From positions 1,612,001-1,676,000 of the forward strand of contig CANMXN010000001.1 of NCBI GenBank assembly GCA_947501885.1: a stretch of DNA of 64,000 bases, read 5' to 3'. Below are positions 1 to 64,000 of this stretch, in pieces. This DNA comes from an uncultured Sphingorhabdus sp. GTDB lineage: Bacteria; Pseudomonadota; Alphaproteobacteria; Sphingomonadales; Sphingomonadaceae. The position numbers were made by a program, and so were the translations under genes. The notes under the pieces were generated by a model. It was given only the letters and a program-made list of their open reading frames with translations. It was not told the origin of the DNA and ran no database searches. The first letter of the stretch is position 1; every line of letters begins with the position of its first letter.

Positions 1-10
1 GTTTTTATAT

Positions 11-865
11 TTACGCTATATAGCCTGCAGTTTTTAAATCACCGACACGTGCTTGCGATACAGCTACCTCCATACCGTTGTGCAATATTAATTTATATTT
101 TCGGCTATCACGATTGCACGATTCAATAGCATGATGTGCCACCCACCAACTTCTATGGACCTGTAAGCCTTCGATATTATTTACCTCTTTAATGGCATCG
201 GATAAGCGCATCAAAATCATCTCTTTATGATCACCGCACTCATCACGGGCATAGACATGGACATAATGATCTTCTGATTTTAGCGCATCAATTTGGTTCG
301 GAAAGCCAATTGGCAAACGTTCATGTAAAGCAGATCTAGATGGTGCTACTTGATCAACTTTAGTATCAGCAGCGACTGTGCTATTACCATGAAGCCAATC
401 AAAAACCATATATATGAATAAATATATACCAAAACCCACAGCAGTACATTGGACATAGAGTAATCCATAGTGACGGAAGATTAACGCGCTATCCCATTGC
501 AAACCCGCCATCATAAAGGCTACAAATAAACTGAATGGAAGAGCAGCCACCATACAACCCAGCAGTTCAGCAACCCAAACCGGTACTGGAATAATATCCC
601 GAAGCTTATGCATCATTACAGCCATTGGGCGAAAGAGAGCATAGCCAATAACACCAAAAATCACCCAATAAGCGATACGTAATCCGCTGGGCATTGCATA
701 AGTCCCAAACGGTCCCAAAAATGCCATGACCAATCCAATTAATATCACAATCAATATCTCGATCGTGATTTTTTTACTCCAATGCATATGGACATAATTA
801 TGATTACTAATAGGCAAGCTCCCACTTTCACGCTTCGTGAACAAGTCATAGAAGCATTTATGCAC
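11..865 (-). CDS. Membrane-anchored LytTR-domain transcriptional regulator
   Basis: About four hydrophobic segments fill residues 33-160, and a LytTR DNA-binding domain occupies roughly residues 185-284. The domain is recognised from the pattern DALKSEDHYVHVY, then LMRLSDAI, then VHRSWWVA and the final VSQARVGDLK. There is no receiver domain, so the membrane part probably senses the signal directly. The protein would act as a DNA-binding regulator tethered to the inner membrane. The start is a GTG at 865; an in-frame ATG at 787 would remove the first 26 residues but still keep all membrane segments. The gene is divergent from the DUF2306 gene at 965, and such pairs are often regulator and target, which is inference here. 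Family assignment is firm; target and signal are unknown. Confidence 0.85.
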   Translation of the reverse strand: MHKCFYDLFTKRESGSLPISNHNYVHMHWSKKITIEILIVILIGLVMAFLGPFGTYAMPSGLRIAYWVIFGVIGYALFRPMAVMMHKLRDIIPVPVWVAELLGCMVAALPFSLFVAFMMAGLQWDSALIFRHYGLLYVQCTAVGFGIYLFIYMVFDWLHGNSTVAADTKVDQVAPSRSALHERLPIGFPNQIDALKSEDHYVHVYARDECGDHKEMILMRLSDAIKEVNNIEGLQVHRSWWVAHHAIESCNRDSRKYKLILHNGMEVAVSQARVGDLKTAGYIA

Positions 866-918
866 GATTTCACGAAAAAAATTACCATCTTGCGCTAACT
901 CATTTGAAACAGTGGCCT

Positions 919-951
919 TATTATTTCAGTTTTGATGCAAGCAAAATAATA
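919..951. promoter_or_regulatory. Inverted repeat in the divergent LytTR/DUF2306 intergenic region
   Basis: TATTATTT (919-926) and its exact reverse complement AAATAATA (944-951) flank a 17-base spacer just upstream of the ATG at 965. It could be an operator for the divergent regulator or a hairpin in the leader. LytTR sites are usually direct repeats, so the link to the regulator is weak. Confidence 0.25.
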
Positions 952-964
952 TAGGGATAATGCA

Positions 965-1498
965 ATGAAAAATAGCGGTTCTACAAAAGCAAATAGCAAG
1001 ATGGTAATCGTCCTATCCATCACAGCTACGATTATTATCACTATGCTCTTCTCCATCTTAAGTGCTAATTTTGGAGGCTTTGCAACCAGTAACAATACGC
1101 CGCAAACAATATCCGAACGTATGACATTCCCAGTCATAATTCATATAGCGACCATAGTAGCAGCATTGCCACTAGGAGGGTATATTTTATGGGCCAAAAA
1201 AGGGGATACACTGCATAAGATGCTCGGCAAAATATGGTGCGTCTTAATGCTAACCACCGCCACCGCTACTATTTGGATTGGCGCGCCCGGAAATGGCATA
1301 GCAGGGACTGGTTTCAGCTTCATCCACATATTTACCATCATAACCTTTATATCAATACCGCTTGCTATTAGGTCAATTAAACGCGGTGATGTTGAGGGGC
1401 ATTTTAGGGCGATGCAGGGTCTCTATATTGGATCATTAATTGCTGGTGGTTTTGCATTTCTACCAGGACGCATCATGAATATATTAGCCTTTGGTTGA
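965..1498 (+). CDS. DUF2306 family integral membrane protein
   Basis: This 177-residue protein has four to five membrane helices. The DUF2306 signature is visible: a heme- or metal-suggestive His in the stretch HKMLGKIW (about residues 84-91), and the conserved HFRAMQGLYIGSLIAGG near the C-terminus with the family's terminal GR motif. Family members are small inner-membrane proteins of unknown function. The ATG at 965 follows AGGGA at 953-957 with short spacing. The gene is divergent from the membrane LytTR regulator at 11-865, which suggests the regulator controls it. Family call is good; function is unknown. Confidence 0.8.
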   Translation: MKNSGSTKANSKMVIVLSITATIIITMLFSILSANFGGFATSNNTPQTISERMTFPVIIHIATIVAALPLGGYILWAKKGDTLHKMLGKIWCVLMLTTATATIWIGAPGNGIAGTGFSFIHIFTIITFISIPLAIRSIKRGDVEGHFRAMQGLYIGSLIAGGFAFLPGRIMNILAFG

Positions 1499-1540
1499 AT
1501 AGCCTCTTGCCGCCATCACAGGCCGCGCCTAATAAGGGGC

Positions 1541-3205
1541 ATGAGCGAAACAATAACCATAGCCCTTGCCCAATTAAACCAGCGCGTAGGTGATTTAACC
1601 GCCAATGCCGATGCTATGCTCGCATGGCGTGACAAGGCGCTAGCACAAGATTCATCACTGGATTTAATCGTCTATCCCGAATTACAATTGGTTGGCTATC
1701 CGCCCGAAGATTTGGTGTTAAAACCTATCTTTATCAAACGCGCACGCCAAGAGCTTGATCGTATGGCCAAGGCTAGTAAAAATGGCCCCGCTATGCTGGT
1801 GGGCAGTGTATTTTTCGATGATGGCGCACTTTATAACGGCATAGCCCTATTATCGGATGGTGAAATCACCGATATTCGTTATAAATATGAACTTCCCAAT
1901 TATGGCACATTCGATGAAAAACGCCTGTTCAAATCTGGGCCGCTTCCAGAACCGATACCATTTAAAGGCCTCAAAATTGGCGTGCCTATATGTGAGGACA
2001 TTTGGTTTCCAAGCGTCTGTAAGCATCTAAAGTCGCAAGGGGCAGATATAGTAATCGCCCCGCATGGCAGTCCCTATGAAATTGACAAGGATGATCAGCG
2101 ACAACGCGATATAGTCAGTGCGCGCATTGCCGAGAATAATCTCCCTATGATATTTTTAAACCGTGTTGGCGGCCAAGATGAATTGGTGTTTGATGGCTGC
2201 TCCTTTGTTCTGAACGCTGATGGTCGGGCCGCGCACATATTACCCGATTGGGAAGAACATTTGCGCATCACTCATTGGACAAAAGACGATAATGGTTGGA
2301 CATGCGCTATGGGCAAGCAATGTACATGGGATGAGCACCCCGCTGACATCTATAATGCCATGATTATTGGCTTGCGTGATTATGTCAATCGCAATGGTTT
2401 CCCTGGTGTGGTGCTGGGCCTTTCTGGCGGCATTGATAGCGCCTTATCGGCGGCTGTGGCCGTTGATGCCTTGGGCGCGGATCGCGTTTGGTGCGTCATG
2501 CTGCCGAGCCGCTATACCGGCGATGAAAGCCTCAAAGATGCAGCGGGCTGTGCTGATATGCTCGGCTGCAAGCTCGATACTATTACCATCAAACCCGCCA
2601 TTGATGCTTTTGACGCCATGCTATCGGAGTGCTTTACTGGTCAAGAGCCAGATACCACCGAAGAAAATATTCAGAGCCGCACGCGTGGATTGGCGCTCAT
2701 GGCGCTATCTAATAAATTTGGCCATATGCTGCTTACCACAGGCAATAAAAGCGAGATGGCGGTTGGCTATGCGACTATTTATGGCGATATGGCGGGCGGT
2801 TATTCGGTGCTCAAAGATGCCTATAAGCTTACTGTATTTGCTCTATCACGTTGGCGCAATGCCAATAAACCATCATTAGGCCTTGGTCCCGATGGTCCTG
2901 TGATGCCCATAAATATAATTGAAAAACCACCAAGTGCAGAGCTGCGCCCTGACCAAAAAGATAGCGATAGCCTGCCCCCTTATGAAGATTTGGATGCGAT
3001 TCTTTACACATTGGTCGAAGAAGAAGGCAGTGTCGAGGATTTGGTCACGCGAGGATTTGACCGCACCGTGGTAGAGCGCATTGAGCGCCTGCTCTATATT
3101 GCGGAATATAAACGCCGCCAGGCACCGCCAGGGGTTAAACTCGGCAGCCGCAACTTTGGGCGCGATCGCCGCTATCCTATCACCAATGCTTTTCGCAGTA
3201 GCTAG
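1541..3205 (+). CDS. nadE: Glutamine-dependent NAD+ synthetase
   Basis: It converts deamido-NAD+ to NAD+ using ATP and ammonia released from glutamine, in the cytoplasm. The N-terminal nitrilase-type glutaminase domain (about residues 5-260) shows the catalytic triad Glu47 (in YPELQLVGYPPEDL), Lys115 (in YKYELPNYG) and Cys151 (in VPICEDIW). The C-terminal synthetase domain carries the ATP-pyrophosphatase P-loop GLSGGIDS at 293-300 and the TTGNKSEMAVGY motif. The length of 554 residues is typical for the two-domain enzyme. The gene appears monocistronic. Its stop codon lies only about six bases before the presumed end of the degenerate IS element that follows, so any native terminator has probably been displaced. 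Confidence 0.97.
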   Translation: MSETITIALAQLNQRVGDLTANADAMLAWRDKALAQDSSLDLIVYPELQLVGYPPEDLVLKPIFIKRARQELDRMAKASKNGPAMLVGSVFFDDGALYNGIALLSDGEITDIRYKYELPNYGTFDEKRLFKSGPLPEPIPFKGLKIGVPICEDIWFPSVCKHLKSQGADIVIAPHGSPYEIDKDDQRQRDIVSARIAENNLPMIFLNRVGGQDELVFDGCSFVLNADGRAAHILPDWEEHLRITHWTKDDNGWTCAMGKQCTWDEHPADIYNAMIIGLRDYVNRNGFPGVVLGLSGGIDSALSAAVAVDALGADRVWCVMLPSRYTGDESLKDAAGCADMLGCKLDTITIKPAIDAFDAMLSECFTGQEPDTTEENIQSRTRGLALMALSNKFGHMLLTTGNKSEMAVGYATIYGDMAGGYSVLKDAYKLTVFALSRWRNANKPSLGLGPDGPVMPINIIEKPPSAELRPDQKDSDSLPPYEDLDAILYTLVEEEGSVEDLVTRGFDRTVVERIERLLYIAEYKRRQAPPGVKLGSRNFGRDRRYPITNAFRSS

Positions 3206-3208
3206 TTT

Positions 3209-4070
3209 CAGGGCTCATTAATTGATCCAAAAGATGACGGTAGTTGCGGTTACGATGGCAGACAGGAAGGTGTGGGCATATCTGTCATAGCGCGTATGAA
3301 CACGCCTCCAATCTTTGAGCTGCCCGAGCATATCTTCAATTTTGTGACGCCAGCGATAAAGGCTTTCGTCAAATCTTGCGAGTAATATCCGCCCTTTTTG
3401 TGGCGGGATACAGTGGGGAATGCTTTGTGCTTTCAAGGCGGCGTGATACTCGTCGCTGTCATACCCCTTGTCGCCGATCATGCAAATGGCATAGCTTGGA
3501 AGTAAAGGGCATATGAGCTTTGCGCCAATATGATCACTCATCTGCTTGCACGTCTCGCAATGTTCCCCGCACATTATCGATACTCGGTCGCTCAGACACA
3601 GGATCAATAGTCTAGCATCACATACAGCATAGAGCTTGGAGTTTAAGCCGCCTTTGGTGCGTCCTATACGTCTGGGTAAAACCTCTTTTTAAAAGACTGG
3701 CAGCAATGCTATGCGTCTTCAAATGCGTGGTATCAATCAGCAGTACATCGTCTTTATCACCAGTCGTTGTAGGGGTGGCAAATATCTTGTTGAATAGGTC
3801 AAGACAGCTCCGCCGAATAAAGCGGTTATAGATTATTCCTGAAACATATTTAGGACAGGCTTTATGCTGACCGTAATCCCACGGACAGTCCCACCAGCAC
3901 AATCCATTGCGTATCACAAAAACAATACCGCTTAACACATGCTGGTTATCAACCCTTGGAATATCATGCGATAATGAAAGATATAGCTCTACCCAACACA
4001 TCTATGCCTTGCTCAACATAAACAGACCATTTATCGTAACACCTCCTTGTGGGTCACCCTTGAATCAGCC
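3209..4070 (-). mobile_element. Degenerate IS5-family insertion sequence (IS427-like group)
   Basis: The element carries a two-frame DDE transposase read on the minus strand. One end, near 3211, begins GGGCTCATTAATTGATCC and overlaps the transposase stop codon, as in related sphingomonad elements I recall. The other end, near 4068, reads inward as GGCTGATTCAAGGGTGACC; the two ends share GGCT and scattered positions and are imperfect inverted repeats. I could not find a convincing target-site duplication. The element sits directly behind the nadE stop codon. Exact boundaries are estimates within a few bases. Confidence 0.7.
3218..4001 (-). pseudogene. IS5-family transposase, frameshifted and decayed
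   Basis: The N-terminal part (3618-4001) has VLSGIVFVIRNGL and the first catalytic Asp in LLIDTTHLK. The C-terminal part (3218-3607 and upstream in the same frame) has the second Asp in IGDKGYDSDEY and the Glu in HKIEDMLGQLKDWRR, ending TVIFWIN. So the DDE residues survive. The two parts are joined by a +1 shift near 3675 (after LLKRG), where the second frame continues RRIGRTKGGLNSKLYAVCDA. Relatives of this group also use two frames, so this shift may be native. Decay is shown instead by a shortened N-terminus, a changed YGPHK-type region with extra residues (ACPKYVSGI), and another extra segment in the C-terminal part. Probably inactive. Confidence 0.7.
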
Positions 4071-4339
4071 TTCTCTCCATCATATAAGCAATTTAATAGA
4101 TCCTATGCCTAGATGACTTCATCACACATAGTGATGATATAGCGTTTATACTATCAAAGCCTTCGCCCTTCTTAAGCTGCATATAGCAGCCAGTTAAGCC
4201 GGCCATAGAATGGTTATTTTTTAAACATCTTATGTCCTTATCGGCTCTATTTGTCGGCCTTATTTGCATTTTCTTTAAAGTTATGTTATATCATATTGGT
4301 CATCTAGAGAGTTGATAAGCAAAATATAAGGAGAGAAAA
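4071..4339. other. Intergenic region between IS remnant and small membrane-protein gene
   Basis: No gene, RNA or clear repeat is visible here. The last 100 bases are AT-rich and probably hold the promoter of the gene at 4340, whose ribosome-binding site AAGGAGAG lies at about 4329-4336. Confidence 0.4.
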
Positions 4340-4582
4340 ATGTCTTATACAAATGAAGAAGCCAGCAATATAGTGAGAATTACCGTCATGGCTATCATTG
4401 GTGTCATGATGGCTGTTGCGCTATATTTTGTCATGACCAGCCCAGGGATTGTGCCCAAAGGTGATGATATCCATGATAATCATGCACATGGTAAAAGCGC
4501 TACAAAGAATAGCAGTAAAGCTTCAAGCGCATCATCAACCAATAGCAAATCAAAATCGTCTCTGATTAATGATAGAGAGTAA
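4340..4582 (+). CDS. Small single-pass membrane protein of unknown function
   Basis: The 80-residue protein has one hydrophobic helix (about residues 11-32), then a His-rich patch (DDIHDNHAHGK, residues 42-52) and a low-complexity Ser/Lys/Ala tail. A strong ribosome-binding site (AAGGAGAG) supports the start. It begins MSYTNEEAS, strikingly like the start of the next gene, the TonB-type protein (MSYVTQEA), which suggests a common N-terminal signal or an old partial duplication. It lies 56 bases upstream of that gene and is probably co-transcribed with it. I do not recognise the family. The His patch could bind metal, but that is speculation. Confidence 0.7.
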   Translation: MSYTNEEASNIVRITVMAIIGVMMAVALYFVMTSPGIVPKGDDIHDNHAHGKSATKNSSKASSASSTNSKSKSSLINDRE

Positions 4583-4638
4583 GTTTTTTTATAAATAAAT
4601 AAGTAACGTTATAACATATAATATTTTGGAGAGAGAAT

Positions 4639-5313
4639 ATGAGTTATGTAACACAAGAAGCAACATGGGGCCAAAAACAAAGCAGTATAGGCGGAGCTCT
4701 ATTAATAAACGGCTTAATCATTGCGGGATTGGCGCTGACCAATCATGTTGTAAAACCCAATGAAGATGAAGTTCGTACCACATTTATCGATATAAAGGAC
4801 AAAAAGGAGCCGCCGCTAGAACCCGTAATCATTGATCCAGAACCTGCAAAATTACCGCCCATAAGCGCGCCTACTCCAATCACACCAATACCCCCCAGCA
4901 ATATTTTTGTGGAATCCACACCAGAAGCTATCACAGCACCTATCATCACGGCTGGTACAGCATCGGGCAGCGGTGACGTCCCAATCCCAACACCGCCTAA
5001 TATCGCAGACCCTATCATTGCCGATCCTGTGATTATTGGTGCTCGGCGCGATCCCAAATATGCGCGTAATTTTCAACCCGAATATCCAGGAGCCTTATTG
5101 CGTCAAGACATTGAGGGTAAGGTTAAATTGCGCTTCCTCATTGGTTCTGATGGGCGAGTAAAATCAGTAGAAATATTATCAGCATCGCATCCAAAATTTG
5201 CCAAAGCAGCTGAGAAACAAGCTTTGAGAAAATGGCGCTTCATACCTGCCACTCACGATGGGGTAGACATTGACGAATGGCAGACCATTACCATTAGCTT
5301 TACAATAAATTGA
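4639..5313 (+). CDS. TonB-family energy transducer
   Basis: An uncleaved N-terminal anchor (about residues 19-37) is followed by a Pro-rich periplasmic spacer (residues 45-130, with many PP and IxP steps) and a C-terminal TonB domain (about 145-224) containing YPGALLRQDIEGKVKLRF and ALRKWRFIPA. It would link the ExoB/ExbD-type proton-driven complex to outer-membrane TonB-dependent receptors. No exbB or exbD gene is adjacent. The gene has a good ribosome-binding site (GGAGAGAG) and lies between a small membrane protein gene and a coiled-coil protein gene. TonB-type proteins in sphingomonads are usually multicopy, so the specific partner is unknown. Confidence 0.88.
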   Translation: MSYVTQEATWGQKQSSIGGALLINGLIIAGLALTNHVVKPNEDEVRTTFIDIKDKKEPPLEPVIIDPEPAKLPPISAPTPITPIPPSNIFVESTPEAITAPIITAGTASGSGDVPIPTPPNIADPIIADPVIIGARRDPKYARNFQPEYPGALLRQDIEGKVKLRFLIGSDGRVKSVEILSASHPKFAKAAEKQALRKWRFIPATHDGVDIDEWQTITISFTIN

Positions 5314-5379
5314 ATATAGATAATATTAAGATGATGTTTTGGGCTGGCAATCATCATCTTAGCCACCTATTATAGAATC

Positions 5380-5865
5380 ATGTCTTTTGCGAAAAATATA
5401 TCACCACGCGGTGCCATAGGAGACCTAATCTCCATCATTAAAGAAAAACAGGATTATAAAGGCCTATTTTTCTTAGCAGCTGCTATCCCGCCGATATTAT
5501 TAGTCATCATGTTCGTCAATGATGCCAAGCGGCTTAACAAATTACCACCGCCAGAGGTATTTTATTTTGAAAGTTGGGATGCCACTCGCAATTACCAAGA
5601 TATTGTGGCCGAACGCAAAACAAGGTTAAAACTCAAGGAAGCCTTAATCGAAGAACGCCGCCAAAAATATAAAGTTTTAGGCCAAGCATCAGGATTAAAT
5701 GTCGAGAAGATAGAAGCTGAGACAGCACAAAAGCGTGAACAAGTGGCCAAGGAACGGGCAGCGTTTGAAAAACAGATTATAGAAAATGCTGCCAAACGCC
5801 AAAAAGAATTAGAACAAAGAAATACGGAATTGGAAAAAATACTTTCCGTTGATCCACAAAAATAA
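5380..5865 (+). CDS. Membrane-anchored coiled-coil protein, unknown function
   Basis: The 161-residue protein has a cytoplasmic N-terminus, one membrane helix (about residues 28-46), a conserved-looking PPPEVFYFESWDATRNYQD segment, and then a long charged helix from about 72 to 155 with heptad-like repeats. The helix probably forms a coiled coil in the periplasm. Its stop overlaps the start of ribD by one base (TAATG at 5863-5867), so the two are translationally coupled. I know of no function for this family. Adjacency to riboflavin genes may be organisational rather than functional. Confidence 0.75.
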   Translation: MSFAKNISPRGAIGDLISIIKEKQDYKGLFFLAAAIPPILLVIMFVNDAKRLNKLPPPEVFYFESWDATRNYQDIVAERKTRLKLKEALIEERRQKYKVLGQASGLNVEKIEAETAQKREQVAKERAAFEKQIIENAAKRQKELEQRNTELEKILSVDPQK

Positions 5866-6842
5866 TGACGCATAATATCGCGCATAATGATACAGATTAT
5901 ATGGCTATGGCCATTGCATTATCTTGGCGTGCGCGCGGTAACAGCGGTTTAAACCCCAATGTTGGTTGTGTGATCGTTAAAGAAGGTCACATCATCGGCC
6001 GAGGATGGACACAACAAAATGGTCGCCCTCATGCTGAAGCTATAGCCCTTGCTATGGCTGGTGATCGCGCAGAGAATGCTGATATCTATACCACATTAGA
6101 GCCCTGCTATCACCAAAGCGAACGCGGACCCGACTGTGCATCATCAATCATTGCGGCAAAACCAAAACGCCTTATTTACGCGCTACAAGACCCCGACCCG
6201 CGCACCAATGGCAAAGGCATAGAACGCATAAAGTCAGCTGGCATTCGCGTGACAAAAGATATAGGCGCAGATAATGCACATCATGCTATGGCTGGATTTT
6301 TCATGCAGCAGCAAAATTCCCGTCCTCACATAAGCCTTAAACTCGCCATTTCAATGGATGGTTGTATCGCACTACAAAATGGCAACAGCCAGTGGATTAC
6401 CGGCGATATTGCACGAGCACATACGCATCTCGTACGCGCCCATCATGATGCAATATTGGTCGGCACTGGTACCGTGAAGACCGACAACCCTAGACTTAAT
6501 GTACGCTTAGAAAGTCTCAAAGAGCGCAGTCCAATACGCTATCAATTGGGTAGTTCAGATGCACCTGATGGATGGGAAAGTATCAAAACTTTAGATGATG
6601 TACGGTGCCTTGCGCATAATATGGTAATGGTCGAGGGCGGAGCAATTACTGCAGCCTCTTTTTTGCGCGCTGATCTGGTCGATCAAATTTATCTGTACCG
6701 CGCCCCAATAATATTGGGCGGCAAATCTGTTATTGGTGATATGGGGTTAGAAAGCCTTTCCGCCGCACATGACAAATGGCGCATGATACGCGAAATGCAG
6801 CTTGGCAAAGATAGGCTAGAAATATATGAGCGCACAAGATGA
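5865..6842 (+). CDS. ribD: Bifunctional riboflavin deaminase/reductase RibD
   Basis: It carries out two early steps of riboflavin synthesis: deamination of the pyrimidine ring and reduction of the ribosyl side chain. The deaminase domain (about 1-145) has the zinc site HAE at 56-58 and Cys81 and Cys91 in PCYHQSERGPDC. The reductase domain (about 150-325) begins PHISLKLAISMDGCIA and contains AILVGTGTVKTDNPRL and the late VEGGA motif. At 325 residues it is slightly shorter than the usual 360-370, with the shortening falling in the middle of the reductase domain. The start overlaps the previous stop by one base, and ribE follows 13 bases later. Confidence 0.95.
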   Translation: MTHNIAHNDTDYMAMAIALSWRARGNSGLNPNVGCVIVKEGHIIGRGWTQQNGRPHAEAIALAMAGDRAENADIYTTLEPCYHQSERGPDCASSIIAAKPKRLIYALQDPDPRTNGKGIERIKSAGIRVTKDIGADNAHHAMAGFFMQQQNSRPHISLKLAISMDGCIALQNGNSQWITGDIARAHTHLVRAHHDAILVGTGTVKTDNPRLNVRLESLKERSPIRYQLGSSDAPDGWESIKTLDDVRCLAHNMVMVEGGAITAASFLRADLVDQIYLYRAPIILGGKSVIGDMGLESLSAAHDKWRMIREMQLGKDRLEIYERTR

Positions 6843-6855
6843 GGGATAAAATATT

Positions 6856-7467
6856 ATGTTCACAGGTATAATCACCGACATTGGCGAGATTATCGCAGTA
6901 CAAAATAATGGCGACCTTCATGCCAAAATTACCTGCTCTTATGATATGGATAGCGTAGATATTGGGGCATCTATTGCATGCGGTGGCGTGTGCCTTACCG
7001 TGGTTGATAAAGCTAATGAACCAAAACCTTGGTTCAGCGTTGATATCTCCGATGAAACCATCAATTGTACCGCAGATTTCTGGCAAGTTGGGCAAAAACT
7101 AAATTTGGAACGCTCGCTCAAAGTGGGCGATGAATTGGGCGGTCATATTGTATCAGGTCATGTCGATGGTGTTGGGGAAATTATTAGCTATAAAGAGGTT
7201 GCAGGTTCATGGGCGCTCACTATCAAAGCCCCAGCCGACATTGCCCCCTATATTGCGCCCAAAGGCTCTATCACAATCAATGGTATTTCGCTGACCGTTA
7301 ATGGCGTGGAAGACAGAAATGGAGGATGCTATTTCACCCTCAACATCATCCCACATACTTCACAAGTCACAACATTACACAATGCGAAAGCAGGCGATAG
7401 CGTGAATTTGGAGATTGATGTGTTAGCACGCTATATGAAACGTATGATGGCCGTAAAAGCAATGTGA
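6856..7467 (+). CDS. ribE: Riboflavin synthase alpha chain
   Basis: It performs the last step of riboflavin synthesis, dismutation of two 6,7-dimethyl-8-ribityllumazine molecules. The family's diagnostic start MFTGIITDIG is present, and the two homologous lumazine-binding halves are visible: the first around residues 1-95 with ACGGVCLTVV, the second around 98-195 with GSITINGISLTVN. The length (203) is typical. It follows ribD by 13 bases with a ribosome-binding site near 6840. ribB/A and ribH are not in the window. I looked for an FMN riboswitch upstream of this cluster and saw none. Confidence 0.96.
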   Translation: MFTGIITDIGEIIAVQNNGDLHAKITCSYDMDSVDIGASIACGGVCLTVVDKANEPKPWFSVDISDETINCTADFWQVGQKLNLERSLKVGDELGGHIVSGHVDGVGEIISYKEVAGSWALTIKAPADIAPYIAPKGSITINGISLTVNGVEDRNGGCYFTLNIIPHTSQVTTLHNAKAGDSVNLEIDVLARYMKRMMAVKAM

Positions 7468-7490
7468 TCACAGCTAACTCATAATTGCTA

Positions 7491-8291
7491 TTAAAATGGT
7501 AATATTTTGCGCTTCTTACGGAATTTCATATAACCCGCATTAATGCCAAGACGAGCGCCAACGCCCAAGCGAATAGGAATTAGCACGATATCACCACGGC
7601 GCAAATAGCTCGCATTAAAGCCGCCAACCAAATAAGCCGCCCCTTCGCCCGCAGGATAGCGGCGGTAAAGATCTTCACTATCATAAAGATTATAAACCAG
7701 CACAAATGTGCTAGCGGCATTGGCCCCTGCATCAAAACCAACCGATGGACCATTCCAATACACCGGACGTTCGCCTTCTATCTTATGAAAAAGCGTGCCC
7801 GAGCCATAGCGTAGACCAAATACTAAGGCTGCACCCCCTTCACGGCCAATAATATAACCATTAGGTTCACCTTGTTTTTTGAAAATATCCTCAACCAAGC
7901 TGCCAAGCCCGCTGGCCCCTTTGCCAAAGACACCTGTGGCAGCCGCCAAAACATCATCTTGTTGATAGGTGGTTGAGCGCTGCGCATCACCAATAGGGTC
8001 CGATGAAGGCGCCGTTCCAACATCATCCGCGTTCGCAGTAGGTTGACTGGTTACATCATCGATCGATGGAATTGTTTCACTTGGTATATTTATCTCTTGC
8101 TCTGGCAAATCATCACTATTGGGCAGATCATCACTATTGGGCAGATCATCACTATCTGGTAACTTTTCTTGACCCTTAGCAATAACATCATTGGGATCAA
8201 CCGCTTGAACCTGTGCTGAAATAGGCGATGATGTCACCATTCCAAACATCGATAAGACTACACATAATTTTATAAGAGCTAAACGAGCCAT
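7491..8291 (-). CDS. EipA-family (DUF1134) periplasmic envelope protein
   Basis: A signal peptide (residues 1-26, cleavage after ISA) is followed by an acidic low-complexity linker (30-110) and a C-terminal DUF1134 domain (about 115-266). The domain is marked by FGKGASGLGSLVEDIF, GREGGAALVFGLRYG and VGFDAGANAAS. In Brucella and Caulobacter this family (EipA) is needed for cell-envelope integrity. The linker contains three tandem SDDLPN units encoded by an 18-bp DNA repeat, so its length may vary between strains. It is convergent with ribE, 23 bases away. The domain assignment is from recalled family sequence and is fairly secure. Confidence 0.82.
   Translation of the reverse strand: MARLALIKLCVVLSMFGMVTSSPISAQVQAVDPNDVIAKGQEKLPDSDDLPNSDDLPNSDDLPEQEINIPSETIPSIDDVTSQPTANADDVGTAPSSDPIGDAQRSTTYQQDDVLAAATGVFGKGASGLGSLVEDIFKKQGEPNGYIIGREGGAALVFGLRYGSGTLFHKIEGERPVYWNGPSVGFDAGANAASTFVLVYNLYDSEDLYRRYPAGEGAAYLVGGFNASYLRRGDIVLIPIRLGVGARLGINAGYMKFRKKRKILPF
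8103..8156 (-). repeat. 18-bp tandem repeat, three copies, inside the EipA-like gene
   Basis: Three head-to-tail 18-base units at 8103-8120, 8121-8138 and 8139-8156 share ATCATCACTAT and differ at one or two bases. They encode the hexapeptide SDDLPN in the linker of the envelope protein. The period is a multiple of three, so copy-number change keeps the frame. Confidence 0.9.
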
Positions 8292-8591
8292 AAATATTTC
8301 CTAACAGCTATGGCCTATCATTCACTATAGCAGCAATTCGGCCAATAATGATGTAAAATATGATCAGCGCATCTTACTGTACAATGAACGGGCGATAGAA
8401 TGAGTCTTATTCACGATCAGACGAATCAAAATCGCATAATTTAGCGGTTTTGCCAAAAAATTAGACTGAAAAATCCATAAAATTATGCTGTAACATATAT
8501 ATTTTTTAGAATTTTTAAAGGAAAGGGCAATATATTATTGCAGCATAAGCCAAGCCTCGCTATAGCGCTTTTCAAGCTGAAATGCACATGT
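8292..8591. other. Intergenic region between EipA-like gene and tRNA-Ser
   Basis: No coding region is visible. It should hold the divergent promoters of the envelope gene (minus) and of the tRNA (plus). A short hairpin GCAATA-TAT-TATTGC lies at 8527-8541. The middle is AT-rich with T and A runs around 8490-8520. Confidence 0.4.
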
Positions 8592-8683
8592 GGACACGTG
8601 GGTGAGCGGCTGAAACCACCTCCTTGCTAAGGAGACAAGGGCCTCACGGTCCTTCGAGGGTTCGAATCCCTCCGTGTCCTCCA
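8592..8683 (+). tRNA. tRNA-Ser(GCU)
   Basis: The acceptor stem GGACACG (8592-8598) pairs with CGTGTCC (8673-8679). The anticodon loop TTGCTAA gives anticodon GCT. A long class II variable arm (AAGGGCC pairing with GGTCCTT) is typical of serine tRNA, and the T arm is GAGGG-TTCGAAT-CCCTC. CCA is encoded (8681-8683). Two oddities: the discriminator base is T (8680), and the outermost anticodon-stem pair 27-43 is C opposite A. It reads AGC/AGU codons. Confidence 0.95.
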
Positions 8684-8909
8684 TTTTCCTGTTGAACCTT
8701 CATTCATAAATGATCTTATTACCCTTGTTCTGGGTTCTGATAATCCTTCAAGGGTTTAAAGCTTACTTTAGTCATTACCCGAGAGCCCATTATCATCTCT
8801 TAAAATACTATCCGCTTCCATATCTATAAAACCGCAGCATAATATCGGAGATTATCACAAAACTAAAACTATCCTACTTCTATATCTCCTTTTTATTTTG
8901 GAGCGGTAG

Positions 8910-10100
8910 TTATTTGGGTTTGATACGCAGAATACGGCTTTTATCGCCTTCTTCAGTGAGCAAATAAAGATAGCCATCGGGGCCGCTGCGCACATCACGA
9001 AAACGCACATCAAGCTCGCCAAATAATTCAGCCTGCCTCCCCAAGCTACCATCAGCTTTCATTTCAACATGGCGTACATGTTTCAGCGCGAGCGCAGATA
9101 AAAACAAATCGCCTTGCCAATCAGGAAAGGCCTCTCCATCATATTGAGCAAAACCCGAAGGGGCGATCGATGGTGTAAAATGCATCAAAGATTGTTCAGT
9201 ACCCTCAAGTGCCTCAAATGGCGACACGCGCCCGCCAGAATAATCCAACGCATAAGTAACGGCTGGCCACCCATAATTTTTACCTGACTTAATATCATTA
9301 ATTTCATCACCTCCAGCCGGCCCATGTTCATTTTCCAATATGCGGCCATCGGCGGCCAATAATATGCCTTGTGGATTGCGGTGACCATAAGAATATATAT
9401 CCGCAAGCGCGCCCTCTTTGCCAACAAAAGGATTATCATTGGGGATAGTGCCATCATCTTTAATACGGATAATCTTACCAAAATGATTGTCTAAATTTTG
9501 GGCCTCTTCACGAAAATGAAAAGCATCACCCACAGGCATGACCAATGTTCCATCAGCCAAAAAAACAATCCTTGCGCCATAATGATTGCCGCGTATTCGT
9601 AGCGGCTTCGCAGCCCATATCTGCTGCCCATTGGTGATTTTGGGCCCGCCATCATTGCTATAGGTAAAGCGCCATAACAGCAGCGTATTTTGATCATCAC
9701 CTTGCTTTGCCGCATAGGAAAGATAGACATGATTATTGTCCGCAAAATTGGGGTGGAGAACAATATCAAACATCCCCGCTTGCATCCCTGCACCAAAATG
9801 GGTTTGCGGATATAGGGTAGATGTCGCAAAATCATGTATGGATTGGGCTTTGCCGCTTGCATCAACATGTAAAAGCTTGCCCGTGCGCTGCGTCACCAGC
9901 ATATCACTATCTGGCAAAAAGGCGAGCGACCAAGGATGATCTAACCCTTCGGTCAACGTCTCGACCGCATAGGTGATGGGCGCAGCATCAACCCGCGCTG
10001 AGGCGATACTCGTCTTATCGCCGCTATCTGATGCTCCTTGGTTAGAACATGCCGCCATGCTAGTTGCTGCTAAGATAAGAGCCAAAGAAGCTATACGCAT
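8910..10100 (-). CDS. PQQ-dependent aldose-sugar dehydrogenase-like lipoprotein
   Basis: This is a six-bladed beta-propeller of the soluble glucose/sorbosone dehydrogenase family, as in E. coli YliI. A lipoprotein signal ends at Cys18 counted from the chosen start (lipobox SMAAC). Family motifs include GLDHPWSLAFLPD, MFDIVLHPNF, RIVFLADGTL, SYGHRNPQGI, GGDEINDIKSGKNYGWP and RSGPDGYLYLLT. It probably oxidises sugars in the periplasm with PQQ, anchored to a membrane. The ATG at 10100 is preferred over the one at 10109 because AAGGA sits 8 bases before it, while the upstream ATG overlaps that site. No PQQ synthesis genes are in the window. It appears monocistronic. Confidence 0.9.
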   Translation of the reverse strand: MRIASLALILAATSMAACSNQGASDSGDKTSIASARVDAAPITYAVETLTEGLDHPWSLAFLPDSDMLVTQRTGKLLHVDASGKAQSIHDFATSTLYPQTHFGAGMQAGMFDIVLHPNFADNNHVYLSYAAKQGDDQNTLLLWRFTYSNDGGPKITNGQQIWAAKPLRIRGNHYGARIVFLADGTLVMPVGDAFHFREEAQNLDNHFGKIIRIKDDGTIPNDNPFVGKEGALADIYSYGHRNPQGILLAADGRILENEHGPAGGDEINDIKSGKNYGWPAVTYALDYSGGRVSPFEALEGTEQSLMHFTPSIAPSGFAQYDGEAFPDWQGDLFLSALALKHVRHVEMKADGSLGRQAELFGELDVRFRDVRSGPDGYLYLLTEEGDKSRILRIKPK

Positions 10101-10234
10101 TTTTATCATCCTTATATTTTATGATCAATTTATCAAACAGGAAAAAGCATTTGTCTATCAAAACATTCTGCCAAAACATTCTACTTGAACATTTACCAAA
10201 GGCGATTAGACTAAAAATTTAGGGAGAATGAAGA

Positions 10235-10696
10235 ATGCGCTATGTCATAGCATTTTTACGCGGACTAATGGCATGGGTAATAGCAGCTATCGGTGCCTAT
10301 ACACTTGGTAGCATATTGAATACACAATTTGTCATTGGCGCACATGATATCAGTGTGCCATTCGCTGATCGGCTTAACATGACAACATTTGATCTATCCA
10401 ATATGTATCTCTATTGGGTAATTATATTGGTAGCATTTCTTATTGGTTTCTCGGTCGCTTGGATTGTAAAACGCTTTCTACCTCGCCTCAGTGCCTATGC
10501 TTATCCCATTGCAGGAGGCGCAGCAATTGGTCTTGCACTCGGCCTCATGTATATACAGTTTCAAACAATCCCAATCAGCGGTGCACGATCATTATTAGGC
10601 TATTGCGCACAAATTCTTGCTGGCGCTTTTGGTGGATGGATTTTCGCTAAAATCATATCGCGTAAGAAACCCACATCAAAACCTCAAGCCGCTTGA
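10235..10696 (+). CDS. Four-helix integral membrane protein, unknown function
   Basis: The 153-residue protein has four hydrophobic segments at roughly residues 8-28, 58-80, 88-108 and 118-140, with a basic C-terminal tail (SRKKPTSKPQAA). A clear ribosome-binding site (AGGGAGAA) precedes the ATG. It is 14 bases upstream of the GMC oxidoreductase gene and likely co-transcribed. I do not recognise the family, and nothing in the sequence points to an enzymatic function. Confidence 0.75.
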   Translation: MRYVIAFLRGLMAWVIAAIGAYTLGSILNTQFVIGAHDISVPFADRLNMTTFDLSNMYLYWVIILVAFLIGFSVAWIVKRFLPRLSAYAYPIAGGAAIGLALGLMYIQFQTIPISGARSLLGYCAQILAGAFGGWIFAKIISRKKPTSKPQAA

Positions 10697-10710
10697 TATA
10701 ATCAAAGATC

Positions 10711-12333
10711 ATGAAGAAACATTGGGATTATATCATTATCGGCGCAGGCTCTGCTGGCTGTGTATTGGCCAATCGCTTATCAGCAAACCCTGATCTAAAT
10801 ATCTTATTATTAGAGGCAGGGGGCAGCGATAAAAATATATTCATCCAAATGCCTACTGCTCTTTCCTATCCCATGGCCTCACCCAAATATAATTGGGGAT
10901 ATGAAACGGTTGCGCAAGAAGCACTGAATGGCCGTAAAATATCTTGTCCGCGCGGCAAAACACTTGGCGGCACTTCCTCTATTAACGGTATGGTCTATGT
11001 GCGCGGTCATGCTTGTGACTTTGACCAATGGGAAGAATTGGGCGCCAAAGGGTGGAGCTATCAGCATTGTCTGCCCTATTTTAAGAAATCTGAAACATGG
11101 CAATATGGCGGCGATGATTATCGCGGTGGTAATGGTCCGCTGCATGTCGGCGGCGGTAATAACATGCGCACCAATCCGCTTTATCAGGCCTTTATTAATG
11201 CGGGCCACGATGCAGGCTACCCAATAACAGACGATTATAATGGCGCGCAGCAAGAAGGCTTTGGCCCGATGCACATGACCGTGCATAAAGGGGTACGCGA
11301 GTCAACATCACGGGCTTATTTAGACCCGGTCAAAAAACGCAAAAATCTTACTATCATGACGGGCGTTCTAGTTGATAAACTCATCATTGAAGATGGGGCA
11401 GCAAAAGCTGTAACATTACAAAGTGGTGAACATATCAAAGCACAAAAAGAAATTATCTTGTCCGCAGGCGCCATTGCCTCACCCGCTATATTACAGCGCT
11501 CTGGCGTTGGAGCAAAAGAGGTTTTGAGCAATGCTAGTATAGACATGGTATATGAATTGCCAGGCGTTGGTGAAAATTTACAAGATCATTTGGAAGTATA
11601 TTTCCAATTCTATTGCAAAAAACCTATCAGCCTCAATGATAAATTATCGCTTTGGAGCAAATTTTGGATTGGAGCGCGCTGGTTCTTCTTCAAAAGCGGT
11701 CTAGGTGCTACCAATCATTTTGAATCTTGTGCTTTCATCCGTTCGAGTGATGCCGTCAAATGGCCCGATATTCAATATCATTTCTTACCCGCCGCTATTC
11801 GCTATGATGGCACACCATCGCTTGATGGCCATGGGTTTCAGGTGCATGTTGGGCCCAATAAACCCAAAAGCCGCGGCCATGTGCATATTTGTTCTGCTGA
11901 TCCAATGGAAGCACCTAATATCAACACACGCTATTTAACACATCAAGATGATATTAATGTTTGGCGGCAATGCATCCGCCTAACCCGCAACATTATTTCG
12001 CAAAAAGCTCTGGATAAATATCGCGGTGATGAGCTGCATCCTGGCACCCACATTATGAGCGATAAGCAAATTGATGATTGGGTGAAAGATAATGTAGAGA
12101 GCGCCTATCATCATTGCGGGACTTGTAAAATGGGTGATGCAAGCGATCCTATGGCAGTGGTAGATTCATCATGTAAGGTCATCGGTATCGAAGGATTGCG
12201 TATTATCGATGCCTCTATTTTCCCCAGCATTACCAATGGTAATATTAACGCCCCTACCATCATGGTTGCAGAAAAAGCCGCCGATATAATATTGGGGCAG
12301 AGGCCCCCATCTGCTACATCCAATATAGATTAA
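10711..12333 (+). CDS. GMC-family FAD oxidoreductase (choline dehydrogenase-like)
   Basis: The Rossmann FAD-binding motif [15 protein letters not shown] is at residues 8-22 with LLLEAGG following. Other GMC signatures are [15 protein letters not shown] (about 86-100), the second PROSITE-type motif [16 protein letters not shown], and the C-terminal catalytic region [10 protein letters not shown] with a later [10 protein letters not shown]. The length (540) fits choline dehydrogenase and long-chain alcohol dehydrogenases equally well. No betaine aldehyde dehydrogenase or betI gene is adjacent, so betA is not assigned; a general alcohol dehydrogenase role is as likely. It oxidises an alcohol and passes electrons to the respiratory chain or oxygen. 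Confidence 0.9.
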
Positions 12334-12543
12334 TAAGAAATAGTAATAACCTCAATAACTTGGCCTATTTGACCTAGGAACCCATAGGCAAGTTTACAGA
12401 AATATTCAGTGGCACGAATATTTATTATGATAATCTTCTGATTTGGGGTGATTCCTCATAATTATTATGTTAGCAATTAATCATTGACTCCTGCACAAAA
12501 AATATCTTTTGGCTTGGTAAAAGTAGTTATCAGCGTGGTAAAT

Positions 12544-14016
12544 ATGGCAAAAGTAAAACAGCGAAGCGCATCAAAACATAATCATGACTGGTTAGCACAA
12601 TATCTATTTAACCCAAATATAGCACTCTATGCATTTGCTGCCTTTATCACCCTTGTTTTCTTTATGGGCGGTGGATCACGAGACGATGTTCAATCTCTCA
12701 TAATATTACGGCCTTTGGCTATATTATTTGCGGCCTATGCGATTATCTATAAATTTGAAATGGCCATAAAGTGGAATTCTTTTCCATTAAAGATACTAAT
12801 ATTTTTATCCTTATTCATTGTCATTCAACTTATTCCATTACCACCCGAAATTTGGACATTATTGCCGCAAAGACAGGTTTTCGCAGATATTGCAATTACA
12901 ATAGGCATTGAACAACCTTGGCGCCCGATATCCCTATCACCATCCGAGAGCTGGAATAGCTTATTTTCATTATCCATACCATTTGCAGCATCCATGCTAT
13001 TTCTTAATCTTGCACCGCAAGATCGCAGGCGCGCAATGTTAGTGATAATAATTATGATTGTAGCAAGCGCTATATGGGCTGTATTGCAGACCTTAGGGCC
13101 AGCACGTGGCCCAATGTATCTCTATACTTATACCAACCATGGTATTGCTGTTGGTTTATTTGCCAATCGTAATCACCAAGCAGTTATGTTAGTAGCACTC
13201 ATATTATTTTTGGGCTGGTATAGTATCGGGTTACAACGCAAGACACCCATTAACCCTATGAAAATTAGTGCCGTGATTGGCGGTATATTAATTTTAATAC
13301 CATTAATTTTCATAACGGGCTCACGTGCCGGGTTAATTTTAATGATACCTGCCATATGTTGCGCATTATATTTTTTATATTGTGGTAATCAATTAAAAGA
13401 AAAGAAAAGGACTGTTAACACCAACCCAAAGAGACAAAAGAATTTGCTTAATAAAATAAAATTAAACCGCCATAAAATTATTTTTTCATCAATAATTATT
13501 GCTATTTTTGCTTTGACCATATCTTCTATAACCTTCTCTCGATCTCTGGCATATGACAGGCTTTTTTCGAATAGTAGCGTCGAAGAATTAAGAACTTTAA
13601 TAACACCGATATTATTGACCATGGCTAGTGACTTCATGCCATTCGGGTCAGGCATGGGTAGCTTTGAGCATATTTTTAGATATTATGAGCCTAGTGATCT
13701 GCTAAGGCCGCAATATTTGAACCAAGCTCATAATGATTGGTTGCAATTTATAATTGAAGCAGGCCTTGTCGCAATATTTATCTTCATATCTATATTCACA
13801 TGGGTAATCCGGCAATTTTGGACACTTATAGTTCATTGGAAAAAAATTGGTTTAAGCCGATATACAGCAATTATGTGTATCGCTTATTTTACGCTTATAG
13901 CGGCGGCAAGTATTGGTGATTATCCACTACGCACCCCAATCGCTATGTTGATCTCTATTGTTGTAGCAACTTATTTTGCACAAAAAATGCAGGATATTCG
14001 CAACGCACTCTCATAA
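12544..14016 (+). CDS. O-antigen ligase/polymerase family membrane protein (Wzy_C)
   Basis: About 10-12 membrane helices are spread through the protein. A large periplasmic loop ahead of residue 400 holds the Wzy_C-type segment RPQYLNQAHNDWLQFIIEAG, with the His seen in O-antigen ligases and polymerases, and there is a FANRNHQAVML motif in the middle. It probably polymerises or ligates the polysaccharide made by this locus. The ATG at 12544 starts MAKVKQRS and is preferred to an in-frame TTG at 12484. It is the first gene of the export block and is followed by wza- and wzc-like genes on the same strand. A second, unrelated-looking member lies at 23322. Confidence 0.82.
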   Translation: MAKVKQRSASKHNHDWLAQYLFNPNIALYAFAAFITLVFFMGGGSRDDVQSLIILRPLAILFAAYAIIYKFEMAIKWNSFPLKILIFLSLFIVIQLIPLPPEIWTLLPQRQVFADIAITIGIEQPWRPISLSPSESWNSLFSLSIPFAASMLFLNLAPQDRRRAMLVIIIMIVASAIWAVLQTLGPARGPMYLYTYTNHGIAVGLFANRNHQAVMLVALILFLGWYSIGLQRKTPINPMKISAVIGGILILIPLIFITGSRAGLILMIPAICCALYFLYCGNQLKEKKRTVNTNPKRQKNLLNKIKLNRHKIIFSSIIIAIFALTISSITFSRSLAYDRLFSNSSVEELRTLITPILLTMASDFMPFGSGMGSFEHIFRYYEPSDLLRPQYLNQAHNDWLQFIIEAGLVAIFIFISIFTWVIRQFWTLIVHWKKIGLSRYTAIMCIAYFTLIAAASIGDYPLRTPIAMLISIVVATYFAQKMQDIRNALS

Positions 14017-14171
14017 TATAGTCAACTCATATTCATATAGTTATTGATATCATATGATCATATTGATCAGTTCAGCTTTTATCCTTGATATAGTGAATAA
14101 AATGATTGTTTACCATTGCTGCGATTTGTTATAACAGCAGCTATCTTATAATAAAAAGTATTATCTCAATT

Positions 14172-14882
14172 ATGATATATCGCATATTCATTATCATGTC
14201 CTGCCTCTTCCTATCTGCTTGCGGTGGGAATAAAGAGATTGCTCTCAGTCCAAATGTTGAGCAGATCACAGAAAATAGTCTTCCAGCTCCTTCAAGAGCT
14301 GATCTGTTTGAAGCCAATCGCCCTTATTATATTGGGCCTTTTGACAAGCTAAATATTACAGTATTTGGTATAGAAGACCTCGACAGCGAAGTACAAGTCG
14401 ATGCTGGCGGTGGTTTGTCATTTCCCTTAGTAGGGGCAATACAGGCTTCAGGTTTAACGCCAGCTCAACTAGCCCGCGAGTTAGAGAGTAAATTGCGCGG
14501 TAGATACGTTAGAAACCCCGATGTTACTGTAAATTTACAAGAAACAGTCAGCCAAGTCGTTACTGTAGATGGTCAAGTCGATCAACCAGGCCTTTACCCC
14601 GTCGTTGGCCGTATGACTCTCATCAGAGCAGTTGCGACCGCTGGTGGAACATCAGAATTTGCCAAGCTAGACGATGTCGTGATTTTTAGAACAGTGGACG
14701 GGCAGAAAATGGCGGGACTCTATAATTTAAAAGCTATTAGACGCGGTAATTATGAGGATCCAGAAATTTTTGCGAATGATATTATCATTGTTGGTAATTC
14801 TAGGTCTCGCAGACTTTTCCGTGACTTGATCACTGCATCACCACTTTTATCAACGCCTTTGTTAATATTATTCCGAAACTAA
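14172..14882 (+). CDS. Wza/BexD-type outer-membrane polysaccharide export lipoprotein
   Basis: A lipoprotein signal ends at the Cys of FLSACGG (Cys18). The poly_export domain follows with RPYYIGPFDKLNITVFG, then GGLSFPLVGAIQASGLTPAQL, and SLBB-type repeats from VTVDGQVDQPGLYPV. A C-terminal hydrophobic stretch (LLSTPLLILF) fits the amphipathic outer-membrane helix. The protein forms the outer-membrane export channel for polysaccharide. The ATG at 14172 is chosen because it gives a proper lipoprotein signal; an in-frame TTG at 14106 would add 22 residues before it. It lies 10 bases upstream of the wzc-like gene, its expected partner. Confidence 0.92.
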   Translation: MIYRIFIIMSCLFLSACGGNKEIALSPNVEQITENSLPAPSRADLFEANRPYYIGPFDKLNITVFGIEDLDSEVQVDAGGGLSFPLVGAIQASGLTPAQLARELESKLRGRYVRNPDVTVNLQETVSQVVTVDGQVDQPGLYPVVGRMTLIRAVATAGGTSEFAKLDDVVIFRTVDGQKMAGLYNLKAIRRGNYEDPEIFANDIIIVGNSRSRRLFRDLITASPLLSTPLLILFRN

Positions 14883-14892
14883 GAGAGTTGAT

Positions 14893-17067
14893 ATGAACGA
14901 GACATCCACAAATAACTCTGCTTATGCGCCATATTATAATTCTTATGATGACCAAGCAATAGAATCCCCTATACTCTTGCAATATTGGCACGCGGCCCTT
15001 CGTCATAAAATTATGATTTTAGCTATAATAATTATGGCTATCGCTGCTGGCTTTATTGCCACACTTTTGACCACCCCTTATTATACATCAACATCCCGAA
15101 TAGAAATAAACCGAGAACAAGATAAAGTAACCAATGTCGAAGGCGTAGAAGCCAGCGATTCTGCCAGCCAAAGCTTAGAATTCTACCAGACACAATATGC
15201 TCTATTAGAAGCACGCTCACTTGCAGAACGCGTCGTTCGCGCAAAAAACTTAAGTAGCCGCAATGAATTTTTTGAAACTTTCAATATTGATCCTGATGAT
15301 AATGGTATTATCATTCAAAATAATGATACGCAAAATTCAGCCCAACGGCAGGCCAGACAAAAACTGGCCGTCCAGCTTTTACAGGACAATATATCCATAG
15401 AACCTGTTAGAGGTTCAAGCTTGATTGATATTAATTTTTCGAGCCCCAGCGCAGCTTTATCTCGAGAAGTTACGGACGGTTGGGTCGAACAATTTATTGC
15501 CTCTAATCTTGATCGCAGATTCAACTCAACTGCTGATGCTCGCGTTTTTCTTGAAGAACAACTTGCTAGCCTCAGAGAAAAGCTAGAAGTTTCTGAACGT
15601 AATTTAACGGGATATGCTGATGCTAATGAAATTATCACTATATCCGAACAAACCAGTGATTCTGGAAAAATTGTTTCACAACGCACATTATCATCTGCAA
15701 ATTTAGAAGCTCTTAATAATGCACTGGCAGACGCCAAAGCAGATCGCATATTAGCGGAAAGCTCAGTCAGAAAGAATACCGGCGGCAAAGAAGTCACAAC
15801 CAGTCCAGTGCTTAACAGCCTATTAGAAGAACGTGCAAAAATGCAAGCAGAATATAACCGTTTGCTGGTGCAGTTTGAACCAGAATATCCTACAGCTAAA
15901 GCCATCTCTTCTCAAATAGCATCACTCAGCTCTAGCATTAGAGCGGAAGAAAGAAGATTGCGGTCATCATCCGTTAACAAATTTCGCGAAGCTCTTGACA
16001 GAGAAAATCAACTCAAAATAGAAGTTGAAAAGCTTAAAGGCCAATTCATTAATGAAAGACGCGATGCCATACAATATGATATATTTCGCCGTGAAGTCGA
16101 CACAAATAGACAACTATATGAAAGCCTATTGCAACGATATAAAGAAATTGGCGTTGCGGGAGTTGCCACTAATAATATTTCTATAATCGATAAGGCACAA
16201 ATTGCTGATAAGCCCTCGAGTCCAATATTAGTTTTAAATATATTGCTATCTATACTGGCAGGACTTGGTCTTGCCGCAGCTTATGTATTTATAATGGAGC
16301 AAATTGACCAAACTGTAAAAGAGACATCAGACTTAAAAGTCAAATTAGGAATTTCTGCCCTTGGATCCGTACCCGACATAGAAAAAATAGATATATTAGA
16401 TAGTCTTAATGACAGAAAGTCTGTAGCTTGGGAGGCATATCTCTCTATCAGAACCAGCCTATCATTTTTGACGGAACACGGCGTACCAAAATCATTTCTA
16501 TTAACCAGTTCACGGCCTAATGAAGGCAAAAGTACCACAGCAATTGCATTGGCTGCGGTCCTTGCGAATAAGAAAAGTAAAATATTATTAGTCGATGCTG
16601 ATATGCGTAATCCATCACTGCATAAAATGATAGGATTTGATAATAAAACTGGCCTCAGTAACTATTTATCAGGCCACGATAATCTACAAGATGCGATCAT
16701 ACATAATGACGATTTTAAATTTGACATGTTATCAGCCGGTCCTATCCCCCCCAATGCGGCAGAATTACTTGGCGGCGAACGGATGCAGAAACTCATGCAA
16801 AAGCTCGATGAAAATTACGATGTCGTCATTTTGGATGCACCGCCCGTACTCGGCCTAGCAGATATTCCAATCCTTGCGAATAATGTAGAAGGGGTTATTT
16901 ACACAATCGAAGCAGGGGGTGTTAAATTACGCGATATACAATCAGCATTACAGAGAATTAAGAGTACCAATGCCCTCATTTTCGGTGGTATTGTTACCAA
17001 GGTTCCTCAAAGTTCAAGTGGCTATGGATATGCATATCAATATAATTATGGTGAGAATAAAAAATAA
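14893..17067 (+). CDS. Wzc-type polysaccharide co-polymerase and tyrosine autokinase
   Basis: The Wzz domain covers the first ~480 residues, with membrane helices near 37-57 and 445-465 bracketing a long periplasmic coiled coil. The cytoplasmic BY-kinase domain follows, with Walker A SSRPNEGKSTT, Walker A' LLVDADMRNPSLH and Walker B VVILDAPPVLG. The C-terminus has a Tyr cluster (GYGYAYQYNYGE), the usual autophosphorylation site. Together with the Wza-like channel it controls chain length and export in a Wzx/Wzy system. The length of 724 is typical. The 10-base gap to wza and 28-base gap to the next gene indicate an operon. Confidence 0.95.
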   Translation: MNETSTNNSAYAPYYNSYDDQAIESPILLQYWHAALRHKIMILAIIIMAIAAGFIATLLTTPYYTSTSRIEINREQDKVTNVEGVEASDSASQSLEFYQTQYALLEARSLAERVVRAKNLSSRNEFFETFNIDPDDNGIIIQNNDTQNSAQRQARQKLAVQLLQDNISIEPVRGSSLIDINFSSPSAALSREVTDGWVEQFIASNLDRRFNSTADARVFLEEQLASLREKLEVSERNLTGYADANEIITISEQTSDSGKIVSQRTLSSANLEALNNALADAKADRILAESSVRKNTGGKEVTTSPVLNSLLEERAKMQAEYNRLLVQFEPEYPTAKAISSQIASLSSSIRAEERRLRSSSVNKFREALDRENQLKIEVEKLKGQFINERRDAIQYDIFRREVDTNRQLYESLLQRYKEIGVAGVATNNISIIDKAQIADKPSSPILVLNILLSILAGLGLAAAYVFIMEQIDQTVKETSDLKVKLGISALGSVPDIEKIDILDSLNDRKSVAWEAYLSIRTSLSFLTEHGVPKSFLLTSSRPNEGKSTTAIALAAVLANKKSKILLVDADMRNPSLHKMIGFDNKTGLSNYLSGHDNLQDAIIHNDDFKFDMLSAGPIPPNAAELLGGERMQKLMQKLDENYDVVILDAPPVLGLADIPILANNVEGVIYTIEAGGVKLRDIQSALQRIKSTNALIFGGIVTKVPQSSSGYGYAYQYNYGENKK

Positions 17068-17095
17068 TCACCTAAATGCCTTAAAGGTATAAAAT

Positions 17096-18298
17096 ATGGT
17101 ACGAAACATATTTATTATGGCCATAGCCATAGCATTGGCATCTATGGCTGCCATGAATGCTCTTACATCTATCACGAAGAGAAAGCAGGCAGATACCTCA
17201 CTTAATGTACCTATATTCTTTAATGGCATTGCTGCAGAAACTGTGGCTGCTAATTCTATTCGTGATATTATCACCAATAATGACAACAAATTACCGCAGC
17301 AATTACCAGATAGTCTCTCTGCACTTGCCCTTAAATCCTTTCAATCTGAACCAACCACTTCATCGTCCATTGCCATTTTAGCCATTCCCCAAAATAGCGG
17401 AAAGCGCCGCACATTGATGGAGCAAGCTCATAAATTTTCTAAAAGAGATCAATTGGTAACAGGATGGTTGATTAATGATGCTATTGAAAAGAATGATGTA
17501 ACAAAACTACTTGCATATTATGATATAAGTATGCGCGCGAGTAGTAGAACATCCAATATCATCCTACCTTTAATGGTAAATGCTCTATCAAACGATCTTA
17601 CCATACAGCCATTATATGATATTCTTGTCAATAAACCAACTTGGGTTAGAAAGTTTTGGAATCTTGCATCTACTAGCAAAGAAAGTGCTAAAAATGCAGC
17701 TATCTTAAGGTCACAATTGTTTGAGATTGGCGAAGATAGCCTATTATATAATGATCCAGCCTTAATCAGAACATTGGTAAGTAATAATAATTATGAAGAA
17801 GCTATTGCGCTATGGTCTCGTGTAAAAAATAATGAGATTGAGAAGAAGAAAGCAGATATACAGGCTGTATCTAATTATAATTTCAAAAAACAACCCCAAT
17901 TACCACCTTTGGACTGGCAAATATATTCCAATGGCGAATATGGAGCATCCATTTCAAATAATGGTCTTTTTCTAAGTGCCATTCAAAACTCTGGAGGGCT
18001 TTTTGCTCGCCAGCTTATATATTTGAAACCACAATTATATCAGGTGAAACTTGATATGAATCAAGCCATTTCAAGCAATCATAGCTTAAAGATAGAGCTT
18101 ATTTGCGCTGAACCTATAAAAGATAAACCGCGCACTATATCTATCCCAATAAGCAGGAAGTCTGTATCTCGTAGCTTGAGCAATCAGGGTGATATTTGCC
18201 GCTATTACTGGCTTAATATCCGCGGACGCGCTGGTAATGGTAATGGGTTAGATGCGAATATTAAGTCTATATCCATATCACAAAATGATAAAACCTAA
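17096..18298 (+). CDS. Hypothetical exported protein of the polysaccharide locus
   Basis: The 400-residue protein has an N-terminal hydrophobic segment (residues 4-24) that could be a signal peptide or anchor. A helical middle region (about 60-260) resembles TPR/Sel-like helix pairs in its spacing but has no clear repeat. A C-terminal part (about 265-400) looks beta-rich, with GEYGASISNNGLFLSAIQNSGG, which resembles a carbohydrate-binding-type jelly roll. It follows wzc by 28 bases on the same strand and is convergent with the heparinase-fold gene. I do not recognise the family; a role in polysaccharide export or retention is inferred only from position. Confidence 0.65.
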   Translation: MVRNIFIMAIAIALASMAAMNALTSITKRKQADTSLNVPIFFNGIAAETVAANSIRDIITNNDNKLPQQLPDSLSALALKSFQSEPTTSSSIAILAIPQNSGKRRTLMEQAHKFSKRDQLVTGWLINDAIEKNDVTKLLAYYDISMRASSRTSNIILPLMVNALSNDLTIQPLYDILVNKPTWVRKFWNLASTSKESAKNAAILRSQLFEIGEDSLLYNDPALIRTLVSNNNYEEAIALWSRVKNNEIEKKKADIQAVSNYNFKKQPQLPPLDWQIYSNGEYGASISNNGLFLSAIQNSGGLFARQLIYLKPQLYQVKLDMNQAISSNHSLKIELICAEPIKDKPRTISIPISRKSVSRSLSNQGDICRYYWLNIRGRAGNGNGLDANIKSISISQNDKT

Positions 18299-18302
18299 GA
18301 TA

Positions 18303-20114
18303 TTATAACCTTATATCTGTTGTAAAGCTCGAGATATTAACGCCTGATGCGTGGTATGAGATATGTTTTTCTTTTTGCAAATAATAAAGCGAGTGCGGCG
18401 CTTGAGATATAGTTTTATCTAACATATCATCTGAGGAAATTTCTATTTCTACCATATCGGTAATCATATCATATCTACCATTATCTAAAGCAGGTATATG
18501 CCAAAATATTTCAGCATATTCCACAGGCACATCAAAACTATCCTTGATCTTCAAATGTTTGTCATCGCACCACTCTATTGTACGGCGGTGGCTACAGCCA
18601 TGATAGTGCGCATAACCTTCAATACGCTTATCAGAAGATATTGGTACTGTTTTCTTAGGCCATTCACCAAATAAGAAACGCGACAAACGCGGCATTTGCT
18701 CTCTTCTATTGATACGGCATACATTATGCGCAGCCGTTGAAGCAAAATAATCATCCTTATCTTGCGCATAGCTATAGCTGCCAGAATCCATCAAGATATT
18801 TTGACCATTCAACCAGAGGTCAACGTGCAATATATCACATTGGCTTGGCCGAAACTGAAAACCAGGTAAACGCAGAAATAGAGCATTCCCTGACCATTTT
18901 TTTACAATCAAACCACTATCTTCTAAATAATGAATTGCGTCACTATCAGATACACTGCTTTCTACAATATCAATATTCAGCCATCGCAAAAGAGAAAGGC
19001 TGCTCTCTGTTTCAACAAAAGGTGTTTCTCCCCGAAACAATGTCGCCGCTAAAGACACAGACGGTCTAAAGTCTCGATAATCACATTTTCCGATAGGCAA
19101 TAGCATTGCCCCATCATTGGCGCCCCAATTAGGCGTATCACCATCTTCTCCAACAATCATTATCTCTAGCCATATGCTAGCTTTTCTGGCTTTATTATAA
19201 AAATTATCTGAAAATTCTTCTTGTTTAAATTCTCGCCTAAATATCTCTATAACGCTTAAACTATCAAGCATAAGGCGGTGATAGACGGTAGAATATTGTG
19301 CAAATCCGCCATCATTAAAAATAAGTTTTTTTGCGCGCTCTTCGAGTAAGTCCCGGCCTTGAGTACAATATCTCTGTGCTTCCTCAGTCCTATAAGCGAT
19401 CTTTTGTAACCACCAACCGCCAATTAAAAGTGCCATTGCTTCTGAAGTAGCATGATTATTATCCTGGCCTCGTGCATATGCTGTTGTGGGGGATATACGC
19501 CGCAGATGATGTAGAATAAAATTTCTAAAAGCATCAGTTGGTTGATCCAATTGCCCCATAATATATAAAGCGAGCATCATATGGCATAGGCGAATAGAAG
19601 CCTCTTGCGCGCAAACCCAATTAGGGCCTTTATAGGGTGGATTATGCTCATCCCAATCTGTGAGCCAATATTCCATATTTTTTAGAGCATCAGTATCACC
19701 TTGAAGCGCGCGCTGTGCAAAAGTCAAAAGCCAATCGAAGCGGGAAGCCTCCCATATCGTTTTAATATCACCAACTTTCTCAGAGAAAACTGGAACTTTA
19801 TGCCAATCAACAAAGCCATCATCAAGCGATTGACCCGTTATTATATTGCTGTGCCAATGCGGAGGCATGTCTTTATCACTACCAGCTATTGCATAACCAA
19901 AAGCCCAATGATTATCGCGCCAATTTAATGGTTGCGCAAAGGGCTTTAACGATGTGATTGGATGAAAAAAAGGCCCTTCACTCTTGATCGGGCGGGGTAA
20001 TTTTTGTGCTTTATGTATACCTAGTTTTAGCAAAAACCGATACAGACCCACATCCCATATATTGCGCAGTCCAAGGCGCCGATATTCCCATAGCTTATTA
20101 AGCCTTGCAATCAT
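18303..20114 (-). CDS. Heparinase II/III-fold polysaccharide lyase-like protein
   Basis: The N-terminal alpha-toroid (about residues 90-340) has WEASRFDWLLTFAQ, GPNWVCAQEASIR and a GGWWLQK region. The C-terminal Heparinase_II_III beta-sandwich (about 390-590) has DILHVDLWLNGQNILMDSGS and YFASTAAHN. Such proteins cleave uronic-acid polysaccharides. Inside biosynthetic loci they occur as regular members and may trim or edit the product, or act as part of the assembly machine. There is no obvious signal peptide, so a cytoplasmic location is possible. Its start overlaps the stop of the bi-domain oxidoreductase gene by one base, so the pair is translationally coupled. Confidence 0.85.
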   Translation of the reverse strand: MIARLNKLWEYRRLGLRNIWDVGLYRFLLKLGIHKAQKLPRPIKSEGPFFHPITSLKPFAQPLNWRDNHWAFGYAIAGSDKDMPPHWHSNIITGQSLDDGFVDWHKVPVFSEKVGDIKTIWEASRFDWLLTFAQRALQGDTDALKNMEYWLTDWDEHNPPYKGPNWVCAQEASIRLCHMMLALYIMGQLDQPTDAFRNFILHHLRRISPTTAYARGQDNNHATSEAMALLIGGWWLQKIAYRTEEAQRYCTQGRDLLEERAKKLIFNDGGFAQYSTVYHRLMLDSLSVIEIFRREFKQEEFSDNFYNKARKASIWLEIMIVGEDGDTPNWGANDGAMLLPIGKCDYRDFRPSVSLAATLFRGETPFVETESSLSLLRWLNIDIVESSVSDSDAIHYLEDSGLIVKKWSGNALFLRLPGFQFRPSQCDILHVDLWLNGQNILMDSGSYSYAQDKDDYFASTAAHNVCRINRREQMPRLSRFLFGEWPKKTVPISSDKRIEGYAHYHGCSHRRTIEWCDDKHLKIKDSFDVPVEYAEIFWHIPALDNGRYDMITDMVEIEISSDDMLDKTISQAPHSLYYLQKEKHISYHASGVNISSFTTDIRL

Positions 20115-22240
20115 TATGATTCTAATTGTTCAGCAGCATCCAGTGTTACATGGGCTACCTCGAAGATTTCATCTGGTGGTATTGGACATTGCTTCCCTGT
20201 TGCAAGGGCCTCACAAAAAGCGGCAATACAAGCAGATTGGCCTTTATCTTGTTTTATCCCACCCATTTTTTTAAAACCAGGCCAGTCAAAGCCACGCAAA
20301 GATTTAAAATTATCTAATTGTAATATACCGCCGCTAGCAAAAAGCTCTATTCGTTCCTTAGGAAATGACGCAGCTCCATTAGCCAAATAATGGATGACGC
20401 CATGAGAACCATCTGCAAAGCGCAACAATATCATTGCTTTATCTTCTACGATATCTTCATAATCATTATCACCCATGCGCTGGGCTTTTACTTCTGTGAC
20501 TTTATGCCCCACTAAGAAACGCATGAGATCGATAAAATGGCAAGCCTCTCCAATTATACGCCCTCCTCCACGTTCTGAATCTTGAATCCATGTATTAGCA
20601 GGAATAGCACCAGCGTTCATCGTCATGATTAATGATTTTGGACCAGTGTTTTTATCAGCCAGCTCCTTCATTTTTACTATTAAAGGAGCAAATCGGCGAT
20701 TAAAACCTACCATTATATGCGGTGAATTCTCTGCTTTTTGATAGGCTTGTTCTACAACATCTAGCTGATGTCTATTAATTGCTAAAGGTTTTTCAACAAA
20801 GACATGTTTGCCCGCTTCTAACATTTGCGCTGCTAATGGTGCATGGCTATTATGCTGCGTTACGATAATAGCACTATTCACACTTTCATCATTTACAATA
20901 TCACCTAAATCAGTACCTGCAGCCTCAAACTCAAACTTTTCAGCTACAATAGCACCGCTTAAGCCCTGACTGGTAATGATAGGTCCAAGGGTGGCCGATG
21001 TTTTCTTAAGTGCTGGAATTAGGACACGTGATGCATAATTTCCTGCACCCACAACGGCAACTTTAACAGCAGAAGCAGCTTGGGCGGACGGCATAGTCTT
21101 ACTTATGGATGTTGCTTGCCGATTTTCATCCTTGCTACCATATTGTAATAAAACACCAAGCAATGACTTATCTTCATTCAGACTTTGAAATGCATCTGGC
21201 GCCTCATCAAACGCAAGGGACTTACTAATCATCTGCGAAACATCAATTTTACCCTCAGACATAAGCTGCAACACAGCTTCAAAATTGCGCTGCTCTGTCC
21301 AACGCACAAAACCATAAGGATAATCTTGGTTAGCATCTTCATAAAGCGGATCATAACGACCTGGCCCATAAGAACAGCTAACCTGAAAAGAGAGCTCTTT
21401 CTCGTAAAAGTCATCACGTGTCAATTCAAGGCCCGTAACCCCCACCAAGACAATACGTCCTCTTTTTCGGCTCATTTTAGCCGCATGGCTGACTGGGTCA
21501 CTTGATTTTGTAGACGCTGTAATCAGTACCGCATCTACGCCCTGCCCGCCGCTGAACGCCATACCCGCGGCAACAGAATCAATTCCATCTCCTAGGACAC
21601 ATATCTCTGCTCCCCATTGTTGGGCTAACGCAAGCTTTTCTGCATCATAATCCATCGCCAATACGCGGCAGCCATTCGCTAATAAAATTTGTACGGTTAG
21701 TAGACCAATTAACCCCGTACCCATCACAACAATATTTTCACCAATAGTAGGACCAACTAATCGTACACCTTGCAGACCAATACTGGCTACTACTGTAAAT
21801 GCAGCGGTATCATTAGAAACATTATCTGGAATTTTTGCGCATAGATTTTGCGAAACACGTACTGTTTCTGCATGCGATCCATTAGATAGTACACGATCCC
21901 CAACACGGAAACCATTAACGCCTTTACCAACATTACCAACGACACCCACATTAGAATAGCCCAAAGGAATAGGCTGTGCTAATTTTGATCTTACAGCATC
22001 AACAGTGGTCGCAAGGCCGTCTGTTTTAACCTTATTTAACACTTGCTTCACTTTATCGGGTTGCTGCCTTGCTTTGGAAAGCATGGAAGATTTCCCAAAA
22101 TCAACTAACATTCTTTCCGTACCTACCGAAATAAGCGAGCAGCGTGTATCAATTATCAAGCTACCACTGTTGCTTGCCGGCCTTGGAGTCTCAATCAGCC
22201 GCGTTTCACCACTGCCTAAATTTTGAATAATTTGTTTCAA
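20114..22240 (-). CDS. Bi-domain oxidoreductase: MDR dehydrogenase fused to Gfo/Idh/MocA
   Basis: Residues 1-375 form a medium-chain dehydrogenase with the NAD motif VMGTGLIGLLTVQIL. They lack the Cys/His-rich catalytic zinc site: the usual GHE region is replaced by PIPLGYSNVG and the N-terminal Cys motif reads CSLISVGTERM. Residues 385-708 form a Gfo/Idh/MocA oxidoreductase starting VAVVGAGNYASRVLIPAL with the EKPLA motif. It probably modifies a nucleotide-sugar or polymer sugar by linked redox steps. Coupled stop/start overlap with the heparinase-fold gene implies joint function. This fusion is known in alphaproteobacterial polysaccharide loci, but its substrate is unknown to me. Confidence 0.85.
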   Translation of the reverse strand: MKQIIQNLGSGETRLIETPRPASNSGSLIIDTRCSLISVGTERMLVDFGKSSMLSKARQQPDKVKQVLNKVKTDGLATTVDAVRSKLAQPIPLGYSNVGVVGNVGKGVNGFRVGDRVLSNGSHAETVRVSQNLCAKIPDNVSNDTAAFTVVASIGLQGVRLVGPTIGENIVVMGTGLIGLLTVQILLANGCRVLAMDYDAEKLALAQQWGAEICVLGDGIDSVAAGMAFSGGQGVDAVLITASTKSSDPVSHAAKMSRKRGRIVLVGVTGLELTRDDFYEKELSFQVSCSYGPGRYDPLYEDANQDYPYGFVRWTEQRNFEAVLQLMSEGKIDVSQMISKSLAFDEAPDAFQSLNEDKSLLGVLLQYGSKDENRQATSISKTMPSAQAASAVKVAVVGAGNYASRVLIPALKKTSATLGPIITSQGLSGAIVAEKFEFEAAGTDLGDIVNDESVNSAIIVTQHNSHAPLAAQMLEAGKHVFVEKPLAINRHQLDVVEQAYQKAENSPHIMVGFNRRFAPLIVKMKELADKNTGPKSLIMTMNAGAIPANTWIQDSERGGGRIIGEACHFIDLMRFLVGHKVTEVKAQRMGDNDYEDIVEDKAMILLRFADGSHGVIHYLANGAASFPKERIELFASGGILQLDNFKSLRGFDWPGFKKMGGIKQDKGQSACIAAFCEALATGKQCPIPPDEIFEVAHVTLDAAEQLES

Positions 22241-22279
22241 TTAATGAACCTTCTTATTATTTATTTTATACTAATCATA

Positions 22280-23287
22280 TTACTTTATACTATCTGTAAC
22301 CCAAGACCAATTTCCAATAGATAGATCATGTCGTTTAGAACAAATGGGTTTCCCAGATTCAATCCAATCCAGTATATTTTGTTGGGGTGATTCATCGTAT
22401 AATTTCAAATTTTTCAGTGGTATAAATTTATCAAAAAGATCTTTATTATATGGACGGCGAAGGAGAAAAACCGTCTTCCCAGTTGCTAAAAATTCCACAA
22501 CAGGCAGGCCATAGCTTTCAGACATAGAAGGGAAAACAATACAATCTGCCATACAGTATAATTTGCTCATTTTGGTGCGTGTAACTTTCCCTAAATAATG
22601 AAAAGGTCCTGAAATATATTCCTTATTCCCACCAGTAACTAACACCTCAATATTTTTTTCCTTAAAAAAACTATCTAATTTGATAACTGATTGTAGATTT
22701 TTATATTCTGCATGTGTAGATAGTGGGACTAGTAATGTAGTGTATTGAGAATCTCTGACGCCTTCATACTTATCCGTTTGAACTACTCGACACCCTGGCC
22801 AACTTATAATTATTTCTGATTTAGGATATAAATAAGATAGTTTCTTTGCAAAGTCGGGGGACTGACATACAAGAACATGATTAAATAGTACCCCGCATTT
22901 AAGGAAGAAACGATATATCCATTCTCTGTAAGATATTGGCTGTAATACATGCAATTGATGCAGATAATTATATTTTTTAATCCATGGAAAAAATAAAGTA
23001 CTAACATTTGTAAAAGAGATAACTTTGTTAGGCTTAGTTGCCTTAATATATTTAATAACTCCAAAAATTGAAAATAACAGCGTCATTATACCAGATGTTT
23101 GCTTCTCTATAAATTTAATATTTTCTAATTGTTTAAATTCATCTATATTTGGGCATATAACCGTTATATCTAAATCTTGATTATTCATACTATTCACAAA
23201 TAAATATAAAATTTCCCTAGCACCGCCATATTTTGCACTGCTGGCATTTACCAAGATAGCAAGTGAGCTAGAGTTATGATAAGCCAT
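22280..23287 (-). CDS. Glycosyltransferase family 4-like protein
   Basis: This is a GT-B fold protein. The C-terminal half shows the retaining-glycosyltransferase EX7E-type motif in FPSMSESYGLPVVEFLATGK and a preceding TRTKMSKLYCMADCIVFPS. The N-terminal acceptor domain begins AILVNASSAKYGGAREILY. The start at 23287 (MAYHNSSS) is preferred because AAAGGA lies about 8 bases before it; a longer reading to 23341 would overlap the upstream gene. It presumably adds one sugar to the lipid-linked repeat unit on the cytoplasmic face. The gene is AT-rich like its upstream neighbours, consistent with transfer as a block. Confidence 0.85.
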   Translation of the reverse strand: MAYHNSSSLAILVNASSAKYGGAREILYLFVNSMNNQDLDITVICPNIDEFKQLENIKFIEKQTSGIMTLLFSIFGVIKYIKATKPNKVISFTNVSTLFFPWIKKYNYLHQLHVLQPISYREWIYRFFLKCGVLFNHVLVCQSPDFAKKLSYLYPKSEIIISWPGCRVVQTDKYEGVRDSQYTTLLVPLSTHAEYKNLQSVIKLDSFFKEKNIEVLVTGGNKEYISGPFHYLGKVTRTKMSKLYCMADCIVFPSMSESYGLPVVEFLATGKTVFLLRRPYNKDLFDKFIPLKNLKLYDESPQQNILDWIESGKPICSKRHDLSIGNWSWVTDSIK

Positions 23288-23321
23288 GTTACGAATCCTT
23301 TGAGCGTCATGTAATATTAGA

Positions 23322-24545
23322 TTAGCGGACGATATCATCAATATTACTTAAGTGTGGTTTTCTAGTTTTTTTGATGAACGCACCGTTCAAAGAATATCCT
23401 ATAAAAAGCCAGTAAATAGGGTCTATTAGATATCCAGATACAAGTGAATAAGACACCAGAACACTACTAACAACTAACTCCCAGCTCTTTTTTCTTCGTA
23501 AAATAACATTATAAAAGGTAGCATAATATACCCATAACAATAACCAGGAATAACGTGCAGCCCCCATTATTCCTTCCCTAACATAAGAGGCTATTAAAGT
23601 TAAATGGATATGAGCTGTATCTTTCTCACCTTTATAATAATCATAGAAGACAAAGCCATAGCCTCTTCCAAATATTATATCAACAGCGGTTTGATTACTT
23701 TGGAATTGATATAAGGCCAGTAAGCTTTCCTCAGTACGTCCACCCTCTTTAGGGTCTAGTTTTATTCCTTCATCAGAAAACAATGTCTGTTCGAACCTTG
23801 TTTGTATTATCTCAGCACCACGTGATAAGATAGGAAAGTCTGATGCTACAAATACACTGCCTAACGCTGTCGTTGTCACAATAGTCACTATAAGAAGTTG
23901 TATATTATAAATCCGCCATTCTCTCTGTGTAAGAAAATAATATATATTGGCTAAAATGCCCAATATTAAGCTGCGTAATCCAGACGCAATTGTCAAAACT
24001 GAATGTAATAATATAAATAATATTGAAACCGCCCAAGGCAGTTTCCTGCCAGCCCAACCACTATTGAGCCAATACGCAAAAACTGGAGATACACCCAAAG
24101 ATGATCTAACTTCAGTTCCATCCAATATAAACCTAGGAATTAAAGCAGACGTATCCGCTAATGCAATAAGTCCCAAGCTTCTCTGATATTCTCTATCGTT
24201 TAATTTAGATAAGGCCCATCCAATTTGGAAGCAGACCAACGCGCAAAAATATGAAAGACTATATTGTAACCATTCAAAAATATTATTACCATTAATTCTA
24301 CTTATATTATATAGGCCTATAAAAGTAGATATTATAAGTACAAAATAGCTAAATTTAATATAATAATTATTAAAGTTAAGGTGTCTATACAGTGGTATAA
24401 AAAAAATAATAGTTATTAATATAATAGAGAAATAACGTATTATAATATATTCAATACCAATAAATATGCTTATTAAGGCAGAAATCAATAAAATTAATGA
24501 TATAGATCTGTTGAATCTATATAATAATCTATTATTATTTGACAT
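23322..24545 (-). CDS. Wzy-like polysaccharide polymerase (O-antigen ligase-type membrane protein)
   Basis: The 407-residue protein has about 10-12 membrane helices. A long hydrophilic loop (about residues 235-320) contains EGGRTEESLLALYQFQSNQT and then a GRGYGFVFYDYYKGEKDTAHIH-like stretch with a His, the arrangement typical of Wzy and ligase proteins. Sequence conservation is low, as usual for Wzy. It overlaps the flippase gene by 11 bases, so wzx and wzy are coupled. With the second member at 12544, one may be polymerase and the other a ligase or a polymerase for a different product. Confidence 0.78.
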   Translation of the reverse strand: MSNNNRLLYRFNRSISLILLISALISIFIGIEYIIIRYFSIILITIIFFIPLYRHLNFNNYYIKFSYFVLIISTFIGLYNISRINGNNIFEWLQYSLSYFCALVCFQIGWALSKLNDREYQRSLGLIALADTSALIPRFILDGTEVRSSLGVSPVFAYWLNSGWAGRKLPWAVSILFILLHSVLTIASGLRSLILGILANIYYFLTQREWRIYNIQLLIVTIVTTTALGSVFVASDFPILSRGAEIIQTRFEQTLFSDEGIKLDPKEGGRTEESLLALYQFQSNQTAVDIIFGRGYGFVFYDYYKGEKDTAHIHLTLIASYVREGIMGAARYSWLLLWVYYATFYNVILRRKKSWELVVSSVLVSYSLVSGYLIDPIYWLFIGYSLNGAFIKKTRKPHLSNIDDIVR

Positions 24546-25794
24546 CTAAAGGATACCCTTTTTTGTATATTATAGTTACAATATAAATTAATATATTCAT
24601 CAACAATTGGAGGAATGCCGCCACAAAAATTCCTATTGCAATGGAGGCTCCTTGATATGACTCTTGATAATATAAACATATTGAAAACAATGCTAAAGCC
24701 CATATAGACTGTACGACAAATAACAAGTGAGGTTTTTCTATTGATAGCCAATAAGCATGAAAACAAGAAGATATTCCATATAAAAAGGCACTACACGCAT
24801 ACAAATATAATGAATATTGTTGAAACAATATTTGAGGAGAAATTAATCTTAATATGCCTTCAGATACCACGAAACTTAATGACAATATTAAGCCTAAGAC
24901 TATTGAAAATATTATATTCTTATATAAGATATCTTTTGATTTAGCACGGTTTTTAACTAAAGTTGCAATACTATAGTTTACAATAGCCCCAAATATAAAC
25001 GTAATTATGTTATAGAAATTATATAAATATGCAAACTTAGCAATTTCTTCGTTACCATAATTATTTGTAATGGCTGTTATTGAAACAATCAAAGCTGATG
25101 CACTTAAGACGATAGACCCCGTCAAAGGTATTGTTGAGCAAAATAACTTATAAATAGAGTTTAAATTAAATATCCCTGATAAAAAATATTTTGTATATTT
25201 TAATATATATTTAATTGATATCCAAAAGTTAGAGAAAGATGTAGTTAAACGGAATATAATATATGCAATAACTGAACCTATAATCCCAAAATTATATATA
25301 GTTAATAATAATATTGGGATAATAATTACAATATATATTAATGTCCTAAGCAAATATATTTGCTTCTGAGAACCATATATTAATGCCTCAGATATGGACG
25401 ATAAACATGTAAACCATGCTACAAATACTATAAAAACCCAACTTGAAATATCAATAGCAATATTATTAACTAATGAGAATAAGAAGTATATTAATACGAA
25501 CACACATATTAATAATGTGTATATAATAATAGATGTAATATAAATTAATGATATCGGTTTAACAGATTGTGGGAGGTACTTTGCTGATCTTACATTTATA
25601 ATGGAGCTCACGCCAATAGAACTAAGCATTGCAACATTATTAGCAACAATTATCATATATGAAAAAGAACCATAGTCTTCTACATTCAAAAAACGAGCTG
25701 AGAATATCAGGATTAAAAAATTTAAACCTCGTGATGCCATAGCATATAAAAAAGCTATTGGTGCCCTTACGTATAACTTTTCTTGTCTCTTCAT
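24535..25794 (-). CDS. Wzx-like polysaccharide flippase
   Basis: The 419-residue protein has about 12-14 membrane helices and no large soluble domain, matching the MATE-like oligosaccharide flippases. The N-terminus, with FLNVEDYGSFSYMIIVANN after a helix with RGLNFLILIFSARFL, is typical of the Polysacc_synt family. It would flip the undecaprenyl-linked repeat unit across the inner membrane. It overlaps the wzy-like gene by 11 bases. It lies in the most AT-rich part of the window: 25 G/C in 120 bases at 25201-25320, against 31 in 60 at 32041-32100. Confidence 0.88.
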   Translation of the reverse strand: MKRQEKLYVRAPIAFLYAMASRGLNFLILIFSARFLNVEDYGSFSYMIIVANNVAMLSSIGVSSIINVRSAKYLPQSVKPISLIYITSIIIYTLLICVFVLIYFLFSLVNNIAIDISSWVFIVFVAWFTCLSSISEALIYGSQKQIYLLRTLIYIVIIIPILLLTIYNFGIIGSVIAYIIFRLTTSFSNFWISIKYILKYTKYFLSGIFNLNSIYKLFCSTIPLTGSIVLSASALIVSITAITNNYGNEEIAKFAYLYNFYNIITFIFGAIVNYSIATLVKNRAKSKDILYKNIIFSIVLGLILSLSFVVSEGILRLISPQILFQQYSLYLYACSAFLYGISSCFHAYWLSIEKPHLLFVVQSIWALALFSICLYYQESYQGASIAIGIFVAAFLQLLMNILIYIVTIIYKKGYPLDVK

Positions 25795-25874
25795 ATTACT
25801 CGCTTATTATCGCATAGAACCATTGTAAGCGCCTCTTTACCATCTAAATAATATACCAGCATAGAATGTATAAC

Positions 25875-27083
25875 TCACAGACTAATAATAAACTTAACAA
25901 AACCCTTACTAAGTTTATTTCGTAAAAATCTTTGCTGCGCTAAATCTAGCGAATTGCGTTTAGCTACATTCATATCAGCTCGCTTCATAGCAAGGAGAGC
26001 ATCAGCAAAAGCATCAGCATCATCGGGCGCAACAGCAATACCACATTTATTTTCCGTCACCAAATCGGCCACCCAACCAGGGTAATTGGTTAAAACAGGC
26101 AAGCCCGCCGCTAGATAATCAAAAAATTTATTGGGAGACGTTCCATAATAAAAAGCGGGAACATTGGCCAATATCTGCAATCCCAAGTCTGCAGATTGCA
26201 TAAGCCCCACCAATTGGCGTTTAGGGACAGGGTCATGAAAGATAATATAATCACCCAAACCCCTCGATTGCACTTGTTTAATAAGGTCAGGCTTTTCTTT
26301 GCCATCACCCACCAAAACCAATTTTATATTTTCAACCTTGCGCTGTTTCAAAACATTAGCTGCATTAACAACAGCCGATAATCCATTCGCCTTGCCATGC
26401 GTGCCAGTGAATATCGCCATGAAATCATCATGCCCTACACCTTCAGGGCGCCATTTTTGCACAGGGTTAGAAAATAACTCTATATCACAACCATTAGGGA
26501 TTAATGCTATTCTGTCTCGGTCAATACCATGTTTGGCAATCCCATCAACAATACCTGGGCTTAGACCAATCAATCGATCTGCACTTTTATACGCCATTTT
26601 TTCCAATAGAGCCATAGCACCCAAGACAATCGGATTGGTAATAACGCCCATAGCTTTTGGTAATTCGGGCCATAAATCACGAACCTCAAAAATAAATTTG
26701 CGCCGCTTTACCCATTTCGCAGCAAGGCCAGGTAATGCAGCGGTAAGCGGAGTGGTAGTAGCAAAGACAATATCAGCTGGGTGAGTAATTGCTATATATA
26801 TGCTGCGCATAGCGAACAATAAAAAGGTCCATGTCCGTTTTAATAAGCTATCATAATTGGAATATCCGAGCTCAAACTCAATAATATCAATACCCTCATA
26901 GCTACCGCTGCGCTTAGCGTTATGAAAGGGCTCGGTTAGACCTGTTTGGCCTTGGGCATAACTCCCGCAAACCATAGTGACTTTATGCCCCTCAGCAACC
27001 AAACGCTTTGCCATTTCATAAGAGCGCGTTCCCCCAGAACCATCGGGCGTAGAAAAATGTTGGTGGAAATATAAAATATACAT
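25875..27083 (-). CDS. Glycosyltransferase family 4 protein (WbuB-like)
   Basis: The N-terminus MYILYFHQHFSTPDGSGGTR, a Gly-rich acceptor-side loop, and the long linker with FATTTPLTAALPGLAAKW and FEVRDLWPELPKAMG match the WbuB-type family. The C-terminal donor domain has FDYLAAGLPVLTNYPGW. It would transfer a sugar, often GlcNAc- or FucNAc-type in relatives, to the growing repeat unit. The ATG at 27083 is preferred over an in-frame TTG at 27095. GC content returns toward the genomic level here, so the AT-rich insert seems to end between this gene and the flippase. Confidence 0.9.
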   Translation of the reverse strand: MYILYFHQHFSTPDGSGGTRSYEMAKRLVAEGHKVTMVCGSYAQGQTGLTEPFHNAKRSGSYEGIDIIEFELGYSNYDSLLKRTWTFLLFAMRSIYIAITHPADIVFATTTPLTAALPGLAAKWVKRRKFIFEVRDLWPELPKAMGVITNPIVLGAMALLEKMAYKSADRLIGLSPGIVDGIAKHGIDRDRIALIPNGCDIELFSNPVQKWRPEGVGHDDFMAIFTGTHGKANGLSAVVNAANVLKQRKVENIKLVLVGDGKEKPDLIKQVQSRGLGDYIIFHDPVPKRQLVGLMQSADLGLQILANVPAFYYGTSPNKFFDYLAAGLPVLTNYPGWVADLVTENKCGIAVAPDDADAFADALLAMKRADMNVAKRNSLDLAQQRFLRNKLSKGFVKFIISL

Positions 27084-27254
27084 AAAGAATTTCAATTATG
27101 GGGTATTGCACCAGATTGTAAGGCAGCACTGCAATATAAGATTATCTAAAATGCCCTAAATATATAGGATTTACAAGCAATATATATACTATATATGCGA
27201 ATAACATCACCTCAATATTAAGCAACCTGTCTCACCCAAAAGGGAAATTATGTA

Positions 27255-28448
27255 ATGGATAGCATATTACCGCCATGGCCATGCTTTAGTGATGAAGAAA
27301 CCCAAATCGTCGGGAATATATTGGCATCGAATAAAGTAAATTATTGGACAGGGCAAATTGGCAGAGAGTTTGAAAAAGAATTTGCTGCATGGTCAGATAG
27401 CAAACATGCCATTGCAGTAACCAACGGCACATTAGCTCTAGACCTTGCGCTCCAAGGCCTTGGTATAGGGAGCCATAATGGTGGTAGTGCAAAGGACGAA
27501 GTTATCGTCACACCGCGCAGCTTTATCGCTTCTGTATCCTCTGTTATCAATGCTGGGGCTGTTCCTATTTTTGCTGATGTAGATATACAAAGCGGTAACA
27601 TTAGTCCCGCTACTATTGCGCCCAAAATTAACGATGCAACAAGTGCCATTATCGCCGTTCATCTGGCTGGCTGGCCTTGTGATATTAAGGCAATCATGGC
27701 CTTAGCAAAAGATAATGGGCTAAAAGTGATTGAAGATTGCGCGCAAGCCCATGGCTGCAAAGTCGATGGCCAATCTGTTGGCAGCTTTGGTGATGTTAGC
27801 GCTTGGTCCTTCTGTCAGGACAAAATTATGACCACGGGCGGCGAAGGCGGCATGGTCACTACGAATGACTCTGAATTATGGAATAAAATGTGGTCTTATA
27901 AAGACCATGGCAAAAGCTGGGATGCGGTTTATAACCGCAAGCATCCTCCTGGGTTTCGCTGGTTACATGAGAGCATAGGTACCAATTGGCGTATGTTAGA
28001 AATGCAAGCGGGTATCGGTCGTTATCAACTAAAACAAATGGACCATTGGACAAAAAGGCGCGGTGAAATTGCGCAATATCTGCAAAATATGCTTATGCCA
28101 TTTTCTAAAGCCATCATCTCTCCTAAACCAGCAGATAATATTACCCATGCTCATTATCGCCTCTATGCTTATGTTAAAGAAGAAGGCTTAAAAGACGGAT
28201 GGAGCCGCGACCGTATAGTGGCAGAGGCTAATGCGATAGGCGCGCCATTATTCCAAGGCAGCTGCTCAGAAATATATCTCGAAAAAGCCTTTGACGATAG
28301 CATTTCTCGGCCAACACAAAGGCTTCCCAACGCTAAGCGATTGGGCGAAACCAGCCTAATGTTTTTAACTCATCCTAATATTAATGATGATCAATTAGGC
28401 CAATATGGCACACGTCTTAAAACTATTTTTGAGCAAGCTGTCGTTTAA
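27255..28448 (+). CDS. DegT/DnrJ/EryC1/StrS-family PLP aminotransferase
   Basis: It is a nucleotide-sugar aminotransferase that makes aminosugars from 4-keto sugars using PLP. Visible landmarks are AVTNGTLALDLAL (cofactor phosphate loop), VIEDCAQAHG with Asp161 and the stacking His166, and the PLP Lys190 in SFCQDKIMTTGGEGGM. The length of 397 fits. The nearest expected partners, a 4,6-dehydratase and an acetyltransferase, are not in the window. It is the only gene on the plus strand in this stretch, facing the UDP-glucose dehydrogenase gene 13 bases away. Confidence 0.93.
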   Translation: MDSILPPWPCFSDEETQIVGNILASNKVNYWTGQIGREFEKEFAAWSDSKHAIAVTNGTLALDLALQGLGIGSHNGGSAKDEVIVTPRSFIASVSSVINAGAVPIFADVDIQSGNISPATIAPKINDATSAIIAVHLAGWPCDIKAIMALAKDNGLKVIEDCAQAHGCKVDGQSVGSFGDVSAWSFCQDKIMTTGGEGGMVTTNDSELWNKMWSYKDHGKSWDAVYNRKHPPGFRWLHESIGTNWRMLEMQAGIGRYQLKQMDHWTKRRGEIAQYLQNMLMPFSKAIISPKPADNITHAHYRLYAYVKEEGLKDGWSRDRIVAEANAIGAPLFQGSCSEIYLEKAFDDSISRPTQRLPNAKRLGETSLMFLTHPNINDDQLGQYGTRLKTIFEQAVV

Positions 28449-28461
28449 ATGGTTATAATGA

Positions 28462-29763
28462 TTATGAACGGCCCACACTAAAATATTCAAAGCCGATTTT
28501 CTTCATATCATCTGCAGAATAAATATTTCGAAGATCCACCAAAACATTGCCTACCATATCTGTTTTAAAACGCTGCATATCTAGCGCACGAAAAATATCC
28601 CACTCAGTCACAATAACAACTGCATCTGCGCCCTGTGCTGTTTCATAGGCATTTGTCATCATCTCAACATTGGGTAAGATAGTCGCTGCTTCCTCCATAC
28701 CCTCAGGATCATAAGCGCAAATATGGGCGCCAGCATCTTCTAGCGTTTGAACAATAGCAATAGACGGCGCATCGCGCATATCGTCTGTATTGGGTTTAAA
28801 GGTTAGGCCAAGCATTGCAATTTTTTTGCCGCGCACATCGCCGCCCATAGCTTCAATGACTTTACGCCCCATCGCTCGCTTGCGCTTGTCATTCACCTGT
28901 ACAACCGATTCCACGATTTGCATCGGACTCTCATAATCTTGTGCCGTTTTAATCAGTGCTAATGTATCTTTTGGAAAACAGGAGCCACCATAGCCTGGGC
29001 CTGCATGCAGAAATTTTGACCCGATACGATTATCAGACCCCATACCGCGTGATACATCTTGGACATTAGCGCCCACCTTTTCGCAAAGATCAGCCATTTC
29101 ATTGATGAAAGTAATCTTGGTCGCCAGAAAAGCATTGGCAGCATATTTAATCAATTCAGCGGTTCGGCGCCCTGTAAATAATAGCGGTGATTTGTTCAAA
29201 AATAAGGGGCGATACACCTCGCGCATGACATCATTCGCACGCTCATCCTCGCTGCCAATAACAATACGGTCAGGGCGTTTAAAATCATCAATAGCGGCGC
29301 CTTCGCGCAGAAATTCTGGATTTGATACCACGGCTATATCCAAATGCGGTGCCTTTTCACGCATAATGCGTTCTACCTCATCACCCGTACCCACAGGCAC
29401 AGTTGATTTATCAACGACCACAGCAGGGCCATCTAAATTTTCTGCTATTTCCTCTGCTGCTGCATAAACATAGGTCAAATCAGCATGGCCATCACCACGC
29501 CGCGAGGGCGTACCCACCGCAATGAATATAGCATCAGCCCCTTTGACAGCTTCTATTTTAGTCGTGAACGATAAGCGTCCAGCAACAACATTACGCCGAA
29601 CCAATTCCTCAAGGCCAGGTTCGTAAATTGGCATAATACCATTCTCAAGTGCTGTAATTTTTGAGGCATCTTTATCGACGCAAATAACATCATGACCAAA
29701 ATCAGAAAAACAAGCCCCTGAAACCAAGCCAACATAGCCAGTGCCAATCATTACTATTTTCAT
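28462..29763 (-). CDS. ugd: UDP-glucose 6-dehydrogenase
   Basis: It oxidises UDP-glucose to UDP-glucuronate with two NAD+. The NAD motif MIGTGYVGLVSGACFSDFGH is at residues 4-23. The middle domain has the VEVV-type KYAANAFLATKITFINE segment, and the catalytic Cys lies in GPGYGGSCFPKDT. The C-terminal domain has MLGLTFKPNTDDMRDAPS. The length of 433 is typical. UDP-glucuronate would feed the polysaccharide of this locus, and a uronic-acid-containing product fits the presence of a heparinase-fold protein nearby. The gene is convergent with the DegT gene. Confidence 0.96.
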   Translation of the reverse strand: MKIVMIGTGYVGLVSGACFSDFGHDVICVDKDASKITALENGIMPIYEPGLEELVRRNVVAGRLSFTTKIEAVKGADAIFIAVGTPSRRGDGHADLTYVYAAAEEIAENLDGPAVVVDKSTVPVGTGDEVERIMREKAPHLDIAVVSNPEFLREGAAIDDFKRPDRIVIGSEDERANDVMREVYRPLFLNKSPLLFTGRRTAELIKYAANAFLATKITFINEMADLCEKVGANVQDVSRGMGSDNRIGSKFLHAGPGYGGSCFPKDTLALIKTAQDYESPMQIVESVVQVNDKRKRAMGRKVIEAMGGDVRGKKIAMLGLTFKPNTDDMRDAPSIAIVQTLEDAGAHICAYDPEGMEEAATILPNVEMMTNAYETAQGADAVVIVTEWDIFRALDMQRFKTDMVGNVLVDLRNIYSADDMKKIGFEYFSVGRS

Positions 29764-29896
29764 ATATTCACCCGTTCATTGCTCTAAATATCCCTATGCC
29801 TTAGAAATATTAAAATAACAATTACGCAGCAGCAATTCTATGAGGATCTATTACAATTGAAATGCAAAATGATGCAAATTAACGCAGCATGATATG

Positions 29897-30568
29897 TTAA
29901 TAACTGCCAATGGCATCACGGATCAGCCCAATTGTACGCGCTCTAACAAATTTCTTATTAGCACCATAAGCCCGTGCAGGGAGCTGTGCTAATTTTTGGG
30001 CAAGGCCATTGGCCGTCTTCATTAATTCATCTTCTTCGACAGCCATATCCAAATATCCCGCCTTAATGGCATCCTCCACTCCATATATTTCGGACTGAAC
30101 CAAACTGCGTGTCATATAATGAGGGTTCAGCCTATCGCGCGGTAATTCAACCGCAAAAACGGGCAAATTCATATTATTGAGGGTTTCATTAGCACCAAAT
30201 TTATAATCGCCTTTGATGCCAATACGCGTATCACAAGCGCATAGAAAAAAGCTGCCCATTGCAATAGCATGACCGCTGCACGCCGCAATAATAGGCAATT
30301 TACTCTCATAGATACGGCAAAGCATTTCACTTGCATCGTCGAGCAATTTGCTCAATTCTTCCTTGCTAGCATTAGGGAGTTTCTTCAGGTTAAACCCGCC
30401 GCTGAATACGCCTTTACGCCCTGTAATAATTAGCGCCTTTGCATCACTTTCGGCTTGATCAAGCAACGCCATAAAAGCCGCCATCCAATCCCAATCAATC
30501 GCATTGGCTTTACCATCATCCAAGGTAATAGTGGCGATATCATCTGTAATGTTAATCGTCATGCTCAT
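29897..30568 (-). CDS. Crotonase/enoyl-CoA hydratase family protein
   Basis: The crotonase fold is visible in the N-terminus IATITLDDGKANAIDWDWM, the oxyanion-hole segment KGVFSGGFNLKKL, and the second one AACSGHAIAMGSFFLCACD. At 223 residues it is shorter than typical hydratases (about 260), with a reduced C-terminal helical part. The two active-site Glu residues of true hydratases are not obviously placed, so it may be an isomerase or another crotonase type. It is not part of a fatty-acid operon. It lies between ugd and an alpha/beta hydrolase gene, an interruption of the polysaccharide locus. Confidence 0.85.
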   Translation of the reverse strand: MSMTINITDDIATITLDDGKANAIDWDWMAAFMALLDQAESDAKALIITGRKGVFSGGFNLKKLPNASKEELSKLLDDASEMLCRIYESKLPIIAACSGHAIAMGSFFLCACDTRIGIKGDYKFGANETLNNMNLPVFAVELPRDRLNPHYMTRSLVQSEIYGVEDAIKAGYLDMAVEEDELMKTANGLAQKLAQLPARAYGANKKFVRARTIGLIRDAIGSY

Positions 30569-30630
30569 AATTTGTCCCTCTCAATTTAATTGAGTGATTA
30601 AATCACATGAAGCGTCACCCTTGTCAATAT

Positions 30631-31500
30631 TCAGCAAGGCTCGGGCGTTAAATATTGGTTGAAAAAGTTAATAGTGCGGTCAAAATATTCATCCGTCCTG
30701 ACGCCCGATGCACCGCGGTGACCATAACCATCCAATATCCACGCCTTACCCGATGCGTTAATAGCATTTTGTAGCTCATATGTCTCACCCGCTGGTGTAT
30801 ATTGATCATTGCCGCCACCAATTACCAATGATGCGCCTTTATAACGGCTCGCCGCATTTACAGGGCTGATATCACTGGGCCAAACACCATATCTAATGAT
30901 GGATTGATAGCTTAAAAAAGGCTCAATCAAGGCACCGCCAACAGGGCCCAATAAACTTTTAGTACGATTACCAACAGCCCGCCTAATATCAGGGAAAACC
31001 GCTTGCAGAACCATAGCTTCAGCCCGTAAAGGCCCATCTTTACCAATAAGCGCCGCCGCACCGCCTAATGACACACCCACCACGCCAATATTTGCCATAT
31101 TTTGTTTATCTTTCAGCCAAGAAAAAGCTGTATGCGCATCAATGGATTCATACACACCATAGCTTTTTTCTGCTTCATCAGATTGTCCATGACCACGAAA
31201 ATCAATCGCCATCACAGCATAGCCTGTTCGGTTCAACTCCCTAAAATGGGTGACAAACCGATCACGCCTTGCACCATTACCATGCAACAATAAAATCGCA
31301 GGACTATTGCTGCACGCCCCTGCTACATAACTCGCCTTAATGTTAAAACCATCTGGGGTTTTTAGCGTGATAATCTCCTCATTGGGTGCCATATCACGCA
31401 CTGCAGATGGCGTTGCTTGGTTAACGCGAGAAGATGCTGCGTAAATCAATCCTAAAAATATAAGAAAAGCTATGGTCAGAAATATCAGAAATTTACGCAT
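30631..31500 (-). CDS. Alpha/beta hydrolase with N-terminal signal anchor
   Basis: Residues 4-23 form a hydrophobic anchor or signal peptide. The hydrolase core shows the oxyanion region LLLHGNGARRDRF, the nucleophile elbow GVSLGG, and a late His in GYGHRG, with GGGNDQYTP carrying the likely acidic residue. This matches the BEM46/YfhR-type membrane serine hydrolases. The natural substrate is unknown. The gene follows the crotonase gene in the transcript order with a gap of about 60 bases, but no functional link is evident. Confidence 0.85.
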   Translation of the reverse strand: MRKFLIFLTIAFLIFLGLIYAASSRVNQATPSAVRDMAPNEEIITLKTPDGFNIKASYVAGACSNSPAILLLHGNGARRDRFVTHFRELNRTGYAVMAIDFRGHGQSDEAEKSYGVYESIDAHTAFSWLKDKQNMANIGVVGVSLGGAAALIGKDGPLRAEAMVLQAVFPDIRRAVGNRTKSLLGPVGGALIEPFLSYQSIIRYGVWPSDISPVNAASRYKGASLVIGGGNDQYTPAGETYELQNAINASGKAWILDGYGHRGASGVRTDEYFDRTINFFNQYLTPEPC

Positions 31501-31582
31501 GACATCTATGTAAGACGCTAGTTCTTAAAATCCAATATTTATAGTGAAATAGATCGCTACATTATATCACTGTAATGATATT

Positions 31583-32983
31583 TTAATGCCCAACGCTCTC
31601 ACCGCGTTCTAAGCCTGATAGAGCTAGCTGCTCATCAATTTGTGCCATCAAACGCTCTAGCCCTTCTTCGGATGATGCCTCTGCGCGAGCGACCAACACA
31701 TCTTGCGTATTGGATGCGCGCAATAACCACCAACCATCATCGGTATTCACGCGCGCACCATCAGTATTATTCACATCAGCACCATCAGCAGAGAGACGCT
31801 CTAACACCTCGTCAATCACTGCAAATTTGCGGCTCTCATCTACCTGAAAACGCATCTCTGGCGTATTTATCATCTCTTTCATACCGCTGCGAAGCTGCGT
31901 CACTGATTTACCAATATTAGCCGCTGCGCTCATTAAGCGAATGGCAGCATAAGGGGCATCATCAAATCCATAATATTCATGTTTGAAAAAGACATGTCCG
32001 CTCATCTCGCCGGCAAGCGGTGAACCAGTCTCCTTCATTTTGGACTTAATCAGGCTGTGGCCCGTTTTCCACATCAGAGGTTTTCCGCCCAGTTCATCGA
32101 CGCGATCATAAAGCGCCTGTGATGCCTTAACATCGGCGATAATGGTAGAATTTGGTAAAGCGTTAAGTACATCCTGCGCATAGATTTGAAGCAATTGATC
32201 ACCCCAAATAACACGACCCTCTCCATCAATAGCGCCGATACGATCCCCATCACCATCAAAAGCCACTCCAAAATCGAGCTTCTTCTCCGCGACAAGGGCT
32301 TTCAAATCCACCAGATTGGCTTCTTCGGTTGGGTCAGGGTGATGATTAGGGAATTTGCCATCAACATCAGTATACAAAAGGTGATGCTCCCCAGGCAGAG
32401 ATTTTACCAATTTTTCTATCACAGGCCCAGCCGCGCCATTGCCCGCATCCCAAGCGATTTTAAATTCTTGTGCAGGGGCCGCTTCCAAAATTCGCGCAAC
32501 ATAACGGTCCATAATATCAAGCGTCTCAGAACCCGCACTGCCACCGTCCCAATCCCCTGCCGACGCCATAGCACCCAGCTTTTGGATATCCGCGCCAAAG
32601 AAAGGACGTCCTTTAAACACCATCTTGAAACCATTATAGTTGGCGGGGTTGTGGCTGCCGGTTATTTCTATGCCGCCATCAACATCATCCAATATACATT
32701 CCGCATAATATAGCATCGGCGTTGGCCCCATGCCAATACGGACCACTGCTATACCGCTATCATTAAAACCTTGTACCAGAGCTTCCTCTAACATGGGAGA
32801 GCTTAACCGACCATCATAGCCAACAGCAACTTTCTTGCCGCCATCACGCGATAATAGGGTGCCAAAACCGCGCCCAATCGCATAAGCATCTTCTTCACCC
32901 AATGTTTCGCCGATAATACCCCTTATGTCATATTCGCGCAAAGTTGTGGGATGAAAGTCATGCGATGAAAGTTCAATATTCAT
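31583..32983 (-). CDS. Phosphomannomutase/phosphoglucomutase
   Basis: It interconverts the 6- and 1-phosphates of mannose or glucose, feeding GDP-mannose and UDP-glucose synthesis. The alpha-D-phosphohexomutase domains are clear: substrate loop LREYDIRGIIGE, active Ser in GIEITGSHNPANYNGFK, metal loop DFGVAFDGDGDRIGA, and sugar loop GEMSGHVFFK, then a phosphate-binding region late in the protein. The length of 466 matches AlgC-type enzymes. It closes the group of sugar-precursor genes for the polysaccharide locus, though the enzyme also has housekeeping roles. Confidence 0.94.
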   Translation of the reverse strand: MNIELSSHDFHPTTLREYDIRGIIGETLGEEDAYAIGRGFGTLLSRDGGKKVAVGYDGRLSSPMLEEALVQGFNDSGIAVVRIGMGPTPMLYYAECILDDVDGGIEITGSHNPANYNGFKMVFKGRPFFGADIQKLGAMASAGDWDGGSAGSETLDIMDRYVARILEAAPAQEFKIAWDAGNGAAGPVIEKLVKSLPGEHHLLYTDVDGKFPNHHPDPTEEANLVDLKALVAEKKLDFGVAFDGDGDRIGAIDGEGRVIWGDQLLQIYAQDVLNALPNSTIIADVKASQALYDRVDELGGKPLMWKTGHSLIKSKMKETGSPLAGEMSGHVFFKHEYYGFDDAPYAAIRLMSAAANIGKSVTQLRSGMKEMINTPEMRFQVDESRKFAVIDEVLERLSADGADVNNTDGARVNTDDGWWLLRASNTQDVLVARAEASSEEGLERLMAQIDEQLALSGLERGESVGH

Positions 32984-33050
32984 GAAAATGGCCTCGGTAA
33001 TATAATGTAAACGATAATGATAAAGGCAAAAAGCCTATAGCATAATACGA

Positions 33051-33485
33051 CTATTGGTCATTATTGTTTAATCGATAGTTTAGCAATATCTCTTTGGCGA
33101 TATTGATAGCTCTTGCATAATCTTCATCACCCCCGCGATCAGGGTGGTGTTGTTCAAGCAATTTTCTATATTTTGATTTGATCATCTGCTCATCATCAGA
33201 AGCTTTAACTCCCAATAATGCGCGCGCTTGTTGCACATCGTCTGGTATCGTTTTTACTTCTGGTTTTTCCCATTTTCCTTTTGGGTTGAGAAAAGAAAAT
33301 AAAAAACCTCGTCCTAAATAACCCGCTGCTGCACTCGCTATTGCACCAATAGGGAATTGCCCACGAGCAAACATAAAGAGAGCCAAACAAGCCAGAGCCA
33401 ATGGTAGCAAATGATGGCGTAATAATTTTCCTGTGAAATAAAGATAGGCAATAACCCCAATGCCAACAATCGCCAATATATGCAT
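33051..33485 (-). CDS. Membrane-anchored DnaJ-domain protein
   Basis: A hydrophobic N-terminal region (about residues 2-65, with two or three short helices) is followed by a C-terminal J domain (about 85-144) with ARALLGVKASDDEQMIKSKY and the essential HPD motif in HHPDRGGDED. It is similar to DjlA/TerB-less small J proteins of alphaproteobacteria. It would recruit DnaK at the membrane. The gene lies 11 bases downstream of the mipZ-type gene on the same strand and is likely co-transcribed with it. Confidence 0.88.
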   Translation of the reverse strand: MHILAIVGIGVIAYLYFTGKLLRHHLLPLALACLALFMFARGQFPIGAIASAAAGYLGRGFLFSFLNPKGKWEKPEVKTIPDDVQQARALLGVKASDDEQMIKSKYRKLLEQHHPDRGGDEDYARAINIAKEILLNYRLNNNDQ

Positions 33486-33496
33486 TTGGATATCCT

Positions 33497-34309
33497 CTAG
33501 GCTAGAATTTTATTGCGGGTCTCTTCTATATTCGCATTGGGTTTTATGAGTTCAGGCAGATTAAGCGCTCCCACCAATTCACGCAACTCTTGCCTTGCAA
33601 CAATATGGGCAGTAGCCAAATTGCCCAAATGGCCTTTATCAATCAATGTTAATCCTGATGGAAAAAGCTCTCGGTATATCACCCGCTCGTTTAAACCCGA
33701 TATAGGCCGAAACCCAGCACGCTTAGAGAGTTCTGCAACTGCATGCAGCATTCGATGTTGGTTACGTGCCTCGGTCTTATGCATGCGATTACGCAGCACT
33801 ATCCAATCAATGGTAATTCCATCAGCCTTGGCCCTTGCTTTGCGCGCATCCCAGATTAGTTCAGCATAAAAGCTTAATTTATTAACTTTATAAGTCTCAG
33901 GGTCCACTTGCCCAATCAAATCAAAGTCAACAAAGCTATCATTAATAGGCGTTACCAATGTATGCGAACGCGTGGCAACATAACGGGCAAATTTATCATC
34001 ACGGCCAGGGGTGTCGAACAATAAATAATCATGATCTTTTTCCAAGCGCTTTATCATCTGATCTAGCCGCGCAAGATTATCAGCCGTAAATGTTTCAACG
34101 GTGGCTGTCGGCAAAGTAACAGAACGACGCACCATAGTTTCTTGGCGGTTTTCAAGATAACGCGCCATTGTTCTTTGCCGTTTATCAAGATCAATACAAG
34201 CAACTCTGGCACCGCGATATGCCAAGGCAATAGCGACATGTATAGCCGTAGTCGACTTACCTGTGCCGCCTTTTTCATTGGCAAAAACAATACGATGCGC
34301 TCTGCTCAT
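33497..34309 (-). CDS. mipZ: MipZ-type ParA/MinD ATPase, division-site placement
   Basis: It is a dimerising P-loop ATPase that, in Caulobacter, forms a gradient from ParB-parS complexes at the poles and blocks FtsZ assembly away from midcell. The deviant Walker A is KGGTGKST at residues 13-20 (with the signature Lys), Walker A' is ACIDLDKRQRTMARY, and the Walker B region is YLLFDTPGRDD. The C-terminal part with IDWIVLRNRMHKTEARN is distinctive for MipZ rather than ParA. The size (270) fits. Two parS-like sites lie 20 kb away at 54.4-54.9 kb. It is divergent from panC. Confidence 0.92.
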   Translation of the reverse strand: MSRAHRIVFANEKGGTGKSTTAIHVAIALAYRGARVACIDLDKRQRTMARYLENRQETMVRRSVTLPTATVETFTADNLARLDQMIKRLEKDHDYLLFDTPGRDDKFARYVATRSHTLVTPINDSFVDFDLIGQVDPETYKVNKLSFYAELIWDARKARAKADGITIDWIVLRNRMHKTEARNQHRMLHAVAELSKRAGFRPISGLNERVIYRELFPSGLTLIDKGHLGNLATAHIVARQELRELVGALNLPELIKPNANIEETRNKILA

Positions 34310-34391
34310 GCAGCAATATACCCCTTATTTGGAAGATATCCCGCCCAAAGGATATATCCGACTCTATTCTCTATCTTGTTATTATCACTGC

Positions 34392-34421
34392 ATTAACCCT
34401 ATAAGCAAATCAATTAACCCT
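34392..34421. promoter_or_regulatory. Direct repeat ATTAACCCT in the mipZ/panC divergent region
   Basis: ATTAACCCT occurs at 34392-34400 and again at 34413-34421, 21 bases apart (two helical turns). Each contains TTAACC, part of the CtrA half-site TTAACCAT. It lies between the mipZ start (34309) and the panC start (34453). A regulator-binding site is plausible but unproven. Confidence 0.35.
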
Positions 34422-34452
34422 GTCTCTTAAAATCTCATAGGCTCTAACGATC

Positions 34453-35295
34453 GTGCACATTATCAATAATCTATCGGAGTTACGATCATATGTGGGGAGC
34501 CTGCGTAGCAATAATCAACCAATAGCCTTGGTACCAACCATGGGCGCCTTACATGATGGGCATCTATCATTGGTTCGAGCAGCACAAAAAGTTACCCAAA
34601 ATGTAATTGTGTCAATTTTTGTCAACCCTGCGCAGTTTAATCAAAATGATGATCTGCAAAATTATCCCCGTACCCTGCCGGAAGATGCAGAGAAGTTAAA
34701 AGCACTCGAGATTCCTGTCATTTGGGCACCCTCCCCATCAACCATTTATCCCGATGGATTTTCCACCAGCATGGCGATCAAAGGATTGGACCAAAACCTA
34801 TGTGGTGCAACAAGGCCTGGACATTTTAACGGCGTAATTTTGATTGTCGCAAAACTATTCAACCAAACAGATGCAGATATCGCTTTCTTTGGGGAAAAAG
34901 ACTATCAGCAATTGGCTATCATCAAGCAAATGGCACGCGATCTTGACTTTAATATCGACATCAGAGGTGTCCCAACAGTGCGCAATAAGGATGGCCTTGC
35001 ACTATCATCGCGCAACATACATCTTTCTGACGAACAATTAAGCGCCGCCAGTGCATTACCGCTGGCCTTACAAATGGCAGCAGCATCGATCAAAGAAGGT
35101 GAGAATATCGACAAGGCTATCGCTAGGGCCAGAGAAAATATGATAGCTGCTGGTTTTAATAGCATCGATTATATGGATTTGGTTGATGCCAAAACATTAG
35201 AAAAATTAAAACAATGGGATGGTGTCGAGGCAAGACTGCTCGTAGCGGCATTTATTGGCAATACTAGATTAATCGATAATATTAAAGTTAAGTAA
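34453..35295 (+). CDS. panC: Pantoate-beta-alanine ligase
   Basis: It joins pantoate and beta-alanine with ATP, giving pantothenate for CoA synthesis. Class I ligase signatures are LVPTMGALHDGHLSLV with the HxGH motif, VSIFVNPAQFN, FGEKDYQQL and LALSSRN near the KMSKS-like position. The length (280) is typical. The start is GTG (34453), which aligns with the family's short N-terminal strand. It is divergent from mipZ. panB is not in the window. Confidence 0.96.
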   Translation: MHIINNLSELRSYVGSLRSNNQPIALVPTMGALHDGHLSLVRAAQKVTQNVIVSIFVNPAQFNQNDDLQNYPRTLPEDAEKLKALEIPVIWAPSPSTIYPDGFSTSMAIKGLDQNLCGATRPGHFNGVILIVAKLFNQTDADIAFFGEKDYQQLAIIKQMARDLDFNIDIRGVPTVRNKDGLALSSRNIHLSDEQLSAASALPLALQMAAASIKEGENIDKAIARARENMIAAGFNSIDYMDLVDAKTLEKLKQWDGVEARLLVAAFIGNTRLIDNIKVK

Positions 35296-35316
35296 TTGTT
35301 TTTAAATTGTAATATT

Positions 35317-35334
35317 ATAGCATATTAATGCTAT
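35317..35334 (+). terminator. Hairpin downstream of panC
   Basis: ATAGCAT (35317-35323) pairs with ATGCTAT (35328-35334) around a 4-base loop. A run of seven T follows some 16 bases later rather than immediately. It may end the panC transcript, but the distance to the T run makes this uncertain. Confidence 0.35.
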
Positions 35335-35366
35335 TTACACTGTAGTGATGTTTTTTTACACCTGCG

Positions 35367-35381
35367 TTAACCATTTGTTAG
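35367..35381 (+). promoter_or_regulatory. CtrA-like binding site upstream of the Sel1-repeat gene
   Basis: TTAACCATTTGTTAG matches TTAA-N7-TTAA at all but the last base, and the first half is the exact half-site TTAACCAT. The site ends 46 bases before the ATG at 35428, a normal promoter-proximal distance. CtrA is the cell-cycle master regulator of alphaproteobacteria. Confidence 0.55.
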
Positions 35382-35427
35382 CCATCTTCTGGTGATTTGT
35401 CCTCAACAACTTATGAGAGGGCATGAA

Positions 35428-35724
35428 ATGGCTAATAGTAAAAAGAGTGCAGAATTTTTAATGGAGAGTCGTTTAAACGACGCCGCATTAGGCGATGCAG
35501 ACGCACTCTATGATTTGGGTGTTGCATTTTCAACCGGCAGCGGTGGTGTGGATGTAGATCTAATTGAGGCGCATAAATGGTTTAACCTTGCAGCCTTAAA
35601 TGGCAGTGAAGAAGCTATGACTTGCCGCGCTGAAATTTCCTATGAAATGACCGCACGCGAAATCGCAGAAGCACAACGCGATGCAAGAGCTTGGTTACAA
35701 TCTACACAGCAACGCGCAGCATAA
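35428..35724 (+). CDS. Small Sel1-repeat protein
   Basis: The 98-residue protein has a single Sel1-like helical repeat unit: ALGDADALYDLGVAFSTG followed by DLIEAHKWFNLAALNG with the characteristic A-hydrophobic-x-LG and AxxWFxxAA pattern. No signal peptide is visible, so it is likely cytoplasmic. The ATG at 35428 (MANSKKSAEF) with GAGAGGG six to seven bases upstream is preferred over a GTG at 35392 and an ATG at 35413. A CtrA-like box lies upstream. Sel1 proteins are adaptors in protein complexes; this one's partner is unknown. Confidence 0.82.
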   Translation: MANSKKSAEFLMESRLNDAALGDADALYDLGVAFSTGSGGVDVDLIEAHKWFNLAALNGSEEAMTCRAEISYEMTAREIAEAQRDARAWLQSTQQRAA

Positions 35725-35730
35725 CCAATT

Positions 35731-36900
35731 TTAACCGCGTTTAAATGGCCCCATGGAAGCCATAAATTCTATGTCTTGCGCTACGGCTTGTCGTTCGCGT
35801 AGCAAATAATCATCAATGGCTTCTCGAAAGCCAGGGTCCACAATATAATGGGCCGAATATATCGCAACAGGTTCATAACCACGCGCTAATTTATGCGCGC
35901 CCTGTGCACCCGCTTCGACACGCTGCAATCTATGGGCTATGGCCCAATCTATTGCTTGATAATAGCATGTCTCAAAATGCAGAAATTCTATATCGCGCTT
36001 TGCCCCCCAATAGCGGCCATAAAGACAATCAGGTCCAATAAAGTTTAGCGCCCCTGCCACTGGCTCATCATCTTGTATCGCCAAAAATAATAGCAATGTA
36101 TCGGCCATTCTCTCAGCAATAAGATCAAAAAATGATCGCGTTAAATAAGGCTGTCCCCATTTACGCGCACCCGTATCCAGATAAAACTCCCAAAAGACAT
36201 CCCAATGATGTGCCTTAATCTCAGCACCGCGTAATATTTCAAAGCGAACTTCTGATTGTGCGCTACGCCGCTCTTTACGAATATTTTTGCGTTTTCGTGA
36301 GGATAGTTTTGCCAAAAAATCATCAAAATTCTGATAACCTTGGTTACGCCAATGAAATTGACTATCATTACGAATGAGCCAATCATTCTGCCCAAACACC
36401 TCAATTTGGCTCGCATCTACAAAAGTTGCATGCGCAGAAGAAAGTCCATTTTCTTGCGCTACCATTTCAGCAGCACGCAACAAAGCAGGAGCATAAACAT
36501 TGTCACGAACCAATAACCGTTCCCCAGAGACAGGTGAAAATGGTGCTGCTATCTGCATTTTGGGATAATAGCGCCCACCCGCGCGCTGATAGGCGTCGGC
36601 CCACATATGGTCGAAAATATATTCGCCCTTGCTGTGGCTTTTCAAGTAAGATGGCATAACCCCCATTAACGCACCCCCATCATCACGAATGATAATTGGC
36701 GAAGAGGACCAACCACTGCCTGGCCCAACACTGCCAGAGTCTTCTAGGGTGCTTAAAAAAGCATGGCTAGTAAAAGGATTACCGCCACTGTTACAAGCAT
36801 CCCATTGCGCTGCATCCATTGATGCAACCGACGGTGCCAATTGCGCCACTATATCCTGATGTGAGCTTCCTTGGTCAGGGTTATCGATTTTTTCATCCAT
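35731..36900 (-). CDS. GNAT/FemAB-like family protein (COG3146 type)
   Basis: The protein shows the COG3146 pattern: NPFTSHAFLSTLEDSGSVG near the start, IFDHMWADAYQRAGGRYYPK in the middle, then SSRKRKNIRKERR, FWEFYLDTGARKWGQPYLT, and AGALNFIGPDCLYGRYWG with EFLHFETCYYQAIDWAI. Members are called peptidoglycan biosynthesis/recognition proteins, though activity is not established. The ATG at 36900 overlaps the stop of the phosphodiesterase gene (ATGGATGA), so the genes are coupled. An in-frame TTG at 36912 is less likely. It is the last gene of the RidA-GDPD-GNAT set. Confidence 0.88.
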   Translation of the reverse strand: MDEKIDNPDQGSSHQDIVAQLAPSVASMDAAQWDACNSGGNPFTSHAFLSTLEDSGSVGPGSGWSSSPIIIRDDGGALMGVMPSYLKSHSKGEYIFDHMWADAYQRAGGRYYPKMQIAAPFSPVSGERLLVRDNVYAPALLRAAEMVAQENGLSSAHATFVDASQIEVFGQNDWLIRNDSQFHWRNQGYQNFDDFLAKLSSRKRKNIRKERRSAQSEVRFEILRGAEIKAHHWDVFWEFYLDTGARKWGQPYLTRSFFDLIAERMADTLLLFLAIQDDEPVAGALNFIGPDCLYGRYWGAKRDIEFLHFETCYYQAIDWAIAHRLQRVEAGAQGAHKLARGYEPVAIYSAHYIVDPGFREAIDDYLLRERQAVAQDIEFMASMGPFKRG

Positions 36901-37672
36901 TCGGTGTTTCAAAAATCATCGCATCGCTATGTTTTTTTGCGGTCTGTTTTTGTTTGTCGGTGCGTACTGTCCATGTCAATACTGGCATGCCGCGTGCGCG
37001 CTGACTGCGCGCAAATTTACAAGGCAAGTCACGAATATCATAAGCAAGAAAATCAGGTTTTGCTAGCCACATAGCTGCATGGCGCTTGGCTCTACCGCGT
37101 AGGCCCTTGCTGCCTTCTTCGCTAATAACCAAACCGCAAATAACATGCTCAGCCGTTTTGCGGAACCAGCGCACAATCGCTGGGTTAAAAGACATAATCG
37201 CCGCTTTACCACGATACCCCTCTAATGCGCGGCGCACAGATAGGCATAATGGCGCAAAATTCTCAACATCAGACTTAATCTCAATCAATATCGGTTTTTG
37301 CCGTGCTACCAATGTTAAGACTTCTTCTAAAGTTGGTATATTACCATTGTCACCATTAAGCGCCATTGCTTTTAAATCAGCAGTCCTAGTTTGCGATATC
37401 AACCCATCTTGTCCTGTCAGACGCTTTAAATCTTGATCATGGAACACCATTGCCATGCCATCTACGCTTGGCTGTACATCACATTCTATGCCATAACCTG
37501 CTTTTAAAGCAGCCTCAAAAGCGCCCATGCTATTTTCCAATGGGGCATTACTATCAATGCCGCCGTGCAACCCACGATGGGCGTAATGCTGTTCTTGCAA
37601 AAATGCGACATGCGATGCCAAAGGCGGTTTCGCCCGAATAGCATCAATTTTATTTGACAGATATGATAGCAT
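36893..37672 (-). CDS. Glycerophosphodiester phosphodiesterase
   Basis: It hydrolyses glycerophosphodiesters to glycerol 3-phosphate and an alcohol. The GDPD TIM barrel begins YAHRGLHGG (catalytic His-Arg), then ENSMGAFEAALKAGYGIECDVQ with the metal-binding Glu and Asp, VFHDQDLKRLTG with the second catalytic His, and ILIEIKSD. The C-terminus has LTWTVRTD. No signal peptide is seen, so it is likely cytoplasmic. The ATG at 37672 has GGTGGA upstream; an ATG at 37690 is possible. Either way it overlaps the end of the RidA gene, and its stop overlaps the next start. Confidence 0.94.
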   Translation of the reverse strand: MLSYLSNKIDAIRAKPPLASHVAFLQEQHYAHRGLHGGIDSNAPLENSMGAFEAALKAGYGIECDVQPSVDGMAMVFHDQDLKRLTGQDGLISQTRTADLKAMALNGDNGNIPTLEEVLTLVARQKPILIEIKSDVENFAPLCLSVRRALEGYRGKAAIMSFNPAIVRWFRKTAEHVICGLVISEEGSKGLRGRAKRHAAMWLAKPDFLAYDIRDLPCKFARSQRARGMPVLTWTVRTDKQKQTAKKHSDAMIFETPNG

Positions 37673-38108
37673 CGATTTCCACCAGAGCATTCAAAGGCAG
37701 CACCGGGACGGATACTGCACTGCGAGCATGTTTACCAGCATCACCAAATATATCGACCATTAAATTAGACGCGCCGTTGGCAACTTTAGGTTGATCGGTA
37801 AAATCACTATTAGACGCAACGAAAACACCTAATTTTACAATCTTATTAACGCGCGATAAATCACCAAGCGCTGCTTTCATTTGGGCCACCAACATAAGCC
37901 CGCAGGCTTTGGCCGCAGCCTCAGCATCGCTTAAATCTCTATCAACGCCGCATATACCCGTAATTAAAGCGCCATCAGAAAATGGCAATTGTCCGCTAAT
38001 AAACAACATGCCTCCTGCTTCGACAGCTGGAACATAAGATGCGACAGGCGCCGCTGCTTCAGGCAAAATCAGCCCTAATTCATTTATACGTTTTTCAATA
38101 TCATTCAT
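37650..38108 (-). CDS. RidA-family protein
   Basis: The chorismate-mutase-like trimeric fold of the YjgF/YER057c/UK114 family is clear from SYVPAVEAGGMLFISGQLPF, ALGDLSRVNKIVKLGVFVAS and HARSAVSVPVLPLNALVEIDAI. The Arg in HARSAV is the residue that binds the carboxylate of reactive imines in true RidA proteins. The length of 152 with an extra N-terminal helix matches the RidA-like subgroup found next to GDPD genes in alphaproteobacteria. It probably removes reactive enamine/imine intermediates. It heads the overlapping RidA-GDPD-GNAT set. Confidence 0.92.
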   Translation of the reverse strand: MNDIEKRINELGLILPEAAAPVASYVPAVEAGGMLFISGQLPFSDGALITGICGVDRDLSDAEAAAKACGLMLVAQMKAALGDLSRVNKIVKLGVFVASNSDFTDQPKVANGASNLMVDIFGDAGKHARSAVSVPVLPLNALVEIDAIISVK

Positions 38109-38201
38109 ATAGCGTCCTTATACGACTATGTGCCTCAAAACATTATATTAGGCAATGGGCATCATATATCTAACACTGTGCTAACATTATTTAAATATGC
38201 C

Positions 38202-38840
38202 TCAAACTGCAATATTAGGGGCTATACCCCCGCCATCTAATATCTCATCAATCCAAGACTTAGCGTCAATCCAATAATCACTGCGTTTATGGGCATAGGG
38301 TGCCGCTTTAATATGCGGTGCCAACAGCGGTTCTCCCACCATATGTAAACGCCAAATATCGGGCTGCATCTCACCCACAGATTGATGATGATTGGCCAAG
38401 TCATCGATGAATAGTGCTTGCTTGGGATTATATTCACTCATTATTTTTTTGAGTGCTGGCCCTTTAGGTCCTTGATTACAATATACCTTAACGTCCAAAC
38501 CAAAATTTTTAAGCTGCTTTTGACGGGCTTCCATGCGATGATCCATCAAATTGGTTAGCACCACAATATCAGCACGCTCTGACAATATATTCATTGATTC
38601 TATCGCACCTTCTATCGGTTTTTGACGGTGCATTTCTCCATCAAAAAACTCTCCCAATAATCCCCATATTGCTTCTGCTGCGACGATAGATTGGTCTTTA
38701 CGATGCGTTAAAGCATGTGTAAAATCGGCGCTATCAAGTTTAAAATCAATATCTTTACACTCATCAAGCCATGCTTGAAACGGCACCACCATATGCATCA
38801 ATACTTCATCACAATCGCTAATGATTAAAGGTCGCGTCAT
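38202..38840 (-). CDS. HAD-superfamily hydrolase
   Basis: The HAD motif I is SDCDEVLMH near residue 8-16, motif II is VVLTNL, and motif IV lies in ALFIDDLANHHQSVGE. A short cap is inserted around residues 30-80. This pattern matches small alphaproteobacterial phosphatases of unknown substrate. Its ATG directly follows the TAA of the DUF3572 gene (TAAATG), so the two are co-translated or coupled. No signal peptide. A phosphatase role is likely, but the substrate cannot be told. Confidence 0.87.
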   Translation of the reverse strand: MTRPLIISDCDEVLMHMVVPFQAWLDECKDIDFKLDSADFTHALTHRKDQSIVAAEAIWGLLGEFFDGEMHRQKPIEGAIESMNILSERADIVVLTNLMDHRMEARQKQLKNFGLDVKVYCNQGPKGPALKKIMSEYNPKQALFIDDLANHHQSVGEMQPDIWRLHMVGEPLLAPHIKAAPYAHKRSDYWIDAKSWIDEILDGGGIAPNIAV

Positions 38841-39107
38841 TTAATATTCCTCACCCGTCAAGAGCCTGCGTGCCGCAACCATATCTTCTGGTTTGATTGC
38901 AATTTCATGACAACATTTGATCAAATCTGGTTCATATCCCTCTAAATAAGATAAAGCTGCACCAAGCAACCAAGGTTCTGAAACAGAGGCGCGCATATCA
39001 TCGGCAGTAAGGCCCGTTATCGCCAAAAGGCGTTGCGCCCGATCATTATCGGCCAAAACCCATACCAATGCTTGTAGAGCAATGGATTGTGCGCTTTGAT
39101 TATCCAT
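38841..39107 (-). CDS. DUF3572 family protein
   Basis: The 88-residue all-helical protein has ALQALVWVLADNDRAQRLLAITGL, then LGAALSYLEGYEPDLIKCCHE and the terminal ARRLLTGE. These match DUF3572, which is restricted to alphaproteobacteria and usually sits divergently next to divK, as here. Function is unknown; its constant position beside divK suggests a cell-cycle link. It directly abuts the HAD gene. Confidence 0.85.
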   Translation of the reverse strand: MDNQSAQSIALQALVWVLADNDRAQRLLAITGLTADDMRASVSEPWLLGAALSYLEGYEPDLIKCCHEIAIKPEDMVAARRLLTGEEY

Positions 39108-39345
39108 AGGGCAGGCCTTTCCAATGCTATTTCAATATTTTCACCAACATTTGGTTCTTATTGACTTGCAGCCTGTGCCGCATATGGCATCAATACTCAA
39201 TGATCATTTGATAGATATCATAAAATTAGATGTAATTTATTGCTGCGAAATATGCCATTATCATTATAGAGGAAGAGCAATAATATTATTTGCCGTTTTA
39301 TAATCATTTTTATACTCTTATGGTTGCGGATATAAAGGAATATAT

Positions 39346-39711
39346 ATGGCCAAAAAAGTCATCATCGTCGAAGATAATGAACTCAATCTTAAATTATTCA
39401 CTGACTTACTGAAAGCGCATGATTTTGAGGTTGAAGCTCGGCGCGATGGCCGCGATATTATAGAGACAATCCGCAGCATCATGCCCGATCTTATCATTAT
39501 GGATATTCAATTACCCAACGTCTCGGGCCTCGACCTTATTGAAACCATATCCGCCGATACCGCTTTTTCAGAAATCCCTATATTAGCGGTCACCGCCTAT
39601 GCTGGGAAAGGCGATGAAGAACGCATTTTAAGCGCAGGCGCCAAGGGCTATTTATCAAAGCCAGTATCAGTCATGCAATTTTTAGAAGCGGTTAACAGTG
39701 TAAGCAAATAA
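39346..39711 (+). CDS. divK: Single-domain response regulator DivK
   Basis: A lone receiver domain (121 residues) with the acidic pair ED at 9-10, phospho-acceptor Asp53 in IIMDIQLPN, the Thr/Ser of AVTAYAGKG, and Lys in YLSKPVSV. DivK relays polarity and cell-cycle signals between DivJ/PleC and the DivL-CckA-CtrA pathway. The synteny with DUF3572 supports DivK rather than another receiver. The usual downstream pleD is absent; an acyl-CoA dehydrogenase gene follows. The start ATG at 39346 has AAAGGA about 5-10 bases upstream. Confidence 0.93.
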   Translation: MAKKVIIVEDNELNLKLFTDLLKAHDFEVEARRDGRDIIETIRSIMPDLIIMDIQLPNVSGLDLIETISADTAFSEIPILAVTAYAGKGDEERILSAGAKGYLSKPVSVMQFLEAVNSVSK

Positions 39712-39770
39712 ACCCGCAGCGCTATAATTACATTGACGGGCGCATCATTCTGCTATCAATTACATATGTG

Positions 39771-40949
39771 ATGACAGTCAATCCCATCAGCTTCGATAGA
39801 CTAAGGCCGCCATGCCCTTGGATGGAAGAAAGCCATAAACTCTGGCGTAGCAGCGTGCGTGCCTTTGTCACAAAAGAAATTATACCCTATGTCGAAGCCT
39901 GGGAAGAAGCAGGCCGTATCCCCCGTGATTTATATCCAAATGCAGCACAAGCAGGTTTAATCGGCCTTGGCTATGCAGAAGAATTTGGAGGTGGTGGTTT
40001 AGAAACTGATATCTTCCACGCCATCATTACCAGCGAAGAATTGGCCCGCGCTGGTGCAGGCGGTATTGTAGCTGCCCTAATGATTCATGGTATTGGCCTA
40101 CCGCCCATTATGGCGCTAGCCAGCGAGACAATGAAGCATAAGATAGCACCGCACATATTATCTGGCGCTGAGCAAATTAGCCTTGGCATTACAGAGCCAT
40201 CGGGTGGATCAGATGTAGCCAAGCTCAAAACCAAGGCTGTGCGTGATGGCAATGGCTGGCGCGTTAACGGCAGTAAAACCTATATTACGGGCGGTATGAC
40301 CTCTAAATGGCTAACCGCAGCCGTGCGCACAGGCGAGGAGGGCATGGGCGGTATTTCACTCATGCTTATCGATTTAGAAAGCGAAGGAGTAAGCCGCAGC
40401 GAACTGCCCAAAATGGGATGGTGGAGCAGCGACACTGCAACGCTGTATTTTGATGATGTCTTTGTTCCTGCCGATCACCTTATTGGCACCGAACACCAGG
40501 GTTTTTATGGAATAATGGCCAATTTTAATGCCGAACGATTAGGCATGGCAGCGCAAGCTGCTGCTTATGCGCGATGCTGTCTCGAAGATGCCGTTTCATG
40601 GGCGCAAGAGCGAGAAACATTTGGAAAAAAACTAACGCAGCATCAAGTCATCCGCCATAAAATTGCTACTATGGCACAGCGTATTTGGACCACCACTAGC
40701 TTTTTGGACCATTGTGCATGGCGTGTGATGCAAGGTGAAAGCCCCATTGCTGAACTGGCGATGCTCAAAGTACAAGCCACTGAGACTATGGAATATTGCG
40801 CACGCGAAGCCATGCAAATATTGGGCGGGGCAGGGTTTATTCGCGGGCATCGTATTGAACGGATCTACCGCGAAGTCCGAGTCATGGCAATTGGTGGCGG
40901 GTCTGAGGAAATTATGCGCGACCTTGCTGCACGTCAAATGGGGCTTTAG
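39771..40949 (+). CDS. Acyl-CoA dehydrogenase family flavoprotein
   Basis: It dehydrogenates acyl-CoA thioesters at the alpha-beta position with FAD. Family signatures are ISLGITEPSGGSDVAKLKTKAV and, late in the protein, QILGGAGFIRGHRIERIYREVRVMAIGGGSEEIMRDLAARQ. The Glu base is visible in IYREVRVMAIGGGSEEI, and the flavin-binding WITG-type site is YITGGMTSKW. The ATG at 39771 is used, with GTG at 39768 adjacent. No beta-oxidation operon surrounds it, and chain-length specificity cannot be read. It ends ahead of the minus-strand terminator of rpmG. Confidence 0.92.
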   Translation: MTVNPISFDRLRPPCPWMEESHKLWRSSVRAFVTKEIIPYVEAWEEAGRIPRDLYPNAAQAGLIGLGYAEEFGGGGLETDIFHAIITSEELARAGAGGIVAALMIHGIGLPPIMALASETMKHKIAPHILSGAEQISLGITEPSGGSDVAKLKTKAVRDGNGWRVNGSKTYITGGMTSKWLTAAVRTGEEGMGGISLMLIDLESEGVSRSELPKMGWWSSDTATLYFDDVFVPADHLIGTEHQGFYGIMANFNAERLGMAAQAAAYARCCLEDAVSWAQERETFGKKLTQHQVIRHKIATMAQRIWTTTSFLDHCAWRVMQGESPIAELAMLKVQATETMEYCAREAMQILGGAGFIRGHRIERIYREVRVMAIGGGSEEIMRDLAARQMGL

Positions 40950-40990
40950 TCATAATAATAGTCAGACAGTAAACCTAATAATATGCACCA

Positions 40991-41020
40991 TAAAAAACCG
41001 CCCATGAATCATGCGCGGTT
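40991..41020 (-). terminator. Rho-independent terminator of rpmG
   Basis: Read on the minus strand, AACCGCGCATG-ATT-CATGGGCGGTT forms a stem (one mismatch) and is followed by TTTTTTA. It lies 48 bases past the rpmG stop codon, so it should end that transcript; it may also serve the convergent acyl-CoA dehydrogenase gene. Confidence 0.8.
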
Positions 41021-41067
41021 CCAATGTCATTAAACTGATAGGGGGTATATGCCCCAACAAATTTAAT

Positions 41068-41235
41068 TTATTTAATTTTGGCTTCTTTAAACTCGACATG
41101 CTTGCGCACAACAGGGTCATATTTGCGCATCACCATCTTCTCGGTGATGTTGCGCGGGTTCTTCTTGGTAACATAGAAAAAACCGGTGTCCGCTGTGCTG
41201 ACTAATTTAATTTTGACATTGGCTGGTTTCGCCAT
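41068..41235 (-). CDS. rpmG: 50S ribosomal protein L33
   Basis: The 55-residue protein reads [20 protein letters not shown], followed by [20 protein letters not shown]. It has no CxxC zinc pairs, so it is the zinc-free (C-minus) form of L33. The start is fixed by AAGGA seven bases before the ATG at 41235; an in-frame upstream ATG at 41301 would add 22 residues that do not match L33. It has its own terminator downstream and a terminator-like hairpin in its leader. It is the only ribosomal-protein gene in the window. Confidence 0.96.
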
Positions 41236-41263
41236 GGCCTGTTCCTTAAAATCATCTGAAAAT

Positions 41264-41284
41264 AAAAAAGGCGGTTTCGCCGCC
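41264..41284 (-). terminator. Terminator-like hairpin in the rpmG leader
   Basis: On the minus strand GGCGG-CGAAA-CCGCC is followed by TTTTTT. It ends about 29 bases before the rpmG ATG (41235). With no minus-strand gene directly upstream to end, it may act as an attenuator of rpmG or reduce read-through. The promoter position is unknown, so its role is open. Confidence 0.6.
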
Positions 41285-41393
41285 CTGTGTGGAGGCGTCA
41301 TTGCCTAGTGCGTACAAGAAAGTCAAGCCTTCTATATAAATGAATCGCAATAGAGGGACAAAAACCATGACTCAAACCCTAATTTACGCGATA

Positions 41394-41401
41394 TTAACCA
41401 T
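41394..41401 (+). promoter_or_regulatory. CtrA half-site TTAACCAT upstream of the Hpt-like gene
   Basis: The eight bases match the CtrA half-site exactly; the following bases GTTATG are a poor second half. It lies 127 bases before the ATG at 41528. Single half-sites can occur by chance, so the call rests on the match and position only. Confidence 0.35.
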
Positions 41402-41527
41402 GTTATGCGATTGTCATAATTATAATCTTTGATGAAGAGAGCGGTTATCACATGCGGTGAATGATTATCTGAAACAATAATCACGAATAATATTTATAGC
41501 AAAGCTGATATCTTAATGGGGTATATT

Positions 41528-41860
41528 ATGAATTTAGATCATGACCAATTTTTGTTAGCAAGAGCGCAGCTTTCTGATATTTTTGACAGTCTCGTAATGA
41601 CCTCTTTTGAGAGCAACCCCATGCAGTTTCTGATTCGGCTTGATAATATCCGTAGCACCGCAATGGCGCATGATTTTATTGCAATCGCCGAAATTGCGTC
41701 TGCATTTGAAGCGGCCCTTCATAATGCAATGCAAAATGGCACAGCCAAAAGCGAAATTGAGAGTTTTCTAAATATTTTGAAAGACGCAATTGCTTGTTCC
41801 TCTCATAATGATGAAATGGCGCAATCATTATTGGCATCGGTTGCGATTCGTTTGGGCTGA
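41528..41860 (+). CDS. Small helical protein resembling an Hpt domain without the active His
   Basis: The 110-residue all-helical protein contains RLDNIRSTAMAHDFIAIAEI and then ASAFEAAL (residues 37-64), which resembles the Hpt pattern xHxLKGxAxxxGxxxLxxLxxxLE. The phospho-accepting His would fall at Asp39, so it could not be phosphorylated in the usual way. The ATG at 41528 is chosen because GGGG lies 8 bases upstream; an ATG at 41516 would add four residues. Gene order: L33 on the other side, GDT1-type gene downstream. A CtrA half-site sits upstream. The relation to Hpt is inference from pattern alone. Confidence 0.55.
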   Translation: MNLDHDQFLLARAQLSDIFDSLVMTSFESNPMQFLIRLDNIRSTAMAHDFIAIAEIASAFEAALHNAMQNGTAKSEIESFLNILKDAIACSSHNDEMAQSLLASVAIRLG

Positions 41861-41921
41861 TTTATAAGCCTTAGTGACATTTTACGGATATAGTGGCTTA
41901 TACCAGAGAGATTTTAAGCAT

Positions 41922-42497
41922 ATGGATAGTTTCTTACTGACATTATTGATTATCACACTCGCCGAAATGGGCGATAGAAGTCAATTGCTATGTGCAATAT
42001 TATCGATGCGCTTTAAAGATGACAAAACTATAATCCTTGCTCTAGTCGGTGCAACTATCCTAAATTGTGCAATATCAACATATCTTGGCTATAGTGTTGG
42101 CACGCTTAAATGGATGAGTCCAGAAGCACTGCAACTCTTTGCTGCTTGTGCATATATTTTGGCTGGTATTGGCATGCTACTTTGGGATCGCCCCCTCGAC
42201 ATGTTGGAAAATTGGAAAATTGGCACTCTAGGTACAAGCTTTTTGGGCCTATTTATCCTACAAATAGGAGATAAAAGCCAATTTATAATCGGCGCAAACA
42301 GCGCCAATGCCGACCATTGGATATTTGTTTTTATTGCTTCTGTTCTAGCGATATTATTGGCCAATATCCCAGCGATAATCTATAAAGAACAATTATCCGC
42401 TATCGTACCAATCAAGCGTATTCGACGAATAGGCGGTATCATCATCATATTTTGGGGTATTATTTTGATTATGAGCGCTATGCGCTTATTTGGATAA
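41922..42497 (+). CDS. GDT1/TMEM165 (UPF0016) family membrane transporter
   Basis: Six membrane helices in two repeated halves carry the family motif E-x-G-D-(K/R)-(T/S): AEMGDRSQL near the start and LQIGDKSQF in the second half. Members move Mn2+ or Ca2+ against protons across the inner membrane, and bacterial relatives (MneA type) export manganese. The first motif has Arg and both have Ser instead of the usual Lys/Thr. The ATG at 41922 (MDSFLLTLL) is preferred over a longer in-frame start at 41874. The gene lies downstream of the Hpt-like gene with a 61-base gap. Confidence 0.87.
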   Translation: MDSFLLTLLIITLAEMGDRSQLLCAILSMRFKDDKTIILALVGATILNCAISTYLGYSVGTLKWMSPEALQLFAACAYILAGIGMLLWDRPLDMLENWKIGTLGTSFLGLFILQIGDKSQFIIGANSANADHWIFVFIASVLAILLANIPAIIYKEQLSAIVPIKRIRRIGGIIIIFWGIILIMSAMRLFG

Positions 42498-42718
42498 ACC
42501 GAATATAACGCAAATCATGATCATAATATGCTATAAGTAAGTTCACCCAATTTAAATGTAGAGTGAAAAGAAATAGTCAATAATAGTTGGTTTATCGCCT
42601 ATATTGATTGATAAAATCGATTAGAATATCCAACGAAAATTTGCGCTTTGGACTCCATTAAAGCTATATTTCATAATCAATCACGGTTATCATATATCTA
42701 TAATTAAAGGAGCAATAA

Positions 42719-43186
42719 ATGGTACAAAGTGGAAATAATAGCAAAACAGAATTGGCCAATGCCCTCAATGAATTGCTTGCCGATTGCTATGCATTATTTT
42801 TAAAAACCAAAAATTTTCATTGGCATGTCAGCGGACCTCATTTTCGTGAATATCATCTTTTATTTGATGATCAGGCAGCCGAAATATTTGCTCTTACCGA
42901 TATTATCGCAGAACGTGTTCGCAAAAATGGTCATACGACTCTGACATCTATAGCAAGTATCGCAAAGCATCAAAATATTGATGACCATGATGATAGCAAT
43001 ACCGCGCCACAAGAGATGCTCAATATATTGGCTGGTGATAATAAGAGACTTGTCCAAAAAATTCGCGAGGTGAAAGAATTGGCTGCGCAGACAGGTGATA
43101 ATGCAACCGATGGCATTGCCGATGACTGGACTGACCAAGCCGAACAACGGATATGGTTTTTGCTTCAATCTGCACAAAAATCATAA
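42719..43186 (+). CDS. dps: Dps-family ferritin-like protein
   Basis: A four-helix bundle with the interfacial ferroxidase residues: His in NFHWHVSGPHF, Asp in LLFDDQAAEIFALTD, with Glu following, and the second segment EMLNILAGDNKRLVQKIRE. It assembles as a dodecamer, oxidises ferrous iron with peroxide and protects DNA. The length (155) is typical. A good ribosome-binding site (AAAGGAG) precedes the ATG. A perfect 12-bp inverted repeat follows at 43206-43249, between it and the convergent cold-shock gene. Confidence 0.93.
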   Translation: MVQSGNNSKTELANALNELLADCYALFLKTKNFHWHVSGPHFREYHLLFDDQAAEIFALTDIIAERVRKNGHTTLTSIASIAKHQNIDDHDDSNTAPQEMLNILAGDNKRLVQKIREVKELAAQTGDNATDGIADDWTDQAEQRIWFLLQSAQKS

Positions 43187-43205
43187 TGGTGCAAAAATGA
43201 ATAAT

Positions 43206-43249
43206 GTAATAATTAAATAGAGCTGAATAGTCTGTTGTTTAATTATTAC
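43206..43249. terminator. Perfect 12-bp inverted repeat between dps and the cold-shock gene
   Basis: GTAATAATTAAA (43206-43217) and TTTAATTATTAC (43238-43249) are exact reverse complements around a 20-base loop. The position between two convergent genes suggests a bidirectional transcription terminator, though the stem is AT-only except the outer pair, so it is not a classic GC-rich terminator. Confidence 0.5.
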
Positions 43250-43264
43250 AGAGTTATGCGGCTA

Positions 43265-43975
43265 TCATTCGCTCAATAGGGATAGATTGACAGCAGAAAA
43301 CTTCCCACGCCGATCAATTTCAATATCAAACTTCAATCTATCGCCTTCATTGACACTCGAAATACCAGATTTTTCAAGCGAAGAGATATGCACGAAGACA
43401 TCCGATTCGCCATCATCACGAGCGACGAAGCCAAAACCCTTCATGCTGTTAAAAAACTTGACTGTGCCATTGGCACTATCACCCGTTAATTGACGCTGAC
43501 CACCACCGGCAGGTGCATCATTACGCGGCTTTGGCGCAGCGGTCTCTACGGGTATGACATCACCCACAATAATCAAATCACTAGCGGAAACTTTACCGCC
43601 ACGATCAACCAAGGTGAATTCTAATTCTTGTCCTTCGCCAAGCCCTTCAAGGCCAGCTTGTTCGACAGCACTAATATGGACGAAAATATCATCAGGGCGA
43701 TCTTCGCATGCTATAAAACCAAAGCCTTTGCTAGAGTTAAAGAACTTTACTGTGCCTTTTCCTGAACCAACAACCTGCGCCGGCATGCCAGCAGAAGCAC
43801 CACGAGAGGATGAAAAACCAGAGCCGCCTCTATCTTCTTTATCAAAGTTTGGATGTCTCGAAGAACTGTTACCAGAATCATAGGATGGCGCATCACGATA
43901 CCCATCATAACCCTCATCACCAAAACTATCTCTCTTATCCCGACCGCGGCCACGCCGCTTGCGATCAAAACCCAT
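43265..43975 (-). CDS. Double cold-shock-domain protein
   Basis: Two cold-shock domains: the first (about residues 70-140) with [20 protein letters not shown] and [10 protein letters not shown], the second (about 168-236) with [19 protein letters not shown] and VFVHISSLE. Both RNP1 (KGFGF) and RNP2 (VFVHI) motifs are intact. A Gly/Arg/Ser-rich disordered N-terminus (residues 1-65, [14 protein letters not shown]) precedes them. It would bind single-stranded RNA or DNA as a chaperone. Such double-domain proteins are usual in alphaproteobacteria. The 295-base region upstream may hold a long leader, as in many cold-shock genes. Confidence 0.92.
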
Positions 43976-44270
43976 TTTCGTTCTGTAAACCTCATGCTGT
44001 CCAAATAATCAATAATCTGGAGCGAAGAGGACAATTCCGCTAAGATTATACCAGAGCAATGTACCCCAGTCGTTCACCACATAGCCGATTTTGAGGTAAA
44101 GTCATAGCAAATATTGACTTTTTATCTATTTAGCCATGAAAAAATACAATATTATTCTTCATTTTAAGCAATGCGCCGCTTGCTATCAACCAAAAGCTGA
44201 GGCAAAAGCAGCTCTGAAATATAATGAAGATGCTATATCCGAGTAGCATAACCACCAAAGAAAGAAAAAT
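43976..44270. other. Divergent intergenic region, cold-shock leader and RNase D promoter
   Basis: No gene is visible. On the minus strand this would be the leader of the double cold-shock gene, and on the plus strand the promoter of the RNase D-like gene. I see no long perfect hairpin; A/T runs around 44105-44160 suggest promoters. Confidence 0.35.
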
Positions 44271-44891
44271 ATGAGCGTATATCTCCACCATGAAGATCTA
44301 CCCCAAGGTGTTTTGGCCGATGGTCCCGTTGCTGTAGACACCGAAACAATGGGACTCATCACGCCGCGTGATAGGTTATGCCTATTACAAATATCCGATG
44401 GTGGCGGGGACGAACATTTGGTCAAATTTGGCGTGAACAGCGATTATGCAGCTCCTAATTTACGCGCGATATTAGCTGATCCAAACCGCGTTAAACTCTA
44501 TCATTTTGCGCGTTTCGATCTGGCAGCCATTGAACATTATATTGGCGTAACAGCAGCCCCTATTTTTTGCACCAAAATAGCCTCAAAATTAACCCGCACC
44601 TACACCGACCGACATGGGTTAAAAGAATTGGTGCGCGAAATGCTTGGCAGTGAAATTTCTAAACAGCAGCAATCAAGCGATTGGGGTGCGCCAGAATTAT
44701 CCTCCGCACAACAAGATTATGCAGCCAGCGATGTGCGCTTCTTGCACAAATTACAGGCTCTATTCGTAGAACGTTTGGAGCGCGAAGGGCGTAGCGAAAT
44801 CGCACAGGCCTGCTTTGACTTTTTACCGCATCGCGCCAAATTAGATTTAATGGGTTGGGATGAGAATGATATTTTCTCACATATGTCCTAA
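44271..44891 (+). CDS. RNase D-like 3'-5' exonuclease
   Basis: A DEDD exonuclease domain: Exo I DTETMGLI (Asp-x-Glu), Exo II HFARFDLAAIEHYIG with the Asp, and Exo III YAASDVRFLHKL with Tyr and Asp, making it DEDDy type. It is only 206 residues and lacks the C-terminal HRDC domain of full RNase D (about 370), as is usual for the short alphaproteobacterial paralogue. It trims RNA 3' ends. The gene sits directly ahead of the lptC-lptA block with a 107-base gap, an arrangement I recall from many alphaproteobacteria. Confidence 0.92.
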   Translation: MSVYLHHEDLPQGVLADGPVAVDTETMGLITPRDRLCLLQISDGGGDEHLVKFGVNSDYAAPNLRAILADPNRVKLYHFARFDLAAIEHYIGVTAAPIFCTKIASKLTRTYTDRHGLKELVREMLGSEISKQQQSSDWGAPELSSAQQDYAASDVRFLHKLQALFVERLEREGRSEIAQACFDFLPHRAKLDLMGWDENDIFSHMS

Positions 44892-44998
44892 AATTATCGA
44901 AAATCTATATCGTTACCAAACTCTATAAAAACTATTCATTTGAAGGTCATTATCGATCGTATATTGAGCTTTAAATTATAATATATTAGGGTATTTTT

Positions 44999-45628
44999 AT
45001 GCACCAAAGACAATATGATAATTTGACCAATCTGCAAAAGTCCATGTTGCCAGGCAGCGTGCATGATTATCTTATCCGCGCATTGCGTATCATATTTCCA
45101 ATCACCATTGTCGCTATAGTAACATTTTTGATTTTAAGCCCACTCACCGGCAATGATGAATTAAGCTTCGTTCTTGATAAAGACCAAGTGGATTTGGCAC
45201 CTGAACGATTAAAAGTGACCGATGCCCTCTATCGCGGTGAAGACAGTAAAGGCAGACCTTTTTCTGTAAAAGCTGGCAGCGCAGTGCAAAAGACATCAGA
45301 TACACCCATTTTGGATATGGAAGACTTTGTTGGACGCATCATTCTCAATAGCGGGCCAGCCATTTTAACGGGCCAGCGCGGTACCTATAATCTTAATGAT
45401 GAAATCATGCGGGTCGAGGGACCATTAGATTATAAATCGCAAGCGGGATATGAATTTACCGCCTCTAACGTTGAAATACGTCTACAAAACCAAAATATCG
45501 AAAGCTTTGGAACCGTGAATGGCAAAACCAAATTTGGTACTTTCAGTGCCAATAAATTAATCGGCGATTTGGGCAAGCGAACTATTATATTAGAAGGTAA
45601 TGCCAGATTGACCGTTAATCGGCGATAG
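44999..45628 (+). CDS. lptC: LptC, lipopolysaccharide export protein
   Basis: The inner-membrane LptC has one N-terminal helix (residues 30-50) and a periplasmic OstA-like domain with DALYRGEDSKGRPFSVKAGS and TGQRGTYNLNDEIMRVEGPL. It receives LPS from the LptB2FG extractor and passes it to LptA. The protein is 209 residues, typical for alphaproteobacteria. It is followed by lptA and then lptB, so the three form the expected Lpt group. It presumably serves a lipo-oligosaccharide-like lipid; sphingomonads often carry glycosphingolipids instead, which the Lpt path may also carry (inference). Confidence 0.9.
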   Translation: MHQRQYDNLTNLQKSMLPGSVHDYLIRALRIIFPITIVAIVTFLILSPLTGNDELSFVLDKDQVDLAPERLKVTDALYRGEDSKGRPFSVKAGSAVQKTSDTPILDMEDFVGRIILNSGPAILTGQRGTYNLNDEIMRVEGPLDYKSQAGYEFTASNVEIRLQNQNIESFGTVNGKTKFGTFSANKLIGDLGKRTIILEGNARLTVNRR

Positions 45629-45663
45629 CATAAAGAAATATTGAAGACGTATATAATTGGAGA

Positions 45664-46212
45664 ATGATGGTGAAACTATATATTATCGGTAGTATAGCAG
45701 CCTTAGCTTTATTGAGCCATAGCGCTGCACCCGCACAAATCATTCAAAACCATGATAGTGATGCACCTGTGACGCTTGATGCTGGGCGTATTGAGCTGCA
45801 AGATCGCTCTGATCGCGTTATGTTTACTGGCGGTGTTACGGTTACTCAAGCGGGCCTTACCCTCAAATCCAATCGCCTAACCGCAGCCTATACCAATGGT
45901 GCGAAGGTCGATGTAAACCGTATGGATGCTATCGGCGGTGTTACCATCACAAAATCTGATCTGCGTACCAAAAGCGATGCCGCTATTTATGATTTGGATA
46001 GAAAGCTCATCACATTAATTGGAAACGTCACCGTCAATCAAGGCACCAACAGATTAAATGGTGGCCGCATTGTGATAGACTTAACGCAAAACAGAACCAG
46101 CGTAGAAGCGCAGCCGCAAGCCAATGGCCAAGCAGGGCGTGTGACAGGAACATTCACCGTTCCGCAGCGCAAAAAAGAAAATACTGTCGAAAGCGACAAT
46201 CAAACCCCCTAA
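45664..46212 (+). CDS. lptA: LptA, periplasmic lipopolysaccharide bridge protein
   Basis: A signal peptide (about residues 1-24, ending AAPAQ) precedes an OstA-type beta-jellyroll with PVTLDAGRIELQDRSDRVMF, TGGVTVTQAGLTLKSNRLTA and LITLIGNVTVNQGTNRLNGG. It polymerises end to end between LptC and LptD. It is 182 residues with a charged C-terminal tail (PQRKKENTVESDNQTP). It follows lptC by 35 bases, and lptB follows after 135 bases. The ATG at 45664 is doubled (ATGATG), so the start could be one codon later. Confidence 0.92.
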   Translation: MMVKLYIIGSIAALALLSHSAAPAQIIQNHDSDAPVTLDAGRIELQDRSDRVMFTGGVTVTQAGLTLKSNRLTAAYTNGAKVDVNRMDAIGGVTITKSDLRTKSDAAIYDLDRKLITLIGNVTVNQGTNRLNGGRIVIDLTQNRTSVEAQPQANGQAGRVTGTFTVPQRKKENTVESDNQTP

Positions 46213-46347
46213 GCTAAGAGTAGTTTTGCTGTAATTTCTACAAAATTAGCAAAGTTAATTTGCATTCAAAATATATTCCATGCATAAATCCTGCCAAATG
46301 GATGAATGATAGGAAAGCATTAGTGATTTCATCATATATCCATAATT

Positions 46348-47166
46348 GTGAATCAATTAAGAAGAAGACCTATGTCATTGGAAATGCAAGAACCAGAAGC
46401 TACGGATATTAATGCGGATGTTATAAGTGAAAATATTGCTGATACCGATGGTCTTGGCGTGATATCCATTGCAAAAAGCTACGATAAGCGTGCTGTGCTA
46501 ACCGATGTATCATTGGCCGTTGGCCGCGGTGAAGTGGTAGGCCTGCTGGGTCCTAATGGTGCCGGTAAAACCACATGTTTTTATTCAGTCATGGGCCTTG
46601 TCAAACCTGATAGCGGGCGCGTTATGCTAGCGGGGGAAGATATTACAGGGCTGCCTATGTATCGGCGTGCTATTTTGGGGCTTGGTTATTTGCCACAAGA
46701 AACATCAATCTTTCGCGGTATGACCGTTGAACAAAATATTAAAGCTGTATTGGAAATGGCGGTTCCCGATAAAACACGCCGAGAAGAACGATTGGAACAA
46801 TTGCTCGGTGAATTTGGTCTAACGGGTTTACGCACCTCTCCTTCCATGGCCCTATCAGGGGGCGAAAGACGCCGTTGCGAGATTGCACGTGCTTTGGCTG
46901 CCGATCCTAAAATTATGCTATTGGACGAACCATTTGCAGGGATTGACCCTCTATCAATTGCCGATATTCGTGATTTGGTCAAAGAATTAAAGCAGCGCGA
47001 TATTGGTGTATTAATTACTGACCATAACGTCCGTGAAACGCTCGATATTGTTGATCGCGCCTGCATAATCTATGATGGCCAAGTATTATTTTCTGGCTCA
47101 CCCGAAGCTTTAGTAGCCGACGAAAATGTCCGCCGCCTCTACTTGGGCGAGGGCTTTGCCTTATAA
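46348..47166 (+). CDS. lptB: LptB, ABC-transporter ATPase for lipopolysaccharide export
   Basis: The nucleotide-binding domain has Walker A LGPNGAGKTTCFY, Q-loop YLPQETSIFRGM, signature ALSGGERRRCEIARALA, Walker B IMLLDEPFAGIDP and H-loop ITDHNVRETL. It powers extraction of LPS from the inner membrane with LptF and LptG. It starts with a GTG at 46348 or, as likely, the ATG at 46372 (MSLEMQEPEA). The N-terminal ~30 residues before the ABC domain are acidic and not part of the core. The gene is followed by rpoN after 37 bases, the usual alphaproteobacterial order. Confidence 0.96.
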   Translation: MNQLRRRPMSLEMQEPEATDINADVISENIADTDGLGVISIAKSYDKRAVLTDVSLAVGRGEVVGLLGPNGAGKTTCFYSVMGLVKPDSGRVMLAGEDITGLPMYRRAILGLGYLPQETSIFRGMTVEQNIKAVLEMAVPDKTRREERLEQLLGEFGLTGLRTSPSMALSGGERRRCEIARALAADPKIMLLDEPFAGIDPLSIADIRDLVKELKQRDIGVLITDHNVRETLDIVDRACIIYDGQVLFSGSPEALVADENVRRLYLGEGFAL

Positions 47167-47203
47167 TGCAAGACATATCTTATAATCACGTGATGCATTA
47201 AAA

Positions 47204-48730
47204 ATGGCTTTAACTCCTCGCCTCGATCTACGGCAAAGCCAATCCCTAGTGATGACGCCGCAATTGCAGCAGGCAATAAAATTATTGGCGCTCTCAAGCT
47301 TAGAAATAGAAGCTTTTGTTGCCGAAGAAATTGAAAAAAACCCATTGCTTGAAAGCGAAAGCAGCAATGAGACAGTAGCAACAAATACTGATAATGCTCA
47401 GACCAATGATGCGGATAGTTTTGAGGACATTATCAATGAACGCTCCAGCGATGACATGCTCAAAGACGGTGCCTTGGATGGCCAAGAAGCATTGGACGTT
47501 GCTGCAAGTGCTGAAAGCTTTCAAGATAGCCCAGCCGACAATATGCAAAGCAATGATAGTGAAGCAGGGTTAAGCCTATCAGGCGGCAGCGATAGCAGCG
47601 GATCATTCGAAGGCGGAGATGATCTTGACTTTGATAGTTTTGCAGCTCCTGATATTAGCCTGCGCGAACATTTAATGGTGCAGGCAGGAGCTACCTTTTT
47701 TGGTGCTGACCTTATCATCGCACAGCAATTAATCGATAAAATCGAACCTACGGGATATTTAGAAGTTGAACTGCCGTTATTGGCCTATCAATTGGGTTTA
47801 GACTTAGGCGATATGGAAGCAGTCTTAGATGTCATTCAGGCATTTGACCCCATCGGCGTGGGGGCCCGTAGTTTAAGCGAATGTATCGCCATTCAGGCCA
47901 AAGAAGCCGATCGTTATGACCCATGTATGGCCAAGCTCATTGGCAATCTTGATCTCGTTGGCAAAGGTGCTTTTGATAGACTGCGTCGCCTCTGTCAGTG
48001 CGATGAAGAAGATTTGCGTGACATGCTTATGGAACTGCGCAATTATGATCCCAAGCCTGGGTGCCGCTTCATGAGCGAAGATAGTGTTGCTATTACACCC
48101 GATATTTTCATCACAGCAAAGGGTAAAGGCTGGAGCGTAGAATTAAATAGCGCTAATTTACCGCGTCTATTGGTTAATCGCAGCTATTATAGCGAAATGA
48201 GCAGCGCAGGCCCCGATAAAGAAACCAAGGCTTGGCTCAATGAGTGTATTGCAGACGCCAATTGGCTCATTAAAGCGATGGATCAGCGACAGAAGACTAT
48301 CCTAAAAGTTGTGGGTGAAATAATTAAATTACAGGATGGATTTTTCCGTCATGGCGTCACCCATTTAAAACCTATGACATTGCGCGTCATCGCCGAAGCC
48401 ATTGATATGCACGAATCCACCGTTAGCCGCGTGACCAGCAATAAATATTTATCCTGTGGCCGCGGGGTTTTTGAACTAAAATATTTCTTTACCAGTGGAA
48501 TACAAAATACAGATGGTAGCGAGGGTATCTCCGCTGAAGCAGTTAAAAATGCTATCAAAGAATTAATCGATAATGAAGGTAAGAAAATATTATCCGATGA
48601 TAAATTGGTTGATTTATTACGAGCCAAAGATTTTGATATTGCCCGCAGAACGGTAGCCAAATATCGTGAAGCTATGGGAATCGGTTCATCTGTACAGCGG
48701 CGCAGGCAGTTAAAAATGTCAGGTGGATAG
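47204..48730 (+). CDS. rpoN: RNA polymerase sigma-54 factor
   Basis: Region I at the N-terminus is Gln/Leu-rich (LRQSQSLVMTPQLQQAIKLL, about 10-29), an acidic region II follows (residues 50-150, many Asp/Glu/Ser), then the core-binding domain. The DNA-binding part has the helix-turn-helix MHESTVSRVTSNKYLSCGRG and the RpoN box ARRTVAKYRE. The length of 508 is typical. It recognises -24/-12 promoters and needs an enhancer-binding ATPase, none of which is in the window. The usual downstream hpf and ptsN are replaced by a glucokinase-fold gene. Confidence 0.96.
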   Translation: MALTPRLDLRQSQSLVMTPQLQQAIKLLALSSLEIEAFVAEEIEKNPLLESESSNETVATNTDNAQTNDADSFEDIINERSSDDMLKDGALDGQEALDVAASAESFQDSPADNMQSNDSEAGLSLSGGSDSSGSFEGGDDLDFDSFAAPDISLREHLMVQAGATFFGADLIIAQQLIDKIEPTGYLEVELPLLAYQLGLDLGDMEAVLDVIQAFDPIGVGARSLSECIAIQAKEADRYDPCMAKLIGNLDLVGKGAFDRLRRLCQCDEEDLRDMLMELRNYDPKPGCRFMSEDSVAITPDIFITAKGKGWSVELNSANLPRLLVNRSYYSEMSSAGPDKETKAWLNECIADANWLIKAMDQRQKTILKVVGEIIKLQDGFFRHGVTHLKPMTLRVIAEAIDMHESTVSRVTSNKYLSCGRGVFELKYFFTSGIQNTDGSEGISAEAVKNAIKELIDNEGKKILSDDKLVDLLRAKDFDIARRTVAKYREAMGIGSSVQRRRQLKMSGG

Positions 48731-48870
48731 TAGAATTTTAAACCGAAATCTCGGCATTATTAATCATTTTGGGAAGGTTTTTAAATATAAAATCAATATT
48801 TGGCAAAAGTTCACCAATAGTTTACAAGTATATACTACTTAAATGATCGAAGAATATGGAGATTGATATA

Positions 48871-49794
48871 ATGGATAATGAGCCCGAAAAATTAGATCAT
48901 ATATTGGTCAATATGTCTGGGCTTACCGCAGAGTTTGCACTTGTCAAATATGGTAGTGAACATGGTCTTCACTCCATCCGTAAATATGATTGTAGCAGTT
49001 TTGCAACAGCAACAGATTGCTTTAATGCTTATGCCAGAGACATAAATATTAACATGAAAGGACGCAAATGTGCAATTGCTGTTAGCGCAGCCGTTACCAG
49101 CGATGTTATCAAAATTATGCGTGGTAATTGGACCTTTTCTGTGTTGGGCTTTAGCCATATGTTTGGTCAAAAACCAATTGTCATCAATGATACATCGGCC
49201 TTATCTTGGGCCAATTTTGCTGGCACGCAATTGACACACCAGCCACTCGGCTTGCCAGGTCAAATGGACTTTAACAAAGCTGGTAAATATCTAACCATCC
49301 AAGTGATGGGGGGCGCAGGACTTTCTACGTTAATCATTACACCCGATAATCAACGCATTGTGGTTGATAGCGAACATGCACACACAGGTTTCTATCCCTC
49401 TAATGATCTAGAGTATAGAATATTACAGGCAATGAAGCTCGGCAAGTTACAAGTTAGCTGGGAACATATATTATGTATTTCAGATAATGATCCTTTTTGG
49501 CAAAAACCAGAAATCAATCTTACACGTGTTGAAATTCTGGATTTAAAAGCTTCAATATTAGGGGCTTTTGCAGGCGATGCCACCTTGTCACAAACGGCTT
49601 GGAATGGTCTCTTCCTCTATGGTGATTGCATACAATATTTGAACACACCCGAACGTATCGCAATGTTCCAAAAGCGATTTGAACTCAAAAATAGCTATCG
49701 AATGAATTTGCAAAATACGCCGCGCTGGCTGGTTAAAATGGAGCATCGCTCATTGCGCGGTTGCGCCGCTATGCTAGCACAACTTTACCCCTAA
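48871..49794 (+). CDS. Glucokinase-fold protein lacking the phosphate-binding loop
   Basis: The protein aligns by eye with bacterial glucokinases: NWTFSVLGFSHMFGQKPIVI then NDTSALSWANF (catalytic-type Asp107), QVMGGAGLSTLII, and VVDSEHAHTGFYPSNDLEY with Glu168 and His171 in the sugar-binding EGGH-like position. But the N-terminal ATP motif DIGGTxxR is replaced by LVNMSGLTAEFALV, losing the Asp and both Gly. So it probably binds sugar but may not phosphorylate it. The ATG at 48871 is preferred over 48856 because GGAG lies 9 bases before it. It follows rpoN, in the place of hpf. Function is unknown. Confidence 0.72.
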   Translation: MDNEPEKLDHILVNMSGLTAEFALVKYGSEHGLHSIRKYDCSSFATATDCFNAYARDININMKGRKCAIAVSAAVTSDVIKIMRGNWTFSVLGFSHMFGQKPIVINDTSALSWANFAGTQLTHQPLGLPGQMDFNKAGKYLTIQVMGGAGLSTLIITPDNQRIVVDSEHAHTGFYPSNDLEYRILQAMKLGKLQVSWEHILCISDNDPFWQKPEINLTRVEILDLKASILGAFAGDATLSQTAWNGLFLYGDCIQYLNTPERIAMFQKRFELKNSYRMNLQNTPRWLVKMEHRSLRGCAAMLAQLYP

Positions 49795-50771
49795 ATATTT
49801 GCGAGCATCTCTTCTGACATGCTCCAAAGCCGCCGAGCATTATCAGCATCAATAGCGTGCGGCCGAACACCAAAAGAGCCCGCATCATCAGCGGCAAGCA
49901 ATGCTGCAACATCACAATCTTCGCAATATTGCCCGCCCATATTTTTGAGCATTGGCGATGTGGCCGCCCATAATGTCGTGACGCATCCTTGGCGGGGCGA
50001 TTTAAACATTTTAACCGCAATCTCGGACATAGTGCCATCGGGATTCATCCATCCCATTGCGACCATTTCTTCTACCTCTAAATGGCGCTGCAACGGGGTA
50101 TTAATTCCGCCCGGATGGACCGAAAAACTCTTGCCACCAAATTCGCTCATGCGCTGATTAAGCTCGACTGAAAATAATGCATTAGCAGTTTTGGATTGGC
50201 CATAGGATAGCCATTTATTATATTCTGTTTGCGCAAAATGCATATCATCCCAAAATATATCATGCAGCCGATGACCGATAGATGACAGATTAATCACCCG
50301 CACATCATCATTGGTTTCAGAAGCTTTTTGCAGCGCAGGCATGAGCGCATTGGTCAGCGCAAAATGCCCCATATGGTTGGTACCAAATTGCATTTCCCAT
50401 CCATTCACATGCGATAGCGGACAGGCCATGACGCCAGCATTATTGATAAGCAAATCAAGCCTATTATGTGCCGCACTATAATCTTCTGCAAAGCGTTTTA
50501 TGCTGGCAATATCGCCCAAATCCATAGCCGATGTTTGTATATCACCTTGTACATCCGCTAGATTATCGGCCGCTTTTTTTGGATCGCGCACAGGGATGTG
50601 AATATGCGCACCGCGCTGTGCCAATGCCCGCACCGTTTCTAAACCTATGCCTGAATAACCACCCGTCACGATGATATTCTTACCCGTAAAGTCCATACCT
50701 TCTAGCACTTCATCAGGCTCGCTTTTGGCATAAAAACCGCTTTTTAGTGGAACCTGCTGATTATCGCTCAT
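49791..50771 (-). CDS. SDR-family NAD(P)-dependent oxidoreductase
   Basis: Classical SDR: cofactor motif VTGGYSGIGLETVRAL, NNAG in LLINNAGVMACPL, catalytic Ser in VINLSSIGHR, and Tyr-x-x-x-Lys in YGQSKTANAL. It is 326 residues with a retinol-dehydrogenase-like C-terminal part. It reduces or oxidises an alcohol/carbonyl. Its start overlaps the stop of the cyclophilin gene by four bases (ATGA), so the two are coupled, and its end overlaps the convergent glucokinase-fold gene. Confidence 0.92.
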   Translation of the reverse strand: MSDNQQVPLKSGFYAKSEPDEVLEGMDFTGKNIIVTGGYSGIGLETVRALAQRGAHIHIPVRDPKKAADNLADVQGDIQTSAMDLGDIASIKRFAEDYSAAHNRLDLLINNAGVMACPLSHVNGWEMQFGTNHMGHFALTNALMPALQKASETNDDVRVINLSSIGHRLHDIFWDDMHFAQTEYNKWLSYGQSKTANALFSVELNQRMSEFGGKSFSVHPGGINTPLQRHLEVEEMVAMGWMNPDGTMSEIAVKMFKSPRQGCVTTLWAATSPMLKNMGGQYCEDCDVAALLAADDAGSFGVRPHAIDADNARRLWSMSEEMLANI

Positions 50772-52018
50772 AGGGCTATCTCCTTTTTCTCTCTAATCGG
50801 TACGGGAATATTACAAATATCTGCGCCCCCAGCTGGGACATTGAAGAAAGGATCACGGCGATTAGCTCTTGCATCTGCATATTTAGCAAATGTGTCGCTT
50901 TCGGTGCTCAAATATTCAAATGTGGGCGTATCGCTAACATCATTGCCCATACGCACAGAGGTGATTTTGGTACGTTCTTCGGGCGTTTCATAAAAACCCA
51001 AATCCCCCGTCCCGCGTGGCAGGCTGCTCATATATTCCATACCCGAAATGATACGCCCAACCAGCGCGATATTGCGGTCCAAATGACGCGGCGCATGGCC
51101 GATTACTGTATAAAGCGATGAACCATCGCCTGTGTTCGGTGATAAATCACGGCCCACTCCAACCATTCCATAACAATGCACAGGCCATATTTGCGGGTTT
51201 GATGGAATATTATTACTCGCTATTGGCCAGCCCAACAAATGTGCAGAGACTTCTGCATATCTATCACCATGATCGGGCTTAAGTAATTCCAGAATGGTTG
51301 CACGCTGCTCTTGGGTAATGGAATCATTATTTATAAATTCACTGATAAGTTGAAAACGATTATGAGAACGGTTTTTTTTAGCAAATTGTAAACTATTATC
51401 AGATGGCGTTGATATCTCATCCTTTTTCAATCTCTCTTTATGGTTCTTTGCTCCTGTAAGTAACTCATCAGGCCATTCACCAGATGCAATCATGGCATTT
51501 CTAAAAAAAGCAGCCCCAAGATTATAGTTAATCCGAGGACGTCCGCGCGATTCTGGTATCGCAAATATTTGAGAATCAGTAAAATAACTCGTTTCAGGCA
51601 CAGTTTCCAGATCATCAGGCAGCGCTTTAGCACCCTCTTCTCCACCATTGGGATCACCCCATTGGGTGACATAATTATCCTGCACTCGAATGACCGCTGT
51701 ATCGTCCCAAAATTTCGCATCAGCCAATTTACGAATATTGCGAATCCAGCCTTGGCTAAATGGCTCAGGCATAAGCTGAATAATAACGCGGCGCTTTTTA
51801 CCATCACGGTCAGGCGCCAAATCCATAACCATCAAATCAGATGGTTTAATCGCAACCCATTCGAATGTATCGGCTGCATCAACTATCGCATTGGGGCTTG
51901 GGAATATCTTCTCGCTCTTTGGGGCGCTCTCCGTACCGCTTTGCTTATCCGTATTTTGCGCCATAGCTATGCTGCTTATTCCGCCCAATAGTGCAGCGGC
52001 CATAATATAGTTTCGCAT
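50768..52018 (-). CDS. Periplasmic cyclophilin-type peptidyl-prolyl isomerase with split domain
   Basis: A signal peptide (residues 1-20) is followed by a cyclophilin strand set (VIIQLMPEPF through KFWDDTAVIRVQDNYVTQWG, residues 77-121). After about 150 residues of unrelated sequence the cyclophilin continues (PVHCYGMVGVGRD, then SLYTVIGHAPRHLDRNIALV and GRIISGMEYMSSLPRG). So a large insertion splits the barrel. It probably folds proteins in the periplasm. The ATG at 52018 has GAGGAG eight bases upstream; TTG at 52024 is less likely. It is coupled to the SDR gene by a 4-base overlap. Confidence 0.85.
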   Translation of the reverse strand: MRNYIMAAALLGGISSIAMAQNTDKQSGTESAPKSEKIFPSPNAIVDAADTFEWVAIKPSDLMVMDLAPDRDGKKRRVIIQLMPEPFSQGWIRNIRKLADAKFWDDTAVIRVQDNYVTQWGDPNGGEEGAKALPDDLETVPETSYFTDSQIFAIPESRGRPRINYNLGAAFFRNAMIASGEWPDELLTGAKNHKERLKKDEISTPSDNSLQFAKKNRSHNRFQLISEFINNDSITQEQRATILELLKPDHGDRYAEVSAHLLGWPIASNNIPSNPQIWPVHCYGMVGVGRDLSPNTGDGSSLYTVIGHAPRHLDRNIALVGRIISGMEYMSSLPRGTGDLGFYETPEERTKITSVRMGNDVSDTPTFEYLSTESDTFAKYADARANRRDPFFNVPAGGADICNIPVPIREKKEIAL

Positions 52019-52154
52019 CCCCAATTCTCCTCTTTATCAAACAATAGACTGCCACATTGATAGATATATGCAAGAGCGATAATGAGATACTTGCAAAAGC
52101 AGCTCTGCGCCTATAGAGCGGCTGCAATCTATTGGGTGATCCTAACAGATTTGC

Positions 52155-52244
52155 GGACACGTGGCCGAGTGGTCGAAGGCGCACGCCTGGAAAGTGTGTA
52201 AAGGGGCAACTCTTTCGTGGGTTCGAATCCCACCGTGTCCGCCA
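52155..52244 (+). tRNA. tRNA-Ser(GGA)
   Basis: The acceptor stem GGACACG (52155-52161) pairs with CGTGTCC (52234-52240). The anticodon loop CTGGAAA gives GGA, reading UCC/UCU. The long variable arm, T arm GTGGG-TTCGAAT-CCCAC, discriminator G (52241) and encoded CCA (52242-52244) complete it. The acceptor stem is identical to that of tRNA-Ser(GCU) at 8592. Confidence 0.96.
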
Positions 52245-52268
52245 TTATACGAGATAAATGGCGCAGCT

Positions 52269-53315
52269 TTATTTGGCGCGTTCCAGCATACCAAATAAAT
52301 CACGCGGGTCGTCAGGATCGGCCAGCATATCCAGTTCGATATAATAATCGGTTTCCTTAATATGGTCATGCACATAGCGCAGCGCGCTAAAATCTTCGAT
52401 GGCAAAGCCCACACTATCGAACAATGTAATCTGATGATCGCTACTACGCCCCGCAATATCACCTGCAATCACTTGCCATAATTCAATGACGTCATGATCG
52501 CTATTAAGTTGCTGAATCTCGCCTTCTATGCGGGTTTGCGGTGTATATTCAACAAAAATGTCACTGCGCAGTAATATATCTTTATGCAGCTCAGTCTTGC
52601 CAGGGCAATCCCCACCAATAGCATTAATATGTACGCCAGGGCCCACCATATTATCGGTCAAAATCGTTGCATATTGTTTATCCGCAGTACAGGTTGTGAT
52701 AATCTGCGCCCCTTCAATCGCCTCTTCACTACTGCTACACACGCTCACATGCAAACCGCTGTTTGCCAAATTAGCCGCACATTTTTCGCTCGCCTTACTA
52801 TCTACATCATAGAGGCGCACATTCTCAATCCCCAATAATGCCTTAAATGCGGTGCATTGAAATTCGCTTTGCGCACCATTGCCGATCATCGCCATTGTTT
52901 TGGAACCCTGTGGAGCAAGATATTTCGCCGCCATTGCCGACATGGCTGCTGTGCGCAGCGCGGTAAGCATTGTCATTTCGCTCAATAAAATCGGATAGCC
53001 TGTCCGTACATCGGCTAGCAAACCAAAGGCCGTTACGGTTTGCAGTCCTTGTTTGGTGTTGCTGGGGTGACCATTGACATATTTAAAGCCATAATGCTCG
53101 CCATCTGAGGCTGGCATTAATTCGATAACCCCAACATCGCTGTGAGATGCCACCCTGGGCGTTTTATCAAATAGCTCCCAGCGTTTATAATCTTTCTCTA
53201 ATTCGGCGGCAATATCAATAAGGACCTTTTCCAAACCGATGTGATGCACCAATTGCATCATATGATCGACCGAAACAAAGGGCACCATGGCAAGTGGGGA
53301 TGGCGCTAATGACAT
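52269..53315 (-). CDS. Ornithine cyclodeaminase/mu-crystallin family protein
   Basis: This NAD-dependent enzyme family deaminates ornithine to proline or acts as an imine reductase. It has the family's [20 protein letters not shown] entry, [20 protein letters not shown], and the NAD site [14 protein letters not shown] followed by the Asp of RLYDVDSKA. The late [10 protein letters not shown] is typical of ornithine cyclodeaminase. The length (348) fits. The ATG at 53315 is chosen since TGAGG precedes it; an ATG at 53327 overlaps that site. With arginase at 58017 it could complete arginine to ornithine to proline conversion (inference). Confidence 0.9.
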
Positions 53316-53475
53316 AAAAAACCTCATATAATGATGAAAAATGCATCTATATGCGCAGCTTTACATTCCCGCAACTCCTGTGATTAAGTTTTATGCGTAA
53401 CTATCTTGCCATTATAGCGAACATGCGACTATCATAAGGCAATACCATAATATTTGATGCCATTAGGAGATTATC

Positions 53476-53847
53476 ATGGCAACCCCAGCATTAAACGCAG
53501 TGCAGCAACAATCGCTCAATAATTTTAAAGCAAATGTCGTCGGCCCATCACAGAGCAAATTGGTGATATTAGACTTTTTTGCCGAATGGTGCGGACCATG
53601 CCAACAATTAACCCCCGTCCTAAAAGAAGTGGCCAAACAATATGCACAGCGCGGTGTTGAACTGGTGATGGTTGATGTTGATAAAGATGAATTTATCGCA
53701 GGTATGTTTCAAATACGCTCTATGCCCACCGTCTATGCCATTGTAAATGGAAAGCCCGTGGCAAACCTCACCAACGCCCGCACAGTACCACAGGTTTCTG
53801 CTATGCTTGATAAATTATTAGTCGATCATAAAATAATGGCTGCATAA
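53476..53847 (+). CDS. Thioredoxin-family protein
   Basis: The redox motif WCGPC lies in LDFFAEWCGPCQQLTPVLKE (about residues 35-54), with the cis-Pro in IRSMPTVYAIVNGKP. No signal peptide is seen, so it is cytoplasmic. It has 123 residues, an N-terminal extension of about 15 residues over TrxA. It is probably an alternative thioredoxin rather than the main TrxA. The ribosome-binding site AGGAG precedes the ATG. The gene downstream starts after 31 bases, on the same strand. Confidence 0.93.
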   Translation: MATPALNAVQQQSLNNFKANVVGPSQSKLVILDFFAEWCGPCQQLTPVLKEVAKQYAQRGVELVMVDVDKDEFIAGMFQIRSMPTVYAIVNGKPVANLTNARTVPQVSAMLDKLLVDHKIMAA

Positions 53848-53878
53848 TATATTTTATTATATTATGCTCTTATAAGTA

Positions 53879-54865
53879 ATGGCAGATAAATTCAGAGCAA
53901 CATCATCTCAAAAAAGAATGGCTATTGTAAGGGTAACCATTGCCATTATACTGGGCCTTACTTTTTCTTGGGCTTTATATGCTTTACTGAACATATTTAA
54001 CACCAGTCCAACTGGCGTTATTATGTTTTCATTTCTTGTTATAGCACCCTTTTGTTTTTCAGCCTTAATAGCTTACATTGCAGATCCATTTTTTATCAAA
54101 GAGATACATTTTTATACGAAGACCGCTCTTATATTCATGGTAGCCATTACCATAGCATCTGCCTTCATATTACAAGAAGGAATATTATGTATATTAATGT
54201 TACTCCCACTTTGGGTACCGCTGAGCTTAGCAGGATCGGCTTTCACTTATAAAGTTAGAAAAAATTATAGGAAAAGCCGTACATATTGTATGGCACTGCT
54301 GATAATCCCATTCATCGCTGTCCCCATTGAAAACCAGATTAATATTACACCGCAAAATCACACTGTTTCACGTGAAATCATCGTCAATGCTTCTGCCAAT
54401 AAAATTTGGCCACTGTTGCGCGGTATTGAAAATGTCAGTGCCAATGAGGGGCAATGGAATATATCCCAAAATATTATGCAAGTGCCGCGTCCTATTGGTG
54501 CCAAACTTATTGGCAGCGACATAGGGGCGCAACGCTTGGCCAAATGGGAACGCAATATAGACTTTCAAGAAGAAATCACACAATGGGAAAAGCACAAACA
54601 TATTGGCTGGCGCTTCATATTTAAAGACTTACACGAATGGGATTTTCTGGACGAGCATTTAATGCCCAATAGCCAATATTTCCAAGTAAAGTCAGGTGGA
54701 TATGCCCTCATAGCTCTACCTGATGGTCGCAGCAGATTGTCATTGAATACACAGTATTGGATAAAAGTACCATTTGGCAGCTATGCTGCTATTTGGGGTG
54801 AATTTCTGCTTGGTGATATTCATGATAACCTCTTGCATCTTATCAAAGAGCGTGCGGAACAATAA
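53879..54865 (+). CDS. Membrane protein with C-terminal SRPBCC/polyketide-cyclase-like domain
   Basis: The first ~145 residues hold four or five membrane helices. The remainder (about 155-328) is a START/SRPBCC-like ligand-binding domain: VSREIIVNASANKIWPLLRG is the typical first strand and helix, followed by RLAKWERNIDFQEEITQWE and IGWRFIF. The domain probably faces one side of the inner membrane and binds a lipid or other hydrophobic molecule. I know the architecture only loosely from alphaproteobacteria. A parS-like sequence lies inside this coding region at 54364-54379. Confidence 0.72.
   Translation: MADKFRATSSQKRMAIVRVTIAIILGLTFSWALYALLNIFNTSPTGVIMFSFLVIAPFCFSALIAYIADPFFIKEIHFYTKTALIFMVAITIASAFILQEGILCILMLLPLWVPLSLAGSAFTYKVRKNYRKSRTYCMALLIIPFIAVPIENQINITPQNHTVSREIIVNASANKIWPLLRGIENVSANEGQWNISQNIMQVPRPIGAKLIGSDIGAQRLAKWERNIDFQEEITQWEKHKHIGWRFIFKDLHEWDFLDEHLMPNSQYFQVKSGGYALIALPDGRSRLSLNTQYWIKVPFGSYAAIWGEFLLGDIHDNLLHLIKERAEQ
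54364..54379 (+). other. parS-like ParB-binding site (14 of 16), inside a coding region
   Basis: TGTTTCACGTGAAATC matches the parS consensus TGTTTCACGTGAAACA at the first 14 positions, with the palindromic core GTTTCACGTGAAA intact. It falls within the SRPBCC membrane-protein gene, 563 bp before a second, exact site. Paired clustered sites support a true centromere function. Confidence 0.75.
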
Positions 54866-54926
54866 ATCCCCTTATCCATTAATCTGACAATATATAAATT
54901 TGTCTCCATTATATCTGGACAGACTA

Positions 54927-54942
54927 TGTTCCACGTGAAACA
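54927..54942 (+). other. parS centromere site (exact consensus), intergenic
   Basis: TGTTCCACGTGAAACA matches the ParB-binding consensus TGTTNCACGTGAAACA at all 16 positions. It lies in the 86-base gap between the SRPBCC protein gene and the spermidine-synthase-fold gene, ending 9 bases before the latter's ATG. Chromosomal parS sites sit near the replication origin. Confidence 0.88.
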
Positions 54943-54951
54943 GATATATTC

Positions 54952-55626
54952 ATGATCCCAAGACAATTGCTTGCTAGCGCCAAAATACCCAATACACCCG
55001 ATGATGAATTGCGGCTCTTTTCCCATGGGGATGATTTTATCATAATGCTAGGCAGTAATGAGCTGATGAATAGCCGCGTCTATGGATCAGAAGAAGCGCT
55101 GGCCCATTTATCTTGCGCTGCCATAGCCAAACATAAAGCACCGCATATATTAATCGGCGGTTATGGCATGGGCTTTACGCTACGCGCAGCATTAGCAAAG
55201 GTGCCCCAAGACGCCAAAATCACGATTGTAGAACTGGTTCCTGCTATCATAGATTGGGCAAAAGGGCCGATGCAATCACTTGGCGGTACATGCCTAAATG
55301 ATCCTAGGGTTAATCTTGAAATTGATGATGTGGCCGATACTATAAAGGCCGCAAAAAATCGCTATCACGCCATCTTGCTAGATGTTGATAATGGCCCCGA
55401 TGGCCTGACTAAGGCTGACAATGATAGCCTCTATAGCGATATGGGTTTGACAGCGGCCAAGACAGCACTGATAAAGGGTGGAGTATTGGCCATATGGTCA
55501 GCCCATAGCGACAAGCAATTTAGCAAGCGATTGCGTAATCAGGGATTTAAAACCCAAGAACATATTGTACGCGCCCGGTCCAATGGCAAAGGTGCGCGCC
55601 ATTATATTTGGATCGCGCAGAAATAA
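54952..55626 (+). CDS. Spermidine-synthase-fold protein
   Basis: A Rossmann methyltransferase-like fold of the spermidine synthase family: HILIGGYGMGFTLRAAL replaces the usual GGGDGG loop, followed by ITIVELVPAIIDWAK (acidic residue binding the ribose) and YHAILLDVDNGPDGL with the catalytic-type Asp. At 224 residues it lacks the N-terminal beta-domain of true spermidine synthases (about 280). It may be a relative with another substrate. A parS site lies immediately upstream, so ParB binding could affect its transcription. It appears to stand alone. Confidence 0.78.
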   Translation: MIPRQLLASAKIPNTPDDELRLFSHGDDFIIMLGSNELMNSRVYGSEEALAHLSCAAIAKHKAPHILIGGYGMGFTLRAALAKVPQDAKITIVELVPAIIDWAKGPMQSLGGTCLNDPRVNLEIDDVADTIKAAKNRYHAILLDVDNGPDGLTKADNDSLYSDMGLTAAKTALIKGGVLAIWSAHSDKQFSKRLRNQGFKTQEHIVRARSNGKGARHYIWIAQK

Positions 55627-55710
55627 TAAGGCACGTTGCCGCATAAAACCACATCCAACATGCCATAACCTTCTTGGCGTCATTTTATATAAATATATGA
55701 TAGATAGTGC

Positions 55711-57366
55711 TTATCTGTCTCTTTGCGATGGTTTTCGGCCATAGGTGGTAAGGGTAATAATGCCGTCTTGATTGCCATCTTCGACATCACGGTAGATAGT
55801 TTTTATACCCGCTGCTTTTAAGCGCCTTGCCATATCAGCCCTATTTTTGTTCACAGCAGATGATAGTGTGACATCTGTTTCCTCATCTTCCCTTGCAACT
55901 ATGCGGTCCATAACAACCTCACGCAGACCCCAACGCTCTATTGCCCATATAGCAGTTTCTGACTCAACAGCATCTACAATATCATCAGGCTGATCATTCG
56001 ATATAATATCTGGGACCTGAGTTTGCGTTTCAGATGAAGCATTGACGCTATCTACTGCTGGCGCTTTTATAATCAATATCTGCTGCGCAGGCGGTATGAT
56101 ACGCACATTCCAATCCCCCGCACTGTTCAATGCTAATTCTTCTGCATCATAATAGTCTGCCAATGTCCAACCATCAACTGCAATAGGCACAATATCAACG
56201 CTGCGTTCTGAACGATCGGGCCATATAGACTGCACAGGCACACCAATGGCCGCACGAATATCATTAAAAGGTGGCACATCATTGCTCAATATTAGACGTG
56301 TACTATCCATCGCCGCATCAACAATAGCGCGCGTTTCCGCTGCGCCATCAGCAGCAACAATTTGCTGTAAATTTAATGCAGGCTTTTCACCAATATGATG
56401 TGTCAACGCATCCAGAATAATCTGCTGTCCATCTTCATGAAATTTGGGTGCGATAACAATAGCATTAACCTCTGGATCCCCAGTAAGTGGCCAGGAAATA
56501 TCAAGCTGCGTTATGTTACGCCGATTAATACCCAACTCACTGCTCAACACATCTTGGCTTGCACCACGCAAAACCGACTCATTAGAAAGCCTTGCCAAGG
56601 TAAGACCTAGAGGGGTTGCAAGGCTCAAAAATGCGGCGATACCAGCCAATAGAAAATAAGGGTTTTTTTCAACATGAGAGAGCGGGCGCGCTGCACCGCT
56701 TAGACGGGCAACGACCGTAATAGCAAAAGCAATGGCCGCCAAGTTGGTGAGAAATAATAATAATGCACCGCCAGCGAAATCAATCCGCCATACCGCAATG
56801 CCATAACCAATAGTGGCAATCGGCGGCATTAGGGCCGTTGCTATTGCCACACCTATTGCCATTGCCCCAAGCCGTTTTACCACAGCATATCCGCCCGCAA
56901 TACCTGATAGCAGTGCAACAAGCAGATCAAGCAAGCTTGGTTCAGTCCGTGCAATAATTTCAGGCGTTGCATTGCGGATGGGGCTAAGCCCTGTCAAAAT
57001 CACTGCCACCAATATCCCTATCGCCGCACCCACCATAACCACACGAGCAGCATCTTTAATACGCTTGCCATCTAATGATGCAAAACCAAAACCCAAGGCG
57101 ACAATAGGAGACATAAGCGGGGATACAAGCATAGCGCCAATCACAACAGCGGTGCTGCCTTGCAACAAGCCAAGCATAGCAATGCCAGCCGATATAGCAC
57201 ACATCAGCATATAGCCTGGCGATGTTTTGCCATCTTGCTGCACTTGTGCGCGTAATTCTTTGCCCGATTGGCCAGCGAGATCAGGCAATAATAAAAAGGA
57301 ACCAATTTGTTCACGCCAATGGGTCAAACGGCCAATTAATGATGATCCTTGTTTGGTTTCTTCCAT
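55711..57366 (-). CDS. DUF389 (TIGR00341-type) membrane protein
   Basis: About seven membrane helices fill residues 50-270. The signature SAGIAMLGLLQGSTAVVIGAMLVSPLMSPIVALGF is present (residues 59-93, split here by position only), with the conserved PLMSPI segment, and a GGYAVVKRLGAMAIGVAIAT stretch. The C-terminal ~280 residues are soluble and beta-alpha-like. Family function is unknown. The protein is 551 residues, and the tail region from about 480 with AIWAIERWGLREV resembles a second, shorter soluble unit. It is transcribed alone. Confidence 0.85.
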   Translation of the reverse strand: MEETKQGSSLIGRLTHWREQIGSFLLLPDLAGQSGKELRAQVQQDGKTSPGYMLMCAISAGIAMLGLLQGSTAVVIGAMLVSPLMSPIVALGFGFASLDGKRIKDAARVVMVGAAIGILVAVILTGLSPIRNATPEIIARTEPSLLDLLVALLSGIAGGYAVVKRLGAMAIGVAIATALMPPIATIGYGIAVWRIDFAGGALLLFLTNLAAIAFAITVVARLSGAARPLSHVEKNPYFLLAGIAAFLSLATPLGLTLARLSNESVLRGASQDVLSSELGINRRNITQLDISWPLTGDPEVNAIVIAPKFHEDGQQIILDALTHHIGEKPALNLQQIVAADGAAETRAIVDAAMDSTRLILSNDVPPFNDIRAAIGVPVQSIWPDRSERSVDIVPIAVDGWTLADYYDAEELALNSAGDWNVRIIPPAQQILIIKAPAVDSVNASSETQTQVPDIISNDQPDDIVDAVESETAIWAIERWGLREVVMDRIVAREDEETDVTLSSAVNKNRADMARRLKAAGIKTIYRDVEDGNQDGIITLTTYGRKPSQRDR

Positions 57367-57452
57367 ATTATAGCCTTAACTAATATTATATATCAATATC
57401 TTATTTATTCTTAAATGACGTCAAATATATCATAACATCATAATCCAATATA

Positions 57453-57869
57453 TCATTGTTTAGCCAATAATATATTGCTCTCGGTTAATGATATTCCATC
57501 TATAAGACGGATTTTACGCAACACCTCATCAAAATCACGTAGATCATGCGCTTCCATCTCGGCTATATAATCCCATCGACCATTGGTACTATATAAGGCC
57601 CTAACGGACTCAATCTTTAACATATCAGCAGCCACCTTATCTCCCATATGGCCTTGTACCTCGATTTGTACCAGCGCCTTAACGGCTTTATTACGCGTTT
57701 CCATCCCTTTAACGATAGTAAAGCGTTCAATAATGCCACGTTCCACCAATTTATCAATGCGGGTCTTGGCCGTGGCCCGCGAAATTCCTATGGTCGATGC
57801 AATAGTCGCAATCGACATACGCGCATCACCCTCTAATAATATGAGTAATTTTTCATCCATCTGATCCAT
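57453..57869 (-). CDS. Lrp/AsnC-family transcriptional regulator
   Basis: The N-terminal helix-turn-helix is in MDEKLLILLEGDARMSIATI followed by GISRATAKTRIDKLVERGII. The C-terminal RAM effector-binding domain follows (about residues 65-138), with ALVQIEVQGHMGDKVAADML and YSTNGRWDYIAEMEAHDLRD. It probably binds an amino acid. It is divergent from arginase, with 147 bases between the starts, so control of arginine catabolism is likely (inference). No clear palindromic operator could be fixed in the gap. The start may be the ATG at 57869 or that at 57860. Confidence 0.93.
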   Translation of the reverse strand: MDQMDEKLLILLEGDARMSIATIASTIGISRATAKTRIDKLVERGIIERFTIVKGMETRNKAVKALVQIEVQGHMGDKVAADMLKIESVRALYSTNGRWDYIAEMEAHDLRDFDEVLRKIRLIDGISLTESNILLAKQ

Positions 57870-58016
57870 AACATCATCCTATAGGGAAATATTACAAATT
57901 ACCATAATGATAAGTCAAACTATACAATATGTATTATTACTCTATCAACTTTGTCACATTGCCTACTTTACCTTATTGTATATTCTCTGTCATAGATGGG
58001 CAAAAGGATGGAAATT

Positions 58017-58958
58017 ATGACACATAATATTGCACTAATTGGAGCACCAGTAGATTTAGGCGCGGGACAAAGAGGATGCCTACTTGGTCCAGAAGCCATG
58101 CGTCTATCGCATATAGAAGAAAGGCTCACATCACTCGGTCATAATGTTAGCGATATGGGCAATATATCAGCACAAGAAGTTGATGGCTTTAATCTGCCCG
58201 GTAATGCCCTGAATAGTGATAATATCGTGGGGTGGACACGTGCACTGCACCAAAAATCATATCATGTCATGCAAGATGGTTATTTTCCTATCTTCATGGG
58301 AGGAGACCATGCGCTAGCCATGGGCACAGTGAGCGGAGTTTCTCAATATGCTAAAGACCAAGGCCGCCCCTTATGCGTATTATGGCTTGATGCCCATGCC
58401 GATTTTAATACGCCGCAAACCTCTGTATCAGGCAATATGCATGGCATGCCCGTATCTTTTTTCTGTGGTGAGGAAGGTTTTGATAATATTTTGCCTGAGC
58501 ATGATGCTTGGGTTGAACCTGATAATATGTTCATGTTCGGTATTCGCTCTGTCGATGATGCAGAGCGCAAATTGGTCGCCAGTCGCGGCGTTCAGGTATT
58601 TGATATGCGCGCCATTGATGAACATGGGACTGCAACAATTATACGATCAATCCTTGATAAGGTAAAAGACCGTAATGCTATGCTCCATGTTAGCCTTGAT
58701 GTTGATTTTCTTGATCCATCGATCGCTCCTGGTGTTGGCACCCGTGTGCCTGGGGGTGCAAACTTCCGCGAAGCCCATTTAATTATGGAAATGCTATGCG
58801 AATCGGGTCTTGCAACATCAATGGACCTGGCTGAGTTAAACCCTTATCTTGATAACCAAGGTCAAAGCGCCCGTATGCTAACCGATTTAACCGCTAGCCT
58901 CTTCGGTGAGCGTATATTGGATACGGTAACACCCTTAAATCTTCGCACCAATCATTGA
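58017..58958 (+). CDS. rocF: Arginase
   Basis: It hydrolyses arginine to ornithine and urea at a two-manganese centre. Metal ligands are visible in FMGGDHALAMG (His), WLDAHADFNTP (Asp, His, Asp) and SLDVDFLDPSIAPGVGTRVP (Asp, Asp). The beginning IALIGAPVDLGAGQRGCLLGP is the arginase-type entry rather than agmatinase. The ATG at 58017 is used because AAAAGGA precedes it at 58002-58008; ATGs at 57996 and 58008 are in frame. It is divergent from an Lrp-type regulator and followed by glpK after 69 bases. Confidence 0.94.
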   Translation: MTHNIALIGAPVDLGAGQRGCLLGPEAMRLSHIEERLTSLGHNVSDMGNISAQEVDGFNLPGNALNSDNIVGWTRALHQKSYHVMQDGYFPIFMGGDHALAMGTVSGVSQYAKDQGRPLCVLWLDAHADFNTPQTSVSGNMHGMPVSFFCGEEGFDNILPEHDAWVEPDNMFMFGIRSVDDAERKLVASRGVQVFDMRAIDEHGTATIIRSILDKVKDRNAMLHVSLDVDFLDPSIAPGVGTRVPGGANFREAHLIMEMLCESGLATSMDLAELNPYLDNQGQSARMLTDLTASLFGERILDTVTPLNLRTNH

Positions 58959-59027
58959 CCAGTCTATACTTGAAAATTTTGTCAACGCTTTGTACCTATT
59001 ACCTTCATTAAAAAGAGGAATATTAGG

Positions 59028-60497
59028 GTGAGCAAATATATATTAGTGATCGATGAAGGCACCACTTCTACGCGGGCAATGCTCTTTACACCCGATGGAA
59101 AATGCCATGACAGTGCTCAGTTAGAGCTAACCCAATATTATCCAGAACCTGGTTATGTTGAACATGATGCCGAGGAAATCTGGCAAAATAGCCTGTCTTG
59201 CATACAGGATGTGATCGCCAAAGCAGGCGGCGGTGACAAAATTATTAGCATTGGCATTACCAACCAACGCGAAACCATCATTTTTTGGGATAAGCGCACC
59301 GGTAAGCCTCTGACCAAAGCAATTGTATGGCAAGACCGTCGCACCAGTGACATATGTAATGCGCTTAAAGATGCGGGCCATGAAGATATGATTCATGAAC
59401 GTACAGGCCTTCGGCTTGACCCTTATTTCTCTGCGAGCAAAATCGGTTGGGCGCTCAAAAATTGGCCTGAGCTGAAAGAAGCAGGCGATCATTTGGCCGT
59501 CGGCACTGTCGAGAGCTATTTAATATTTCGCCTAACGGGTGGCTTACATATCAGTGATGCCACTAACGCATCACGCACGGCCCTTATGAATATCGATAGC
59601 GGCGAGTGGGATGATGAGTTATGTGATCTTTTCAACGTACCCAAATCAATATTGCCCCAAATTACTGATTGTGTAGGCGATTTAGGGGTTTGTAATACCG
59701 ATGTTGTCGGCCATGCTATTAAGATTTGCGGATCAGCAGGCGATCAACAAGCCGCCACCATTGGTCAGGCTTGCTTGAAAAATGGGCAAAGCAAAGCAAC
59801 CTTCGGCACTGGTGCGTTCATTCTCACCAATACAGGGACACAATCGCGCCGTTCCAAAAACCGTTTATTGTCCACCATCGTCTGGCAAATCGATGGCCAA
59901 CGTCATTATGCTCTTGAAGGGTCTATCTTTGTCGCAGGTAGCCTCATTCAATGGTTACGCGATGATGTAAAGCTTATCACAGCAGCAAAAGATTCAGAAG
60001 AAATAGCACGGCAATTAGATAATAATGGCGGGGTTTATATAGTACCTGCCTTATCAGGCTTAGGTGCGCCGCATTGGAAAGCAGATGCCAAAGCCATGAT
60101 ATGCGGGTTAAGCTTTGCAAGCAGCAAAGACCATATCATCCGTGCAGCATTAGAAGCGATGGCCTATCAAAGTTATGATTTAAAAGCAGCCTTTACCGAT
60201 GATGGCGGTGAATGGAGCGAATTGCGTGTTGACGGCGGTATGGTCAATAATAGCTGGATGGTACAATATCTTGCTGACATATTGAATGTGAAAATTAATA
60301 GACCTGACTTTGTCGAAACAACAGCATTAGGGGCTGCTATGCTTGCTGCTGTTGGTTCTGGACTTTATAAAGACCTCAAAGAAGCGGCGGTAATGATTGG
60401 TGATACCACCAGCTTTACTTGCACGATGGAAGACAAAGAGCGCAAGATAATATTAGAAGGTTGGCAAAAAGCGGTTGATTTCGTGGTAGCGGATTAA
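59028..60497 (+). CDS. glpK: Glycerol kinase
   Basis: It phosphorylates glycerol to glycerol 3-phosphate with ATP. FGGY family landmarks are the N-terminal IDEGTTSTRAMLF, the substrate loop GITNQRETIIFWDKRTG, IVWQDRRTSDICNAL, FGTGAFILTNTG and LRVDGGMVNNSWMVQYLADIL. The length (489) is slightly short of the usual 500. It starts with GTG (59028) behind AAGAGGA. No glpF or glpD gene is adjacent. Its stop overlaps the stop of the convergent usher-like gene (TTAA at 60494-60497). Confidence 0.95.
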   Translation: MSKYILVIDEGTTSTRAMLFTPDGKCHDSAQLELTQYYPEPGYVEHDAEEIWQNSLSCIQDVIAKAGGGDKIISIGITNQRETIIFWDKRTGKPLTKAIVWQDRRTSDICNALKDAGHEDMIHERTGLRLDPYFSASKIGWALKNWPELKEAGDHLAVGTVESYLIFRLTGGLHISDATNASRTALMNIDSGEWDDELCDLFNVPKSILPQITDCVGDLGVCNTDVVGHAIKICGSAGDQQAATIGQACLKNGQSKATFGTGAFILTNTGTQSRRSKNRLLSTIVWQIDGQRHYALEGSIFVAGSLIQWLRDDVKLITAAKDSEEIARQLDNNGGVYIVPALSGLGAPHWKADAKAMICGLSFASSKDHIIRAALEAMAYQSYDLKAAFTDDGGEWSELRVDGGMVNNSWMVQYLADILNVKINRPDFVETTALGAAMLAAVGSGLYKDLKEAAVMIGDTTSFTCTMEDKERKIILEGWQKAVDFVVAD

Positions 60498-63238
60498 AAT
60501 CCGCCGCCCGTCACTTCGCTATCTTCTTCCTCCTCCTCCACATCAGCTTGGGCGATCTTCGCTTTTGTTTTGGCGGCCAATGTACCAAAATCAAAAGTTG
60601 GATTATCTACATTTAGTACAGCAGTTTCTTGTAGGTCTGATTGTGCCCCAATAATATCAGCAACCAAGGGGTTAATACGAATTTTATATTCGCCATAAGC
60701 CACACTTTCAAAAAGGAAATAACCGTCAAACTCACTCCGGGTTTTCTTAATCACATTGCCATTTTTATCCAGCAATTCCAAATCAACACCCGTGAATAAT
60801 CCACCGCCTTCTTTCACCAAAGTACCCGAGATTTCACCCGCCGATACCAATGGCAATAATATCTCAAAGGCAACGCCAGGCCGCGGCGTAACAACAACAC
60901 CACTGGTCGCAGGCTGCACAAAAGGGTCTGGTAAGGTCGAATCATCGATACCAATCAATATTGGCTGGAAAGGCTGTAAACCATCAATCACGGTTTGCCC
61001 TGCTTCATTGGTCGGTTCTGATTTACCAGAATTACCAGCGGTTAATTCCACATCTTGTTCCACACGTTCATTGGGCTGATGAATCCCATCGCCATTATCA
61101 TCGTGAAATACAGTAGCAAAAGCCTGTCCAGTGGTCGCCAATTTATTAGATGCTATTCTAATCCCGCGCCCACTAGGTTTTGGCCCTAAACTAAAGGCTA
61201 GATTCAAACCAGCGGCAACAGACCCATCACTTGCTGCTTCTATTTGTCCTGTCAAAGCAACATTTTTGAAACGCCGCGTATAGCCAAGGGCGAAACGGCC
61301 ACGCCGCGACAAGGCTTGATAGCCCAATTCCGCACGGAAGGCTGATCTATCACTTGCCCGCCAATCTGCTGTTATCTGTGATGCTCTAAAGCCAGCACCA
61401 CCCAAACCCCCAGAAAGGGCAAAGCTTGCTTCACCGCGCAAACGAATGACGCCAAGACGGCCGCTCAAGCGAACCGTATTTTCAATTTCATCGGGTGGCC
61501 CCGTCCCGAACCGAAAGCTGTTTCTTTGCCATGATAGTTCGTTGGTTATACCCAAGCGATTGATATTAAAAGATATTCTAGTTAAAGCTTCTAAGCTTAT
61601 ATTGCCACCATTATCCTTTTCATAACTGCCTTCTAAATGTATTGGCAAAAATTTACGGCCCAAATTAATGTTCTGATCTAAAGTTGCGCGAACCAACTCT
61701 TTAACATTCACATTATAACGTTCCGATCGAAAACCTTCATCTAGCAATGCTGCTTCAACCTGAAATAATGTCTGTCCAAACTGGCCCAGAACCTGTGCAC
61801 GCACAGCATTATTAGACCCAAAATCATTAGAAGCTGATAACTCTACCAATGTCGGACCAATCGCACGGCGAATAGAAGCTTCTAGCTGTGTTTGTCGCTC
61901 ATTCAGCGATTGCAAGGTGAAGACCGATGCCGCAATGGACGTTTTCGTATTAATACCGCGTTCCAGACCAAAACCACCGCGCAAACCATCCGATGTTGTC
62001 GAGTCAATATCACTAATATTAAAGAGATCACGTCCATTATCTTGCACAGTGGCCCAATAATAGGTTTCTCGAGGCGGAATAGAATCTAACCCCACAGGAA
62101 TAAGCTTTACCTCTTTCTTCACTTGGCCTTGCGGGCCATATAATATTACCTCAAAACGGTTTTGCCCATAAAGGAGAGCCACATCGATAAATTCATAGCG
62201 GCCATCACCGCGGCTAGCAGAAAAACCGATAAGCTGACCATTACGGTATAATTCTGCATCCCACCCATCGGGCAAATCTCCCCTAAAGGTTGTACGATCA
62301 AAATTTGCTGGGCGCTCAACAGGACGATTGGTAATGAAAGCACCACGCCCTGCAGTAGTTTGCGCGCCTAGCGCTGTTGACACCGTAGATATATCACCGA
62401 CAGCGACATGTGTGGCCTTTAAGGGGCCTAATAGCTCTGCCTTAGGGTCAGTGCGGTACAGGCGCACACGTGCACTATCTGGAGTTCCTTGATTATTGGA
62501 TGAGATACGCGCATCAAAAGACGCCTTAGCCAATTCACCGCTTGCAAAAATCTCATAGCGCGCATCAGCGCTTGAATTACCTTGGCCACTTTGTGCGCCG
62601 ACTGACGCCACAACGTCAACCGATGGCGTTCTCCAATAACGATAAGGATCTTTGGCTTGCGGCAGTTTCGTTATATCAAAATTACTACGCTGCCTGACAC
62701 GGCCCGCTCGCTCTTTGCGTTCTTCTGCTAGTTCAAAAGGTAGCTTTTCCTCTGACTTTAACACAAGCAAAGCGTTGGATAGATCAGTCACTAATTCCAC
62801 ATTGAGCCAAGAAGCAAGGCTATCAACATTGATACACCATCCCTCTGGCGTATCATAAATATCCGTTTTTGATAATTTGCTATTTTTGTTCACGATTTGT
62901 ACTATTGCTTGATCGCGATCAATAGTGATTGTACGTGTTTCACTAAACAACCAACCAGTTGCGCGGCGCGACTTTTTGCTCAAACGCACAGGTAAATCTA
63001 ATGCCAATATCACATCAGCAAAATCAACACATATACCATTGTGAGTTTGATACCCGCGCACGCCATCACCCAATCGATATTTGCCCGAACGAATATCAAA
63101 TAATAAAGCGTCATCATCATTGGCTACCCAATCCCCTTTTTCCTGCGCATAAGCAGAAGCGGCCGGAAGCGTTAAAGCTCCAGCCGCTAGTACCAATGCT
63201 TTAACAACAGTGGTAAAGGGTTTTAGATATTTAGACAT
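60494..63238 (-). CDS. Usher-like outer-membrane beta-barrel protein
   Basis: A signal peptide (residues 1-31, ending AYAQ) precedes an N-terminal domain (32-170) and a usher-type plug region: FRGDLPDGWDAELYRNGQLI, then DGRYEFIDVALLYGQNRFEV. A long beta-rich barrel part follows. After it lie an SdrD_B-like segment (TVFHDDNGDGIHQPNERVEQ) and a carboxypeptidase-regulatory-like segment (ISGTLVKEGGGLFTGVDLEL). It ends in an acidic tail EEEEEDSEVTGGGF. It is 914 residues. With the upstream PapD-like chaperone, it should export fimbria-like subunits. It lacks obvious standard PapC N-domain features, so it is an atypical usher. Confidence 0.8.
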   Translation of the reverse strand: MSKYLKPFTTVVKALVLAAGALTLPAASAYAQEKGDWVANDDDALLFDIRSGKYRLGDGVRGYQTHNGICVDFADVILALDLPVRLSKKSRRATGWLFSETRTITIDRDQAIVQIVNKNSKLSKTDIYDTPEGWCINVDSLASWLNVELVTDLSNALLVLKSEEKLPFELAEERKERAGRVRQRSNFDITKLPQAKDPYRYWRTPSVDVVASVGAQSGQGNSSADARYEIFASGELAKASFDARISSNNQGTPDSARVRLYRTDPKAELLGPLKATHVAVGDISTVSTALGAQTTAGRGAFITNRPVERPANFDRTTFRGDLPDGWDAELYRNGQLIGFSASRGDGRYEFIDVALLYGQNRFEVILYGPQGQVKKEVKLIPVGLDSIPPRETYYWATVQDNGRDLFNISDIDSTTSDGLRGGFGLERGINTKTSIAASVFTLQSLNERQTQLEASIRRAIGPTLVELSASNDFGSNNAVRAQVLGQFGQTLFQVEAALLDEGFRSERYNVNVKELVRATLDQNINLGRKFLPIHLEGSYEKDNGGNISLEALTRISFNINRLGITNELSWQRNSFRFGTGPPDEIENTVRLSGRLGVIRLRGEASFALSGGLGGAGFRASQITADWRASDRSAFRAELGYQALSRRGRFALGYTRRFKNVALTGQIEAASDGSVAAGLNLAFSLGPKPSGRGIRIASNKLATTGQAFATVFHDDNGDGIHQPNERVEQDVELTAGNSGKSEPTNEAGQTVIDGLQPFQPILIGIDDSTLPDPFVQPATSGVVVTPRPGVAFEILLPLVSAGEISGTLVKEGGGLFTGVDLELLDKNGNVIKKTRSEFDGYFLFESVAYGEYKIRINPLVADIIGAQSDLQETAVLNVDNPTFDFGTLAAKTKAKIAQADVEEEEEDSEVTGGGF

Positions 63239-63266
63239 AATATTTATATATTACAATATATTACGC

Positions 63267-64000
63267 TTATTGAATAACTGTCCTAGTTTGGCTGATTAAG
63301 CCTCCACCAGCATTGACCGCTTCATAATAAGACACAACAATCTCACCATTGAATGATGGGATCATCTTGGGGTCAATAGGGATACGCACCAAACGATCTT
63401 TCACTTCTGGGTAAATGGCAATACCTTTAGCAACCATGATCGGCTCTCTTACGCCAGGTTTTGTTACACGTACTTCACCATAAACCGAACGATCACCGCT
63501 ACGGCTTAAATCTAACTGGAAGCTACTGCCACCTTCATCCGTTACAATGCGTGGATTCGCAATAGCTGCGGTCGCTTCCAATTGGCCTTTACGGACAATG
63601 ATAGGAATCGAAATACCGTAAACTGGGATAAGACGGATTGAGAGACCATCGCTATCTGCCGCAACTTCAGTTGCAGATTCTGTTTTGGGGATAGCCCGAA
63701 ACAGCATGTGTGCGCGATATTCACCATCTCCTAAGTCCGCTGGAATAATGGGTTTAATACGAATAGATTGCGGTTGATTGGGCAACAATGTTACACGACG
63801 CGGTGCATAACGAATGAGCGATAGCGCTTGGCTCTCAGCTTCGCTAGCTTCAGTCTTTTCAATATCTTCCAATTTCCCAATATCGGTCATTCGGCGCAAG
63901 ACAAGCGATACACGATAGGTCGCTTCTTCATTACCAATATTGCTTAAAATAACTTCTGCGCCGCGTTTGCTATCTAATATAACACGCGTTGGCGCGACCA
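63267..64000 (-). CDS. PapD-like periplasmic fimbrial chaperone, truncated by window edge
   Basis: The reading frame continues upstream past the TTG at 63899 to the window end, giving VAPTRVILDSKRGAEVILSN and then IGNEEATYRVSLVLRR. This is the typical N-terminal strand set of PapD-type chaperones, so the gene's 5' end lies beyond 64000. The rest has RYAPRRVTLLPNQPQSIRIK, GEYRAHMLFR, and a second Ig-like domain from about 63600 down. It would cap fimbrial subunits in the periplasm and hand them to the usher. The usher-like gene follows after 28 bases. Subunit genes are probably outside the window. Confidence 0.88.
   Translation of the reverse strand, partial: VAPTRVILDSKRGAEVILSNIGNEEATYRVSLVLRRMTDIGKLEDIEKTEASEAESQALSLIRYAPRRVTLLPNQPQSIRIKPIIPADLGDGEYRAHMLFRAIPKTESATEVAADSDGLSIRLIPVYGISIPIIVRKGQLEATAAIANPRIVTDEGGSSFQLDLSRSGDRSVYGEVRVTKPGVREPIMVAKGIAIYPEVKDRLVRIPIDPKMIPSFNGEIVVSYYEAVNAGGGLISQTRTVIQ

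Follow-up and report, generated by a model that had tools for sequence, protein, structure and literature searches.

A predicted outlying parS site, with a possible older weak companion, on one side of the core parS pair of an uncultured Sphingorhabdus sp.

ParB proteins load at parS sites and slide along the DNA with CTP. This sliding mechanism has been described for ParB-CTP (PMC8367383, PMC7053999), and the closest described arrangement of sites is that of Caulobacter crescentus, in which the seven parS sites (sites 1-7) share one 16-bp palindrome, several lie on one side of the origin, and strong and weak sites are mixed (PMC5815017). According to the sections of that study used here, the five strongest Caulobacter sites fall within 5 kb, in a cluster about 8 kb from ori, whereas the strong sites of Bacillus subtilis are spread near the origin at 5-39 kb from one another. 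The latter organism belongs to another phylum and its ParB has a different C-terminal domain, so that the comparison with B. subtilis holds for the spacing alone (PMC5815017).

The window analysed here is a stretch of 64,000 nucleotides (C1:1612001-1676000) of an uncultured Sphingorhabdus sp. (Sphingomonadales). The genome resembles the Caulobacter system in its 16-bp palindrome TGTTNCACGTGNAACA, in placing several of its sites to one side of the predicted origin and in the mixture of strong and weak matches. Unlike in Caulobacter, the core consists of a pair of sites 2.0 kb apart, located 6.7-8.7 kb from the predicted origin, with an outlier 12.5 kb further away. A literature search for Sphingorhabdus and parS found no paper, and broader searches found none on the genus; the analysis places the window at the replication origin and gives likely ParB sites for this genus.

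The outlier, TGTTCCACGTGAAACA at 54927..54942 (no strand assigned), matches TGTTNCACGTGNAACA with zero mismatches, as the initial annotation had reported. It lies between genes, its end 9 bases 5' of the ATG of the next frame, a gene on the + strand (54952..55626) with a spermine/spermidine synthase domain (PF01564, E 7.7e-11) directly downstream of the site. When the whole genome was scanned (2,648,749 bases in 21 contigs), TGTTNCACGTGNAACA was found exactly at three places, C1:1666927 (window position 54927), 1679434 and 1681423, all within 14.5 kb, and not at many equally good scattered places, which had been named as evidence against the annotated sites. Given the base composition found in a 400-kb sample of the contig, 0.00027 exact matches are expected per window and 0.011 per genome; therefore, with three exact places observed, the match at 54927 is far above chance. 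When up to two mismatches were allowed, 16 places were detected in this genome (the three exact ones included) against 3 for a reversed control pattern, which gave zero exact places across the 99 family genomes, this one included. Among the 15 CACGTG sequences of the window, the flanks GTTN...NAA were present on just the two annotated sites, as initially stated, and on this ground a scattered, non-specific CACGTG motif was ruled out. A par system of a plasmid or an integrated element was also ruled out, since the neighbours are those of the chromosomal parAB-rsmG-mnmG-mnmE cluster.

Immediately to the right of the window lies this segregation cluster, which runs parB, parA, rsmG, mnmG, mnmE, then rho, hemE and ppsR. 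Both par genes, and mipZ inside the window, were named by domain matches, while the identities of rsmG, mnmG, mnmE, rho, hemE and ppsR are presumed from their sequences. The parAB genes are 1.1 kb past the end of the window, and parB (C1:1677115-1678137) encodes ParB_N, HTH_ParB and ParB_C domains. When its product was aligned to Caulobacter ParB (6t1f), R and G were found at the places matching R173 and G201, a correspondence set by motif in the alignment, and the cognate ParB thus has, besides its HTH_ParB and ParB_C domains, the R/G specificity pair of parS-type recognition. In the part of the work on ParB specificity used here, parS-specific variants had an invariable R173 and G was most preferred at 201 (PMC7383237). 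Two further ParB-like matches in the genome were under the curated cut-off and far from parAB.

The remaining two exact sites adjoin parAB outside the window, to the right of 54927 by 12.5 and 14.5 kb. They form a core pair 1,989 bp apart (L019, C1:1679434-1681438), one of them in rsmG, where it occupies codons 16-19 and the surrounding bases (peptide V-S-R-E), and the other in the mnmE-mnmG gap. From 54927, the distances are 12.5 kb to the rsmG site, about 10 kb to the end of parB and about 21 kb to the predicted oriC. The initial annotation had taken the exact site and a weaker match nearby for the centromere cluster itself; the core lies 12.5-14.5 kb further right, beside parAB. Together, the annotated sites look like an outlying arm of a centromere that is ordinary in other respects; its main part, like the origin, is just past the right end of the window.

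Cumulative GC skew reached its minimum at the hemE-ppsR gap (2-kb bin C1:1686001-1688000). Bins to the left of the minimum were mostly negative (exceptions at 1614, 1652, 1658, 1660 and 1670 kb) and those to the right mostly positive. In 20 distant sampled stretches, the left side was mostly negative back to 390 kb (with the exception of L033, +0.036, and with L034 near zero) and the right side was positive. The gap itself (C1:1687980-1688264) has an A+T content of 72%. An oriC near hemE is predicted for most Sphingomonadaceae in the available part of a Sphingopyxis genome paper (PMC4741004). Therefore, GC skew, gene order and literature together point to an oriC at the hemE-ppsR gap. Neither strict DnaA boxes (TTWTNCACA) nor the CtrA box TTAA-N7-TTAA were found within 1.5 kb around the gap, and their absence counts against this origin call, or at least gives it no help. 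The dnaA gene (L021, C1:1930266-1931594) was ruled out as an origin marker, as it lies 242 kb from the predicted origin, on the other side.

Measured to the centre of the gap, the core parS sites are at 6.7 and 8.7 kb, the site at 54927 at 21.2 kb, the weaker match at 54364 at 21.8 kb and mipZ at 42.6 kb. The window is thus origin-proximal, as had been proposed, and the rarity of the exact match, its neighbours and the predicted origin 21 kb away make 54927 almost certainly a ParB site, as predicted from sequence. The mipZ gene, which encodes the division-site ATPase (33497..34309, - strand; PF09140 MipZ, E 4.3e-107; ends taken manually from its open frame), had been described as lying 20 kb from the pair and hence close to its ParB partner. 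The distance of about 20 kb was recovered, but the core parS sites lie 33.9 kb from mipZ. As the MipZ protein is diffusible, little follows from proximity on the map, and the linkage of mipZ to parS carries no mechanistic weight.

The spacing of parS sites was compared in the genus (this genome plus 44 relatives, sites with up to one mismatch, several assemblies being fragmented). At least two sites within about 2.1 kb on one contig were present in 36 of the 44 relatives, with three sites in 13 of them (hand count); four more had two sites on different contigs, one had a single site, and in three (G113, G135 and G140) nothing parS-like was found. Sites in rsmG and in the mnmE-mnmG gap occurred in all five genomes where both were mapped (G000, G068, G136, G103 and G132). 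A third core site, in mnmG and 356-377 bp from the rsmG one, was present in all five three-site or close-pair relatives examined and absent from this genome, G068 and G136. None of the 44 relatives showed two exact sites separated by more than 5 kb on one contig; as several assemblies are fragmented, a distal site on another contig or past the end of a short one could be missed. The annotated pair had been considered to fit the usual clustered arrangement, whereas such a distal site is unusual in the genus.

At the family level (this genome and 98 others), at least one exact site was found in 85 of the 99 genomes, this one and G068 included. Among the 54 of these 85 genomes whose places were listed, none had an exact site 5-25 kb from another, and exact sites far from the core were seen at 51 kb in G013 and at more than 100 kb in G024, G030, G038 and G072. 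Therefore, the outlier in the window is unusual in its spacing and ordinary in its kind. In the last four of these genomes, exact sites were found over 100 kb away from the core pair or spread across the chromosome, and all seven exact sites of G038 read TGTTCCACGTGGAACA.

Taken together, we consider it highly probable that the chromosomal ParABS system has a genuine parS at 54927, an outlying position from which this site would load an extra ParB domain, with 54364 as an older and weak accessory site whose own case is evenly balanced. This reading starts from the sequence, rarity, position, neighbours and conservation of the sites, from which we infer ParB binding, spreading and an effect on segregation. 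ParB from parAB would bind 54927 and load there as a CTP-dependent sliding clamp, setting up an additional ParB-coated domain on one side of the core. This domain would recruit MipZ, as ParB does in Caulobacter (PMC5815017), and might also load SMC. In the same study, as far as its cited sections go, the spread of Caulobacter ParB from one parS in E. coli did not exceed about 2 kb, and across the native cluster ParB covered about 10 kb (PMC5815017). As 12.5 kb is beyond this range, 54927 would form a separate ParB domain instead of thickening that of the core, and bridging may join the two. The site at 54364 may be an older, weaker accessory ParB site within codons, either held or slowly decaying. 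What the two sites display is ordinary biology with a small evolutionary twist.

The weaker match, TGTTTCACGTGAAATC at 54364..54379 (no strand assigned), lies within the codons T-V-S-R-E-I of an open frame of 328 codons on the + strand (53879..54865), for which no match was found in Pfam or NCBIfam at 1e-3. The initial annotation had given it as a 14-of-16 match 563 bp from the exact one, and both values were confirmed (2 mismatches). The two sites it paired are not equivalent: 54927 is exact and intergenic whereas 54364 is coding, a difference in setting that the annotation had not mentioned, and, with a perfect 12-bp core, has both outer bases of one half-site altered. In our reading, one of the altered bases is the counterpart of guanine 1 of parS, which is contacted by R173 in Caulobacter ParB (PMC7383237, in the part used here). 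Two changes at positions 3-4, which are other positions than those altered at 54364, abolish binding in H. neptunium according to the cited part of PMC6650430, and, placed singly in E. coli, the weak Caulobacter sites 1 and 6 were enriched hardly or not at all (PMC5815017).

The genes around the weak site follow the order ornithine-cyclodeaminase-like, thioredoxin, the 328-aa frame, spermidine-synthase-like, DUF389, Lrp-like, GlpK, usher-like and parB, and the order is the same in the relative G068; these names come partly from domain matches and are in part presumed. In G068, the corresponding codons of the orthologue of the 328-aa frame (54-57% identity) spell TGTTTCACGTGAAATA, which has a single mismatch to the consensus, and the distance to the core pair is 12,975 bp there and 13,070 bp here. 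The two genomes share 15 identical nucleotides at this place. In length, this run ranks third among the identical stretches of the gene's codon alignment, in which fourfold sites agree at 24 of 68 positions. When conserved, highly degenerate tetrapeptides were compared between both genomes in 15 of the 17 reference genes of the region (arginase and rho left out), all four codons were kept in 53 of 1123, a count that takes in VSRE at both parS-bearing places. The product of the codon-identity rates for V-S-R-E came to 0.032, and to 0.010 once the preceding wobble T was included. The codon support for 54364 is thus modest, at a nominal 1-5%, computed after the pattern was known and on the single sister genome G068.

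With the exact site accepted as a real ParB site, the reading in which 54364 is a coding coincidence, V-S-R-E being spelt in parS-like codons, falls a little short of an even chance, and the readings considered here are not all mutually exclusive. About nine two-mismatch places (9.3 from base composition) are expected per genome, so 54364 by itself is no evidence, and this genome has 12 other places with one or two mismatches; the altered outer bases of the half-site also fit a coincidence, as does the peptide VSREI, which G068 shares with the distant homologue G089. However, G089 spells VSREI with other codons, so that the protein sequence is not enough to impose the motif, and G068 keeps all four codons, as few conserved tetrapeptides do, with an even better match. 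The proximity to an exact parS argues in the same direction: for the 13 places with one or two mismatches, the nominal chance of one or more falling within 600 bp of 54927 is 0.006 (0.005 with 12 places), the 600 bp limit having been set after the spacing of 563 bp was known. The claim that two close sites are unlikely by chance was thus upheld for 54927 and, nominally, for the closeness, but not for 54364 by count. As G068 keeps TGTTTCACGTGAAATA in the same codons while having no site corresponding to 54927, the weak match is raised from a coding coincidence to a balanced position, and real binding of ParB at 54364 is, on these sequence comparisons, an evenly poised prediction.

In the homologues of the 328-aa frame from G008, G089, G041, G123, G110 and G108, no parS-like site was found; weak matches came up in addition in G103 (two) and G135. 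Among five loci from the contig scan, the motif was present at L112, whose contig has the same length as that of G068, and L113-L116 were without any CACGTG. The 16-mer TGTTTCACGTGAAATC was found identical in mnmG of G132 (L125:3881), 353 bp from the rsmG site of that genome, where the third core site was found in the relatives examined. It also occurs in G068, on the other strand and 37 kb from the core, within a 906-aa frame that presumably encodes a MutS-like protein. In each case, TGTTTCACGTGAAATC could be a tolerated or decaying variant. Also in G132, an extra site with one mismatch, TGTTTCACGTGAAACT, was observed at L125:3001, near the rsmG-parA boundary and upstream of parA, and reads V-S-R-E in one frame.

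The exact site was absent from the two relatives in which this gene order was observed, G068 and G136, and is therefore either recent or was lost in both. In G136, neither site was present and the 328-aa gene was reduced to a C-terminal stub, indicating that it has been largely lost; the stub was located at L131:17625-17720, beside the spermidine-synthase-like gene. These absences suit an explanation in which 54927 is a neutral, recent parS gain in a tolerant zone, bound by ParB with nothing needed from it, a reading to which we give a real though clearly minor share of belief. In Caulobacter, a second parS cluster is tolerated in a region of about 500 kb surrounding the native one, according to the sections used of PMC5815017, and G013, G024, G030, G038 and G072 also have exact sites far from the core. 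Against neutrality, an unselected perfect match is unlikely at 0.011 expected per genome, and the site stands beside a possibly older weak one.

It is rather unlikely, though conceivable, that a distal ParB-loading arm at 13 kb from the core predates the split between this genome and G068 and is turning over, the codon site decaying while a perfect site 563 bp away replaces it. Under such turnover, a new site replacing the old one 563 bp off would mean that selection keeps the position and not the sequence. If real, a distal arm kept in place while its sequence moves would be a natural test case for the role of distant parS sites, and the reach of ParB, the loading of SMC and the MipZ gradient would be its testable functions.

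That the palindrome at 54927 is instead the operator of another regulator for the spermidine-synthase-like gene, in whose leader it lies with the ATG 9 bases on, is very improbable, as the match to parS is complete, outer bases included, and the orthologous loci of G068, G136, G132 and G103 had no match with fewer than four mismatches outside the 328-aa frame.

Other features were observed in the region. Between the distal parS and parB, a 914-aa frame (60494-63238; L019:6494-9238) encodes what we take to be an outer-membrane usher, and past it, at L019:9267-10875, chaperone-like and small secreted frames were found. Further to the left, the segment 12001-28000 had a G+C content of 0.36-0.39 compared to 0.43-0.46 elsewhere in the window, and is possibly a foreign segment.
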